DNA from: Zygnema cylindricum
Taxonomy: Eukaryota > Streptophyta > Zygnematophyceae > Zygnematales > Zygnemataceae
Reading direction: 5' to 3'
Assembly (NCBI GenBank): GCA_037447655.1
Contig: JBBHKE010003319.1
Span: 62,001-126,000 of the forward strand
Length of the DNA stretch: 64,000 nucleotides
Each line of letters begins with the position of its first letter. The stretch's first letter is position 1. The position numbers and the translations under genes were made by a program. Under the pieces are notes generated by a model. The model did no database searches, had not been told where the DNA came from, and saw only the letters and a list, made by a program, of their open reading frames with translations. Positions 1 through 64,000 of this stretch are shown piece by piece.

Positions 1-265
1 TTTCGGTAACGTCTTAATGGTTAAGGCGTCACCCTACATCAATTATGTCAGACCCAGGTTCACATCCGGCCGAAGGCAACATTTTGGTCACCTGTCAATT
101 TTTCTGCGTGTCTACCTGCATGTTTGCCTATTTCTTTCTGTCTATGGGGGCAACCATAGCTATCTCTTTCTTCCAATGACTACAACAAGTATGGATGACA
201 AAAACAAGACCATCTGATAAATACATAGAATAAATTCAGACCTAGAAAATGCACAAATTTTAACA
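1..265 (-). repeat. N-family 3' LTR, cut by the window start
   Basis: On the minus strand the LTR begins TGTTAAAATT at 265, straight after a polypurine tract (AAAATAAGGGGAG on the minus strand, 266-278). It runs off the left edge of the window. Positions about 11-67 (plus strand) hold a tRNA-like stretch with a B-box-like GGTTCACATCC at 57-67, as in the other LTRs here. The family is assigned from the shared LTR start, PPT and neighbouring internal sequence. Confidence 0.7.
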
Positions 266-740
266 CTCCCCTTATTTTATAGTCTACCATTCTGCCGACT
301 CCCACTAAACAAAAACAACAAAAACAAAGTCCCCTTTTTTTTTCGTTCTTTTCCTCTCATTAAAATTTAAGTGAATACCATCATATTTAAAAAGGTGTAT
401 TAGACGAGCGGAAATAAACATTGTTTCTTGTTGATCACACATTTTTTTTTTAATGCCACTTTTCATAAACCATAGCTCTTGGAACAAGGATTTTATCCAC
501 CTCATCCATTTTTCATCCGAGCAAAATCCAATTTCTCTTTTGCCGTCCCAACAGCCAGCCCCATCTCCAATCTGCAACACATAACCATATGCTAACCCTT
601 TTACATGCACATCTTTATAAGTGACATCACACGAAGTAGTGATGTCAAATTCATCCGTGATAATTACCCCAATTTTTAACATTTCCTCACTCTCTCCCAT
701 GGAATTATTTCCACTATCACTTTCTATTTTTATTCCTCTT
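266..740 (-). pseudogene. N-element internal remnant (degenerate RNase H tail)
   Basis: This is the last part of an N element's internal region, read on the minus strand. An acidic stretch (ESDSGNNSMGESEE) leads into YGYVLQIGDGAGCW, which matches the Copia RNase H stretch SGYVLYVGDGACCW of the A elements in this window. Downstream, SLFQELWFMKSG aligns with the A-element SLLGELGHLKSG. The MEAEY glutamate of RNase H is absent, so it should not be active. A PPT and the LTR start follow. The sequence breaks near 740, where an LTR in the opposite orientation begins. Confidence 0.65.
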
Positions 741-742
741 CT

Positions 743-1373
743 CCCCACGGTGCGGCGTCACGTGGCACCGCTTTATTTGAAAGCGGAGAAGATGGGAGGA
801 GGAAACATGGCTCCTGATTTGAGAGGTGTCACCTTGAAGACCATGTCGTACAAAAGACGTACAATAAGTTCATCGCCCATTGTACCTTCTTGTACTATAT
901 AGTGTTCCTATTGGACTAGGATTTAGTAGTAGGCAGTCGTGAGTAGGCAGACCAAGTCTTAGTGATATTTAGGTACCTCTCTCTAAGAGAGCTTGTAACT
1001 ACAAAGGTCATCTTTGACCAGCTATAACTAACTCGTCAGGGGAGCAAATTCAGTGATTCTTTTTGCTGGCAACTCAAGGGAGTCCAAGCTACACAAGGGT
1101 TTAATCGGTCAGAGTTTTTGCCTGACAAGGTGGTTGCATTTATAAGGGAAATTCAAAGTGGGTGAATGTGTCCAAAACCCAAATTCTATCTTTGCATTTT
1201 GTGGTGGAACTGAGCACACAAAGAGTTAAACTTTACAAGGGTGAAGTTGTATTAGGGTTTTGATTGTCAAGGTGTCAATCATTTGGGTTTATATAAACTT
1301 GGAGTTGGCACTATCTAAATAAGCTTCTTGTGAGCTGCCTACTGTGAGAAACAATGGAGATCTCAGAAGTACA
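743..1373 (+). repeat. N-type LTR, 3' portion, plus strand
   Basis: The end of this LTR contains a TATA-like GTTTATATAAAC near 1288 and a gag-type ATG at 1354, and stops exactly 20 nt later at TACA (1373). This is the same geometry as the complete LTRs in the window. The 5' part is missing. What follows is a pol remnant and not a gag, so this is a rearranged fragment and not an element boundary. Confidence 0.6.
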
Positions 1374-2279
1374 ATGAATAACTAGATGTGTTGAAAATTG
1401 GATCTGGTGCATCTAGTTGGAGTAGCAAACAGCAAAAAGAAGATGTTTAGTCCACTATGGAGGCTAAGTACATATTCTGGGCTAGGGCCCTCAATTGTGC
1501 AGTTTATATTAAAAAAAAAATAGGATCTAGGTCAATTAACACTACACCTTTCAAACTTTGGAAAGGTTGAAAACCTCAGGTCAATCAATTCAAAGTATTC
1601 GTAATTAAATGCTTTATTTTAAACACATCTCAAAACACTTGGAAAATGGAACCAAAAGGTTTACCGTGTATTATGTTGGGATTTGATGATCACTCAAAAG
1701 GATATAGAGTGTATGTTTTGGAAAAGTAGAAAGTCATTCTATCCAGAAACATAATTTTAAAAGATGAGAAAGAATTAGCAGATTTGTTCAAAACGACAAA
1801 TACACAAGCAGAAGAAAAATTGTAAGAATATTTTATTTTTGATTCCAAAAGAACGATGTATTTTTTGGTACCTCAGCAACCAATTGAAGAGACCGTTTCG
1901 TTAGATCCTCAAGTTCCTTTTACAACTCAATTGAAACATGTTGAACCGCTCCCACAGCATACTCAACAAGTTATCAGACAGACGAGGAACGCAAGACATC
2001 CATCAATCTCAACCTCAAAATTTCCGAGGTGAAGGAGATCTAACGTTGTTTGCAAGCAAGCTCACACTTTGCCAACTCTGCTGTCTGTGGAAAACCTCAG
2101 ACTAAACGGGAAGCATTTTCATCATTCAAAAGAACCCACAGGATTGAGGCAGTCAATGACGAAATGAAATCCAAAATAGAGGATCAAACATAGGAGTTGG
2201 TAGATCTTCCTCCGGACAAAACAGCCATCGGCAGAAAATGGGTTTTCGAGGTGAAGTTAAATGTGGATGGCACCATTAG
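1374..2279 (+). pseudogene. Copia pol remnant (RNase H scrap, integrase end, RT start)
   Basis: This is a heavily decayed Copia pol on the plus strand. About 1420-1480 encodes a scrap resembling WSSKQQK...STMEAEY of RNase H. About 1600-1730 resembles the integrase C-terminal side (KGLPCIMLGFDDHSKGYRVY, compare GKPGYLLGYDEDVKGYRVY in A elements). About 2190-2279 resembles the RT start (ELVDLPP..K..IGRKWVF). Stops and frameshifts occur throughout, and the domain order is scrambled. It is more diverged than families A and D and may be another Copia family. Confidence 0.55.
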
Positions 2280-2341
2280 TAGCAGACTGCTTTTGCTCTT
2301 TCTATCCTAACATGGTTCTAGAAAACACTTAAATTTCAACA
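2280..2341 (-). repeat. N1 3' LTR stub
   Basis: This is the first 62 bp of an N-family LTR on the minus strand, starting TGTTGAAATTT at 2341 directly after the PPT. The rest of the 3' LTR has been lost and is replaced by the unrelated pol remnant, so N1 has no recognisable distal end or TSD. Confidence 0.6.
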
Positions 2342-4366
2342 CTCCCCTTATTTTCTAGTCTACTTTTTCTTTCAACTCACACTTAATAAAACATTAAAAC
2401 AAAAAAAATAAACAACATCAAACATCCTCACCCCTTTTTTTTTCCATTTTCTTTTCTTTTCATAAAACTTTAAGAAAATACAATTGCATTTCAAACAGTG
2501 TACTAGATAAACTTAAATAATAATTGCATCACATATTTTTTTTTGCATGCCATTTTTCATAAATCCGAGCTTTTGGAGCAAGGATTTTATCCATCTCATC
2601 CCTTTTTCATATGAGCAAAAAACCACATTCCTACTTGCATTTCAAACAGCCAGCCCCATCCCCAGCTTGCAGCACATACCCAGATGCTAACCCTTTTATA
2701 GGCACGCCTTCATAAATGGCATCACTCCCATAAGTGATGTGAAATCCATCCTCCCCCAAATTTTCCCAAAAACCACTAGTCCCTATTAAAAATTTCATAA
2801 CTTCTACATCTTTCGAACTCATATTTTTAACCATGATAATTACTCCATTTTCTGAACTTTCCTCACTCTCTCCCATGGAATTCTTTCCACTATCACTTTC
2901 TATTTTTATTCCCAAAATATTTCTTTTCCCCTAAACCTTTAATCAAATATTCCTCTTCTCTCCTATCCTTTGAACCCACCCTTAGATTCACTTCTCCCCT
3001 TTCCTCGGAATCCGTTGAAGTCTCCCTTTCATACCAATTTTCTGTTTCCAAATTGTCTATGAAATTATCCTCATTATTTTTTTTTTCCCATTTTCAATTA
3101 TGGATCGTAGATCTAGCTTTCTCATTTCTAAGTCATACACTCTACACTCCTTCAAATCCTCAAGTACCTCCACTCTCTTTACTTCCCTTATACCTCTAAA
3201 AGCACACTGTTGCTTTCATGAAATTTCTGTGTTCTTTTCTCTCTTCTTCATTCTAATGATGTGAAGAAGCTCCAAAATTTCTTCATCCTCTTTCTCCTCT
3301 TCCATTTCTTCCTCCTCGTCCATATTCCAACTTTTATGTTCATCCAAGCAAGGGCATTCCTCGATATAATGACCCGTTTCCCTTCAACACAAGCAAACCC
3401 CTTTATTCAAAGCTCCCCTTTCTTTTCCTCTCCCTCTCTTTCCACCGAAGTTCTGATATGGTTTACCTTTGTCTTTCTTTCTCTCATCACGCTTCCGCAC
3501 ATCATCGTCATTCCTCTTATCACACTTTTGCTCGTCATCGCCGTTCCTCTCATCACGGTTCCGCCGGTCACTACAAGTTGTCAGTGCATTTACCCTGTCA
3601 CTTCCCATACGAAGCTCCAAAGTGCTATCCCTCACAAGAATCATCCCCATGGTAATGCTCCAAGTCCAAGAGGAGCAATTCATAGCTTGCATACGCTAAA
3701 TTATGTCTTCGTATTCATCTGGAAGTTTCATGATTAGTGTGTTTATCTTTCTCACTCTAGATTTTACATAACCTTCACTAGCAAACTCAACATATAATGC
3801 AAGAATATCATCGCAAAACTCTATCATGTTACCGCCTTGATAAACATAGGCCTCTATTTCCGATTTTACTAATTGTTGCATCTGTATAGTTTCACTCTTA
3901 TAAAGGTTTATTATTGTTTCCCGGTGAACCCTTAGATTTAAAGAGGATAGTATGGACTTGGCCACATATATCAAATTATGAGATGTTTTGCTATAGAGTT
4001 TTTATATTCTCTAATTTACTTTTTGTTTTTTTCAGTTTTTGGTTCAGATAATCCCCACAAGTGAAACCGCAATAGAGAGCCTAGCTCCCCTCACCATCGA
4101 TGTCCCTTTATCTCTCTCCCCTTTTCCCCCTTCCATGGTTATGATTTTCCCTTCACCTTCTGTTGCATCCTTACTCCGTTTGGTTTTGAGGAAAGCCCTA
4201 GATGATTCTCCATAGTGAGTTTCTACAAACCACGGTGGGGACACCTCACTTGTCCCGAAACACTTCCCCATAAGTGCTTTTCGAAAAGCAATCCCTCGAT
4301 CGTGAACTCCTGATGAGTGAGTCTGTTCCATCAAACATAGGCACCATAGATGGTGGGCCCATAACT
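2342..4366 (-). pseudogene. N1 internal region (gag plus RNase H remnant, no PR/IN/RT)
   Basis: This is the whole internal region of a non-autonomous Copia element on the minus strand, only about 2.0 kb long. It begins at 4366 with the primer site AGTTATGGGCCCACC. Then come a broken gag (4334-3700), a damaged zinc knuckle (GHYIEEC, near 3365), a Glu/Lys-rich stretch, a short segment aligning with the pre-protease region of A elements, and an RNase H tail (2915-2631: YGSDAIYEG, then SGYVLQAGDGAGC). It ends with a PPT before 2341. Protease, integrase and RT are absent. The same layout recurs in N2 and N3, so the deletion is ancestral and not a private loss. Confidence 0.7.
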
Positions 4367-4972
4367 TAAAATTCTATGGGCTCCATTGCCACACAGAATT
4401 CGCAGGTCCAAAGAAGCTAATCTAGATAGTGCCGTCTCCAAGTTTATATAAACCCAAATGATTGACTCCTAGACAATAAAAACCCCATGACAACTTCAAC
4501 CCTGTGAAATAAGACTCTCTATGTGCTCATTTCTACCACAAAATGCAAAGTTAGAATATGAGTTTTTGATAACATTCCCCACTTTAACTTTCCCTTACAA
4601 ATGCAACCACCCTAGCAAGAAAACAGTGTGACCGACTACAACCCTATGTAGTGTGGACTCCTTTGAGGTCAGAGCAAAAAGAATCACTCAAAATGGTCAA
4701 CTAAGTTTATAGTTATGGCTGGCCAAAATTTGCCTTTTATACAAGATGCTCTTTAGAAGAGACGGCTACCTACCCGAAATATTCTAAGTCCTAAACCCCT
4801 CTCTATATCCCGTAGTACTGAAATACCAACCAATCACAAGATTTTACTATACAAAAAAGTACAAGTGCCGAGTACTTTCTGTATGGACATTGTACGACAC
4901 GGCCATAATGCGACATTTGTCACATCCGAATTTGTTGTCTTCCGTTCTAGAGATTGTGTAAACCCGTATGAT
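4367..4972 (-). repeat. N1 5' LTR, distal part (3' end of LTR)
   Basis: This LTR portion ends with a gag-type ATG and ...GAATTTTA (canonical GAATTTCA) next to the primer site. It contains the TATA-like GTTTATATAAAC near 4442-4453. N2 interrupts the LTR at 4972/4973, and the rest of it resumes at 22225. The two parts join in register when compared with the intact N3 LTR, where ACCCGTAAGAT is followed by GTTGCCACGTG at 38671-38700. Confidence 0.75.
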
Positions 4973-5047
4973 TGAAATTCTATGGGCTCCATTGCCACAC
5001 AGAATTCGCAGATCAAAAGAAGCTAATCAAGATAGTGCCGACTCCAA

Positions 5048-5059
5048 GTTTATATAAAC
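5048..5059 (-). promoter_or_regulatory. TATA-like box in N-family LTR
   Basis: The palindrome GTTTATATAAAC lies about 75-85 bp before the 3' end of the LTR and recurs at the same place in other N LTRs (near 4442 and 14694, and near 1288 in the plus-strand copy). Its position suits either a late transcription start or a readthrough signal. Function is inferred from sequence only. Confidence 0.35.
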
Positions 5060-5586
5060 CGAAATGATCGACCCCTTGACAATCAGAACCCCCATTAAAG
5101 CTTCACACTTGTGAAATAAGACTCTATGTGTGCTCAGTTCCACCACAGAATGCAAAGTTAGAATATGAGATTTGGACACATTCACCCACTTTGACTTTCC
5201 ATTAGAAATGAAGCCACCCAGGCAGGCAAAACTTTGACCAATTACACCCCTATGTATCCTAGACTCCCTTGAGTGCGTAGCAACAATAATCACTGAAAAT
5301 GGCCAAATAAATTGATAGTTATGGCTGGGCCAAAGTTTGCTTTATATACACATAGTTTTTGGAAGAGAGGTGGCTATCTACCGAAATATTCTAAGTCCAA
5401 AAACCCCCTCTCTAAACCCCCTAGTACTGAGGTACGAACCAATCGCAATAATGTAAAGTACTTAAAGGTACAGGTGCCGGTGTACCTTTTGTACGGCCAT
5501 CGTACAACATTGCCAAAAAGTTGAAACATGACATATGCTGACTCGTTCTTATTATCTCCTAAGATGCCGTAAGCGAATGTGGTCGT

Positions 5587-5596
5587 GCCACGTGTC
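5587..5596. promoter_or_regulatory. G-box (GCCACGTGTC) in LTR
   Basis: The sequence contains CACGTG, the plant G-box core bound by bZIP and bHLH factors, in the ABRE-like context CCACGTGTC. The same word is kept at the same LTR place in other copies: 8432, 13922, 21018, 21667, 22228, 38693, 41086, 47254 and 49974. Confidence 0.5.
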
Positions 5597-6147
5597 AATT
5601 AACGTGGTGGTGACCGCAAACCGCCAAAAACCAATTTCGCGATCTCGGCATATATCGCGATCGTTCGATCAAAATTAGATTTCAATCGTAGCCGTCGAAT
5701 AAATATGCGCAGTATTTGTTTCGCTATCGAAACAAATGCGCGGTATTTGTTTTGTCACCTACCGAACTCCGTACTATACATAACTATATCTATGCAATAC
5801 ATATCCATTTCCCGTTAAATGAATTTGCCTACGTGTAAGAATTTATATTTTTAACAAATCGTATATATCTTAGCATTGGTCCTAGACTTAACAGACAAAG
5901 CTAACGGCTACATTGACAGACGGCAGATACTAAGATCAATTCTTGGGTCAGTCAATGCTTTTGGTAAACCCATCTATTTTTTGCTACCTGTCTGCTAGAA
6001 AGCTTTAGGCAGCCATGGCTCTATCACCCTACCCAGCCTTCAGTGACCAAAACAAGTGTGGGGGCTTGGAGAAGGGAGTTAGATGCAGATTGCCTCTACC
6101 TTTATCTTATTATAATAAAGACCTAGAAAATACTCAAATATCAACAC

Positions 6148-7819
6148 TCCCTTTATTTTCTAGTCTATTTCCCTTTACTTCTTACAAGCAAATAAACAAA
6201 CATTCCCTTCCCCTTTTCCTTTTCCTATTCCTTTTCCTTTTCCTTTCATAAAACTTTAAGACAACACCCTTATATTTAGTAAGGTCCATTAAATGAGCTG
6301 AAGTAAACATTCCATCTAGTTGATCATACGTTTTATTTAGCATCCCACTTTTCATAAATCCGAGCAAAGATATTATCCACCTCATCTCTTTTCCATCCAC
6401 ACAAAAACCGATTTCCCTCTTGCAATTGAACCAGCCAGCCCCATCTCCATTCTGCAACACACACCCGGATGCTTACCCTTTTACAGGCACACCTTTATAA
6501 ATGCCATCACCTTTTTTAGTGATGTCAAACCCATTAACCCCAAAAATTAAACTTTCCTCACTCTCACTTTCTAAATTTATTCCCAATAAATATTTGTCCT
6601 ACCCTAAACCTTTCATTAGATATTCCTCTTCTCCCCTATCCTTTAAAACCCCTTCTAGTTTCACTTCTCCCCTTTCCTCGGAATCCGTAGAAGTCTCTCT
6701 TTCCAACCATTTTTCTTTTTCCAAAATATCAATAAAATTATCCTCATTATTTTTATTTTTCCTTTTTTCAATAATTGATCCTAGATCTGACTTACATATT
6801 TTTATGTCATACTTTCTACACTCTTTGAAATCCACATTATGTCTACCTCCCTCAAGTAACACCCTTCCCTTTACTTCCCTTATACCTCCAAAAGCACACT
6901 GTTGTCTTCGTGGAATTTCTGTGTTCTTTTCTCTCTTCTCCATTCTACCGATGTGAAGAAGCTCCAATATTTCTTCATCCTCTTTCTCATCTTCCCTTTC
7001 TTCCTCCTCATTCATATACCAACTTCTAAGTTCTTCCAAAAAAGGACACTCCTCCATATAGTGACCCGGTTTCCTACAAGCGAAGCAAACCCTTTTTTTT
7101 CAAAGCTCCCCTTTCTTTTCCTCTCCCTCACTTTCCGCCAAAGTTCTGATAAGGTTTACCTTTGTCTTTCTTCCTCTCATTATGCTTCCGTTTGTCACCA
7201 CCGTTCCTCAGATCACGCTTCTGCCAGTCACCACCAGCTGTAAATGTAGTCTCCCTTTACTTCCCCTACGAAGCTCCAAAGTGCTTTCCCTTAGAAGAAT
7301 TATCTCGATGGTAATGCTCCAAGTCCATGAGGAGACATCCATTCCCTGCATACGGTAAATGATGTCTTTGTACTCATCTGGGAGCTTCATGATTAGTGTA
7401 TTAATCTTCCTCTCCTCAGATTCTACATATCCCGCACTAGCTAGCTCAACATATAACGCAGCAATATCATTGCAAAACTCTATCATGCTACCGCCTTTAT
7501 AAACATAGGCCTCTATTTCCTGTTTTACTAATTGCTGCCTCTGTATAGTCTCACTCTTATAAATCTGAATTAGTGTTTCCCAAATTTCCGAAGACTTAGT
7601 TAGACTTAAAAGAGTGATAGCTATGGACTTAGACACATATCTAAGTATGAGATGTTTTGCTATAGTGTTTTTTAAATTCCCACATTTTCCTGTCATTTTC
7701 ATCAAATTTTGGTTCAGTTATAACCCCCACAAGTGGAACCGTAGCCGAGGAGCCTAGCTCCTCTCACCATAGGTGTCCCTTTATCCTTCTCCCCTATTAC
7801 CCCTTCCACGGTAATGATT
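6148..7819 (-). pseudogene. N2 internal region, distal part (gag end, zinc knuckle, RNase H remnant)
   Basis: On the minus strand, 7705-7208 encodes a Copia-type gag core (KHLILRYVSKS...ETIQRQQLVKQEIEAYVYKGGSM). A complete CCHC knuckle, CFACRKPGHYMEEC, lies at 7087-7046. A Glu/Lys-rich ORF runs 7057-6599 and includes EIPRRQQCAFGG, the counterpart of EIPRRQKCAYGG that stands just before protease in A elements. Here it is followed by novel acidic sequence and no protease. The RNase H tail is at 6460-6182 (CVLQNGDGAGW). The gag start lies at 14638, beyond the A1 insertion. Confidence 0.75.
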
Positions 7820-7824
7820 TTCCC
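7820..7824. repeat. A1 target-site duplication, left (TTCCC)
   Basis: TTCCC precedes the A1 5' LTR and is repeated at 14397-14401 after its 3' LTR. Removing A1 restores an uninterrupted gag sequence of N2, comparable to N1 around 4130-4170. Confidence 0.9.
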
Positions 7825-8915
7825 TGTAGAAACTAATGGTTTTATTAGTATTTTCTAGGTCTGAAAAGAAATATAGAAGTCGAGGTAGTCTATCTCTAAC
7901 TTCTCTCTCCAACTCTCAAACTTGTCGCAGTCACTGGGAAATTGGAGAGGAAGCTAGAGCCATGGCTACCTTGGCTATCCTGAGGTTTACGTGAATTTTA
8001 TATTAGGGTTTATTTATTTATTTAAAAGGTATGTGCCAGCGGCAGGATTTGATCCTTGTAACCTACCGGCCGGCAGACAGGAACTAGCCGGTAGCCTTAG
8101 CCGTTAAGTCTAGCCGTAGTATTACGTAACATGTAGTTTGATATTTATTAGTATTACGTAACATGTAGTTTGATATTTATTTAAATGATTATACGTGCGA
8201 TAAATCATTTAACTGAAATGAATTACGGGATACATAGATCCAGTAATATATAATGTACAAATTACGGTACGGACAAAAATCAATATCGCGTATTTATTTC
8301 TTTAATGAAACGAATATCGCGCATTTATTTATTACGGCTACGATTAAATGTGAATTTAATCGGACAGCCGCAATTAACGCCGCGATCGCGGAATAGGATT
8401 TCGGCGGTTTGTGGTCATCGCCACATCTGATGACACGTGGCGGAGTTACATTGGATCGCGGTATCTCCGAGGATTAAAAGAGCGAATCCTGACATACCAC
8501 GTGTCGACATTTAGGCCATGTCGTATAGTGTCCGTACAGAAAGTACACCGACAGTTGTACTTTTGTGTACGGAACTGTAATCTAATTGGTTCCGTACATC
8601 AGTAGATAGAGTCTTTGAGAGAGATAGGACTTAGAAAAATTAGGAGATAGGACCCTCTCTCCCACAGAGCTTCTGTACAAAAGGTCAACTTTGACCCTCG
8701 ATACCTTACTGCTCAGGGGAGCAAATTCAAAGATTCTTTTTGCTATCGACTCAGGGGAGTCTTGCCTTCACAGGGGTGAAGTTGGTCAAAGTTATTGTCT
8801 GCCAGTTTTTTTGGGTGGCAGTTTTTTTTTGCCGAAACACAAAGGGGTCAGGGTTATCCTATAGGCTTCTTGGAAGCTGTCCACTCTGAGGACTTATGGA
8901 GGTCTCAGAGTTTCA
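7825..8915 (+). repeat. A1 5' LTR (1091 bp)
   Basis: It runs from TGTAGAAACT to ATGGAGGTCTCAGAGTTTCA. It contains a G-box (8432-8441), a tRNA-acceptor-like hairpin near 8031-8076, and a GTAC stem-loop (CCGTACAGAAAGTAC 8532-8546 with GTACTTTTGTGTACGG 8557-8572). A direct duplication of about 37 bp (ATTACGTAACATGTAGTTTGATATT...) lies at about 8120-8185. Confidence 0.9.
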
Positions 8916-9860
8916 AGTTATGGGCCCACCCTCTAGGGTACCAATCTTTAAAGGAACTGGCTTCATATACTAGGAAAGTATGATGATAAGAGCTTTATGC
9001 GAAAAAATGTTTTGGGGGATAGTGAGTGGACGGCTGGGGCGTCCATCAAGTCTTGGAATTCCTCCAGGGTTTGGAGGAAGCAGATTTACCAAGAAAGAGG
9101 ATCCACCTTCAACGGAGGAAACAAAAGAAAGAGAGGTGGTGGACAAAGGAAATGAGAGGGAGGCGACCACACCAATTGCAACTGGTTCGGCATTCATGTC
9201 ACCTATTCCGAGGAACGAGGAGAATGATACTGAAACCTGGGACTTCAACAATATGGCAGCAAAGCACTTCATCCTACGCCATCTCACTCAAGGACTTGCA
9301 TGTCCTCATTTGCAGGTAGAGAGGGCATCCGATCTTTGGATGGCTCTCATAGAGATGTACCGAAGTGGTACGATTCAGCAACAACAGTTGGCTGATCAGA
9401 AAGTTAAGGAGTATGTATACAAAGGGGGAAATATGTTGGATTTTTGCAATGAGCTTGCTACACTCTTCATGGAGCTAGAGAGTGCGGGAAAAGATTTTAG
9501 TGAAAAAGAAAAGGTTACTGTTTACTGATGAAGTTACCCGATGAGTTCGAGAACATACTCAACTGTGTGCATGACTAGCCAGACTCAAGATGGATATAGA
9601 ACTCAGTGGTAGGGATGATTCTCGTTCGGGAGAATACGATTGAGATTGGAAGGGGAGGAAAGAGTGGCCAAGCCTTGGCAAATGCGACCGATTCGAGGAA
9701 CAAGGATTCCCAGAAACCGGTCGAAAACTATGGAGAGAGGGAGCAGAAAAATCATACCGTTGAATTTGGACCAAGGGCTCCCAATGGTTTATGTCATTTT
9801 TGTAAGAAACTTGGGCACTATATGGCAGAGTGCACTAAGCTAACCTAGCTTCGGTTAAAG
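8896..9860 (+). pseudogene. A1 gag
   Basis: This is the Copia gag polyprotein (nucleocapsid and capsid). The ATG at 8896 lies inside the 5' LTR, and the frame crosses into the internal region as MEVSEFQ|VMGPPSRVP. TAG at 8971 replaces the Trp of IYWES, and the frame resumes through 9528. A one-base loss near 9511 then shifts the frame. The rest reads from about 9533 and 9606-9848 and includes a full zinc knuckle CHFCKKLGHYMAEC (9792-9833), followed by a TAG at 9846. The gag is recognisable over its full length but could not be translated intact. Confidence 0.85.
8916..8930 (+). promoter_or_regulatory. Primer-binding site, half-tRNA type
   Basis: AGTTATGGGCCCACC follows the LTR end directly. 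Fourteen of its 15 bases are complementary to the anticodon stem-loop of initiator tRNA-Met (GGTGGGCCCATAACC, from memory). The equivalent sites are 16102 (A2), 29266 (A3), 46790 (A4, minus), 14618 (N2, minus), 4366 (N1, minus) and 24864 (D1). Confidence 0.7.
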
Positions 9861-12800
9861 GAGTGGCAGACTGGTGGTACCCCGAGAGGAAAGAAAAAGG
9901 CCTTTGTGATACAGTTACATGAGTCGGAATCCGAGGACGAGGACGATGAGCTCCTTTTAGAAGAGGAGTTGGAGGCGAAAAATGAGGTCGAAATTCCACG
10001 AAGGCAGAAATGTGCTTACGGTGGATTGAAAGGTGAAGCAGGTTGGATTGTAGATTCGGGTGCCTCCATGCACATGTGTAAGGATAGGCACCGGTTCACT
10101 AAGATAAGAAAGATTCCCACTGTAGAGATAGAGTACGGGGATAGGAGGATAGTCACCACTACTCTTGTAGGATCGGTAGATCTGACAGTGTTAGTAGAAG
10201 GAAAGACATCCATATTAACATTCTCCGGTGTATTGTTTATTCCGGAGCTGATCAAAAATCTTATCTCTACATCAGTATTATGTGATAAGGGTTTTTTCAC
10301 TAGCACTAGGGAAGGAGTTTTTACTGCTAGCTTTGAGGAGGATGTCTATTTCATTGCTAGCTTTGAGGAGGATGTCTATTTCATTGGTGAGAAAGGTAGC
10401 CATGGGATGTTTAGGCTGATTTTAAGTAATGAAAAGAAGAAACTTTATTATGCTGGTGTTCATGATATTATGATGTGTCATAAGAGGCTTGGGCATGTGA
10501 ATCTAGATAAGTTAAGAGAGATGAAAAAGATGGGAGAAGTGGAAGGGATTCAGTTTAGTGAGAATGATGATATAAGTGATTGTAGTGGATGTGCTCAAGG
10601 TAAAGCACACAGATTACCCTTTCCTAAAACAGCCACGTATAAGGGAGAAAAAAATCTAGATCTAGTACACAGATATTTGGGGACCGGCAAGAGTGCCCTC
10701 AACGGGGAAAAAGAGATTTATGATGACTATAACTGATGATTGGTCTCGGTATTCCCGGGTGTATTTTTTGAAAAACAAGTCAGAAGATCAGGATTGTTTT
10801 AGTCAATATATAGCATCGAGCGAAAAACTCCATGAAAATCCAATCAAGAGAGTAAGGAGTGACAATGGTGGAGAGTATACTTCTAACCTGTTTGAGGATT
10901 TTCTGAGGGAAGATGGGGTCCAACACCAAAAGACAGTTCCAGAAAATCTGGAACAGAATGGGGTAGATGAAAGGTTAAATAGAATACTAAGTGATAGTGC
11001 TAGAAGTATGTTGTCGGATAAAAAGATAGGAAAAAGGTTTTGGGTAGAAGTAATGAACTGTGCTAATTACCTCAAAAATGAAGTTCTTACTTTAGCTATA
11101 AAGGAGCAAACACCTTATGAGATATCGACAAACCGGAAACCAGATATATCTCACTTAAAGGTTTTCGGCAGTCAAGTATTTAGTCTAGATACTGATCCGT
11201 CCAAATGGAAGCTAGATCTAAAGGAAAACCGGGATACTTATTAGGATATGATGAGGATGTTAAAGGATATAGAGTTTATGATCTAAAAAGGGAAGATATA
11301 ATCTTAGTAAAGCATCTAGTAGTTATGGATGAAGGAAAGTCTGTGGATCCCTTCAAATATACGAAGTGAGTAAAAAGTCAGATTTGAGTCAGAAAATTCC
11401 GATGACTTTGAGCTTCCTAACTATCCAGGCTTTAGAGAAGATGACATTCTTCCAGGAACAAATCAGACCGAAAAGGACTCGGCTGTGGAAACTCCAGTGA
11501 CAACTCTACCCGAAGCGGAAGACGTGGTGGAAATTGATTCGGAATCAAGGGATAGGGAGAAGCCGAGTTTGTTCAAAAAAATCCACGAGAACCATCTATT
11601 CCGGCCTCAAATTTTGAGGGGGGGAAGGAAAAGTAGCAAAAGATTGCAAGAAAAAAGGTTATTAACAGGTAACAAAACTATCTCATCAAGATGAACCTCA
11701 AACTTATGGAGAGGTGATGACTTGTCCAGAAAGAAACCGGTGGAAGACAGCCATCAATGAGGAGATGGCCTCAATTATGGCAGCCGATACTTGGGAGCGG
11801 GTGGATTGTCCACCTAAACAAAAACCAATCGGTTGTAAGTGGGTTTTCAAATTAAAACTGAACCCAGATAACACAATCGAGCGCTACAAGGCCAGATTAG
11901 TGGCACAGGGATTTACACAAAAGGAGGGAATTGACTACGAAGAAACCTTTGCCCGGGTCATCAAATTTCCCTCCATCCGCATACTTCTCAGCCAGGCAGC
12001 AGCGGAAGACATGGAAGTACACCAGATGGACATCAAGACAGCATTTTTGCATGGAGGATTGGAAGAGGAGATCTTCACGCGACAACCCAAAGGGATTGTG
12101 GAGGAAGGAGAGGAGAGTAAGGTATGCCGGCTGATTAAATCTCTTTATGGTTTGAAACACGCGCCTCGACAGTGGAATAAGAAGCTTAATGAAATTCTAA
12201 CAGGTTTGGGATATATCGGGATCAGCTCCGGTCACTCAATCTATGTTTTTAAAGATGAGGAATGTTTTATATTTATTGCAATTTATATTGATGATTTGCT
12301 TGTTCTAAGTAAATCAATGGAAAAAATTAATAAACTGAAAACCGATCTTAAGGGGAGATTTGAAATGAAGGATATGGGGGAAGCAAGATATATTTTGGGA
12401 ATTCAAGTATAAAGAGACCGAAAAAGAAAGATTATAAGATTGACTCAAAAGGAGGCAATAGGGAACATGCTTGAAAATTTTCAGATGGATAAAGCTAATA
12501 GTTGTACAACTCCAATGGAGTTAAAGAAGGGAAGTGAGGGGAGTGAGGAAGAAGGAGTCATAGTCTTAAACGAGATATTATCTCTTGAAGAACAAAAGTT
12601 CATGCAGACTATTCCTTACAGGCAACTAGTGGGAAGTCTAATCTATTATATGAATTGTACCCGGCCGGATTTAGCTGCAGTTGTAGGAGTGCTGAGTAGA
12701 AGTCTAAATGCTCCCACTAAGAGGGATTGGGAGGCAACTAAGAGAGTCCTTAGATATTTGGTAGGAACTAGAGATCTATGGTTGCATTTGGGTGGGGAGA

Positions 12801-13252
12801 ATACTGACATCACTACTTGGAGTGATGCCAGTTATGGTGATGCTCCGATGAGGAGATGTACTTCTGGATATGTATTATATGTGGGTGATGGGGCTTGCTG
12901 TTGGAGTAGCAAACAGCAAAAGGTTATTGCTCAGTCCACCATGGAGGCTGAGTATATGGCCTCTTGCTCTGCTGTAAAAGAAATGATGTTGGTGAAGTCT
13001 TTGCTTGGTGAGCTTGGTCACCTTAAGAGTGGTGTGCAATTTTTTATTTCTGATAGTAAGGCAGCATTCGCTATTTCTGCCAATCCTAAACATCATTTTA
13101 AAGCTAAACACATACATATTAGACTCAGCTTTGTTAGAGAGAAAGTAGAAAACAAAATAATCAGTTTAGAGTACAGACCAGATAGCGAGATGGTCGCAGA
13201 TATGATGACCAAACCTGTGCCTTCACCTAAGCTAATTTTTGGCAAGGAGTAG
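9861..13252 (+). pseudogene. A1 pol (protease, integrase, RT, RNase H)
   Basis: This is the Copia pol. The protease catalytic triplet lies in WIVDSGAS (DSGA at 10053-10064). Integrase has the HHCC zinc finger (HKRLGH...CSGCAQGKAH, about 10480-10605), but its first catalytic region is frameshifted near 10670. SDNGGEYT and NGVDERLN follow in 10693-11244. RT occupies 11714-12412 with YIDD at 12294-12305. A TAA at 12410 separates RT from RNase H (12440-13252), which has WSDASYGD, STMEAEY and SDSKAA. Other breaks lie at 10736, 11242 and 11694. An in-frame 30-bp tandem duplication (10326-10355 and 10356-10385) repeats ASFEEDVYFI between protease and integrase. Confidence 0.88.
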
Positions 13253-13280
13253 TGTGGTCTAAAATTAAAGATTGATTAGA

Positions 13281-13293
13281 AAAAAAAGGGGAG
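13281..13293 (+). promoter_or_regulatory. A1 polypurine tract
   Basis: AAAAAAAGGGGAG stands directly before the 3' LTR start at 13294 and is the expected plus-strand primer site. The A2 version is AAAATAAGGGGAG (20429-20441), and N elements share it. Confidence 0.75.
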
Positions 13294-14396
13294 TGTAGAA
13301 ATTGATGGTTCTTTTAGTATTTTCTAGGTCTAAATTGGAATACAGAAAGAAGCCGAGGTAGTCTGCCTCTAACTTCTCTCTCCAACTCCCACACTTGTTG
13401 CAGTCACTAACTTCTCTCTCCAACTCCCACACTTGTTGCAGTCACTGAGAAGTTGGAGAGGAACCTAGAGCCATGGCTATCTAGGCTATCCAAAGGTTTA
13501 CGGGAAATATATTAGTTTATTTCCGGATTGGTACGCTTATTTGCTAAAACAAATATGTCAGATCCATTATTTGATCCTGGTACCTGCCGATCGTCATTAC
13601 GCTGATAGCCGGTAGACTTATCTGTTAAGTCTAGAACTAGTGATACATACTACAAGGTTTGACATTTATTTAAATGTTACCACGTAGGATTATTAATTTA
13701 ACGGCGGATATTTACGGATACATAGATCCAGTTATGTAAAAGTACGGATTACGGTATGGATAAGAAACGAGTACCGCACATTTTGTTTCTTTTACGAAAC
13801 AAATACCGCACAAGTATTTATGACAGCTATGATTGAAATATGCATTCAATCGGACGGCCGAAAAGAAAGACGAGATCGCGGAAGAGATTCTCAGCGGTTT
13901 GTGGTCATTGCCACATCGGATGACACGTGGCACGATTACTTTGTCTCGCGGTATCTCTAGGGATTACAGGACCAAATCCGAATATGACATATGTCGACAT
14001 TTAGGCCATGTCTTACAATATCCGTACATAAAGTACACCGACAGCTGTACTTTTGTGTACGGTAGTGTAATATGATTGGTGCCGTACATTAGTAGATAGA
14101 GTTTAAGAGGGAGATAAGACTTAGAAAAATTTGGTATATAGGACCCTCTCTCCTAGAGAGCTTCTATACAAAAGACAACTTTGACCCTCCATAACTTACT
14201 ACTCAAGGGAGCAAATCCAAAGATTCTTTTTGCTATCGAATTAGGGGAGTCTTGCCTTTACAGGGGTGCAGGTAGTCAGGGTTTTTGTTTGCCAGGGTGG
14301 CAGTTATTTTTGCTGAAACACAAAGGGGTCAGGATTATCCTAGAGGCTTCTTAGAAGCTGTCCACTCTGAGGACTTATGGAGGTCTCAGAGTTTCA
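13294..14396 (+). repeat. A1 3' LTR (1103 bp)
   Basis: It starts TGTAGAAATTGATGG and ends ATGGAGGTCTCAGAGTTTCA. A 38-bp tandem duplication (13370-13407 and 13408-13445) is absent from the 5' LTR. About 13500-13800 differs greatly from the A1 5' LTR, although the outer parts match. Confidence 0.9.
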
Positions 14397-14638
14397 TTCC
14401 CTTCACCATCCGTTGCATTAGAACTCCAGTTGGTTTTTTTGGCAGCCCCAGATGTTTCTCCACAGTGAGCTTCTCCAAAGCCAAGTGGTGGACACCTCAT
14501 TTGTCCCGAATCTATTCCCCACAAGTGCTTCTCGAAATACAATAACTCTATCATAAAATCCCAATAAATGAAGTATGTTCCATCAAACATAGGCACCCTA
14601 GATGGTGGGCCCATAACTTGAAATTCAATGGGCTCCAT
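14397..14638 (-). pseudogene. N2 gag start
   Basis: On the minus strand the ATG is at 14638-14636, inside the N2 5' LTR. The protein starts MEPIEFQ|VMGPPSRVPMFDGTYFIYW and then has GAKKTNWSSNATDGEG up to the A1 insertion at 14401/14397. The primer site AGTTATGGGCCCACC is at 14618-14604. The reading continues at 7819 on the far side of A1. This part has no stop. Confidence 0.8.
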
Positions 14639-15057
14639 TGCCACACAGAATTCGCAGATCAAAGAAGCTAATCAAGATAGTGCCGAATCCATGTTTATAT
14701 AAACCCAAATGATTGACCCCTTGACAATCAGAATCCCATTAGAGCTTCACTCTTGTGAAATAGACTTTCTGTGTGCTCAATTCCACCACAATATGCAAAG
14801 TTAGAATATGAGATTTGGACTCATTCACCCACATTGACTTTCCCTTAAAAATTCAGCCACCAAGGAAGAAAAAAACTTGAGTGACTATGCCTTTGTGTAG
14901 CCTAGACTTCCACGAGTACGTAGCAACAAGAATAACTGAAAATGGCTTAGTAAATTGCTGTTATGGCTGGCCAAAGTTTGCCTTTTATACACATGCTTTC
15001 TAGGAGAGAGGTGGCAACCAACCAAAATATTCTAAGTTTTAAAACCCCCTCACTAAA
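14619..15057 (-). repeat. N2 5' LTR, distal part
   Basis: The LTR end GAATTTCA is at 14619 (minus strand). The LTR is interrupted at 15057 by A2 and resumes at 21497. TSD CTAAA of A2 is at 15053-15057. The sequence parallels N2's 3' LTR at 4973-5410. Confidence 0.85.
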
Positions 15058-16101
15058 TGTAGAAACTAATGGATTTATTAGTATTTTCTAGGTCTAAATA
15101 GAAATATAGAAAGAAGCCGAGGCAGTCTACCTCTAACTTCTCTCTCCAAATCTCAAACTTGTCGCAGTCACTAAGAAATTGGAGAGGAAGCTAGAGCCAT
15201 GGCTACCTTGGCTATCCTGAGGATTACGGGAATTTTATACTAGGGTTTATTTATTTATTTAAAAGGAATGTGCCGGCGGCAGGATTTGATCCATGTACCT
15301 ACCGGCCGGCAGATAGGAAATAGCCGGTAGCCTTAGCCGTTAGATCTAGCAGGTAGTATTACGTGATATATAGTTTGATAATTATATATTTTATAAATAC
15401 GTACGATAATTCATTTAACTGTTACGATTTACGGGATGCATAGATCCGGTACGAATAACAGTACGGATTACGAATCAGTACCGCGCATTTGTTTCGGAAG
15501 TAAAATAAATACCGCGCATGTATTTATTACGGCCACGATTAAATCTGAATTTAATCGGACGGCCGGGGATTAGCGCCGAGATCGCGGAGGAAGATTTCGG
15601 CGGTTTGTGGCCATCGCCACATCGGATGACGCGTGGCGAAATTCCGTTGGATTGTGGAATCTCCGGAGATTATGGCACCGAATCCGGATTTGACATGTGT
15701 CGACATTTTGGACATGTCGTACAATGTCCGTCACATAAAGTACACCGGCGGCTGTACTTTTACGTACGGAACTCAATTCTGATTGGTTCCGTACATCAGT
15801 AGATAGAGTCTGTGAGAGAGATAGGACTTAGAAAAATTAGAAGATAGGACCCCCTCTCCCAGAGAGCTTCTGTACAAAAGGTCAACTTTGACCCCCCATA
15901 ACTTACTGCTCAGGGGAGCAAATTCAAAGATTCTTTTGCTATCGACTCAAGGGAGTCTTCTCTTCACAGGGTGAAGTTCGTCAGAGTTTTTGTCTTCCAG
16001 GGTGGCGATTATTTTTGCTGAAACACAAAGGGGTCAGGGTTATCCTAGAGGCTTTTTAGAAGCTGTCCACTCTGAGAACTTATGGAGGTCTCAGAGTTTC
16101 A
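15058..16101 (+). repeat. A2 5' LTR (1044 bp)
   Basis: It carries the clearest form of the first hairpin, TGCCGGC (15271-15277) with GCCGGCA (15305-15311), and a GTAC stem-loop (15728-15743 with 15754-15769). The gag ATG is at 16082, 20 nt before the end. Confidence 0.9.
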
Positions 16102-17040
16102 GGATATGGGCCCACCCTCTAGGGTACCAATCTTTAATGGAAATGGTTTCATATACTGGGAAAGTATGATAATAGGAGCTTTATGCGAATAAAGGTTTTG
16201 GGGGATAGTGAGTGGACGGTTGGGGCGTCCATCAAGTCTTGGAATTCCTCCAGAATTTGGAGGAAGCATATTCACCAGAAAAGAGGATACACCTTCAACA
16301 GAGGAAACAAAAGAAGGAGAGGTGGTGGACAAAGGAAAGGAGAAGGAGGCGACCACACCAATAGCAACTGGTTCAGCATTCATGTCACCTATTCCGAGGA
16401 ACGAGTACAATGATACTGAAACCTGGGACTTCAACAATATGGCGGCAAAGCACTTCATCCTACGCCATCTCACTCAAGGCCTTGCATGTCCCCATTTGCA
16501 GGTAGAAAGGGCATCCGATCTTTGGATGGCTCTCATAGAGATGTACCGAAGTGGTACGATTCAGCAACAACATTTGGCTGATCAGAAAGTTAAAGAGTAT
16601 GTATACAAAGGGGGAAATATGTTGGATTTTTGCAATGAACTTGCTACACTCTTCATGGAGTTAGAGAGTTAGGGAAAAGTTTTTAGTGATTATGAAAAGG
16701 TTAATTGTTTACTTATGAAGTTACCTAATGTGTTCGAGAACATAGTCAACCGTGTATAGGACTTGTCGGACTCAAGGTGGATATGGAACTCAGTGGTAGG
16801 GATGATTCTCGTTCGAGAGAATACGATTGAGATCCGAAGGGGAGGAAAGAGTGGCCAAGCCTTGGCAACAACGACCTATTAGAGGAACAAAGATTCCCGG
16901 AAACCAGTCGAAAACTATGGGGGTAGGGAGCAGAAAAAAACAGGCTGATGAGTTCGAACCAAGGGCTCCCAAAGGTTTATGTCATTTTTGTAAGAAACCG
17001 GGCACTATATGGCTGAGTGCAGTAAGCTAACCGAGCTTTG
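16082..17040 (+). pseudogene. A2 gag
   Basis: The start is MEVSEFQDMGPPSRVPIFNGNGFIYW. TAA at 16190 replaces a Lys codon, TAG at 16670 follows MELES, and an in-frame TAG lies near 16757. The gag core (KHFILRHLTQGL...TIQQQHLADQKVKEYVYKGG) is intact between the stops in the 16208-16672 frame. The zinc knuckle is split by a frameshift just before GHYMAEC. PBS GGATATGGGCCCACC (16102) has one change from the consensus. Confidence 0.83.
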
Positions 17041-20000
17041 GTTAAAAGAGGGGCAGACCGGTGGTACCCCGAGAGGAAAGAAAAAGGCCCTTGTCACACA
17101 GGTACTTAAGGCAGAATCAGAGGAAGAAGACGATCAACTCTTTTTGGATGAGGAGTTGGAGGAAAAAAATGAGGTTGAAATTCCACGAAGGCAGAAATGT
17201 GCTTACACTGGATTGAAAGGTGAAGCAGGCTGGATTATAGATTCAGGTGCCTCCATGCACATGTGTAAGGATAGGCACCTGTTCACTAAGATAAGAAAGA
17301 TTCCTACCGTAGAGATAGAGTACGGGGATGGGAGGATAGTCACCACTACTCTTGTAGGATCGATAGATCTGAAAGTGTTAGTAGAAGGAAAGACATCCAT
17401 ATTAACATTCTTCGATGTATTGTTTATTCCGGAGCTGAACAAAAACCTTATCTCTACATCCGTATTAGATGATAAGGGTTTTTGCACTAGCACTAGGGAA
17501 GGAGTCTTTACTGCTAGTTTTGAGGAGGATGTCTATTTCATTGTTGAGAAAGGTATCCATGGGATGTTTAGGCTCATCTTAAGTGATGAAACGAAATAAC
17601 TTTATTATGCTGGTGTTCATGATATTATGATGTGGCATAAGAGGCTTGGGCATGTGAATCTAGATAAGTTAAGAGAGATGAAAAAGATGGGAGTGGTGGA
17701 AGGGATTCAGTTCAGTGAGAGTGATGATATAAGTGATTGTAGTGGATGTGCTCAAGGTAAAGCACACAGATTACCCTTTCCTAAGTCAGCCACCTATAAG
17801 GGAGAAAAATTCTAGATCTAGTACACACAGATATTTGGGGACCAGCTAAAGTGCCCTCACTGGGGGGAAGAGATTTATGATGACTATCACTGATGATTGG
17901 TTTTGGTATTCCCGAGTGTATTTTTTTGAAAAACAAGTCCGAAGCTCAGGATTGTTTTAGACAATATAAAGCATAGAGTGAAAAACTTCATGAAACTCCA
18001 ATCAAGAGAATAAGGAGTGACAACGGTGGAGAGTATACTTCTAACCAGTTTGAGGATTTTCTGAGGGAAGATGGGGTCCAACACCAAAAGACAGTTCCAG
18101 AAAACCCGGAACAAAATGGGGTAGCTGAAAGGTTAAATAGAACACTAAGTGATAGTGCTAGAAGTATGTTGTTAGATATGAAGATAGGAAAAAGGTTTCG
18201 GGCAGAAGCAATGAACTGTGCTAATTACCTCAAAAATAGAGTTCTTACTTCAGCTATAAAAGATCAAACAACTTATGAGAGATGGACAGGCCGGAAACCA
18301 AACTTATCTCACTTAAAGGTTTTCGGCAGTCAAGTATTCAGTCTAGATACAGATCGGTCTGATTGAAAGCTATATCCTAAAGGAAAACCGGGATACTTAT
18401 TAGGATATGATGAGGATGTTAAAGGATATAGAGTTTATGATCTAAAAAGGGAAGATATAAACTTAGTAAAGCATCTAGTAGTTATAGATGAAGGAAAGTC
18501 AGTGGATCCCTTCAAATATACAAAGTCAGTAAAACTCAGATTTGAGTCAGAAAATTCCGATGACTTTGAGCTCCCTAACTATCCGGGTTTTAGAGAAGAT
18601 GACATTCTTGCAGATACAAATCAGACTGAAAAGGACTCGGCTGTGGAAACTCCAGTGAGAACTCTACCCGCAGCGGAAGACGTGGTGGAAATTGATTCGG
18701 AATCAAGAGATAGGGGAGAAGCCGAGTTTGTTCGAAAGAATCCACGAGAACCATCTATTCCGGCCTCAAATTTTAAGGGGGTAATGAGAATTAGCAAAAG
18801 ACTACAAGAAAAACATGTTAATAACAAGGTAACTAAACTATCTCATCAAGATGAACCTCAAACTTATGGAGAGGCGATGACTTGTCCAGAAAGAAACCGG
18901 CGGAAGACAACCATCAATGAGGAGATGGCCTCAATTATGGCAACCGATACTTGGGAGCTGGTGGATTGTCCACCTAACCAAAAACTAATCGGTTGTAAGT
19001 GGGTTTTCCAATTAATACTTAACCAGATAACACAATCGAGCGCTACAAGGCCCGACTAGTGGCAAAGGGATTTACACAAAAGGAGGGAATTGACTACGAG
19101 GAAACCTTTGCCCCGGTGTCAGATTTCCCTCCGTCCGCATACTTCTCAGTTTAGCAGCAGCGGAAGACATGGAAGTGCATCAGATGGACATCAAGAAAGC
19201 CTTTTTGCATGGAGAATTGGAAGAGGAGATCTTCATGCGACAACCCGAATGATTTGTGGAGGAAGGAGAGGAGAGTAAGGTATGCAGGCTGATTAAAACT
19301 CTTTATGGTTTGAAACAGGCGCCTCGACGATGGAATAACAAGCTTGATGTGTTTCTTACCGGTCTGGGATATATTCGAATCAGCTCAGATCACTCAATCT
19401 ATATTTTCGAAGATGAGGAAGGTTTTTTATTTATTGCAATTTATGTTGATGATTTGCTTGTTTTAAGTAAATCAATAGAAAAAATTAATTAATTGAAAAC
19501 CGATCTTAAACGGAGATTTGAAATGAAAGATATGGGAGAAGCAAAATATATTTTGGGAATTCAAGTAGAGAGAGACCGAAAAAGGAAAATTATAAGACTC
19601 ACTCAAAAGGAAGCAATAGGGAACATGCTTGAAAAATTTCAATTGGATAAAGCTAATAGTTGTACAACTCCAATGGAGTTTAAGAAGGGAAGTGAGGAAG
19701 AAGGAGTCATAGTCTTAGACGAGGAATTATTTCCTGAAGAATAGAAGTTCATGCAGACTATTCTTTACAGGCAAGTAGTGGGAAATCTAATCTATTTTAT
19801 GAATTGTACCCGGCCGGATTTAGCTGCAGCAGTAGGAGTGCTGAGTAGAAGTCTAAATGCTCCCACTAAGAAGGATTGGGAGGCAGCTAAGAGAGTCCTT
19901 AGATATTTGATAGGAACTAGGGATATATGGTTGCATTTGGGTGGGGAGAATACAGACATCACTACTTGGAGTGATGCCAGTTATGGTGATGCTCCGATGA

Positions 20001-20428
20001 GGAGATGCACTTCTGGATATGTATTATATGTGGGTGATGGGGCTTGCTGTTGGAGTAGCAAACAGCAAAGAGTTATTGCTCAATCCACCATGGAGGCTGA
20101 GTATATGGCCTCTTGCTCGGCTGTAAAATAATTGATGTGGGTCAAGTCTTTGATTGATGAGCTTGGTCACCTTAAGAGTGGTGTGCAGAAAAGTTTTTAT
20201 GATAATCAGGCAGCAATCGCTATCTCTGCCAATCCTAAACACCATTTTAAAGCCAAACACATGGACATCAGACTCAGTTTTGTTAGAGAGAAAGTAGAAA
20301 ACAAAATAATCAGTTTAGAGTACAGACCAGATAGTGAGATGGTAGCAGATATGATGACCAAACCTGTGCCTTCCCCTAAGCTAATTTTTTGCAGGGAGAA
20401 GTGTGGTCTGAAATTAAAGATTGACTAG
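17041..20428 (+). pseudogene. A2 pol
   Basis: Protease DSGA starts at 17240 within WIIDSGASMHMC. A TAA at 17597 ends the first block. The integrase zinc finger is at 17627-17815 (HKRLGH...CSGCAQGKAH), and the core is broken by frameshifts near 17810-17930, with SDNGGEYT near 18015. The integrase C-terminal side and spacer run 18166-18830. RT begins about 18874 and is frameshifted near 19020 and 19120. YVDD is at 19442-19453, and TAA at 19490 follows. RNase H is at 19751-20428 with WSDASYGD and STMEAEY, and is broken by a TAA at about 20129. All five Copia domains are recognisable, none in one frame. Confidence 0.86.
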
Positions 20429-20441
20429 AAAATAAGGGGAG

Positions 20442-21491
20442 TGTAGAAACTAATGGATTTATTAGTATTTTCTAGGTCTAAATAGAAATATAGAAAGAAG
20501 CCGAGGCAGTCTACCTCTAACTTCTCTCTCCAAATCTCAAACTTGTCGCAGTCACTGAGAAATTGGAGAGGAAGCAGAGCCATGGCTACCTAGGCTATCC
20601 TGAGGTTTACGAGAAATATATATTTGGGGTTTATTAAGTAAAAATATATATGCGGCGGCCACAAGATTTGAACCTGGTACTTGCGGACCGGCAAGCTACC
20701 GGTAGCCGGTAACCTTACCCGTTAAGTCAAGAAGTAGTATTACATACTATATAGTTTGATATCTATTTAAACATTATTACGTAGGATAAATCATTTAACT
20801 ATAATTGTTTACGGGATACATAGAACCGGTAGTGTAAAAGTACAAATTGCGGTACGCACAAGAAATCAATACCGCGCATTGATTTCGTAAGCGAAACAAA
20901 TACCGCGCATGTATTTATTACGGCTCCGATCAAATGTAATTTTAATCTAACGGCCAGAATTAGCGCCGAGATCTCGGAAGAAGTATTCGGCGGTTTATGG
21001 GCATCGCCACATCGGATGACACGTGGCAAAATTACATTGGATCGTGGTATCTCCGGAGATTACAGCACCGAATCCGGATATGACATGTGTCGACATTTAG
21101 GCCATGTTGTACAATTTTCGTACATAAAGTACTCCGGCGATTGTACTTTTATGTACGGAGGAGAAATCTGATTCGTTTCGTACATCACTAGATAGAGTCT
21201 GTGAGAGAGATAGGACTTAGAAAAATTAGGAGATATGATCCTCTCTCCCAAAGAGCTTCTGTACAAAAGGTCAACTTTGACCCTCCATAACTTACTGCTC
21301 AGGGGAGAAAATAAGAGATTCTTTTTGCTATCGACTCAGGGGAGTCTTGCCTTCACAGGGGTGAAGTTGGTCAGCGTTTTTGTCTGGCAGGGTGGCAGTT
21401 ATTTTTGCTTAAACACAAAGGGGTCAGGATTATCCTAGAGGCTTCTTGGAAGCTGTCCACTCTGAGGACTTATGGAGGTCTCAGAGTTACA
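20442..21491 (+). repeat. A2 3' LTR (1050 bp)
   Basis: It starts TGTAGAAACTAATGG after the PPT and ends GAGTTACA. Its first 150 bp nearly match the A2 5' LTR. The part around 20600-20900 does not, and reads instead AAGATTTGAACCTGGTACTTG and AAATCATTTAACTATAATTG. The G-box is at 21018-21027. Confidence 0.9.
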
Positions 21492-21496
21492 CTAAA

Positions 21497-22224
21497 CCCC
21501 CTAACACTTTGGTACAAACTAATCGCAATACTGTAAAGTACATAATGGTACATGTGTCGGTGTACCTTTTGTACGGCCATCGTAGGACATGGCCAAAAAG
21601 TCGACCCATGCCATATGCTGACTCGTTCTTGTTATAACCTGAGATGTCACAAGCCAATGTGGTCGTGCCACGTGTCAATTTACGTGGTGGTGACCGTAAA
21701 CCACCGAAAACCCATTCCGCGATCTCGACATATATCGCGGCCGTCCGATCAAAATTAGATTTCAATTGTAGCCGTCGAAAATATATGCGCGCTATTTGTT
21801 TCGCTATAGAAACGATTGTGCGGTATCCGTTTCGTCACCTACCGTACTCCGTACTATACAGAACTGTATCTATGCACTACATATCTATTTATGTTAAATG
21901 AATTAGTCTACGTGTAACTATTTATATATTTAAGAAAACGTATATTTCCTAGCACTGTTCCTAAACATAACAGACAAAGCTAACGACTACATTGAGGGAC
22001 GTTAGATACCAGGATCTTTCCTGGGTCCGTCAATAATTTTGGTAAACCCATCTATTTTCTACTACGTGTCTGCTAGAAAGTTTTAGGCACCCATGGCTCT
22101 ATCACCCTACCTAGCCTTCAGTGACTAAAACAAGTGTGGGGGCTTGGAGAAGGGAGTTAAATGCAGATTGTCTCTACCTTTTTCTTATTATAATACAGAC
22201 CTAGAAAATACTCAAATATTAACT
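21497..22224 (-). repeat. N2 5' LTR, proximal part
   Basis: This is the continuation of the N2 5' LTR beyond A2. Its first base is at 22224 (AGTTAATATT, where the 3' LTR has TGTTGATATT). A G-box lies at 21667-21676, and the first hairpin near 21992-22032 (TTGAGGGAC with GTCCGTCAA). Confidence 0.82.
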
Positions 22225-22753
22225 ATTGCCACGTGTCATCCAGAGTGGCGACTTTCGCAAACAACCAAATTTTCCTTTCCGCAAAGAAAGCGCTAACCAC
22301 GGCCTTCGATTAGATCAACGTTTAAAGTAAGCCGTTGAGATAAATATTAGCACCATTTTTTTCATGCACTACAATAGTTTACGACACGTTCTATGTTCCA
22401 CCGTTCTTTTGTTAGTTAAATGAAATGTCCTACGTCTAATTATTTAAATGCTTATCAAACACTACGTACTCTAACACAGTTCTTAGATATTAGGAAAACG
22501 CTCTCAGCTACCAGCTATTCTGACAGACGGTGGGTACCAAGTTCAAATCCTGGGTCTGTCAATCTCCTTTTTATTAAATCTTTTAGAAACTACTCCTATC
22601 TCTGTAGAAAACCTAGGCAACCATGGCTCTAGCTCTTTATCCAACCTTCGATGACTACAACAAGTGTGAGGGCGTGGAGAAAGGAGTTAGAGGCAAACTA
22701 CCTCTGCTCTTTTCTATCCTAACACAAACCTAGAAAATACTTAAAATTCAACA
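22225..22753 (-). repeat. N1 5' LTR, proximal part
   Basis: This resumes N1's 5' LTR at GTTGCC-like ATTGCCACGTGTC and ends at its first base, 22753 (TGTTGAATTTTAAG on the minus strand). It holds the best version of hairpin 1: TGACAGAC (22521-22528) with GTCTGTCA (22554-22561), enclosing CCAAG-TTCAAAT-CCTGG. Confidence 0.8.
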
Positions 22754-23310
22754 TAGCTTCCACTATTTATTAATTGTATGAGGCTTGATATTGCTGCTGC
22801 TAAGAAGAAGTCTGCAAAATCAGTAAAAGGCGAACTAGGAAGGTGCAAAGAGGGTTCTGAGATACTTGGCAAGGACTCTGAACCTCAAAGTGGTTCTTGG
22901 ACAAGAATAAGTGAAACTACAGATTTGGAGCGATGCTAGCTATGGCGACATGCCTAGCATAAAATCGACGACAAGCTTTGTTTTGTAAATTGGAAACGGA
23001 AACTGATGCTCGAGCAACCAGCTTTAGAAGGTCACAAATTAGTCAACAATGGAGTAAGAATATATGGTAGCAAGTTTTGCCCTCAAAGAACTCTTATGGG
23101 TAAATTCCCTTTTATAGCAATTATGATACATACAGACTAGACCCTAGGTCATCTAGTGTTACAAACAGGCAACCATTGCCATCGCTCCAAACCCAGCCAT
23201 CATTTTAAGAGGAAGCACATGGATGTCAGGCTACATTTTGTTCGAGAAAAGGTGGTTGCCAAAGTCATAAAATTATGTTATTTGGTTGATGTAAAGATGG
23301 TTGCAAATAT
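22754..23310 (+). pseudogene. D-family pol remnant (RNase H end)
   Basis: This is decayed RNase H of a D element. IWSDASYGD is at about 22927-22953, and an STME-like stretch is near 23049. Further on, PNPA.H.R.KHMD-like sequence corresponds to NPKHHFKAKHMD of A elements. It stops at KMVANI (compare KMVADMMTKP), and an LTR follows directly, so the last pol codons and the PPT are deleted. Confidence 0.65.
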
Positions 23311-24863
23311 TGTTGAAATTCGGTAGATTTATAGAGTATTTTCTAGGTCTAAATATATCAGTATAAAAAGGCAAAGAAAATGGCAGACAGCGTACCTCCA
23401 CCTTCTCTTTCTAGCCACCATACTTATTTTAGTCACTAAAGGATAAAGAGAGTGGTTGGACCATGGTTGTCTTAGCTCAACATGCAATTATTTTTAGTAT
23501 GTTATTAAAAAGATACTAAACAAACCTAGGATTTGATCTTGGTACGTGTCGTTTTTCAAATTGGCCAGTAGCGGTCAGCTTTATCCTATTAGTCTAGGAC
23601 CAATGCTAAATACTATAAGATTTGATAGATTTTTATTCATTTATGAGAGAACTAATTTATTTAACTAAAACTATACTAGACGTGCATAGATACAGTTTTG
23701 TAAAGTACGAAGTACGTTACGGTTTCGAAATTGATACTACGCATTTTGTTTCGTCAACGAAACAAATATCGCCCAAGTATTTATGAAGGCTGAGATTTCA
23801 TTTTGGATGTTATCCAGCGGCGCACATCGTCGCCAAGATCCCGAAGTGGTCACTTTATCGTTTTGTGACATGGCATGACGTGGCATCATGTGGAGAGATG
23901 ACATTTGGTCGCGAGAATTACGAGGAACCTATAGACGAGTAAAACGGAGGCACACGTCCACGTAATGGCCTTGTCGTACATTGGTCGTACAAAAGGTACA
24001 TTGGCGGTAGTACTTATCGGTACGTTACAGTTATCTGATTGGTCCGTACCTCATTAGATAGGAGTTATTAGAGAGATTCAGGACTTAGTGTTTTTGAGAT
24101 ACTGTAAAAGAGGTGAACAATACACCACAACACGTCTCAGTGCACAGCGGAAAACACCAAGGATCTTCCCGTAGCAACAGTAGGAGCACACAGAACTCAC
24201 AGACAAGGTTGCGCTTTATTACTTGAAAGAGAGTACAAGGTTGCGCTAGCTGTGTAGGTCTACTTGCGGTCCCCATTCACTAAGTCTATTTGACTATTTA
24301 AACTAACTGCTAGTCAACCTAGTACTATACAGCTGTACACGTGGACCCTCACGGTCAATCGAGACCTATCCAAAACTTCCTTCTAGAACTATACAGTTCA
24401 TTCTACATTCTGCGGCGTTGCTATGCTGCGCTGCTACGCTGTTGCGCTACTAATTGCTACGCTGTCATGCATGAGAGGCAAGCAAGCAAACATGCATCAC
24501 AACCAGCAAAGTCATGCTCACAAACATACACAACAACGGAAATAAATATGAAATCGCAACTATAGCAGCCTAGCCCTAGCCACTAAGTACCCAACTCCGT
24601 AACCCTGTTATATATACCATCACCTCTCCCCTTGAGGGTTTGTATAATATACGCATCTTTGCCACCCCATAAATTATCGATTCGTTAGCCGTTTTTAATA
24701 ATTCTTTTTCCAACGTACTCAGGGGAGTCTCGACTGCACAAGGGTGTAGTAAAACTATCAGTTTGCCTTCTTGGGCAGCTGTGGTTGCGACTTGAAGTGG
24801 GTTAGTTAAAATTATCTAGAGGCTTCATGAATTCTCTAGTCCAATGGAGGACATAGAATTGCA
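23311..24863 (+). repeat. D1 LTR, interrupted at 24103-24619
   Basis: It runs from TGTTGAAATTCGG to ATGGAGGACATAGAATTGCA. Its own length is about 1.04 kb, compared with 1009 bp for the D2 LTR at 34255-35263. It again ends 20 nt after an ATG (24844). It serves as 3' LTR for the remnant on its left and as 5' LTR for D1 on its right, a tandem arrangement typical of recombination between copies. Confidence 0.8.
24103..24619 (-). mobile_element. Unrelated solo LTR (517 bp) inside D1 LTR
   Basis: The insert is TG...CA bounded: TGTAAAAGAGG at 24103 and TATATACCA ending at 24619. The flanking D LTR is continuous across it when compared with 35010-35030. Read on the minus strand it looks like an LTR, with an AATAAA-type signal near 24216 before its 3' end. 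It shares GCTGCGCTGCTA-like repeats with the family E LTR at 43733. No clear TSD is visible (GATAC versus TCACC). Confidence 0.6.
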
Positions 24864-25650
24864 GGTTATGGATCCACCTTCTAGGGTGCCCACCTTCAAT
24901 GGATCTGGTTTCATTTATTAGGAAGCCATGATAATGGGGGCTTTGTGCGGAAAATAATACAAGGATATCGTCAGTGGACAAGGGAAACATCCACCTTCGG
25001 GAACTCCACCAGGATTTGGAGGAGTAAGGCTTCGTGCAGCACCGACTGCTTCAACGGTGGAGGTAGATGATGGGGACAGCAGTTTGTCCGAAAAGGGGAA
25101 AGGGAAGGAGACACCCCTCACTCCTATTGCCACGGCACCGGGAGCGCCGGCTGTGAAAACCGTGAAGAACGATGCTCAAATGTGGGAAGATGTAAACATG
25201 GCTGCCAATAAATTCATTCTAAGGTACCTCACTCAAGCTTTGGCCACCCCACACCTTCACATTAACAAGGCCGAGGAGTGGTGGGTGAGTTTAGTGGAGA
25301 TCTATAAAGCTATTACTATTCAGGAGCTCTAGTTGGCTGAGCAGAAGCAAGTGAGTTACACTTACAAAGGAGGAAAGATGTTGGAATATTGTAATGATCT
25401 TTCTTGTTTCTATATAGAGATAGAAAGTATCGGGTGGACAGGTACAATGAAGATGAAAATTAACACTCTCATCATGAAGTTACCAAACGAGTACGAGAAC
25501 ATAGTGTACCAAGTACAAGAAATGATTGATAGTTCATGGAAGTGGAATACAGTGGTCCGTAAGCTACTTGTGCAAGAAAACACCATGGAGATTAGGAGAG
25601 GAGGAAAGAGCATTCAAGCTCTAGCTCTAAGAGGGGAGTGATAGGGGAAG
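24844..25650 (+). pseudogene. D1 gag
   Basis: The start is MEDIELQ|VMDPPSRVPTFNGSGFIY, then a TAG where A elements have Trp (as in A1), and a further stop in CGK*YKD. The core from 25057 reads NMAANKFILRYLTQAL...EEWWVSLVEIYKA, has a TAG at 25330, and resumes LAEQKQVSYTYKGGKMLEYCNDL...KLPNEYENIVYQ to 25641. PBS is GGTTATGGATCCACC (24864-24878). A knuckle-like FCKKHAHLRTDC follows near 25720 with its first Cys lost. Confidence 0.8.
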
Positions 25651-28217
25651 GATCCAAAGAAACCGTACAAAGGGAAAAGAGATCAGTCTCGAAGACCGAA
25701 CTCTCCGAAGGGCATTTATCATTTTTGCAAGAAGCATGCACACTTAAGAACAGATTGTGTCACGCTTTCGGAGGTGAGGCTCCAAGAGAACCGTGGAGGG
25801 GGTTTTTACGGAGGGAAGAAGAAGGCACTTGTGTTCACAAAAGTAGGAGGAGAGACCAAGGATGAGTCCTCTGAGGAGGAGGATGGGGAGCTTCATCTTG
25901 ATGAGAGTTTGAAGAGAAGGAGATCCCTAGGAAATAGAAGTGTGCTTTCGGAGAAATTCGGGAAGCTCCACAGGAAGGATGAATTATCGACTCAGTGCAT
26001 CCATGCATATGTGTCGTGATAAGCATCTCTTTACTCAGCTAAGAAAAATCCATACTATAGAGATGGAGGATAGGGATGGGAGTGTGGTTACAACAGATAT
26101 AGTGGGATTGTAGATCTGAAAGTCTTAGTGAAGGGAAAGACTTCTCTACTCACCTTCTCACATGTACTCTACAATCCTTCACTGAATTAAAATCTTGTCT
26201 TTACGTCTCTGTTGGATGACAAAGAATTTGATACCTTCACTAGAAAGGTAGTCTTTACAGCTAAATATGGGGATGAATTTTCCTTCACGGTAGATAAGGG
26301 TAGCCAAGGAATGTTTAGGCTTAACGTGAGTAATGAAAAGAAGAATGCATACTATGTTGGTGTTCCAAATATGATGATTTTGCATAAGCGATTGGGGCAT
26401 GTGCATTTTGATGGGTTGAGGGTTATGAAAAAGCTAGGGGTAGTAGAAGGCATTCAGTTTGGGGATAATGAAATGATTGATGATTGTAGTGGTCGTGCTC
26501 AATGTAAAGGTAACAGAGTTCCCTTACCCAAAGCCGCCACATACAGAGGTGACAAAGTACTAGATCTGGTCCACACAGGTATCTAGGGACCTACAAAGGT
26601 GCCTTCGGTAGGAGGAAAGAGGTTTATGTTAACAATAATCGATGGTATAGATACTCTAGAGTATACTTCCTAAAAACAAAGTCTGAAACATCAACTTACT
26701 TCAAAGAATATAAAGCCTGGAGTGAGAAGTTGCATGGAACCCCCATTAAGAGAATAAGGAGTGATAATGGTGGGGAATATACCTCTAACCATTTTGAAGA
26801 ATACTTAAGAGATGAGGCAGTTCAGCACCAAAAAACTGTATAGTATAATCTGTAACAAAATGGGGTAGCTGAGAGGTTAAACCGAACACTAAGAGATAGT
26901 GCATACAGTATGTTGGCCGACAATAAAATAGAAAAGAGATTTTGGCGAGAATCCATGAATTGTGCTAACTACATTATGACACCTTTTGAGAAATAGGTTG
27001 GAAGGAAACCAGATATCTCTCACCTTAAAGTATTCAGTAGTAAGGTTTAAAGTCTTGACACGGATAAGAAAAACAGGAAACTAGATGCTAAGGGAAAACC
27101 TGGATACTTTGTAGGATATGATGAGGATGTCAAGGGATATAGAGTATATGACTTAGCAAATAGAGATATCTTTCAAGGTAAACACCTAATTATCATAGAT
27201 AAAGAAAATTCATTAAACCCCTTTAAATATACCAAGAAGATAAGAATTAGATTTGAGTCTGAAGGTGAGGAGGACTTCATCCTTCTCAAAAGGGTCATGA
27301 GTGAATTAGGTATTACAAATTCAGGGAAGATCTAAGACACAAAAGATCTGCCAAAAACATCACATGTTCCTATGGACTTCAAGGAGACAGAATGGGAGGA
27401 ACCGGAACCAGTTTCCATGGATAAGGGAGCAGATGAGACAAAAAGGAGAAATCGAAGACTTCCCTCCATCCCAGCTTCGCTGTTTAAAGGGGGGAGAAGG
27501 ATTAGCAAAAGGATTAAGGAAAAATAGGCCGTTCACAAGGTAACTAAGCTATCTCACCCGAATGAGCCTTTGTCATACTCAGAGGCAGTAAACAGTCCAT
27601 AGAAAGACAGATGGATTAAAGCCATAAATGATGAGATGGCCTCCATCACGGAAGCAAATACTTAGGAACTAGCGGATTATCCTGCGGACATAAAAAATTA
27701 TTGGCTGTAAACGGGTATTTATACTAAAACAGAACCTAGATAATACTATCGAGAGATATAAGGCTCGATTGGTAGCAAAGGGGTTCACCTAAAAGTAGGG
27801 GATTGACTATGAGGAGACTTTTGCTCTAGTTGTTCAAGTCCCATCAGTGTGGATTCTCCTCACTCTAGCAACAGCGTAAGACATAGAAATACACGAGATG
27901 GATATCAAGACTGCCTTTCTTAATGGTGAGTTAGAGGAATAAATTTTCATGAGGCAGCAAGAGGGATTTGTAGAGGAAGGAGAAGAGAGCAAAGTCTACA
28001 GGCTCATAAATCCTTATATGGATTGAAGCAAACTCCTAGACAGTGTAATAAGAAACTACATGAGTTTTTCACCGGTCTGGGATATATCCAAATCAACTCT
28101 CACCATTCTATCTATATGTTCGAGTATGAGAATGGTGTCATTTTGTTTGCAAATTATGTGGTTGATCTGCTTGTGTCAAGTAAATCTTTAGAAAACATCA
28201 TTAAGTTAAAGAAAGAT
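25651..28217 (+). pseudogene. D1 pol, cut by A3
   Basis: This is a strongly decayed Copia pol. A frameshifted protease lies near 25985-26010 (ASMHMCRDKHLFTQ). The integrase zinc finger is at 26379-26500 (HKRLGHVHFDG...DDCSGRAQCKG, with one Cys changed to Arg). DNGGEYTS is near 26765, the integrase C-terminus at 27090-27150, and RT at 27580-28217. The RT catalytic motif reads YVVDLL instead of YVDDLL near 28151. The sequence ends in RT at 28217, where A3 begins. Confidence 0.78.
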
Positions 28218-29265
28218 TGTAGAAACTAATGGTTTTAAAGTATTTTCTAGGTCTGAATAGAAATAAAGAAGCCGAGGCAGTCTACCTCTAACTTCTCTCT
28301 CCAACTCTCAAACTTGTCGCAGTCACTGAGAAATTGGAGAGGATGCTAGAGCCATGGCTACCTAGGCTATCTTGAGGTTTACGGGAAATTTATATTAGTT
28401 AGGGTTAATTTATTTAAAAGGTATTGCCGGCGGCAGGAATTGATCCTTGCACCTACCGGCCGGCAGACAGGAAATAGCCGGTAGCCTAAGCCGTTAAGTC
28501 TAGCCGTAGTATTACGTAGCATATAGTTTGATATTTATTTAAATGATTATACGTGCGATAAATCATTTAACTGAAATGGATTACGGGATACATAGATCCA
28601 ATAATATATAATGTACGAATTACGGTACGAACAAAAATAAATACCGCGCATTTGTTTCGTAATTGAAACAAATACCGCGCATGTATTTATTACGGCTACG
28701 ATTAAATCCGAATTTAATCGGACGGCCGGGATTAGCGCCGAGATCGCGGAGGATGATTTTGGCGGTTTGTGGCCATCGTCACATCGGATGACGCGTGGCA
28801 AAATTACGTTGGATCGTGGAATCTCCGGAGATTATGGCACCGAATCCGGATATGACATGTGTCTACAATTAGGCCATGTCGTACAATGTCCGTACCTAAA
28901 GTACACCGGCAGATGTACTTTTATGTACGGAACTCTATTCTGATTGGTTCCGTACATCAGTAGATAGAGTCTGTGAGAGAGATAGGACTTAGAAAAAATT
29001 AGAAGATAGGACCCCCTCTCCCAGAGAGCTTCTGTACAAAAGGTCAACTTTGACCCTCCATAACTTACAGCTCAGGGGAGCAAATTCAGAGATTCTTTTT
29101 GCTACCGACTCAAGGGAGTCTTGCCTTCACAGGGGTGCAGGTGGTTAGGGTTTTTGTTTGCCAAGGTGGCAGTTATTTTTGCTGAAACACAAAGGGGTCA
29201 GAATTATCCTAGAGGCTTCTTGGAAGCTGTCCACTCTGAGGACTTATGGAGGTCTCAGAGTTTCA
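28218..29265 (+). repeat. A3 5' LTR (1048 bp)
   Basis: It runs from TGTAGAAACTAATGG to ATGGAGGTCTCAGAGTTTCA. Its central region is very close to the A1 5' LTR (for example GATTATACGTGCGATAAATC), closer than either A1 LTR is to the other. The GTAC stem-loop is near 28888-28930. Confidence 0.9.
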
Positions 29266-29884
29266 GGTTATGGGCCCACCCTCTAGGGTACCAATCTTTA
29301 ATGGAACTGGCTTCATATACTGGGAAAGTATGATGATAGGAGCTCTATGCGAAAAAAGGTTTTGGGGGATAGTGAGTGGACGGCTGAGGCGTCCATCAAG
29401 TCTTGGAATTCCTCCAGGGTTTGGAGGAAGCAGATTCACCAGGAAAGAAGATCCACCTTCAACGGAGGAAACAAAAGAAGGAGAGGTGGTGGACAAAGGA
29501 AAGGAGAAGGAGACGACAACATCAATGGCAACTAGTTCGGCATTCATGTCACCTATTTCGAGGAACGAGGAGAATGATACTGAAACCTGGGACTTCAACA
29601 ATGTGGCGGCAAAGCACTTCATCCTACGACATCTCATTCAAGGACTTGCATGTCCACATTTGCAGGTAGAAAGGGCATCCGATCTTTGGATGGCTCTCAT
29701 AGAGATGTACCGAAGTGGTACGATTCAGCAACAACAGTTGGCTGATCAGAAAGTTAATGAGTATGTATACAAAGGGGGAAATATGTTGGATTTTTGCAAT
29801 GAGCTTGCTACACTCTTCATGGAGCTACAGAGTGCGGGAAAAGATTTTAGTGAAAAAGAAAAGGTTAACTGTTACCTGATGTAG
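29246..29884 (+). pseudogene. A3 gag, best preserved N-terminal part
   Basis: This is the longest clean gag frame in the window: 212 codons from the LTR-internal ATG. It starts MEVSEFQ|VMGPPSRVPIFNGTGFIYWE and contains the capsid-like core KHFILRHLIQGL...TIQQQQLADQKVNEYVYKGGNM. The PBS GGTTATGGGCCCACC (29266-29280), a full 15-base match to the tRNA stem-loop, encodes residues 7-12. It is ended by TAG at 29882, where other copies have AAG (MKLPDEF), so a single base change separates it from the C-terminal part at 29900. Confidence 0.88.
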
Positions 29885-30937
29885 TTACCTGATGAGTTCG
29901 TGAACATAGTTTACCGTGTGCAGGACTTGCCTGACTCAAGGTGGATATGGAACTCAGTGGTAGGGATGATTCTCGTTCAAGAGAATACAATTGAGATCCA
30001 AAAGGGAGGAAAGAGTGGCCAAGCCTTGGCAACAACGACTGATTGGAGAAACAGGGATTCCCGAAAACAGGTCGAAAACTATGGGGGTATGGAGCACAAA
30101 AAACAGGCCAATGAGTTCGAACCAAGGGCTCCCAAAGGTCTATGTCACTTTTATAAGAAACCGGGGCACTATATGGCAGAGTGCACTAAGCTAACCGAGC
30201 TTCGGTTAAAGGAGGGGCAGACCGGTGGTACCCCGAGAGGAAAGAAAAAGGCCCTTGTCACACAGGTACTTGAGGCTGAATCCGAGGACGAGGACGATGA
30301 GCTCCTTTTGGATGAGGAGTTGGAGGCGAAAAATGAGGTCGAAATTCCACGAAGGCAGAAATGTGCTTACGGTGGATTGAAAGGTGAAGCAGGCTGGATT
30401 GTAGATTCAGGTGCCTCCATGCACATGTGTAAGGATAGACACCTTTTCACTAAGATAAGGAAGATTCCCACCGTAGAGATAGAGTACGGGGATGGGAGGA
30501 TAGTCACCACTACTCTTGTAGGATCGGTAGATATAAAAGTGTTAGTAGAAGGAAAGACATCCATATTAACATTCTCCGATGTATTGTTTATTCCGGAGCT
30601 GAACAAAAATCTTATCTCTACATCAGTATTAGATGATAAGGGTTTTTTTACTAACTCTAGGGAAGGAGTCTTTACTGTTAGTTTTGAGGATGATGTCTAT
30701 TTCATTGCTGAGAAAGGTAGCCATGGGATGTTTAGGCTGATCTTAAGTAATGAAAAGAAGAAACTTTATTATGCTGGTGTTCATGATATTATGATGTGGC
30801 ATAAGAGGCTTGGGCATGTGAATCTAGATAAGTTAAGAGAGATGAAAAAGATGGGAGTGGTGGAAGGGATTCAGATCAGTGAGAGTGATGATATAAGTGA
30901 TTGTAGTGGGTGTGCTCAAGGTAAAGCACACAGATAA
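29885..30937 (+). pseudogene. A3 gag end, protease and integrase zinc finger
   Basis: This is a 345-codon frame. The zinc knuckle is CHFYKKPGHYMAEC, with the second Cys changed to Tyr. The acidic linker and EIPRRQKCAYGG come next, then protease WIVDSGASMHMC, and then the integrase zinc finger HKRLGHVNLDKL...DCSGCAQGKAH. It is ended by TAA at 30935, where the other copies have TTA (HRLPF). The fusion of gag and pol in one frame suggests that the intact element made a single gag-pol polyprotein, as Copia elements commonly do. Confidence 0.87.
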
Positions 30938-32524
30938 CCCTTTCCTACGTCAGCCACCTATAAGGGAGAAAAAATTCTAGATCTAGTACACACAGATAAT
31001 TGGGGACCGGCTAAAGTGCCCTCACCGGGGGGAAGAGATTTATGATGACTATAACTGATGATTGGTCTCGGTATTCCCGGGTATATTTTTTGAAAAACAA
31101 GTCAGAAGCTGAGGATTGTTTTAGACAATATAAAGCATGGAGCGAAAACTCCATGAAACTCCAATCAAGAGAGTAAGGAGTGACAATGGTGGAGAGTATA
31201 CTTCTAACTAGTTTGAGGATTTTCTGAGGGAAGATGGGGTTCAACACCAAAAGACAGTTCCAGAAAATCCGGAACAGAATGGGGTAGCTGAAAGGTTAAA
31301 TAGAACACTAAGTGATAGTGCTAGAAGTATGTTGTCAGCTAAAAAGATAGGAAAAAGGTTTTGGGCAGAAGCAATGAACTGTGCTAATTACCTCAAGAAT
31401 AGAGTTCTTACTTCAGCTATAAAAGATCAAACACCTTATGAGAGATGGACAGGCCGGAAACCAGACATATCTCACTTAAAGGTTTTCGGCAGTCAAGTGT
31501 TCAGTCTAGATACTGATCGGTCCAATTAGAAGGTAGATCCTAAAGGAAAACCGGGATACTTATTAGGATATGATGAAGATGTTAAAGGATATAGAGTTTA
31601 TGATCTAAAAAGGGAAGATATAATCTTAGTAAAGCATCTAGTAGTTATGGATGAAGGAAAGTCTGTGGATCCCTTCAAATATACGAAGTCAGTAAAAGTC
31701 AGATTTGAGTCAGAAAATTCCGATGACTTTGAGCTTCCTAACTATCCAGGCTTTAGAGAAGATGACATTCTTCCAGGAACAAATCAGACCGAAAAGGACT
31801 CGGCTGTGGAAACTCCAGTGACAACTCTACTCGAAGCGGAAAACGTGGTGGAAATTGATTCGGAATCAAGGGATAGGGGAGAAGCCGAGTTTGTTCGAAA
31901 GAATCCACGAGAACCATCTATTCCAGCCTCATATTTTGAGGGGGGGAGGAGAAGTAGCAAAAGACTGCAAGAAAAACAGGTTAATAACAAGGTAACTAAA
32001 CTATCTCATCAAGATGAACCTCAAACTTATGGAGAGGCGATGACTTGTCCAGAAAGAAACCGGTGGAAGACAGCCATCAATGAAGAGATGGCTTCAATCA
32101 TGGCAGCCGATACTTGGGAGCTGGTGGACTGTCCACCTAACCAAAAACCAATCGGTTGTAAGTGGGTTTTCAAATTGAAACTGAACCCAGATAACACAAT
32201 CGAGCGCTACAAGGCCAAATTAGTGGCAAAGGGATTTACACAAAAGGAAGGAATTGACTACGAGGAAACCTTTGCCCCGGTGGTCAGATTTCCCTCCGTC
32301 CGCATACTTCTCAGTTTAGCAGCGGCGGAAGACATAGAAGTGCATCAGATGGACATCAAGACACCCTTTTTGCATGGAGAATTGGAAGAGGAGATCTTCA
32401 TGCAACAACCCGAAGGTTTTGTGGAGGAAGGAGAGGAGAGTAAGGTATGCCGGCTGATTAAATCTCTTTATGGTTTGAAACAGACACATCGACAATGGAA
32501 TAAGAAGCTTGATGAGTTTCTTAC
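30938..32524 (+). pseudogene. A3 integrase core and RT (truncated)
   Basis: The integrase core is frameshifted near 31030-31150 and has a TAG near 31208 inside SDNGGEYTSN. Its C-terminal part is open at 31329-31529 (KKIGKRFWAEAMNCANYLKNR...DISHLKVFGSQVF) and stops at TAG 31527. The linker and RT are open from 31647 ([51 protein letters not shown]...MDIKTPFLHGELEEEIF...SLYGLKQTHRQWNKKLDEFLT). The sequence ends before YVDD because of the deletion. Confidence 0.85.
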
Positions 32525-32807
32525 CTAGGACTTAGAAAAATTAGAAGATAGGACCCTCTCTCCCAGAGAGCTTCTGTACAAAAGGTCAACTTTGACCCTC
32601 CATAACTTACTGCTCAGGGGAGCAAATTCAGAGATTCTTTTTGCTATCGACTAAGGGGAGTCTTACCTTCACAGGGGTTCACGTGGTCAGAGTATTTGTC
32701 TGCCAAGGTGGCAGTTATTTTTGCTTAAACATAAAGGGGTCAGGATTATCCTAGAGGCTTATTGGAAGTTGTCCACTCTGAGGACTTATGGAGGTCTCAG
32801 AGTTTCA
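32525..32807 (+). repeat. A3 3' LTR fragment
   Basis: These are the last 283 bp of an A LTR, joined to RT without obvious microhomology. It includes ATGGAGGTCTCAGAGTTTCA at its end. Confidence 0.85.
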
Positions 32808-32878
32808 TAAGCGTCATTTCTACGGCGAACGTTTTCACCCTCTCCTCTACCAATCGATTTCTCACTCCCCCCATCTGT
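32808..32878. other. Short unassigned filler
   Basis: About 70 bp matching nothing else here separates the A3 end from the D2 RT sequence. It may be junction DNA from the rearrangement. Confidence 0.3.
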
Positions 32879-34254
32879 AAGGATTCTCCTTAGAGTAGCA
32901 GTAGCGTAAGACATGGAAATTTACCAGATGGATATCTAGACCGCCTTCCTCAATGGTGAACTTGAGGAAGAAATATTCATGCGACAACCACAGGGTTTTG
33001 TAGACGAAAGAGAGAAGAGCAAAGTCTGCATGCTCATAAAGTCTTTATATTGGTTTTGTAGAGGTAGGAGAGAAGTGCAAAGTTTGCAGTCTCATAAAGT
33101 CTTTATATGGACTGAAGCAAGCTCCCAAACAATGGAACAAGAAACTAGATGAGTTCTCACCGGTCTCGGATATATCCAAATTAGCTCTGACCATTCTATC
33201 TATATTTTTGATAATGAGAATGGTGAGATTTTCATTGCAATTTATGTGGATGATCTTTAGGTGTTAAGTAATTCTTTCGAAAATATTAATTAGTTAACGT
33301 AAGATCTTAGAAGCAAATTTGATATGAAGGATTTAGGGGAGGCAAGGTATATTTTGGAAATCCAAATGGAGAGAGATAGGGGGAAAAGGATTATCAAACT
33401 TACTCAAAAAAAATCAATAGGTAATATACTTAAGAAATTCCAAATGGAGAAGGCAAACAGTTGTGCCACTCCCATGGACATGAAAAAAGTAAGTGATAGG
33501 AGTGTAGAAGGAGTTATATTCTTAGATGATCAGATGAGTCCAAAGGAGAGAGAGTTAATGAAGTTAATTCCTTATAAAGAGGTCGTAGGAAGTTCGATCT
33601 ACACTATGAACTATACAATGCTGGACATAGCGGCAGTAGTAGGAGTCATCAGTAGAAGTCTTAACGATCCTAGGAAGAAAGATTGGGAGGGAGCCTAGAG
33701 AGTCATGAGATATCTGGTAGGAACCAGAGAGTTATGGTTGCATTTGGGAGGGGAGCACACTGATATCACTACTTGGAGTGATGCCAATTATGGGGATGCA
33801 CCTTTGAGAAGATGCACTTCTAGGTATGTGTTCTATGTGGGGGAAGGTGCTTGCTGTTAAAGCAGTAAGCAACAAAAGGTGGTTGCTCAGTCTATTATGG
33901 AGGCTAGGTATATGGCCTCTTGTTTTGGTGTGAAATAGTTGATGTGGGTCAAGTCCTTGTTGCAAGAATTGGGGTATATGAAGAAAGGAGTGCATGAAGT
34001 GTTTTGTGATAATCAAGCTGCCATTGGAATTCCAGCTTATCCAAAACATCATTTCAAAGCTAAGAATATGGGCATAAGGTTGAGTTTTGTGAGAAAAAAA
34101 GTTGAGAATAAGATTATGAATCTTGTATATAGATGTGATGAGAAAATGGTTGCTGATATGATGACAAAACTAGTGCCTTCTCCCAAATTATAATATTGCT
34201 GAGAAAAATGTGGACTAAAATTGAGGTTAAAGTTAGACTAGAAAATAAGGGAAG
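32879..34254 (+). pseudogene. D2 RT and RNase H remnant, with PPT
   Basis: This is a second D copy. RT begins in the region also present at 27840 in D1, so it is not simply the continuation of D1. A local duplication (TCATAAAGTCTTTATA) occurs at 33036 and 33093. YVDD survives near 33244 but is followed by a TAG. The RT end and connection are open at 33324-33698. RNase H at 33739-34190 has WSDANYGD, a damaged MEA(E to R)Y and CDNQAA. The PPT AAAATAAGGGAAG ends at 34254. Confidence 0.78.
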
Positions 34255-35263
34255 TGTTGAAATTACTAGATTTATAGAGTATTTTCAAGGTCTAAATATA
34301 TCAGTATAAAAAGGAAAAGAAAAGGGCAAACAGCCTGCCTCCACCTTCTCTCTCTTGCCACCATACTTATTGTGAGTCGTGAAGGATAAAGAGAGTGGCT
34401 GGACCATGGGTGCCTTAGTTCAACAGGCAGTTATATTTACTAGGATACGAAAAAGATACTTGACGGACCCAGGATTTGATCGTGGTACCTAGCGGTCAGC
34501 TTAATCCTATTAGTCTAGGACCAATGTTATAGGGTTTGATAGATATTTATTTATTTATGATCAAAATAATGCATTTAAATATAACTATATACGACGTGCA
34601 TAGATAGAGTTTTGTAAAGTACGAAGTACGTTACGGTTTCGAAATGGATACTACGCATTTTGTTTCGTCAACGAAACAAATATCGCGCAGGTATTTCTGA
34701 CGGCTGAGATTTCATTTTGGATGTTATCCAACGGTGCACATCCTCGCCGAGATCGCGGAGTGGTCACTTTGGCGTTTTGTGACATGGCATGACGTGGCGC
34801 CATGTGGAGAGATGACATTTAGTCGCGAGAATTCCGAGGATCCTATGGACGAGTAAAATTGAGGCATGCATCCACGTAATGGCCATGTCGTACATTGGTC
34901 ATACAAAAGGTACACCGGTGGTAGTAATTTTTGGTCCTATACAGTAATCTGATTGGTGCGTACCTCATTAAATTAGAGTTATTAGAGATATTCAGGACTT
35001 AGTGTTTTTGAGATACAGTCACCTCTCCCATTGAGTGTTTATATAAAAAAGGCATCTTTGCGACCCCATAACTTATCAGCTCATTGGTCGTTTTCAATGA
35101 TTTTTTTTGCTACAGACTTAGAGGAGTCTATGCTACGTAAGAGTTCAATCAGACTGTCAATTTACCTTCTTGGGCAGCAGTGGTTGTGGCTTGGAGTGGG
35201 TTAGTTAAAAACTATATAGAGGCTTCCTGAATTTTGTAGTCGAATGGAGGACACAAAATTGCA
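34255..35263 (+). repeat. D2 3' LTR (1009 bp)
   Basis: It runs from TGTTGAAATTACTAG to ATGGAGGACACAAAATTGCA. It shows that D LTRs also end 20 nt after an ATG even when no gag follows. The next five bases are AATTT, a possible TSD half with no partner found. Confidence 0.85.
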
Positions 35264-36118
35264 AATTTGCTAAATAAAGCTCTACCTGAACCAAAATTAC
35301 AATTCTGCAGAGATGCTACTTGGCTAAGTGAATAAGTAAATCCTAAGCTTTAGGGGTGTGTTGGATTTAAAAGTTTTGTCCTCAATACAGAGGGTTGTGA
35401 GGAGACGTTAAGGACTTAGAATAATTTTGGTCTAAGACAGTTGTAAATCTTATCTTTACTAGTGTTACAATAGCAAAAGGACAATAAAGTGTATTCTACT
35501 TCCAGATGGGCAAGCGTCAGCATTGGAGGATTGAGCAAATATTTTGGAATGGCACCGATAGTAACTTTCAAATGCAAATCATCGAACGAGCAGACTCTGA
35601 AAAAAAGACAGATGAGGTGAAAAGCAAACATCTTGGAAAAATGTTCTGTACCAAACAATAATCAATCTTTGATAAGAATCTAGTCGAATGACGCGATTTG
35701 AGCAAGAACCACAAGCGACTAAGCACACTGTACTTCCTTAGGTGCTTTGTACTTTAGGACCACAGTCGCCTAAACTTTTATGACGGACAAAAACCAAGCA
35801 ACAATAACTTTATCTGTATGGCTTCCTATTCTATAGATACGTGAAAACACTTTGTTGTAGTTTAGCGCATTATTAAATTGTGTTTCACTATAGAGATTAC
35901 GGTTAGTATCAAATAGGTCTTTTGGAATTACTTCGAGTACAGTGACGTATAGTTAAGGTACCTTGTCATTTTATAGTTCAGTACTACAACGCCAGGTGTT
36001 AGTATCTGATTTGATAGTGAGCAGTAGATACTCACACTGTGAATAAATTTTAGGACAAAGAGAAATTAAAGTACCATACATGTAGTATGTGTTGTCCATA
36101 GCCTTTTTCAGCCATGGA
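35264..36118. other. No recognised gene; contains direct repeat R1
   Basis: The sequence is AT-rich with no supported coding region. R1 (35967-36075) is similar to R2 at 36920-37062 in the same orientation. Shared words include CATTTTATAGT, AGGTGT.AG.ATCTGATTTGAT and TAGTGAGCAGTA.ATACTCAC. Confidence 0.4.
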
Positions 36119-36634
36119 TTACTCACGGAAACACCCAACATTGATCCGACGCTTAGAAATAATATGAGAAACCTCTTGACGCACAGAAAAGCCCCCCTCT
36201 GAAGTAATAGTTCCAACGGCATCGTGAATAGTGTCGTGCGCCTGGATCAAATTTCCTCCATGGGAGCAACAAAGCAAGTGGACACCATCAAGCCCCAAGG
36301 CGCGACCACATGCAAAAACAAGAGAGCCAAGTAAAGGAGGATGGGGGAGGCTAAGGCGAAACCGAAGGGCGGTGGTGAACTGAGCCGGTGAGAATCGGAG
36401 AGTGGACAAAATCGGTGTAGCCAAAAGCCAAGACCCAGAACCAAGTCCACCACAAGAGAGAAGACTGGCACGAGAAGAATCGGAGTGAAGCGCCTTGAGA
36501 AGGTCGGATTTAATGGCGTCGACAACCCGATCAGAAATTGATTCCTGGACACGCTCAACAGATTTTGTAACAAGGGTGGCAAAAATTGTCACTGCCACTA
36601 GGGCATGGGGAGGAAGAGAACGTGGCGCCTCCAA
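36119..36634 (-). pseudogene. Reverse-transcriptase-associated C-terminal fragment (LINE-like)
   Basis: A 171-codon minus-strand frame contains GSGSWLLATPILSTLRFSPAQ, ALRFRLSLPHPPLLG, CGRALGLDGVHLLCCSHGG and AHDTIHDAV. This order (a Trp-containing loop, an L-rich 'RLxLP' segment, then a C...H-x-L-x-C-C-x-H-x-G cluster and an H-D pair) resembles the tail found after RT in some non-LTR or unclassified retroelement proteins. No RT catalytic motif is present. The frame starts with no clear promoter and is out of context, so it is called a fragment. An orphan gene remains possible. Confidence 0.4.
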
Positions 36635-36793
36635 TAGAGATCGCTAGAAGGCGAACACACCGTTTGAATTCCGGGGGATAACAGTAGTGTTGGATTGGCA
36701 CGTGAATGCCGGTTCAATACGGGGTAGAATGTGATACGTCACACTTGAACCCGCCTAAAAAGAAATAGGTACGGACCCGCCAGGCTCTACATC

Positions 36794-36865
36794 GAGCTGG
36801 TGGCACAGTGGTTAGTGCGTTGACAGCTCAAGTCAGAGGTCCCAGGTTCGAGCCCTGGCCGGCTC
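36794..36865 (+). tRNA. tRNA-like Pol III unit (anticodon CTC position; possible SINE head or pseudo-tRNA)
   Basis: The 72 nt fold as a cloverleaf. The acceptor is GAGCTGG with CCGGCTC (one G-T pair), the D-arm GCAC with GTGC, the anticodon stem TTGAC with GTCAG, and the T-arm CCAGG with CCTGG around TTCGAGC. Box A (TGGCACAGTGG, 36801-36811) and box B (GGTTCGAGCCC, 36845-36855) fit the consensus, and TTTT follows at 36868-36871. The loop AGCTCAA would give anticodon CTC (Glu), but position 33 is G instead of the near-universal T, and it does not look like the plant tRNA-Glu I know. It may be a pseudo-tRNA or a SINE head. Confidence 0.5.
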
Positions 36866-36919
36866 ACTTTTCCCTAGTATGGGACATGCCGAATCCCGGA
36901 TTTCAAGGAAATCAACAGT

Positions 36920-37062
36920 CATTTTATAGTATAGTTCTACAGTGTTAGGTGTCAGCATCTGATTTGATCTACACAACCATGTGTTATCATTTGATTTGCT
37001 AGTGAGCAGTATATACTCACGCAGTTTATAAAGTTTACGACTTAGAGAAATTTTGATATCCA
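36920..37062 (+). repeat. Direct repeat R2 (partner of R1)
   Basis: Similar to 35967-36075, with an extra segment of about 30 bp (CTACACAACCATGTG...) that itself partly repeats ATTTGATTTG. The RT-associated fragment and the tRNA-like unit lie between R1 and R2. Confidence 0.45.
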
Positions 37063-37254
37063 GTTTTGGGAATATGAAAATCTAAAAACATTATTTTGGA
37101 AATTTGAAAATTTAATATCTTATGGTTTACTAGTTCAATTGTGTTTTAATTTTGAGAATTGACAGTATTTATGGTGATTTAGTTGTATGTTGAATTTGGT
37201 GTAGATTACACAAGTGAATTAGATTTTGTAGTCCGTGAAAAACTGGTATATGAT

Positions 37255-37347
37255 AAGATTCTCATTAAGCTTTTGTTATAGTCATCTCTACTTCTACAAC
37301 TACTGCTGCAGCTCCACCTATACTAGTGGTCATAGAACAACACATAG
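37255..37347 (+). repeat. Family E-like LTR end
   Basis: The words TCTACTTCTACAACTACTGCTGC and GTGGTCATAGAACAACA match the end of the family E solo LTR (44409-44467), which encodes a short Ser/Thr/Ala/Pro-rich start. Here the ATG has become ATC. Only this end is recognisable. Confidence 0.45.
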
Positions 37348-38067
37348 TGGACTGAGAAATTATCTTTTCTAGCTTATTTCTCTGGGTCTTTGCGCGCGCG
37401 GAAATTAAGCCACGTCTATTTTTTTGAATCTTCCGTACATCTAGCCTATACACTGTATTCGTACAAAAAAAATATGAATTTTACGAAATATTCAAAAACT
37501 GAAAAAAATAACAAAATTTTGTAAAAAGGTCAAAATCTGTATGAATGGGACATCTATGATGCCTCCTCCTTTTGTGTCTCTTTTCCTTTTGTGCCTCCTC
37601 TCCATAAGCCAACAAAAAAATTCGTTTCAAGGCTTTTGTCGACGACTAGGAAACATTTTGACTCGCAGTTCAAAATTTGTGTCGATTCTTACTGAAGATC
37701 GAGTGTTCGATCAAAGCGAATCAAAAACGCTCGCCGACATTTGAATACTCTTTTGTCGTATTCTTAAAAACTAGGCAAAAGCTCCACATGGCATTGAAAA
37801 AAACAATGTACTTCTCAATTGTACCATACTAGTATACAACCGTATACATAAAAAATCCCACCGAATCTGTTGGCCGGAGCTGTTTGGTTTCTGAAGGTCT
37901 AAATTTCATGGTGTCACGTGGCGTTATTTTCAACAAATTAAGACGCGAGCAGTCCCCATCGTCCGGCACAAAATCCTTGCCATATATTTTTTTTGGAAGT
38001 TCCGTCAACTTTTACGAAGAATTTATCGCCAAGGAGTACAATACACCTTGAATCGCTATTAGCGTTA
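37348..38067. other. No recognised feature
   Basis: About 720 bp, AT-rich, with no supported gene. The open frame at 37541-37744 has no family resemblance. Confidence 0.3.
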
Positions 38068-38072
38068 ATGTT

Positions 38073-39209
38073 TGCAGTTTTATGGGGTCCATTCCCCCAC
38101 AGAATTTGCAGATCTAAAGAAGCTTATCAAGTTAGTGCCGACTCAAAGTTTATACTAACCCAAGTGATTGGCCCCTAGACAATCAGTGCCCAATACCAAT
38201 TCACCCTGTGAAATAAGACGTTTTGTGTGCTCAATTCCACCACAGAATACAAAGTTGGAATATGATTTTTGGACACATTCACCCACTTTGAATTTCCCTT
38301 AAAAATTCAGCCACCGTCGCAGGCAAAAACTCTAACCGATTACACCATTGTGTAGCTTGGACTCTGTTGGGTCCGCAGCAAAAACAATCACTAATAATGG
38401 TAAACTCAATTGATAGATATGGTTGCTCAAAGTTAGCGTTTTATACAGATGCTCTCTGGGAGAGAGGCAGCTATCTAACAAAATAATCTAAGTCCTAAAC
38501 CCCTCTCTAAACCTCCTAGTACTTAGATACGGACCAATTAGAAGACTATAGTGTACATAAAAGTACAAGTGCCGGAGTACTTTCTGTACGGTATTTGTAC
38601 TACATGGCCAAAACAGTGAAATATGTCAAAATCCGGATTTGTTATCATGCGCTCCGGAGATTTTGTAAACCCGTAAGATGTTGCCACGTGTCATCTGGAG
38701 TGGTGACGTCTGAAAACCGCCAAAATGTACTTCTCGCGACACCCGCGGTTACCACGGCCGTCCGATCAGATCGCCTTTTAAAATAAGTCGTTGAAATAAA
38801 TGTTCGCACCATTTATTTTGTGCGGTACAATAGTATTCGACACGTTCTATGTTCCACCGTAAGTTTCGTTTGTTCAATGAAATGTCCTACGTATAATTGT
38901 TTTAATATATATCAAACCCTATGAACTTTATTAGAGTTCCGATACTATAGGATAACGCTACCGGCTACCGCCTATTGTGACGGACGGTGGGTACCAAGTT
39001 CAAATCCAGGGCCATCAATCCCCCTTTTGGTCAATCTATAAGAAACTACTCATGTCTCTCTAGAAAGCCTAGGCAGCCATGGCTCTAGATCCTTATCCAG
39101 CCTTTAGTGACTACAACAAATGTGAGGGCTTGGAGAAAGGAGTTAGAGGCAAACTACCTGTGTTGTTTTCTATCTTTACATAGACCTATAAAATACTTAA
39201 ATTTCAACA
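38073..39209 (-). repeat. N3 3' LTR (1137 bp)
   Basis: On the minus strand it starts TGTTGAAATTTAAG at 39209 and ends ATGGACCCCATAAAACTGCA at 38073. The G-box is at 38693-38702, and hairpin 1 near 38974-39014. Confidence 0.88.
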
Positions 39210-40606
39210 CTCCCCTTATTTTCTAGTCTACTTTTCTTTCAACTCACACTTAATCACACACAAAAAAAAACAAACAACAACAAACACCCTCCCCTTTTCT
39301 TTTTATTTTTCTTTTCTTTTCATTAAACTTTAAGAAAATACCGTCGTATTTGAAACAGTGTACTAGATGAACCGAAATAATAATTCCCCACACATTTTTT
39401 TTTGCATGCCATTTTTCATAAATTCGGGCTCTTCGAGCAAGGAGTTTATCCACCTCATCCCTTTTTCATCCGAGCAAAATACAGATTCCCACTTGCAGTT
39501 CAAACAACCAGCCCCATCCCCAACCTGCAGCACATACCCAGATGTTTACCCTTTTACAGGCACACCTTCATAAATGGCATCACTCCTATGAGTGATGTCA
39601 AATCCAATCTCCACCGAATTTTTCCAAAAAACAAGTGTCCCCACTAAGTTCCTCATAAGATCTACGTCTTCTGTACTCATATTTTTATCCATGATACTCA
39701 CCCCATTTTCTGAACTTTCTTCACTCTCTCCCATAGAATTCTTTCCACTATCATTTTCTAATTTTATTCCCAATAAATAATTCTCCTTCTCTAAACCTTT
39801 TATTAAATTTTCCTTTTCTTCCCTATACTTTAGAAACCCCTCTAAATTTACTTCTCCCCTTTCCTCGAAATCCGTTGAACTCTCTTTTTTCGACCAGTTT
39901 TGTGATCCCAAATATCTATGAAATTATACTCATTACATTTATTTTTCCCTTTTTCGATTATGTATCATATATCTGACTTTCTCATTTTGATGTCATACTT
40001 TCTTCACTCTTTGACATCCTCATGAAGTCTAACTGCCTCAAGTACCTCCTTTTCCTTTACTTCCCTTAAACCTCCAAAAACACATTGTTGCTTACATGGA
40101 AATTCTGTGTGCTTTTCTTTCTTCTCCATTCTATCGATGTGAAGAAGCTCCAAAATATCTTCATCCTCTTTCTCCTCTTCCCCTTCTTCCTCCTCATTCA
40201 CATACTAACTTATAAGTTCTTCCAAATAAGGACACTCCATATAGTGACCCGGTTTCCTACAACTGAAGAAAACCTCTTTTTGAAAGCTCCCCTTTCTTTT
40301 CCTCTATCTCTCTCTTTCGACCAAAGTTTTGATAAGGTTTACCTTTCTCTTTCTTCATCTCATCAGGCTTCCGCTCGTCACGGTCACTCCTCTCATCACC
40401 CTTACGCTTGTCACCACCAGCTGTTAATGCATTTACATGTCACTTCCCCCTCGAAGCTCCAAGTGTGTTCATCAGTAAAAATTATCCCCATGGTAATGTT
40501 CCAAGTCCGTGAGGAGCGATCCATTCCCTATATACAGTAAATTATGTCTTCGTAATCATCTAGAAGTTTCATAATTATTGTGTTAATCTTTTTTTCCTCA
40601 GATTCT
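39210..40606 (-). pseudogene. N3 internal region, distal part
   Basis: On the minus strand, the gag end near 40600-40440 is followed by a Glu/Lys-rich frame (40201-40004: EEEGEEEKEDEDILELLHI, then EFPCKQQCVFGGLREVK). Next come acidic coiled-coil-like sequence (39911-39546), ending SDAIYEGVPVKG, and the decayed RNase H tail. The PPT precedes 39209. The zinc knuckle region near 40250 is damaged. No protease, integrase or RT sequence is present. Confidence 0.72.
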
Positions 40607-41680
40607 TGAAACTTTGAGACCTCTATAAGTCCTGAAAGTGAACAGCTTCTAAGAAGCCTCTAGGATAACTCTGACCCCTTTGTGTTTCAGCAAGAAAAAA
40701 CTGCCACACTAGAAGACAAAAACTTTGCCCACCTTCATCAATCCTGTCAAGGCAAGACTCCCCTGAGTGGATAGCAAAAAGAATCTCTAAATTTGCTCCC
40801 CTGAGCATTAAGTTATGGAGGGTAAAAGTTGACCTTTTGTACAGAAGCTCTCTGGGAGAGAGGGTCCTATCTCCTAATTTTTCTAAGTCCTATATCTCTC
40901 ACAAACTCTATCTATTAATGTACGACGCCAATGATATTCCACTTTTGTACACAAAAGTAGAGCTGTAGGTGTACTTTTTGTATGGACATTGTACGACATG
41001 GCCTAAATGTCAACACATGTCATATCCAAATTCGGTGCCGTAATCTCCGAAGAAATCACTATCCAATGTAATTTCGCCACGTGTCATCTGATGTGGCGAT
41101 GACCACAAACCGCCGAAATCCTCTTCCGCAATCTCGGCGTTCATTCCGGTCGTCCAATTAAATTCACATCTAATCGTAGCCGTAATAAATACCTGCGCGG
41201 TATTCGTTTTGCTAAAGAAACAAATGCGCGGTATTAGTTTCTTTATCCATACCACAATCCGTACTTTTACATTACTGTTTCTATGTATCTAGTAAATAGT
41301 TGCAGTTAAATGAATTATTCTACTTGGTAATGTATAAGTAAATATCAAACCCTATATTACGTAACACTAGTTCTAGACATAACGGATAAGGCTACCGTTT
41401 ACCGTCTGCTTACCAACCGGCAGGTACCACGATGAAATCTTGGGGTCGGCACATATCCTTTTAGTAAATAAACGTCTAACTGTAAATAAACTAATATATG
41501 TATTTCCCGTAAACCTCTGGATAGCCTAGGTAGCCATGGCTTTAGCTTCCTCTCCAATTTCTCAATGACTGCGACAAGTTTGAGAAGTTGGAGAGAGAAG
41601 TTAGAGGTAGACTGCCTCGGCTTTTCCTATATTTCTATTAAGACCTAGAAAATACTTTAAACAGACCATTAATTTCTACA
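40607..41680 (-). repeat. A4 3' LTR (1074 bp)
   Basis: On the minus strand it starts TGTAGAAATTAATGG at 41680 and ends TTTCA at 40607. G-box at 41086-41095. Confidence 0.9.
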
Positions 41681-41693
41681 CTCCCCTTATTTT

Positions 41694-44600
41694 CTATTCA
41701 ATCTTTAATTTCAGACCACACTTCTCCATGCAAAAAATTAGATAAGAGGAAGGAACAGGTTTGGTCATCATATCTGCTACCATCTCACTATCTGGTCTGT
41801 ACTCTAAACTGATTATTTTGTTTTCTACTTTTTCTCTAACAAAGTTGAGTCTAATGTTCATATGTTTAGCTTTAAAATGATGTTTAGGATTGGCAAAAAT
41901 AGCGATAGTTGCCTGATTATCACAAAAAAAATTATGCACACCACTCTTAAGGTGACCAAGCTCACCAAGCAAAGACTTGACCCACATCAATTCTTTTACA
42001 GCAGAGCAAAAGGCTATATACTCAGCCTCCATGGTGGAGTGAGCAATAACTTTTTGCTGTTTGCTACTCCAACAGCAAGCCCCATCACCCACAAATAATA
42101 CATATCCTGAAGTGCATCTCCTCATCGGAGCATCACCATAACTGGCATCACTCCAAGTAGTGATGTCAGTATTCTCCCCACCCAAATGCAACCATAGATC
42201 CCTAGTTCCTATCAAATATCTATGGACTCTCTTAGTTGCCTCTCAATTCCACTTAGTGGGAGCATTTAGACTTCAACTCATCACTCCTACAGCTGCAGCT
42301 AAATCAGGTCGGGTACAATTCATAAAAAAGATTAGACTTCCCACTCCTTGCCTGTAAAGAATAGTCTGCATGAACTTCTGTTCTTCAGGAGATAATTCCT
42401 CGTCTAAGACTATGACTCCTTCTTCCTCACTCCCATCACTACCCTTCTCAACTCCATTAGAGTTGTACAACTATTAGTTTTATCCATCCGAAATTTTTCA
42501 AGCATGTTCCCTATTGCTTCCTTTTGATTCAATCATATAATCTTTCTTTTTCGGACTCTCTCTACTTGAATTCCCAAAAAATAATTTGCTTCCCCCATAT
42601 CCTTCATTTCAAATCTCCCCTTAAGATCGGTTTTCTGTTAATTAATTTTTTGCATTGATTTTTTTTAAAACAAGCAAATCATCAACATAAAATACAATAA
42701 ATATAAAACCTTCCTCATCTTCGAAAACATAGATTGAGTGATCTGAACTGATCCGGATATATCCCAGACCGGTAAGAAACTCATCAAGCTTCTAATTCCA
42801 CTGTCGAGGCGCCTGTTTCAAACCATAAAGAGATTTAATCAGCCAGCATACCTTACTCTCCTCTCCTTCCTCCACAAACCCTTCGAGTTGTCGCATGAAG
42901 GTCTCCTCTTCCAATTCTCCATGTAAAAAGGTTGTCTTGATGTCCATCTGGTACACTTCCATGTCTTTTGCTGCTGCCACACTGAGAAGTACGGGAACAG
43001 AGGGAAATCTAACGATCGAGGCAAAGGTTTCCTCGTAGTCAATTCCCTCCTTTTGTGTAAATCCCTTTGCCACTAATATGGCATTGTAGCGCTCGATTAT
43101 GTTATCTGGGTTCAGTTTTAATTTGAAAACCCACTTACAACCGATTAGTATTCGGTTAGGTGGACAATCCACCAGCTCCCTAGTATCAGCTGCCATGATT
43201 GAGGCCATCTCCTCATTGATGGCTGTCTTGCACCTGTTTCTTTCTGGACAAGTCATCGCCTCTCCATAAGTTTGAGGTTCATCTTGATGAGATAGTTTTG
43301 TTAACTTGTTATTAACCTGTTTTTTTGCAATTTTTTGCTACTTCTCCTCCCCCCTCAAAATCTTTGGCCGGAATAGATGGTTCTCGTGGATTATTTCGAA
43401 CAATCTCGGCTTCTCCTCTATCCCTTGATTCCGAATCAATTTCCGCTACGTCTTCCGCTTCGGGTAGAGTTGTCACTGGAGTTTCCACAGCCGAGTCCTT
43501 TTCGGTCTTATTTGTACCTACAAGAATGTCATCTTCTCTAAAACCAAGATAGCGAGGAAGCTCAAATTCATCGGAATTTTCTGACTCAAATCTGATTTTA
43601 ACTGACTTTGTATACTTGAAGGGATGACTTTGTATACATGAAGGGATCCACAGACTTTCCTTCATCCATAACTACTAGATGTTTTATTAAGATTATATCT
43701 TCTCGTTTCAAATCATAAACTCTATATCCTTTTGTTGTTTTTTTTGGAAAGCTTTCAGTTTCTGAGCAGCGCAGCTGCTATACAGACAAAGCAGCGCAGC
43801 TACTATAGAGAGAGAGCAGCGCAGCTGCTATACAGAGAGAGCAGCGTAGCTGCTATACAATAGAGCAGCGCAGCAGCGAAGCAATAACACAAACAGGATA
43901 ACGCAACCACGATTATATTTGATATGGTCCGTATGGACAACGCACCGTCTGATATTATTAATGTGATTCTGTACAAGATAGAGCAACTGCGATAGATACG
44001 ATTCTAGTCAACTTAGTGGGTAACTCAGTGGTAGCTTAGTGATAGCTCAGTGATAGCTTAGTGATAGCTCAGTGGTAGCTTGACAGATTATTGGTAGCTT
44101 GGTAGTTTGACGTACCTCTCAAGTACGCTAGTGTTGCCAGTTCAACACAAGTATAAGACTTAGGACTCGGAACATATTATGTATCCAGACTTCCGAGTAG
44201 TAAAACTGCACACAATTTTTGGGAAACTTCTGAGTATTATATCTTGAGTGTTATCAAGTCTATTAAGCTAAAACTTTGGGAGTTATTAGTGTTTATAGTA
44301 CTCTATATTCTGATAGAGTTTTGTGAGGTTTGGATACTTGTATAAGAATTCGTGAGTACTTAAGAACAGTTGTTTGGTAGGATTCTTGATAGCTTCTAAG
44401 AGTGTATCATGTCTACTTCTACTACTACTGCTGCTCCTCCACCTGCACCGGTGGTTGTAGAATAACACCTTTAATATCGTGATCATATCCTAATAAGTAT
44501 CCCGGTTTTCCTTTAGGATATTGCTTCCAATTAGATCGATCTGTATCTAGACTGAATACTTCACTGCGGAAAACCTTTAGGTGAGATATGTCTAGTTTCC

Positions 44601-46810
44601 GGCTTGTCCATCTCTCATAAGGTGTTTGATATTTTATAGCTGAAGTAAGAACTCTATTTTTGAGGTAATTAGCATAGTTCATTGCTTTTGCCCAAAATCT
44701 TTTTCCCATCTTCTTATCTGACAACATACTTCTAGCACTATCACTTAGTGTTCTATTTTACCTTTCAGTTACCCCATTTTGTTCCGAGTTTTCTGGGACT
44801 GTCTTTTGGTGTTGGACCCCATCTTCCCTAAGAAAATCCTCAAACTGGTTAGAAGTATACTCTCCACCATTGTCACTCCGTATTCACTCGATTGGAGTTT
44901 CATGGAGTTTTTCGCTCGATGCTTTATATTGTCTAAAACAATCTTGAGCTTCGGACTTGTTTTTCAAAAATACTTTCGGGAATGCCGAGACCAATCATCA
45001 ATGATAGTCATCATAAATCTCTTCCCCCCTTGGTGAGGGCACTTTAGCCAATCACCAAATATTTGTGTGTACTAGATCTATAATTTTTTCTCCCTTATAG
45101 GTGGCTGTTTTAGGAAAGGGTAATCTGTGTGTTTTACATTGAGCACATCCACTACAATCACTTATATTATCATTCTCACTAAACTTAATCCCTTCCACCA
45201 CTCCCATCTTTTTCGTTTCTCTTAACTTGTCTAGATTCACATGCCCAAGCCTCTTATGCCACATCATAATATCATGAACACCAGCATAATAAAGTTTCAT
45301 CTTATCATTATTTCAAACAAGCCTATACATCCCATGGCTACCTTTCTCAACAATGAAATAGACATCCTCCTCAAAGCTAGCAGTAAAGACTCATTCCCTA
45401 GTGCTAGTAAAAAAACCCTTATCTTCTAATACGGATGTAGAGATATGGTTTTTGTTCAGCTCCAGAATAAACAATACATTGGAGAATGTTTTTATGGATG
45501 TCTTTCCTTCTACTAACACTTTCAGATCTACCGATCGTACAAGAGTAGTGGTCAATATCCTCCCAACTCCGTACTCTATCTCTACGGTGGGAATCTTTCT
45601 TATCTTAGTGAACAGGTGCCTATCCTTACACATGTGCATGGAGGAACCTGAATCTATAATCAAGCATGTTTCACCTTTCAATCCACCGTAGCACATTTCT
45701 ACCTTCGTGGAATTTTGTCCTCATTTTTTGCCTCCAACTCCTCATCCAAAAAAAGCTCATCGTCCTCATCCTCTGATTTCGCCTCATGTACTTGTGTCAC
45801 AAGGGCCTTTTTATTTCCTCTTGGGGTACCACCGGTCTGCCCCTCCTTTAACCGAAGCTCGGTTAGCTTAGTGCACTCTACCATATAGTGCCCCAGTTAC
45901 TTACAAAAATGACATAAACCTTTGGGAGCCCTTGGTCCGAACTCGTCGGTCTGATTTTTCTGCTCCCTTCCTCCATAGTTTCCAACCGATTTTCGGGAAT
46001 ACTTGTTCCTCCAATCGGTCGCAGTTGCCAAGGCTTGACCACTCTTTCCTCCCCTTCGGATCTCAATCGTATTCTCCCGAACGAGAATCATCCCTACCAC
46101 TGAGATCCATATCCACCTTGATTCCAGCAAGTCCTGCACACGGTTGACTATGTTTTCGAACTCATCGGGAAACTTCATCTGTAAACAATTAACCTTTTAT
46201 TTGTCACTATAATCTTTTCCCGCTCTCTCTAGCTCCATGAAGAGTGTAGCAAGCTCATTGCGAAAATCTAACATCTTCCCCCCATTGTATACATACTCCT
46301 TAACTTTCTGATCAACCAACTGTTGTTGCTGAATCGTACCACTTCGGTACATCTCTATGAGAGCCATCAAAAGATCGGATGCCCTTTCTACTTGCAAATG
46401 AGGACATGCAAGTCCTTGAAAGAGATGGCGTAGGATGAAGTGCTTTGCCGCCATATTGTTGAAGTCCTAGGTTTCACTATCATTCTCCTCGTTCCTCGGA
46501 ATAGGTGACATGAATGTCGAACCAGTTGCTATTGGTGTGGTCGTCTCCTTCTCTTTTCCTTTGTCCACCACCTCTCCCTACTTTGTTTCCTCCGTTGAAG
46601 GTGGATCCTCTTTCCTGGTGAATTTGCTTCCTCCAAACCCTGGAGGGATTCCAAGACTTGATGGACGCCCCAATCGTCCACTCACTATCCCCCAAAACCT
46701 TTTTTCGCATAGAGCTCCTATCATCATACTTTTCAGTATATGAAGCCAGTTCCATTAAAGATTGGTACCCTAGAGAGTGGGTCTATAACCTGAAACTCTG
46801 AGACCTCCAT
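41694..46810 (-). pseudogene. A4 gag-pol, broken
   Basis: The minus-strand gag ATG is at 46810, inside the 5' LTR, and the PBS has mutated to GGTTATAGACCCACT (46790-46776). Gag core segments are at 46454-46197 and 46178-45897, with a knuckle near 45900. Protease has DSGSS in place of DSGAS (45696-45391). The integrase zinc finger is at 45300-45052, and the integrase C-terminal side at 44727-44470, where the E solo LTR interrupts it. The linker is at 43665-43312 and RT at 43256-42660, with YVDD at 42689-42678. RNase H is open at 42215-41694 (173 codons: WSDASYGD, STMEAEY, CDNQAT). Many stops and shifts separate the parts. Confidence 0.87.
43733..44467 (+). mobile_element. Solo LTR of family E (735 bp) inside A4 pol
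   Basis: It runs from TGTTGTTTTTT to GTAGAATAACA, flanked by a perfect TSD CCTTT (43728-43732 and 44468-44472). Removing it restores the A4 frame around KGYRVYD. The 59 bases at its end begin with an ATG (44409) and encode MSTSTTTAAPPPAPVVVE, which suggests that this family too starts gag inside the LTR. It contains GC-rich repeats of GCAGCGCAGCTGCTATA (about 43760-43880) and a tandem array of TAGCTCAGTGGTAGCTTAGTGA-like words (about 44030-44100). Confidence 0.8.
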
Positions 46811-47858
46811 AAGTCCTCAGAGTGAACAGCTTATAAGAAGCCTCTAGATATCTCTGACCCCTTTGTGTTTCAGCAAGAAAAATCTGCCACCCTGGTAGAC
46901 AAAAACTCTTACCACCTTCACCCGTGTGAAGGCAAGACTCCCCGAGTGGATAGCAAAAAGAATCTCTAAATTTGCTCCCCTGAGCAGTAAGTTATGGAGG
47001 GTCAAAGTTGACCTTTTGTACAAAAGCTCTCTGAAGAGAAGGTCCTATCTCCTAATTTTTCTAAGTCCTATCTCTCTCACAGACTCTATCTACTGATGTA
47101 CAGAGCCAACGATATTCCACTTTCGTACACAAAAGTACACTTTCCGGTGTACTTATTGTACGAACATTGTACGACATGGCCTAAATGTCGACACATGTCA
47201 TATCCAAATTCGGTGCCGTAATCTCCGAAGATATCATGATCCAATGTAATTTCGCCACGTGTCATCCGATGTGGCGATGACCACAAACTGCCAAAATCCT
47301 CTTCCGCGATCTTGGCGTTCATTCCGGGCGTCCGATTAAATTCACATTTAATCATAGCCGTTATAAATATGTGCGCGGTATTCGTTTTGCTAAAGAAACA
47401 AATGCGCGGTATTAGTTTCTTTATCCGTACCACAATCCGTACTTTTACATTACTGTTTCTATGTATCTAGTAAATAGTTGCAGTTAAATGAATTATTCTA
47501 CTTGGTAATGTATAAGTAAATATCAAACCCTATATTACGTAACACTAGTTCCAGACATAACGGATAAGGCTACCGTCTACCGTCTGCTTACCAACCGGCA
47601 GGTACCACGATGAAATCTTGGGGTCGGCACATATCCTTTTAGTAAATAAACCTCTACCTGTAAAAAGACTAATATATATATTTCTCGTAAACCTCTGGAT
47701 AGCCTAGGTAGCCATGGTTCTAGCTTCCTCTCTAATTTATCAATGACTGCGACAAGTTTGAGAAGTTGGAGAGAGAAGTTAGAGGTAGACCGCCTCGGCT
47801 TTCTCTACATTTCTATTTAAACCTAGAAAATACTATAAACAGACCATTAATTTCTACA
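46791..47858 (-). repeat. A4 5' LTR (1068 bp)
   Basis: It starts TGTAGAAATTAATGG at 47858 (minus strand) and ends TTTCA at 46791. It is very similar to the A4 3' LTR. G-box at 47254-47263. Confidence 0.9.
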
Positions 47859-48477
47859 TTTCTCCATATCCCGCACTAGCAAGCTCAACATATAGCGGAA
47901 CAATATCATTGCAAAACTCTATCATGCTACCGCCTTCATAAAAATAGGCCTCTTTTTCTTATTTTACTAATTGCTACCTTGTATAGTCTCACTCTTATAA
48001 ATTTGAATTAGTGTTTCCCAGATTTGTGAAGACTTGGTTAGGTTTATAAGAATGATAACTATAGATTTAGACATGTTTCTAAATATGAGATGTTTTGCTA
48101 TAACATTTTTGTCCTCCCAAATTTTCCTGTTATTTTCTTTAGTTTTTGATTCAGTTAAAACCCCTACAAGTGGAACCGTAGCCGAGAGCCTAGCTCCCCT
48201 CACTATAGGTGTTCCTTTTCCCTTCTCCGTTTTTCCCTCTTCCATGGCAATGAATTGCCCTTCACCCTCCATTGCATCAAAACTCCGGTTGGTTTTTTGA
48301 GAAGCCCCAGATGATTCTCTATAGTGAGTTCCTCCAAAGCCCGGTGGTGGACCCCTCACTTGTCACGAAACAATTCCCTATAAGTGTTTTTCGAAAAATA
48401 ATCCCTCCATCGTAAACTCACAATAAGTGAAGTCTGTTCCATCAAACATAGGCACTCTAGATGGTGGGCTTATAATG
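47859..48477 (-). pseudogene. N3 gag, proximal part
   Basis: Minus-strand gag sequence includes CPPPGFGGTHYRESSGASQKTN (48359-48295), the core KHLIFRNMSKSIVII...SQIWETLIQIYKSETIQ, and continues across A4. The primer site is decayed to CATTATAAGCCCACC. Confidence 0.72.
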
Positions 48478-50490
48478 TCTAATTCTATAGGGTCTATTAC
48501 CCCACACAATTCGCAGTTCTAAAGAAGCTTATCTAGTTAGTGTCGATTCCAAGTTGATACAAACCCAAATGATTGACCCTTTTACAATCAAAACCCCAAT
48601 ACCAATTCACCTTTGTGAAATAAGACTATTTGTGTGCTCAGTTCCACCACAGAATGCAATGTTAGAATATGAGTTTTGAACACATTCACCCACTTTTACT
48701 TTCCCTTCAAAATGCAGCCTCTCTCGCTGGCAAAAAATCTGACGTGTGTTGCTTCGACACCCTTGAGTCCGTAGCAAAAAGAATCACTAAAAATGGTCAA
48801 CTAAGTTGATAGATATGGCTGCTCAAAGTTAGCCTTTTATACAGATGCTTTGTGGGAGAGAGGCGGCTATCTACCAATATAATCTTAGTCCTAAACCCCT
48901 CTCTAAACCCCCTAGTACTTTAGTGCGGACTAATCAGAGGATTGTATCGTACATAAAACTACAAATGAAAGAGGTCTTTCAACCAAACAAACATGTACTA
49001 CAAGCAAATCAAAGACAATAGAGCACAAAACACCTTAAACTGCACTTAGTGCTCTCATTTCCTTAAACTCTGTGTAGAATGTACAATCTGTATCAAACTG
49101 ATCATTCCTAATTGAATTAAATACTCTAAATATCCTCATAATATCTAAAACGTATGTACAGGGTTTTACTAGACAGCCTACTGACAAAAATCTAAGTGTT
49201 TGGACCAGATTTGTCCACTTACAATATCTATACCCTAAAAATCCAGGTGATTCTTATCACGTCCACATTCATTGGTAGCCCTACACACTAATTTACTTAA
49301 AGATAAGTATTCGTGTAGATACTACAAAAAATCCACACTAAATTTGGTTAATATTGAACAGTTGGTATTCCAAAAATATTAGAAGTCCTAGACTCAAATT
49401 TCTTAGACTTACTAAAGCTTACTTTCAAATAATACAAACCCAAATGATTGACCCCTTGAAAATCAGAACCCCAATACCGATTCACCCCTGTGAAATAATA
49501 CTTTTTGTGTGCTCAGTTCCACCACAAAATGCAAAGTTAGAATATGAGTTTTGGACACATTCACCCACTTTTACTTTCCCTTCAAAATGAAGCCACCCTG
49601 GCAGGCAAAAACTCTGACCTATTATACTCGTGTGTTGTTTCGACACCCTTGATTCCGTAGCAAAAAGAATCACTAAAAATGGTCTACTCAGTTGATAAAT
49701 ATAGCTGCTCAAAGTTAGCCTTTTATACAGATGCTCTCTGGGAGAGAGGCGGCTATCTACCAAAATAATCTAAGTCCTAAACCCCTCTCTAAACCCCCTA
49801 GTACTTAGGTGCGGACCAATCAGAGGAGTGTACTATACATTAAAGTACAAATGTCGGAGTACTTTCTACATGGTATTTGTACTACATGGCCAAAACAATG
49901 ACATCTGTCACATTCGGATTTGTTATCATGCGCTCCAGAGATTTCATAAACCCGTAAGATGTTGCCACGTGTCATCCGGAGTGGCGACGTATGAAAACCG
50001 CCAAAATGTACTTCCCGCGACACCGCCGCTTACCACAGCCGTCCGATTAGATCTCCTTTTAAAATAAGCTTTTGAAATAATTGTTCGCACCATTTATTTC
50101 ATGCGGTACAATAGTATTTGATAGGTTCTATTTTCCACCGTAAGTTTTGTTAGTTAAATGAAATGTCCTATATATAAATGTTTAAATATATATCAAACCC
50201 CATGTATTCTAGCACAGTTCCTAGACTATAGGATAACGCTACTCGCTACCGGCTATTTTGATAGACGGTAGGTATCAAGATCAAATCCTGGGCTATCAAT
50301 CCCCCTTTTGGTAAATCTACAAGAAACTACTCATGTCTCTTTAGAAGGCCTAGATAGCCATGGCTGTAGCTCCCTATCCAGCCTTTAGTGACTACAACAA
50401 GTGTGAGGGCTTGGAGAAAGGGGTTAGAGGCAGACTGCCTCTGCTCTTTTCTATCCTAACACATAAATAAAAAATACTTAAATTTCAACA
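48478..50490 (-). repeat. N3 5' LTR, enlarged by an internal duplication and unknown insert
   Basis: The LTR should be about 1.1 kb but spans 2.0 kb. A block of about 410 bp (TACAAACCCAAATGATTG ... TACAAATG) occurs at about 48558-48966 and again at about 49435-49855, with 466 bp of unmatched sequence (48967-49432) between. The outer end is normal: first base 50490, G-box 49974-49983, hairpin 1 near 50257-50300 (TTGATAGAC with GGCTATCAA). Confidence 0.75.
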
Positions 50491-50495
50491 ATGTT

Positions 50496-51130
50496 TTTTT
50501 GGCTTATAAAAATAATTAACGTTATCAAAGCTTATTGGGAATATGAATATTTAAAAAAAAATCATATATTCTAAATTTTTTACTAATACTAATTTGGGTT
50601 TTTCAAAAAATTAGAAAAAAAACCCTAAACATGCTTTCACTAGTATAGGTATCTGTACAAAATCTTTGAAATTGTATGTTGTCGCGTAGTTTTACCGTCC
50701 GTACTTGCTAGAGTATTTTATGTGAGTTAAATTTTCACTTTTTTCCAGTGCACATTCACATGCGCGCGCGCATATGTTAAATTTTTTTCTGTTTTTTTTC
50801 ACTTAGAAATGTACAATTTTGTACAGTTTAACACTAACCGTACACCACGCTATTAAAATCACATTGTACTTTCGTTTGTTACGGTAATTGGAACAAACCC
50901 TCAATGGCGTAAAGGAAAAATATAATTATTAATGTTATTTTTGGATTTTTTTCAAAATTTGAGGGAACCGAATTAGCGTCCAATACGCTAATAGCATAGA
51001 TATCCTATTCGTACAGATTTTGGACTTTTTTATGAAAACTACTTAGAATTCGTTTGTTTCGTAGCTTTCGTAAATTTTGCTCGTCTCACACTGTACGAAA
51101 AATTGTACGGACACTAAAAAAAAAAGTTGC
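50496..51130. other. AT-rich intergenic DNA, nothing recognised
   Basis: Homopolymer-rich sequence follows the N3 TSD. A short GCGCGCGC run lies near 50765. No gene or repeat that can be assigned was seen. Confidence 0.4.
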
Positions 51131-51565
51131 TTCATTTGCGCGCGCGTATTTTTGTGTCCTCCACTCCCTCTTCAGAAGGAAGTCGTCGTTGCAGACGACG
51201 TATATTTCGTCGCTTGTCGCTTGTTCGTTGCACTTTTCAGTTTTGCATTTCCGCTTCATTTGCGCGCGCATATTTTTATCTTAGCGGCGAGCAGCGGAAT
51301 TTATGGCGTCTCGCACACGTACTTTTTTCTGAGCGGCGAGCAGCGGAATTTATGGCGTCTCGCACACAGATTTATATCTCAGCGGCGAGCGGCGGAATTT
51401 ATGGCCTCTCCAACGGTAGCTTCCTTGAGCCGTTTTGCGTCATTTGCGCGCGCGTATTTTCATCTGTCCTCCACTCCGTCCTTAGAAAGAAGCCGCCGTT
51501 TGAGATGCTGTAAATTCTGACGCTCGCGGCTACAGTAGTTCGTTGCACTTTTCAGTTTTTTGGGA
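51131..51565. repeat. Repeat cluster: 49-bp tandem array between two related flanks
   Basis: AGCGGCGAGCAGCGGAATTT starts at 51283, 51332 and 51381 (period 49), each copy with TATGGCGTCTCGCACAC-like sequence. Two related flanks, about 51131-51250 and 51440-51560, share TCATTTGCGCGCGCGTATTTT, GTCCTCCACTCC and GTTCGTTGCACTTTTCAG. Frames are open on several strands only because of the repeats. Confidence 0.6.
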
Positions 51566-51838
51566 TATTGAATATTGAAAAAAAATGAAATTTGCAAGTC
51601 CAAAAAAAGTACGAATTTTACCTACGAATTTTAAAAGTTTTTAATTGTTTTATGCGCACTCTACGTTGTATTCGTTATTTTACTCCGTGCGTTTTATGAG
51701 CATAGGACATTTATGGCTAATAGCGATTGGCGGTGTACTGTACTGGAGCGATAATTGACAGGATCCTGTACTATTTCGTATCATTCAGATCTGATTTTGT
51801 TTTGTTTGTTTCGGCGTCTTTTGAGAACCTATCGCTAA

Positions 51839-52040
51839 TCTCCTGGATTTCAGGAGTCCACATTGACCGTCCGACTTTTACTGTTTCTGCGAAAAGTCCG
51901 CGAAGCAGTCGCGCCAGCCAGCCTATAGAGGATTGCATTCCTCCACCGACCTCGTGGAAGGTACAGTACGAAACGATGGCAGACACGTTTATAACATAAT
52001 GTACTTTACGTGCCCATGTACGGTCGATTTCTTTGCACGT
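51839..52040 (+). repeat. Dispersed repeat copy 1 (GACCGTCCGA / CCGCGAAGCAGTC)
   Basis: CTCCTGGATTTCAGGAGTCC, then GACCGTCCGA, TTTCTGCGAAAAGTCCGCGA, and finally CGATTTCTTTGCACG. The same order occurs at 55726-55960. The GTGAAC..CGACCGT core recurs at 55378 and 55640. No protein match was recognised. Confidence 0.5.
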
Positions 52041-52659
52041 CGTAGTGGCTCTGTACCTCCGAAAACGGCATCTGCAAGTCATAGTTGTCCAATTCGTACG
52101 GATTTGGATTTATGAGCATAGGACAGCTATGCTGCAAATCCACCAAAGTTACCTGACAAGATTTTCCAGAGGATGACGCGTCACGCTCACTTTGACTTTT
52201 TTCATCCTTTTTATTAGGGTTCGCCGCGCTAGTTTTTTCGGTTTCTTGGCTGTTTGAAGTCATTATTTTGTACAATGAGAAAGTACGTCCGTACAAGTAT
52301 GACATTTAGATTGTACCACTGAAATATCTTGACTTTTTCGAACATCTGAACGCAAGGACACGTGTAAAAGAAACTGAAGTACGGCGTGTACAAAAAATAA
52401 AATCTGCCACGAATCAGAAATGGAGTTTGGCAACCGGCGTATTCTAACCGGCGTAGAAAATTCTGTCGTTTTGTAACCGGTACGGTGTACTTGCCGGAAA
52501 CGTTAATCGTCTTTCCATAAGATTTCTTAAAGCTGACGTATGCGACAGTGCAGCACATCGACTGCTGTAACGCTCATCGGAAAAATTTCCGTTAGATTTT
52601 GCAGTTATGCTTTTGGCCTTTTGCTGTTATTTGTTGAATATACTTCTAGACTTTGTCCG

Positions 52660-52745
52660 TACGGTACGGATTTGTTGACGCTGACTATAATCTCCTCTTT
52701 GTCGCATTGTCTTGTCACATGTTTTGCCAAACTGCAACTTTGGTC
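52660..52745 (-). repeat. Dispersed inverted repeat copy 1
   Basis: The reverse complement of this stretch (GTTGCAGTTTGGCAAAACAT, then GTGACAAGACAATGCGACAA) matches 61811-61900 (GTTGCAGTTTGGCGGAACAT...). Confidence 0.55.
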
Positions 52746-52765
52746 CACCATTGACAAAAACCATA

Positions 52766-53545
52766 GTTCAAAAGTAGGTGAAAGTACGCCCATACAATAT
52801 GCCTATTGTACGCAAAACATACAATATGACCTTAAGACCCATATTATACTGGTCGCAAAATGAAAAAGAAAAGTAACAGGGTTGAGTTGCACATTGTTGG
52901 ATAAAGAATTAAACGTCATCGGAAGGTCGCTGATCAAAGTAGCGATCGAAGTAGCGATCTAAGAAGATCACATGAAAAGCCCATAACACAACTTGCGCTT
53001 ACCAAAGGCCTACCATAAAACGCCTACCCCCGAACTATGACAAAAACAATGGAATGAACAGTTATTATTTGTCTGTTTAGCTTATAGTTCAAAAGTAGGC
53101 GTTTTTTGGTAGGCCTTTTGTAGGCCGCCTTTAGCGTAAGTTGTGTTACAGGCTTTCTATGTGATCTTCTTAGATCGCTACTTTCATCAGCGACCGTCCG
53201 ATCGTCCGAATCTGACGATAGTCTTATTGTAAGTTGTGTTATGGGCTTTTCATGTGATCTTCTTAGATCGTTAATTTCATCAACGACCATCAGATCGTCC
53301 GAATCTGACGGTTTAAATAAAAAGTCGCTCAAAACTCACAGAAAAATATTTTTTTGTCCGATTTTTTTTTCAAATTTAGACATGACGTTTAATTCTCTAT
53401 CGATCCATGTGCAACTCAACCCTGTTACTATTTTATTTCATTTTGCGGCCAATACAATATGGGTCTTAAGGCCATATTGTATGTTTTGCATACAGGCATA
53501 TTGTATGGGCGTACGGTCACCTACTTTTGAACTATGGTTTAGCTG
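52766..53545. mobile_element. Foldback / MITE-like element with long terminal inverted repeats
   Basis: The left arm (AACCATAGTTCAAAAGTAGGTG-like start at about 52767, then CGCCCATACAATATGCC, AACATACAATATG, GTAACAGGGTTGAGTTGCAC, ATTAAACGTCAT to about 52920) is repeated in reverse complement at about 53380-53540. An inner inverted copy of TAGTTCAAAAGTAGGCG lies at 53082-53105. Between the arms, GTAAGTTGTGTTA.GGGCTTT and GTGATCTTCTTAGATCG occur twice (53132 and 53230) and inverted near 52960-53010. No transposase and no clear TSD were found. Confidence 0.6.
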
Positions 53546-54190
53546 TCTTCTCTTTTCTATTTTTTTTTCTTTTTTTCTTGTACCTGTGTGTATAGTGACA
53601 TGGCATTTACCATTCACAAAAGCGAAAAAGGTAAAAAAAAAAAAAATGTCGAAGAGATTAGTTAACCTACTATAGCAGTTTCCAGCATGTCTGTACTTGT
53701 AAGAGTCCCGGTGTTCGTTTGGTACGACTTCGATACATATCGGCCGGTAAATTAAATCTACAAAACAACGATTTTGTTTAATGAACCTGAGGATTTCACG
53801 TGTGAACAGAAATATAGCTTAGGGCACTTTCCCATGTAACCGAAACTTTAGTCTTGTAACTTTGTTTGTAGGAGCACCAGCACCATGGAAACAGGTTCTC
53901 TTTTCATAGTTTGTATGGTCCGTTCACATGGTGAAGAAAAATATTAGTGATGATTGGACCATTTTTATTATAGATAAAGAGGAATACTCCATGGTCATAA
54001 AAAAACCCTATATGAACGTGAACGTTGTAGGAGGAGGGTGTCTGTATTGATTAGTACCATAAATCATAAATAAATAGCACATTACATCATACGGAAAAAC
54101 ATACGTAATATCCTCCTCCCGCCCTTGAGCGCGTGCTACGTGGGGGTGGGGTGGAGGGGGCCTTTTCATTTTTTTTTGACCTAGCGTCAC
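53546..54190. other. No recognised gene
   Basis: Low-complexity T/A runs and a G-rich stretch (about 54130-54160). Short open frames have no family resemblance. Confidence 0.4.
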
Positions 54191-54193
54191 TCT

Positions 54194-54300
54194 AATATAT
54201 CGCGATAGAAATATATCGAATTATGTGCAGATATATCGGCCAAATATCGGGATGGAAATCTTATCAATATATCGATGCAATATATCGATGAGCGGGTACT
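54194..54300. repeat. Cluster of ATATATCG words
   Basis: ATATATCG or AATATCG occurs about seven times in 100 bp, some as TATCGAT. It could be a simple-sequence remnant or a binding-site cluster. Confidence 0.4.
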
Positions 54301-54333
54301 CAAAACTTAGAACATATCGAATATAGGCAAGAG

Positions 54334-54625
54334 GCCTTCGATACACAACACTACGGCAATGCACTATGGCAACGTAACCATGAGCGTTGTAATTTTGTAC
54401 TTTTTCGGGTATAGGCGGGTACGGTTAGTCGCGAGAAATCGAGTTTCGGTTGAGCTTTTATTTTCGTAAACGCGTTTCAGGTAACGGTTAACAATCTAGG
54501 AGCGTGACATGACCCGGTAGAGCGTCGGGTACTCATATTTTGAAAAATTAAAAACGGTAGGTTTCGGTTATGTAAAGTTTTGACTTTTGCGACCCCTGCC
54601 TTCGATACACAACACTACGGCAATA
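54334..54625 (+). repeat. 27-bp perfect direct repeat bracketing about 240 bp
   Basis: The word CCTTCGATACACAACACTAC (continuing GGCAAT) occurs at about 54334-54360 and about 54599-54625. The DNA between shows no gene. The arrangement could be an insertion with a long target duplication, or a local duplication. Confidence 0.5.
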
Positions 54626-55725
54626 ATGTTCTCCTCGACCCGACGTTACTCGCGGGACGCTTGACTCGCACGTCCACACAGCGTGACAATACGTTTTTTG
54701 TACTTTTGCTACGACGGAACTTCATCTTATGATCTAGACATGGGGCCGAGGCGTAATTACTTTGGGATTTCCCCCTACGCGCGCCAATTTTTTGACAATA
54801 GATCAAGAGCCAATCAGTGTTGACCTCCCGTACGGCGAGACCAGATTCCATTGTACCTTTGTACCTCTGACGAAGCCAATCGCTGACGAGGCCACATGCC
54901 GCCATCGAGGCCTCCGCTTCGCTGGGAGCTGCCGACCGAAAGTGGCCATTGGCAGGCGTTTCTCGACGAGGCGAAACCTTGTGACCGTACGGATCGGAAC
55001 TAGCTGGACTTCCATAGCCGTACAATCCCCAATCTGAACAGGTTGTCGGCGGGACCTTCAACGACATCTTGTTATAACCACCAGACAACCAGCTATATTG
55101 TATCGTATGGAACAGTTGGCGCAAAAGGTACACATTAGAGCCGCAAACGACAAAACATGCGTCGGCTATGCTGAACTGTGTGTACAGAATCGCATAGAAT
55201 CTTTGACCTGTTCGATTCTTTTATGGGAGCTTTTATGATGATCGGATTGCGAAGTGCCACGTGGCTGACTGAAGTTTAAGTTTAAAATATCCGTATTTTT
55301 TGTACCATTCCGTACTGTATGATTTCTATCGTTTGAAAAACATTTCTGGCGTGAATCTGCCACGTGTCGTCAATGTGCCGGGAGTGAACGTGGACCGTCC
55401 GATGGTTTCTGTTTCATCGTCTATTTTCATTTTTGAGAAACATTTTCGGACGAATCTCCCACAGAATCTGACGTCCGGCTGTCCGACGGACGATCTATTC
55501 GAATCTTAAGGTACATAGAGACGACTGGCGTCCATAGTGCCACGTGGCATGTTTTTCTGCAGGTGCTGACCCATGCCGCCAAGGGCTTATTTGAGGGACA
55601 TCTTGTTATGCGTGATTGTCTTTATTTGTTTCAGGTGCCAAGAGTGAACATCGACCGTTCGTTTTCTTTTCTTTGAGCGTCCTTTTTTGCTTTTTTTCAA
55701 AACGCTTTTCTTCAGAATCCGTCGG
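54626..55725. other. GC-richer stretch without a supported gene
   Basis: About 54760-55020 is richer in GC and open on both strands, but the longest frame (minus, 55133-54615) lacks an ATG at its start and matches no family I know. CCACGTGTC/GCCACGTGGC words occur at 55255, 55360 and 55540. Part of the GTGAAC..GACCGTCCGAT repeat is at 55378-55403. Confidence 0.35.
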
Positions 55726-55960
55726 GATTCTCCTGGATTCCCGGAGTAAACCTCGACCGTTCGATATTTCCGTTTCAGCGAAACCTCCGCGAAGCAGTCA
55801 CGGCGCGCCATGAAGCCAGTCGACGACCGCCGTCCATTGTCCTCAAAGTTCGGCGACGTTGACGTCAGCCATAGCCACAGCTTCGGATTGTGTATAATTT
55901 TCACCGCGACAATAATGACAGCTGTCACGATGAACGCCTACGATTTCTTTACACGTGGTG
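55726..55960 (+). repeat. Dispersed repeat copy 2
   Basis: Partner of 51839-52040 (CTCCTGGATTCCCGGAGTAA, GACCGTTCGA, CCTCCGCGAAGCAGTCACGG, CGATTTCTTTACACG). It runs directly into the 39-bp minisatellite. Confidence 0.5.
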
Positions 55961-56283
55961 TTACGATACAATTTGGAGAAATGGTAAAAGGTTTGGCGTT
56001 TCGTGCGCGGAAGACGCACGAAATGAATTGCTCGATGTTTCGTGCGCGGAAGACAAACGAAATGAATTGCTCGATGTTTCGTGCGCGGAAGACGCACGAA
56101 ATGAATTGCTCGATGTTTCGTGCGCGTACGGCGCACGAAATGAATTGCTCGATGTTTCGTGCTCGTAAGACAAACGAAATGAATTGCTCGATGTTTCGTG
56201 CGCATAAGACGCACGAAATGAATTGTTCGAGGTTTCGTGCGCTTACGGCGCACGAAACGTATGATTCTTCTTTTGTGCTCTAG
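55810..56283 (+). CDS. Hypothetical ORF made largely of 13-residue repeats
   Basis: A 157-codon ATG frame. The first about 60 residues include a hydrophobic stretch (FGLCIIFTATIMTAVTM). The rest is 13-residue repeats of the type FRARKTHEMNCSM, encoded by the 39-bp minisatellite. Because 39 is a multiple of three, the frame is open on both strands and in other frames, so openness is weak evidence. No family is recognised. It is probably not a gene, but a recent orphan cannot be excluded. Confidence 0.2.
   Translation: MKPVDDRRPLSSKFGDVDVSHSHSFGLCIIFTATIMTAVTMNAYDFFTRGVTIQFGEMVKGLAFRARKTHEMNCSMFRARKTNEMNCSMFRARKTHEMNCSMFRARTAHEMNCSMFRARKTNEMNCSMFRAHKTHEMNCSRFRALTAHETYDSSFVL
55999..56258. repeat. 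39-bp minisatellite, 6.7 units, each a hairpin
   Basis: Units start at 55999, 56038, 56077, 56116, 56155, 56194 and 56233 (the last partial). Each reads TTTCGTGCGC..., a short centre, GCACGAAA, then TGAATTGCTCGATG. TTTCGTGCG and CGCACGAAA are perfect inverted repeats. Units 2 and 5 have CAAACGAAA instead, which breaks the stem. Confidence 0.85.
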
Positions 56284-57129
56284 AAGGAGAAAGCGCGCCT
56301 GCCGCGCGCCGCCTTCTGAGAGCGTATCCTCGCAGAATTATGGTGTTGGATCATTAGAGTGGAAGGAGGGAAGAGTGAGACAAAAGAAAAGCCTTGTATG
56401 AAAAGACTTCGGCCATTTTGTTATAATTTTTCAGGTTTTTAATTTTTTATTTTTTTTTGTAGCTGATTGTGCAATTTTATTGTGTGCATCCGTCGTCGTA
56501 TTTCCTCCATAATTTTTTTAATAATAGAAAAAAAAGTAGCCGAAATGACCGTTCTGCTATTTCTGGATGAAATTGTTTTTTCGAGATTGTTAATAAAATA
56601 TTGGAGGTAAAGACCCACAAAAAAAACCAGTAGTTATAACAACTATAAACAAAATGAAGAGCAAACATAACATACGGGTATAGAAAATTTCAAAGAAGAA
56701 TTGGACGAAGAAAAAAAAAGGAGGAAGAGGAGGAGAATATTTTCATTTCATAATATCATGTGGCGTTTCACAAGCAAAAACTCACGAATACTAGAATCAT
56801 AATTAGTGTGGATAACGAGTACACACGTGCCAAATCGCCCAATGAAATATGTCTATGGCTAACACTAGTAGTGACGAGAATAGGGACAAACTGTCACACA
56901 TTGTGGGTATCACGATAAAATGGGATGTTTTGGAGACAATGTAAGTAAATAAATTAGGATGGGCAACACTATAAACTGGGAGGATGTCAAAATAACCATG
57001 CAAACTTTTCATCAACGACAAGGCATTTGCGATCACATGGGATACGAAGTAATAACATTAATGTCAAGAGAGAAAACGATCATTCCAAGAAATTTCGTTA
57101 CAAGAGTGTTATTTCTTGGCTTGGGTCAC
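56284..57129. other. Intergenic, nothing recognised
   Basis: AT-rich with T/A homopolymers (about 56440-56720). Short frames at 56477-57189 match no family. The right end may include decayed intron sequence of the adjacent pseudogene. Confidence 0.35.
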
Positions 57130-57650
57130 TTCTTTCATCTTAGACGACCTAAGTCTTCAAAAATGTCCATACACCTATTCAGGTTTTAAGTTTGTTGCAA
57201 GGAAAACCTCATCAATCATTCCGTACATTTTACACTTCAATCCTTTCCTTCAAACATTCCACAATTTCTTAAATTGACGGAGCACTTTCAGAGTCACCAT
57301 GGCATGCTCTTGAGAAATGCCGACGACGAAGATGTACGGCCATGTACTTTTTGTACTTTCACCTCGAACCACATCCTTCACAAATATCTTCTCAAATTCT
57401 AAAATCGTGTGATCCAATAGAATTGTAACATTTCAAAGGCAGTTATCGAGTCGCTTTACTGGGAGGATGTATATGTTTTCCTTACCAAAAAAATTATAAA
57501 AGAGCTCTCTCATAAGCAAATTATTTCCTGGAGATTTCCCAACTTCCATCTTTAGTTCAACTTCCACAATCCTTAGTTGATCTCCAGCCGATTTTGGTAT
57601 TTCAAAATTTCATGCTGATTTTGATATTGTGACAGTTGCCCAGTTTAAAA
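57130..57650 (-). pseudogene. Broken tandem copy of the O-fucosyltransferase middle exon
   Basis: The minus-strand sequence parallels exon 2 of the gene at 57924-59930. GDQLRIVEVELKMEVGKSPGN matches GDQMGVTEDELKTKVGKSPGK, YILPVKR and DHTIL are kept, and FVKDVVRG matches FVKDVFRG. The stretch that should encode AVHLRRGDF is frameshifted. The equivalent of the exon 2 donor is kept near 57180 (AATAG|GTGTATGG), and some intron sequence follows. Upstream and downstream exons were not found. It lies 3' of the gene in the same orientation, which fits a tandem duplication that decayed. Confidence 0.75.
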
Positions 57651-57923
57651 CCTACCCACAAATGCAAACGTCGGTTTTAACCCTTTTTGTCCCTTTCGCT
57701 ATCGCTCATTTTCTAAAATGTAAACACTTCTCTTTTTACTCGGAAATCTATCCTGTTTATGTCTACTGTCACTAAACTTATTCCTACGTCACACAACAAT
57801 GATATGCAGTAAATGGAGCACACTCTACTTTTTCATGATGAAAAGAAACTCTACAAAGTTAAAAACTCAAAATATAATCCACTTTCCAAACTGAAAACTT
57901 TATTGGGGTGGACTTTAGTAGGT

Positions 57924-59930
57924 TCAGTGTGGAGCTTCACACAAATATGTATCTTGCGGATTTGCTGTTTGAAATGCATATCTCAACCTTTCTACATCTG
58001 AAGTATATGTGGAAATTATGGAACCGACAAAAACAGGAGCAAGCATACAAACTATTTTGTCCAGTTCGGCTTCCCAAAGACTTCGAACATGGCGGTCCTT
58101 AGTTGACGATGGTAATCTCACTCTCTTCTTCTTAAGTTCAGTCTCCAGCCGGACGACGTGTACCCGTTTTTTATTATTGTCTGAAAGATTATTCATCAAA
58201 TAATCCACCTGAGGAAGAAAAAAGCCCAAATAAACGTACAAAAAAGCAAAAAACACAATTGTGTTACCATTTCGGGTCTCAACCTTCAAAACTATTGTTT
58301 CAACTAGAGTTTGTAGTTTAAGCTGAAATGAAATAACATCGATGTTTTTCAATAGGCCGCAAAAAATTAAAAAGTTGTCCATATTAAAAAGAGGAGCCCA
58401 ATGTTCAAATAAGAATGTCATAAACTTTTCTGCGACAATAAGGTACTTCTTATCACAAAACAAACATAGCACTACATTCAACATTAACATTGCCCAAAAA
58501 AAAATGAGCTTTCCAAACAATAATATTGTTGCTTGACTTTGGTCACACCTTACATCACAGCATACCACAGTCTTAAAAAGTGTCCATACCTCTTCAGGAC
58601 TTCCGTTCGTTGCAAGAAAAACCATTTTTATACCGTATACTTCAATCTTTTCATTCAAACATTCCGCAACTTGTTCGATTGGCGGAAAACAGTCAGTGTT
58701 GCCTTTGCAATAACTTAGGAAATCCCCACGACGAAGATGTACGGCCATGTACTTTTTACCTCGAAACACATCCTTCACAAACAGATTTCCTAAGTCTAAA
58801 ATAGTGTGATCCGGTAAAACAGCAACATTTGAATGACACTCTTCGGATCGCTTTACAGGGAGGATGTATTGGCTTTCATTCACAAGACGATTGTAAAAGA
58901 ACTCTCCCATAAACAGAATTTTCCCTGGAGATTTTCCAACTTTCGTCTTCAGTTCATCTTCTGTAACGCCCATTTGATCTCCAGTTGGTATTTCAAAAGT
59001 TAGTCCTGATTTCGAAAATCTGACTGGCGCCCAATTTAAAAAATTAGCCTCAAAATTTGAAAAATTATTTTTACATGATGATTTAGAAACGCAAACAACT
59101 TGATCAATGACCACCTCTTTCCCGTAAGATTTACGATATTCCTCAACGGTCATGATTGACTTATTTCCATAACACGATCGGAAATAAGAAATATCGAATA
59201 TCAAATGTCGATCATAATGGTGGATAATAGTGTTTGGGTCCATCGATATAAGCAAAGTACGGTTGAGAATCGCAGCAAACTGTAACGCATGCATGATGCA
59301 AAGAACTCGATTGCTCAACTGCAATTCAAAAAATTGAGAACACAAACACCGTATAAAATGAGGCTACATCACAAAATATGTTAAGATCAAAGAAGATAAA
59401 AACAATAATAATTGCGTTGGGTTAGAAAAAAGTCCTCTATAAAAACTCGAGAAAAACCATAGTCATATGAAAGTTATGTTAACCTCAGATAGTGTAACCG
59501 GAGAGAACAAAGTTAAGCATTCGCAGACCATAAAATACCTTCAAAACCTTAAAAAACCAAATCATAGCAATTGATGGAATATCATAACAGGAACTTGAGA
59601 CAATCACAATGAGGGAAAGAGAGACAGAGAAAGAGAGAGAGAGGGATGGGGCGAGAGAAAGAGAGATAAAAAGACAACGAAAACAAAAAAGAGAGGGGGA
59701 GAGAGAGAGAGAGAGAAAAATACCTGGCCAATTTGACAGTAGGCCATGAGAAAAAACTCATCGTTAGGGTCCCACTCCATTGACCAAGATTCGTTAGCCG
59801 ACACCGACATGGATTTGTCATAGAGAATAAACCTAGTATGACTGGTAGAGGAGGGATCAACAGGAATATTTGGAGAAATATGGAGGAAGAGAGAAGAAAG
59901 GAGGATAAGGGAAATGGTGAGTGAAAACAA
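57924..59930 (-). CDS. GDP-fucose protein O-fucosyltransferase-like (three exons)
   Basis: It is predicted to transfer fucose from GDP-fucose to Ser/Thr of proteins in the secretory pathway. Proposed exons (minus): 59930-59724, 59318-58590 and 58208-57924 (stop TGA), with GT-AG introns 59723-59319 (405 nt) and 58589-58209 (381 nt). The joined frame is about 406 codons, within the usual size of POFUT proteins. Exon 1 has a hydrophobic segment (FSLTISLILLSSLFLH, signal peptide or anchor) and ends YCQIGQ. Exon 2 continues LSNRVLCIMHALQFAAILNR, matching the YC..GR(F)xNQ...A..LNRT region of the family. Exon 2 also holds AVHLRRGDF (HLRRGDF at 58739-58719), the GDP-fucose-binding HxRRxDF motif. Exon 3 has AELDKIVCMLAPVFVGSIISTYTSDVER, like the conserved C-terminal D..IC..A..F.G...STFS..I. 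The start is uncertain: the exon 1 frame has no ATG before 59810. Confidence 0.85.
58209..58589 (-). other. Stopless intron 2 of the O-fucosyltransferase gene
   Basis: The donor is GAAGAG|GTATGG and the acceptor CTTCCTCAG|GTGGAT, with a T-rich tract before the acceptor. The length is 381 nt (127 codons) with no in-frame stop, so retention would keep the frame and add 127 residues between NGSPEE and VDYLMNNL. Confidence 0.8.
59319..59723 (-). other. Intron 1 of the O-fucosyltransferase gene
   Basis: The donor is TTGGCCAG|GTATTT and the acceptor TTGAATTGCAG|TTGAGC, phase 0. Its first 100 bases on the minus strand are CT-rich (GA-rich at about 59625-59720 on the plus strand). Confidence 0.8.
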
Positions 59931-59960
59931 GAAGTAGCCAAATAAGTGGACAGGTGAAGG

Positions 59961-59986
59961 GTAGAGAGAGAGAGAGAGAGATAGAG

Positions 59987-60022
<36 letters not shown>

Positions 60023-60102
60023 GAGAGAGAGAGAGAGAGAGGGAGTGAGAGAGATGGAGAGAGAGTGAGAGAGGGAGAGAGAGAGAGAGAGAAAAGGAGA
60101 AT
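59961..60102 (-). promoter_or_regulatory. CT-repeat (GA microsatellite) upstream of the gene
   Basis: About 140 bp of nearly pure GA on the plus strand, CT on the minus. It lies just upstream of exon 1, where CT-rich leaders and GAGA-type sites are common in plant genes. Length errors here could also hide the true start codon. Confidence 0.55.
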
Positions 60103-60358
60103 ACAGAGAGAATTTTGATGGCCGGGGGAAAGGTAAAAATGATATTAAAATAATCAAACTGATTCGTTTACCAGATCTGATTCTATAATCTATTTCTGAA
60201 ATATCTCGAGCTCTCACTCATCATATTATACTCTCCCAATGTCTGTAACTTGTTTTTTGATTGCTATTCCACAATAGTTTGTCTTTTTATCGTTTCTTTT
60301 TCTTTATTATCAGTTATTTTATCCGACATTTTTTTTGTTGTTTTATGAAATTGAAATC

Positions 60359-60784
60359 TCACTTTATTTTTTGTCTTTTCTCTGGCGCCTGCAAAATCGA
60401 TCGGTGCTGAACATTCGTACTTTTTGTCGAATCTGTGATCACTGTTTTTTTTAATATTTCCTCATTAGTACGAATTCCTTTGTCCTTTTTCTCTGAACCT
60501 TTCCCTCCCTGTTGAATACTTTGACTCTCCCTCATTTGGGTCCAATCCACATCCTCGTTTTCCTCCCCATGATCTTCGTCACGGTCTTGCGATTCTTGTC
60601 TTTTTGTGAATGTGCCACGTGTCCCAAAATGTCCCGTCTGTTTTACTCTTTCGTGAACACCATCGGACGGTGGAGAAGCTTTCTCAGATCTGAGTGGGAG
60701 ACGGGACTCGGCTAAAAATGCAAAAGAAAGGTAAAAAATGACAAGTAAGAGGTGTGAATATTTGGAGCGTTTTGTGAGAGACAT
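60359..60784 (-). CDS. Hypothetical secreted or membrane-anchored protein, possibly a first exon
   Basis: The frame runs from an ATG at 60784 for 141 codons. Residues about 8-26 (YSHLLLVIFYLSFAFLA) form a signal peptide or anchor. The rest is hydrophilic and charged (RDEDHGEENEDVDW, GSEKKDKG), like a stem or disordered region. No family is recognised. A donor-like AAA|GTGAGA overlaps the stop, so this could be an exon of a longer gene. It lies 430 bp upstream of the O-fucosyltransferase on the same strand and could be its true 5' exon, although the hydrophobic segment of exon 1 would then sit in the middle. CACGTGTC lies within it near 60616. Confidence 0.4.
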   Translation of the reverse strand: MSLTKRSKYSHLLLVIFYLSFAFLAESRLPLRSEKASPPSDGVHERVKQTGHFGTRGTFTKRQESQDRDEDHGEENEDVDWTQMRESQSIQQGGKGSEKKDKGIRTNEEILKKTVITDSTKSTNVQHRSILQAPEKRQKIK

Positions 60785-61035
60785 GGCGACATAAAAAGAT
60801 CCGGAAAAATAAAAATGGTAAATTTGGAGCTTTCAAATGTATTTCTAGTTCTTTTGGGATAGGGCAAAAGATCCAATTTTTTAGGATTGACAAGTTGGAG
60901 ATCAGAATGGAATCGATCCAAAAGGTGCTACCTTATGTACTGTGGCTTCCATGATTCCTAGTACCTTGATTTTGTTTTTATTTCTATTTATTTTCGATAG
61001 AGGTTCAGAAAACCTTTTGGTACAAAGAATAAGAA

Positions 61036-61117
61036 ATGTGCAAAAATGTGCAAAAATGTGCAGTAATTGAAATTTTTCTGAAAAAAAAAAAAATGTGCAA
61101 AAATGTGCAGTAATTGA
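61036..61117 (+). repeat. AAAATGTGCA short tandem and direct repeats
   Basis: AAAAATGTGC units repeat, and a block of about 28 bp (AATGTGCAAAAATGTGCAGT..) occurs twice, separated by a poly-A run. Confidence 0.6.
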
Positions 61118-62399
61118 ATTCTTTTAAATCAGAATACAGTATCGTTTTCTCATTAAAATACATTTTAAGCACGACCTTGTTTGAAATGTGATACATGGGT
61201 CACCGTGTATCGCTTTACTGTTACTAGTTTTTTCGTCACTTAAAACATCTTTTCTCCGTACACATTTGTACTATTTTTGATCGAAAGAAGAAAATCCTGC
61301 CTTTCAATCGCGACCGTCAGATTAATAATCTGACTAATGTGTACGGATAAATGATGTTTGAATTGGCAAGAAAACCATTGACAATAATAGCGATGCACGG
61401 TGTCATTATTCTCGTTTTCTCCTTCCGTTATACTGTGAAAGTACAGATAAAGTACACCATGTCGCTCTCAAAATCAACACTATTCTCGCCACTTAAGTCA
61501 GCTATTTTTCGTCCACACGAGTTAGATTATCGATCGGACGGCTGCCATGGAAAGATGAGATCCTCGGGACATGCGGCAAAATCCTTGGATCGTCGATGTA
61601 CGGCCGATACGTACCAAAAGGTCGTGGCAAGCGACGACTTTGGCCTTTGCCTGTACGGCCATGCGGGAAACTGCTGGCTCAATTCAAATACGCGACAAAT
61701 GTTCAGTCTCTTTTTGTCGTATGTGAATGGGTCGCTTACACTCCGTACAGGAATAGAGAAAGCGTAACAGACAAATAATATTTGTTCATACGCGACTTTT
61801 TGTTTGGAGGAAAACAGAAGTTGCAGTTTGGCGGAACATGTGACAAGACAATGTGACAAAAGGGGAGATCTTTGTCGACGTCAGCAAATCCATACCATAC
61901 AAACAAATGCCACTTTCTCGCACTTCATTTGTACTTTATTACGAAATTGTGAACTATTTTGGTGCGGACTGGCACAATTTCTACATTACACTATTTTAAA
62001 ACTGTTCAAAAATAGTGTAATTGACGCTATATCTGTAATAATAAAAAAAAACCAAGCATAGTTTCTTTCAATTTTAGTTTCGAGTGTCAAAATTTTAGGG
62101 AGTGAAATAGTATTATCAACAGTATAAGCAATTCGCGGTCCAATTATCAATTATCAATTTCATCACTCCAATTATCAATGTAAACTTCAATTTCACTCTT
62201 AATGTCAAAATTTTCTTCAATTATTCAAACCGAAAATAGACAGGCGCTTTCTCTTCCAATTCGGAATCCGCAATAAATAAGAAATCATGAATTTTTCTCT
62301 CCTCGTAAAAATCAAATTTTTCTCTCAATTTTCATCTCCTCTCATTGAATAAATACGAATCAAAAAATAATAGTCCGTCGTCGGTATCATTTCCAAACT
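61118..62399. other. No recognised gene; dispersed repeat copy at 61811-61900
   Basis: The frame at 61351-61767 (plus, 138 codons) matches no family. GTTGCAGTTTGGCGGAACAT and its continuation to 61900 are an inverted copy of 52660-52745. The remainder is AT-rich. Confidence 0.4.
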
Positions 62400-63138
62400 C
62401 AGAATAATTTCCAAAATTCAACACGGCCGCGGCTTACACTGCGATCACCTCAATCGCCTCTTTTGCGATCTCTTCCACCACCAATATAGTTTAACAAAAT
62501 ATTTAAGAAAATGTTCTCAATTTTGTTTTTAAATGTCACCTCTCCTCCTCGGAATTCCAAGTAAAACTTTCCCCTTCTCTTTCTTCACATACTCGTCTCC
62601 TCCACTATCATCTCCATCTCCATCAAAATAGGAATATGACGATTCCGGCGGATGATTCTATCACTTTCCTCCTCTTGATTCAGATAGCAACCGGGCATCA
62701 ATATACAACATCAATTTGTCGAACATCTTCGGAAATTGATCTTCCAAATTACCCGGGACTCCATCAATCCGAGATTCTTCCTCAAATAAAACACACAAAA
62801 AACTGAAAGGTTTCTCCGAACGAACGTCGAAGCCGCCAGGAGGGAAGGAGTACTCTTCTTCCTTCCTCCTTCCGAGAGAATAATCTCTCTCTACCTCCAC
62901 TTCATCCCTACTTTTTTTTTTGTTTCAAACCGGAATTAGAATCCCATTTCTCCTCTTTTTCTTCTTCATAAATTTCACCAACTCATCCACAGAATTTTGT
63001 AGCCGAACATCCGAATTGCAAATTTCTCCAAACTTGAAAAGGTATGGCGGAAAGAACCTTCAATCTAAGAACCTTCGAAACTGAATTCACTCTTTCCTCC
63101 TCATTGCTTACTCGTCTCAATTAACTGAAGCATAACTT
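62400..63138 (-). pseudogene. Leader and putative gag start of another LTR element
   Basis: Downstream (minus) of an ordinary primer site lies sequence encoding RLQNSVDELVKFMKKKKRR and, in 62900-62661, EVERDYSLGRRKEEEYSFPPGG, with stops between. The charged character and position suggest gag of an LTR element, possibly Gypsy-type. No diagnostic motif is visible within the window. Confidence 0.35.
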
Positions 63139-63150
63139 GCTCCAATACCA
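63139..63150 (-). promoter_or_regulatory. Conventional primer-binding site (initiator tRNA-Met 3' end)
   Basis: The minus-strand sequence TGGTATTGGAGC resembles the usual plant PBS TGGTATCAGAGC, and lies a few bases after a CA that ends the LTR (63156). Confidence 0.5.
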
Positions 63151-63155
63151 ATTAT

Positions 63156-64000
63156 TGAATCTTAAAATAAATAACCCACTCAAAATAAATGCTAAAAAAA
63201 CATTCACTCTAAATAAATTCACATATGATAAAACATTACACAGCGGAAGCTCATAAAATATTAGAGGATAATCGGCCAAAAGAATTATGTATTTTTGGCC
63301 GAAGCCTCTTTACATCAACTCTTCTCTCCTCTTCATCTCTCTTCAAAGATAAACTCTACACTCTTAAAAGATCACTCAAGAATGATCACACTCCCTAAAA
63401 CCTCATTCTCTAAATGGACCACTAAGGATCCGCAACACCTCTTAATTGACCACAAAGGATCTTCACCTCTCTCTTTTAATTAACCACGAATGATCTTTAG
63501 CTCTCTCTCTTAATTGATCACAAAGGATCTTCCCCTCAGTTGCAGTATGCTGCCTAAATACTCTGCTGCCTAAATACTCTGCTACTCTGCACTAGCAGAT
63601 AATAAGGTAAAACAACCAAGACTAGCATGACGACAAACTCTGTCCTGTCGCAGCTAACTATAGCACACTGCAGGGAAATTACCACGAAGGCACACATGCT
63701 TTCTCCCTTCGAAACGAAAACTCCAAACGTGAACTTTAACACGTGTCGTGTGTACATACGAAATAAGGTACCTGCAGAACGAAACGAAAACACCTGTACA
63801 AAAACAAAAGTGACGTGAAACGAAATCGTACGTTTCGGCGCCAAACAACAATACTCCAAAAGGACAAAACTCCAAACGTACACAAAATGTGTACTCTCGA
63901 ATCGAAACCGAACGCTTCAAACGCCAACCTGATTTATAAGTGACGTCCAACTCAAACTGTCACAAATCCACCTGTGCGAAGTACTCGCTCCAAATATCTT
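63156..64000 (-). repeat. Putative LTR of the right-edge element, cut by the window end
   Basis: The sequence upstream (minus) of the PBS ends ATTCA at 63156 and extends past the window. It contains a 34-bp tandem repeat (TTAATTGACCACAAAGGATC..., starting at 63442, 63476 and 63510) and a short repeat of CTGCCTAAATACTCTG near 63550-63585. The far end is not visible, so the LTR call rests on the PBS. Confidence 0.4.

Follow-up and report, generated by a model that had tools for sequence, protein, structure and literature searches.

Retroelements of the genus Hemivirus, among them Drosophila copia and 1731, yeast Ty5 and Volvox Osser, are primed by a half-molecule of tRNA and start their cDNA at nucleotide 40 (PMC1181622). 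In green plants, sites complementary to half-molecule tRNA-Met have been reported for the Ty1/copia lineages Osser and Bryco and for part of Gymco-II, and in that study about 2% of elements use a half tRNA, of Met or of Ile (Neumann et al. 2019, PMC6317226). Half-tRNA priming as such is therefore no novelty for land plants. A different arrangement is found in yeast Ty1, where the Gag AUG lies in the LTR behind a 53-nt leader and the primer site (nt 95-104) is inside gag, but where the 3' end of initiator tRNA-Met is used; the structured Ty1 leader, which includes a long pseudoknot, serves translation, packaging and priming (PMC5454406), and one review places the Ty1 primer site within U5 (PMC5371799). 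RNA hairpins at the junction of LTR and primer site are described in fungal GalEa, whose Conserved Hairpin Site is thought to be relevant to reverse transcription (PMC5445492), and in Rous sarcoma virus, where a U5 stem-loop is reported to matter for reverse transcription (PMC5445492, PMC3601003).

We analyzed a stretch of 64,000 nucleotides from the green alga Zygnema cylindricum (the window; GenBank assembly GCA_037447655.1, contig JBBHKE010003319.1, positions 62,001 to 126,000, forward strand). Judged from their sequence, its Ty1/copia retrotransposons are probably hemivirus-like, with gag starting inside the LTR, an RNA hairpin that holds the AUG in its loop, and priming by the 5' half of tRNA-Met. 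They would thus share the half-tRNA primer with hemiviruses and with Osser, Bryco and Gymco-II, to one of which lineages they may belong; however, a primer site inside gag is not described in the parts of PMC1181622 available to us, and the available parts of PMC6317226 are silent on a U5 hairpin and on gag starting within the LTR or containing the primer site. Ty1 differs in its tRNA 3'-end primer and in having a long pseudoknot instead of a short U5 hairpin whose loop holds the AUG, whereas GalEa lacks a tRNA site and carries its hairpin after the LTR, and a gag AUG within the hairpin is not described for GalEa or Rous sarcoma virus in the accessible portions of PMC5445492 and PMC3601003. 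In the literature covered, which took in few subscription papers and is weak evidence of absence, neither half-tRNA priming together with a gag-internal primer site in one plant element nor a gag AUG inside a U5 hairpin was found.

Elements of the window and their probable primer site

Self-comparison of the window gave LTR pairs for elements A1 (7825-8915 and 13294-14396), A2 (15058-16101 and 20442-21491) and, on the minus strand, A4 (47858-46791 and 41680-40607), with target duplications TTCCC at A1 and CTAAA at A2. These three are old copies, since the LTRs of a pair differ by 18.5% in A1, 14.4% in A2 and 7.0% in A4. The 5' LTR of A3 (28218..29265, +) runs from TG to a terminal CA at 29264-29265, and the gag open frame, which contains PF14223 and spans 212 codons in this copy (29246..29884, +), begins within it at an ATG (29246..29248, +) located in the candidate hairpin loop. 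A3 itself is incomplete: its interior stops at 32525 and is directly followed by no more than the last 282 nt of an LTR (32526-32807). On the plus strand the order of Pfam domains is PF14223, PF22936 and PF13976 (29900-30937), and PF07727 RVT_2 (31647-32528). This gives a copia-type gag and a predicted integrase region ahead of the reverse transcriptase, as in Ty1/copia (Pseudoviridae) elements. The species-named reverse transcriptase relatives among the matches listed were flowering-plant copia elements, and a search for gag homologues returned none at E <= 0.001. The window also holds a tRNA-Glu (ctc) gene predicted by ARAGORN among the retrotransposons (36794-36867), a tandem repeat of about 78 bases (55998-56257), in one frame of which FRARKTHEMNCSM recurs, and an open frame with a GDP-fucose O-fucosyltransferase domain (PF10250; 57924-59345, -) that is likely a host gene.

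A sequence-only reading of this DNA had placed the LTR end exactly 20 nt past the gag ATG, and this distance was recovered at 7/7 junctions (A1, A2, A3, A4, D1 and two of the N family), with the limits set by the LTR pairs, the TG...CA ends and the two target duplications. The terminal dinucleotide is CA in six of the seven junction LTRs and TA in one N copy, and the LTR-encoded gag starts vary among the junctions (MEVSEF, MEDIEL, MEPIEF). Directly after the A3 LTR stands GGTTATGGGCCCACC (29266..29280, +), which complements nt 25-39 of initiator tRNA-Met without a mismatch. As the same reading had claimed, these 15 bases or near variants of them, with 0-3 mismatches, follow the LTR at all seven junctions: there is one mismatch in A1 (8916..8930, +), A2 (16102..16116, +) and both N-family sites (14604..14618, -, and 4352..4366, -), two in D1 (24864..24878, +) and three in A4 (46776..46790, -). 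In three of these seven sites (8916; 14618, -; 4366, -) the first base is A, not G; it would face the 3' end of the primer, and the Gln codon is preserved (CAA for CAG). The layout is Ty1-like in that the gag start codon, if used as we infer, lies in the LTR and the primer site lies within gag: the site takes in the last base of codon 7, the whole of codons 8-11 and the first two bases of codon 12, and the gag frame continues through it. The proposal that the site doubles as gag codons therefore stands, whereas its residue numbering shifts by one, as the 15 bases encode Q7-V-M-G-P-P12 and VMGPPS constitutes residues 8-13.

Matches to the 15-mer with up to three mismatches numbered 9 in the window, compared to a mean of 0.78 and a maximum of 5 in 100 shuffles. 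Across the 352.8-Mb assembly in which the window lies, the exact 15-mer occurs 5974 times (3019 + 2955), while the reversed-pattern control occurs 6 times (3 + 3). The sequence GGTGGGCCCATAACCCACAGG is present at 6 genome places, all within tRNA-Met(cat) genes predicted by ARAGORN; the complement of the primer site corresponds to nt 25-39 in five of them, and in the sixth the ARAGORN gene start is one base earlier. Counted from the D loop, nt 25-39 are standard positions 26-40. The local tRNA genes thus bear out the proposed complementarity to the 5' half of initiator tRNA-Met, with the match ending at nt 39, and the possibility that the local initiator tRNA, which we take to be of the plant type, lacks the sequence did not materialize. 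The site hence adjoins the LTR, is complementary to the anticodon arm of the initiator tRNA and ends near nt 39/40, as in hemiviruses, and complements nt 25-39 and not the tRNA-Met 3' end used by Ty1.

To sample copies beyond the window, 68 loci were taken from among the 100 places that head the listing for the 15-mer (5974 in all), giving 68 occurrences and 66 distinct junctions, which are uninformative on variation within the primer site because they were picked by the exact site. An ATG was located at -20 (counted back from the LTR end) in 61/66 of these junctions, while any other distance within 120 nt was used at most twice; the site was preceded by CA in 61/66, CT in 3 and TA in 2, and the frame from the ATG was open to +130 in 38/66. 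Among 30 loci picked by gag similarity (one of them A3), 29 had the exact site and all 30 the ATG. A further 20 copies were drawn from the 32 rows with a 1454-codon stop-to-stop frame among 150 scored by gag similarity: the site was exact in 18 and had one mismatch in 2, the ATG was present in 19 and replaced by TTG in one (L116), and the full 11-pair stem described below was found in all 20. All 50 gag-picked copies are close relatives of A3. Intact members with an ordinary primer site, which would have spoken against the sequence-only reading, did not appear among these 20, each of which carries the half-tRNA site. One divergent copia-like copy in the diverse sample, L010, has the same 15-mer (primer site at 1201) followed by a gag-like frame but lacks an in-frame ATG at -20; the two ATGs of its LTR (-25 and -10) are both out of frame, and it possibly represents a second lineage using the same primer.

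The ATG in the LTR

Mean column entropy dropped from 1.27 bit at -60..-21 to 0.61 bit at -20..-1, and -20 was the best of the boundaries scanned. Within this region ATGGAG (-20..-15) had an entropy of 0.27 bit, compared to 1.24 just before it, 1.12 at -14..-10 and 0.55 at -9..-1. Because low-entropy ATGGAG lies between variable flanks, the ATG is a conserved island and its conservation is more than that of the LTR tip. In 7/13 window LTR ends an in-frame stop is found three codons upstream of the ATG, and these same 7 contain no other ATG in their last 140 nt. Furthermore, ATG counts in 65 copies were 8, 24, 23, 15 and 30 per 70 nt going from -21 to -370, and 118, 77 and 84 further upstream. 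The copies being related and the -370 limit having been chosen after the counts were seen, ATG was at 0.36 of expectation in -370..-21, the most depleted of the 64 triplets (rank 1), as opposed to 0.98 (rank 33) in -720..-371; in 24 dissimilar copies the values for the same two stretches were 0.45 (rank 1) and 0.94 (rank 26). In A3 the 350 nt that are ATG-depleted across the sampled copies correspond to a putative 5' leader at 28896..29245 (+), with the same caveat that its 370-nt limit was set after the counts were seen. Such ATG avoidance is the pattern that a scanned leader ending at the -20 ATG would leave, and these sequence patterns suggest that the -20 ATG behaves as a start codon.

LTR codons 2-6 showed no sign of selection at the codon level, with pN 0.25 and pS 0.275, no better than in other frames, whereas gag past the primer site had pN 0.208 and pS 0.592 (13 dissimilar of 38 open copies). 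The idea that primer and capsid are under joint constraint is consequently borne out in part: the site is gag-coding, but the LTR-coded residues 2-6 lack constraint at the codon level. This absence, together with the open 1454 codons of L116 despite its TTG at -20, would fit a Gag made mainly from the primer-site AUG (codon 9, the complement of the tRNA anticodon), with the LTR ATG dispensable or a leaky first start. The context of the primer-site AUG also favors it, with G at -3 and G at +4, while the LTR ATG has C at -3 in 46/66 copies. However, ATGGAG at -20 is more conserved than its neighbors, the upstream avoidance of ATG extends right to the LTR ATG, and the primer-site AUG is required anyway because it is the complement of CAU; we therefore regard a main start in the primer site as unlikely. 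Still less credence, indeed very little, goes to the view that the real primer is something else and that the 15-mer match has another purpose. A usual 3'-end tRNA-Met site after CA does exist at 94 places in the genome (52 + 42; control 2 + 0), but the exact 15-nt complement sits directly at the LTR end in thousands of copies, and it ends where published hemiviruses start, at nucleotide 40 in standard numbering (PMC1181622).

A counter-case to a start at the LTR ATG is presented by 25/30 of the loci first picked by gag similarity (L060-L084), which lack a single base a short way past the primer site. The loss leaves both AUGs, that of the LTR and that of the primer site, outside the gag frame, which is itself closed by a stop just upstream (frames inspected in 2/25). 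Near-identical copies are numerous, and the lineage is probably recent because 24/25 are identical over the stretch shown. Most likely these copies propagated by means of Gag supplied by other elements; alternatively, translation may start further downstream.

A candidate hairpin at the LTR end

The sequence around the LTR ATG can fold into a hairpin of 11 pairs, in which -33..-26 pairs with -12..-5 and -24..-22 with -15..-13. In A3 the lower and upper parts of the 5' arm are at 29233..29240 and 29242..29244, the loop with the AUG (-21..-16) at 29245-29250, and the 3' arm (-15..-5), which also codes for part of gag residues 2-6, at 29251..29261 (all +). In some copies an outer stem extends the hairpin to the LTR end and the first bases of the primer site. 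Across 65 junctions, from which the divergent and misaligned L010 had been dropped, 89.9% of stem cells pair, 94 cells are doubly changed compared to 34.1 +- 5.2 in shuffles, and stem covariation is 0.440, while shuffles give 0.201 +- 0.014 and slid versions of the stem never exceed 0.136. The observed switches are U-A/C-G, U-A/A-U and A-U/U-A/G-C. With the outer stem included, 80.5% of cells pair, 97 are doubly changed and covariation is 0.343. The 12 window LTR ends (10 distinct) gave 94.5% pairing, 16 double changes against 4.8 and a covariation of 0.497 against 0.206 in shuffles, a repeat that is short of fully independent because it uses other copies of those same families and the stem was first noticed with A3 in sight. 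Swapping 3' arms between copies reduced pairing from 10.02 to 8.53 of 11 pairs, with a maximum of 8.97 in 2000 swaps.

Two further measures, described by the covariation tool as the least swayed by relatedness, did not rise above shuffles: the number of pairs with a double change (125/500 for the 65 junctions, 188/500 with the outer stem, 47/500 for the window ends) and the number of pair types (60/500, 58/500 and 375/500 for the same sets). RNAalifold by itself predicted 3 pairs. In the APC ranking three stem pairs are in the top 9 and the top pair is outside the stem. The mean folding z was -1.98 for -40..+1 (11/25 copies below -2); two upstream windows gave -0.02 and -0.06, and +2..+43 gave -0.84. 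The AUG was unpaired in 62/65 predicted folds. Within 270 nt of context the stem was kept above 0.5 in 38/64 copies, and the mean probability of being unpaired was 0.80 at the AUG and 0.33 across the primer site. A covariance model built from the hairpin piece recovered 12/12 listed window LTR ends and 3 more matches below E 0.01, and no Rfam match to the region (28900-29500) was obtained up to E 1. A further pairing of U5, with nt 2-10 in the 5' strand of the half-tRNA, looked perfect in family A (CCACTCTGA) and was rejected, as shuffled tRNA segments did equally well (p 0.27 to 0.73); the U5 bases concerned pair with the other hairpin arm.

The covariation could in principle reflect shared descent of a few subfamilies without a functional hairpin. 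The copies do form a handful of subfamilies, two of the five covariation measures fail to exceed shuffles and the strongest APC pair is not a stem pair; on the other hand, the slid controls retain the same relatedness and yet score far lower, and both the high rank of three stem pairs and the more stable folding of the LTR end, relative to the upstream windows, speak against it, which makes such an artefact quite improbable. Somewhat less remote, though still improbable, is that the conservation and inversion at the LTR end belong to the DNA, for example as an end recognized by integrase, rather than to an RNA structure. Integrase must bind the U5 tip, which is where the stem is located; -9..-1 is conserved, and G-U accounts for just 50/714 cells. 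Against a DNA feature, the stem extends 33 nt inward, its arms are poorly conserved yet match each other, and the AUG is placed in the loop in nearly all of the predicted folds. An RNA hairpin, a feature absent from the sequence-only reading, would also explain the nucleotide conservation over LTR codons 2-6 better than codon constraint.

A proposed mechanism and its significance

In the mechanism we propose, element RNA would start about 370 nt before the LTR end, ribosomes would scan the leader of about 350 nt to its first AUG, in the hairpin loop, and Gag-Pol would be made as one frame from there. In the particle, initiator tRNA-Met, severed after nt 39 (standard position 40), would supply a 5' half that pairs with gag codons 7-12 and primes minus-strand DNA, whose synthesis would copy the hairpin first. 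By analogy with the Rous sarcoma virus U5 stem, the hairpin most likely holds the region of U5 and primer site in a form usable by reverse transcriptase while keeping the AUG exposed. Translation start and copying start would then share one short module.

More speculatively, and with low confidence on our part, hairpin, AUG and primer site may together act as a switch by which one tRNA governs whether the RNA is translated or reverse-transcribed; as a whole molecule this tRNA would read the loop AUG and as a 5' half it would prime. Under such a switch the whole initiator tRNA could also read the primer-site AUG, the complement of its anticodon. The plus strand, being copied from the primer, would restore the primer-site codons. 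Because plus-strand DNA copies the primer, the Gag residues encoded there would, if the switch operates, be rewritten from the host tRNA in each round, making part of the capsid tRNA-templated.

For annotation, the arrangement carries a warning: the LTR end codes for gag, and gag searches that start after the LTR lose its beginning. The candidate RNA hairpin, with the gag start codon displayed beside the primer site, would be an addition to the known arrangements, and half-tRNA priming and a gag-internal primer site, described apart so far, appear joined in a plant element with thousands of sites in a single genome. The sharing of one retroelement RNA between ribosomes and reverse transcriptase thereby becomes testable by probing and cDNA assays.
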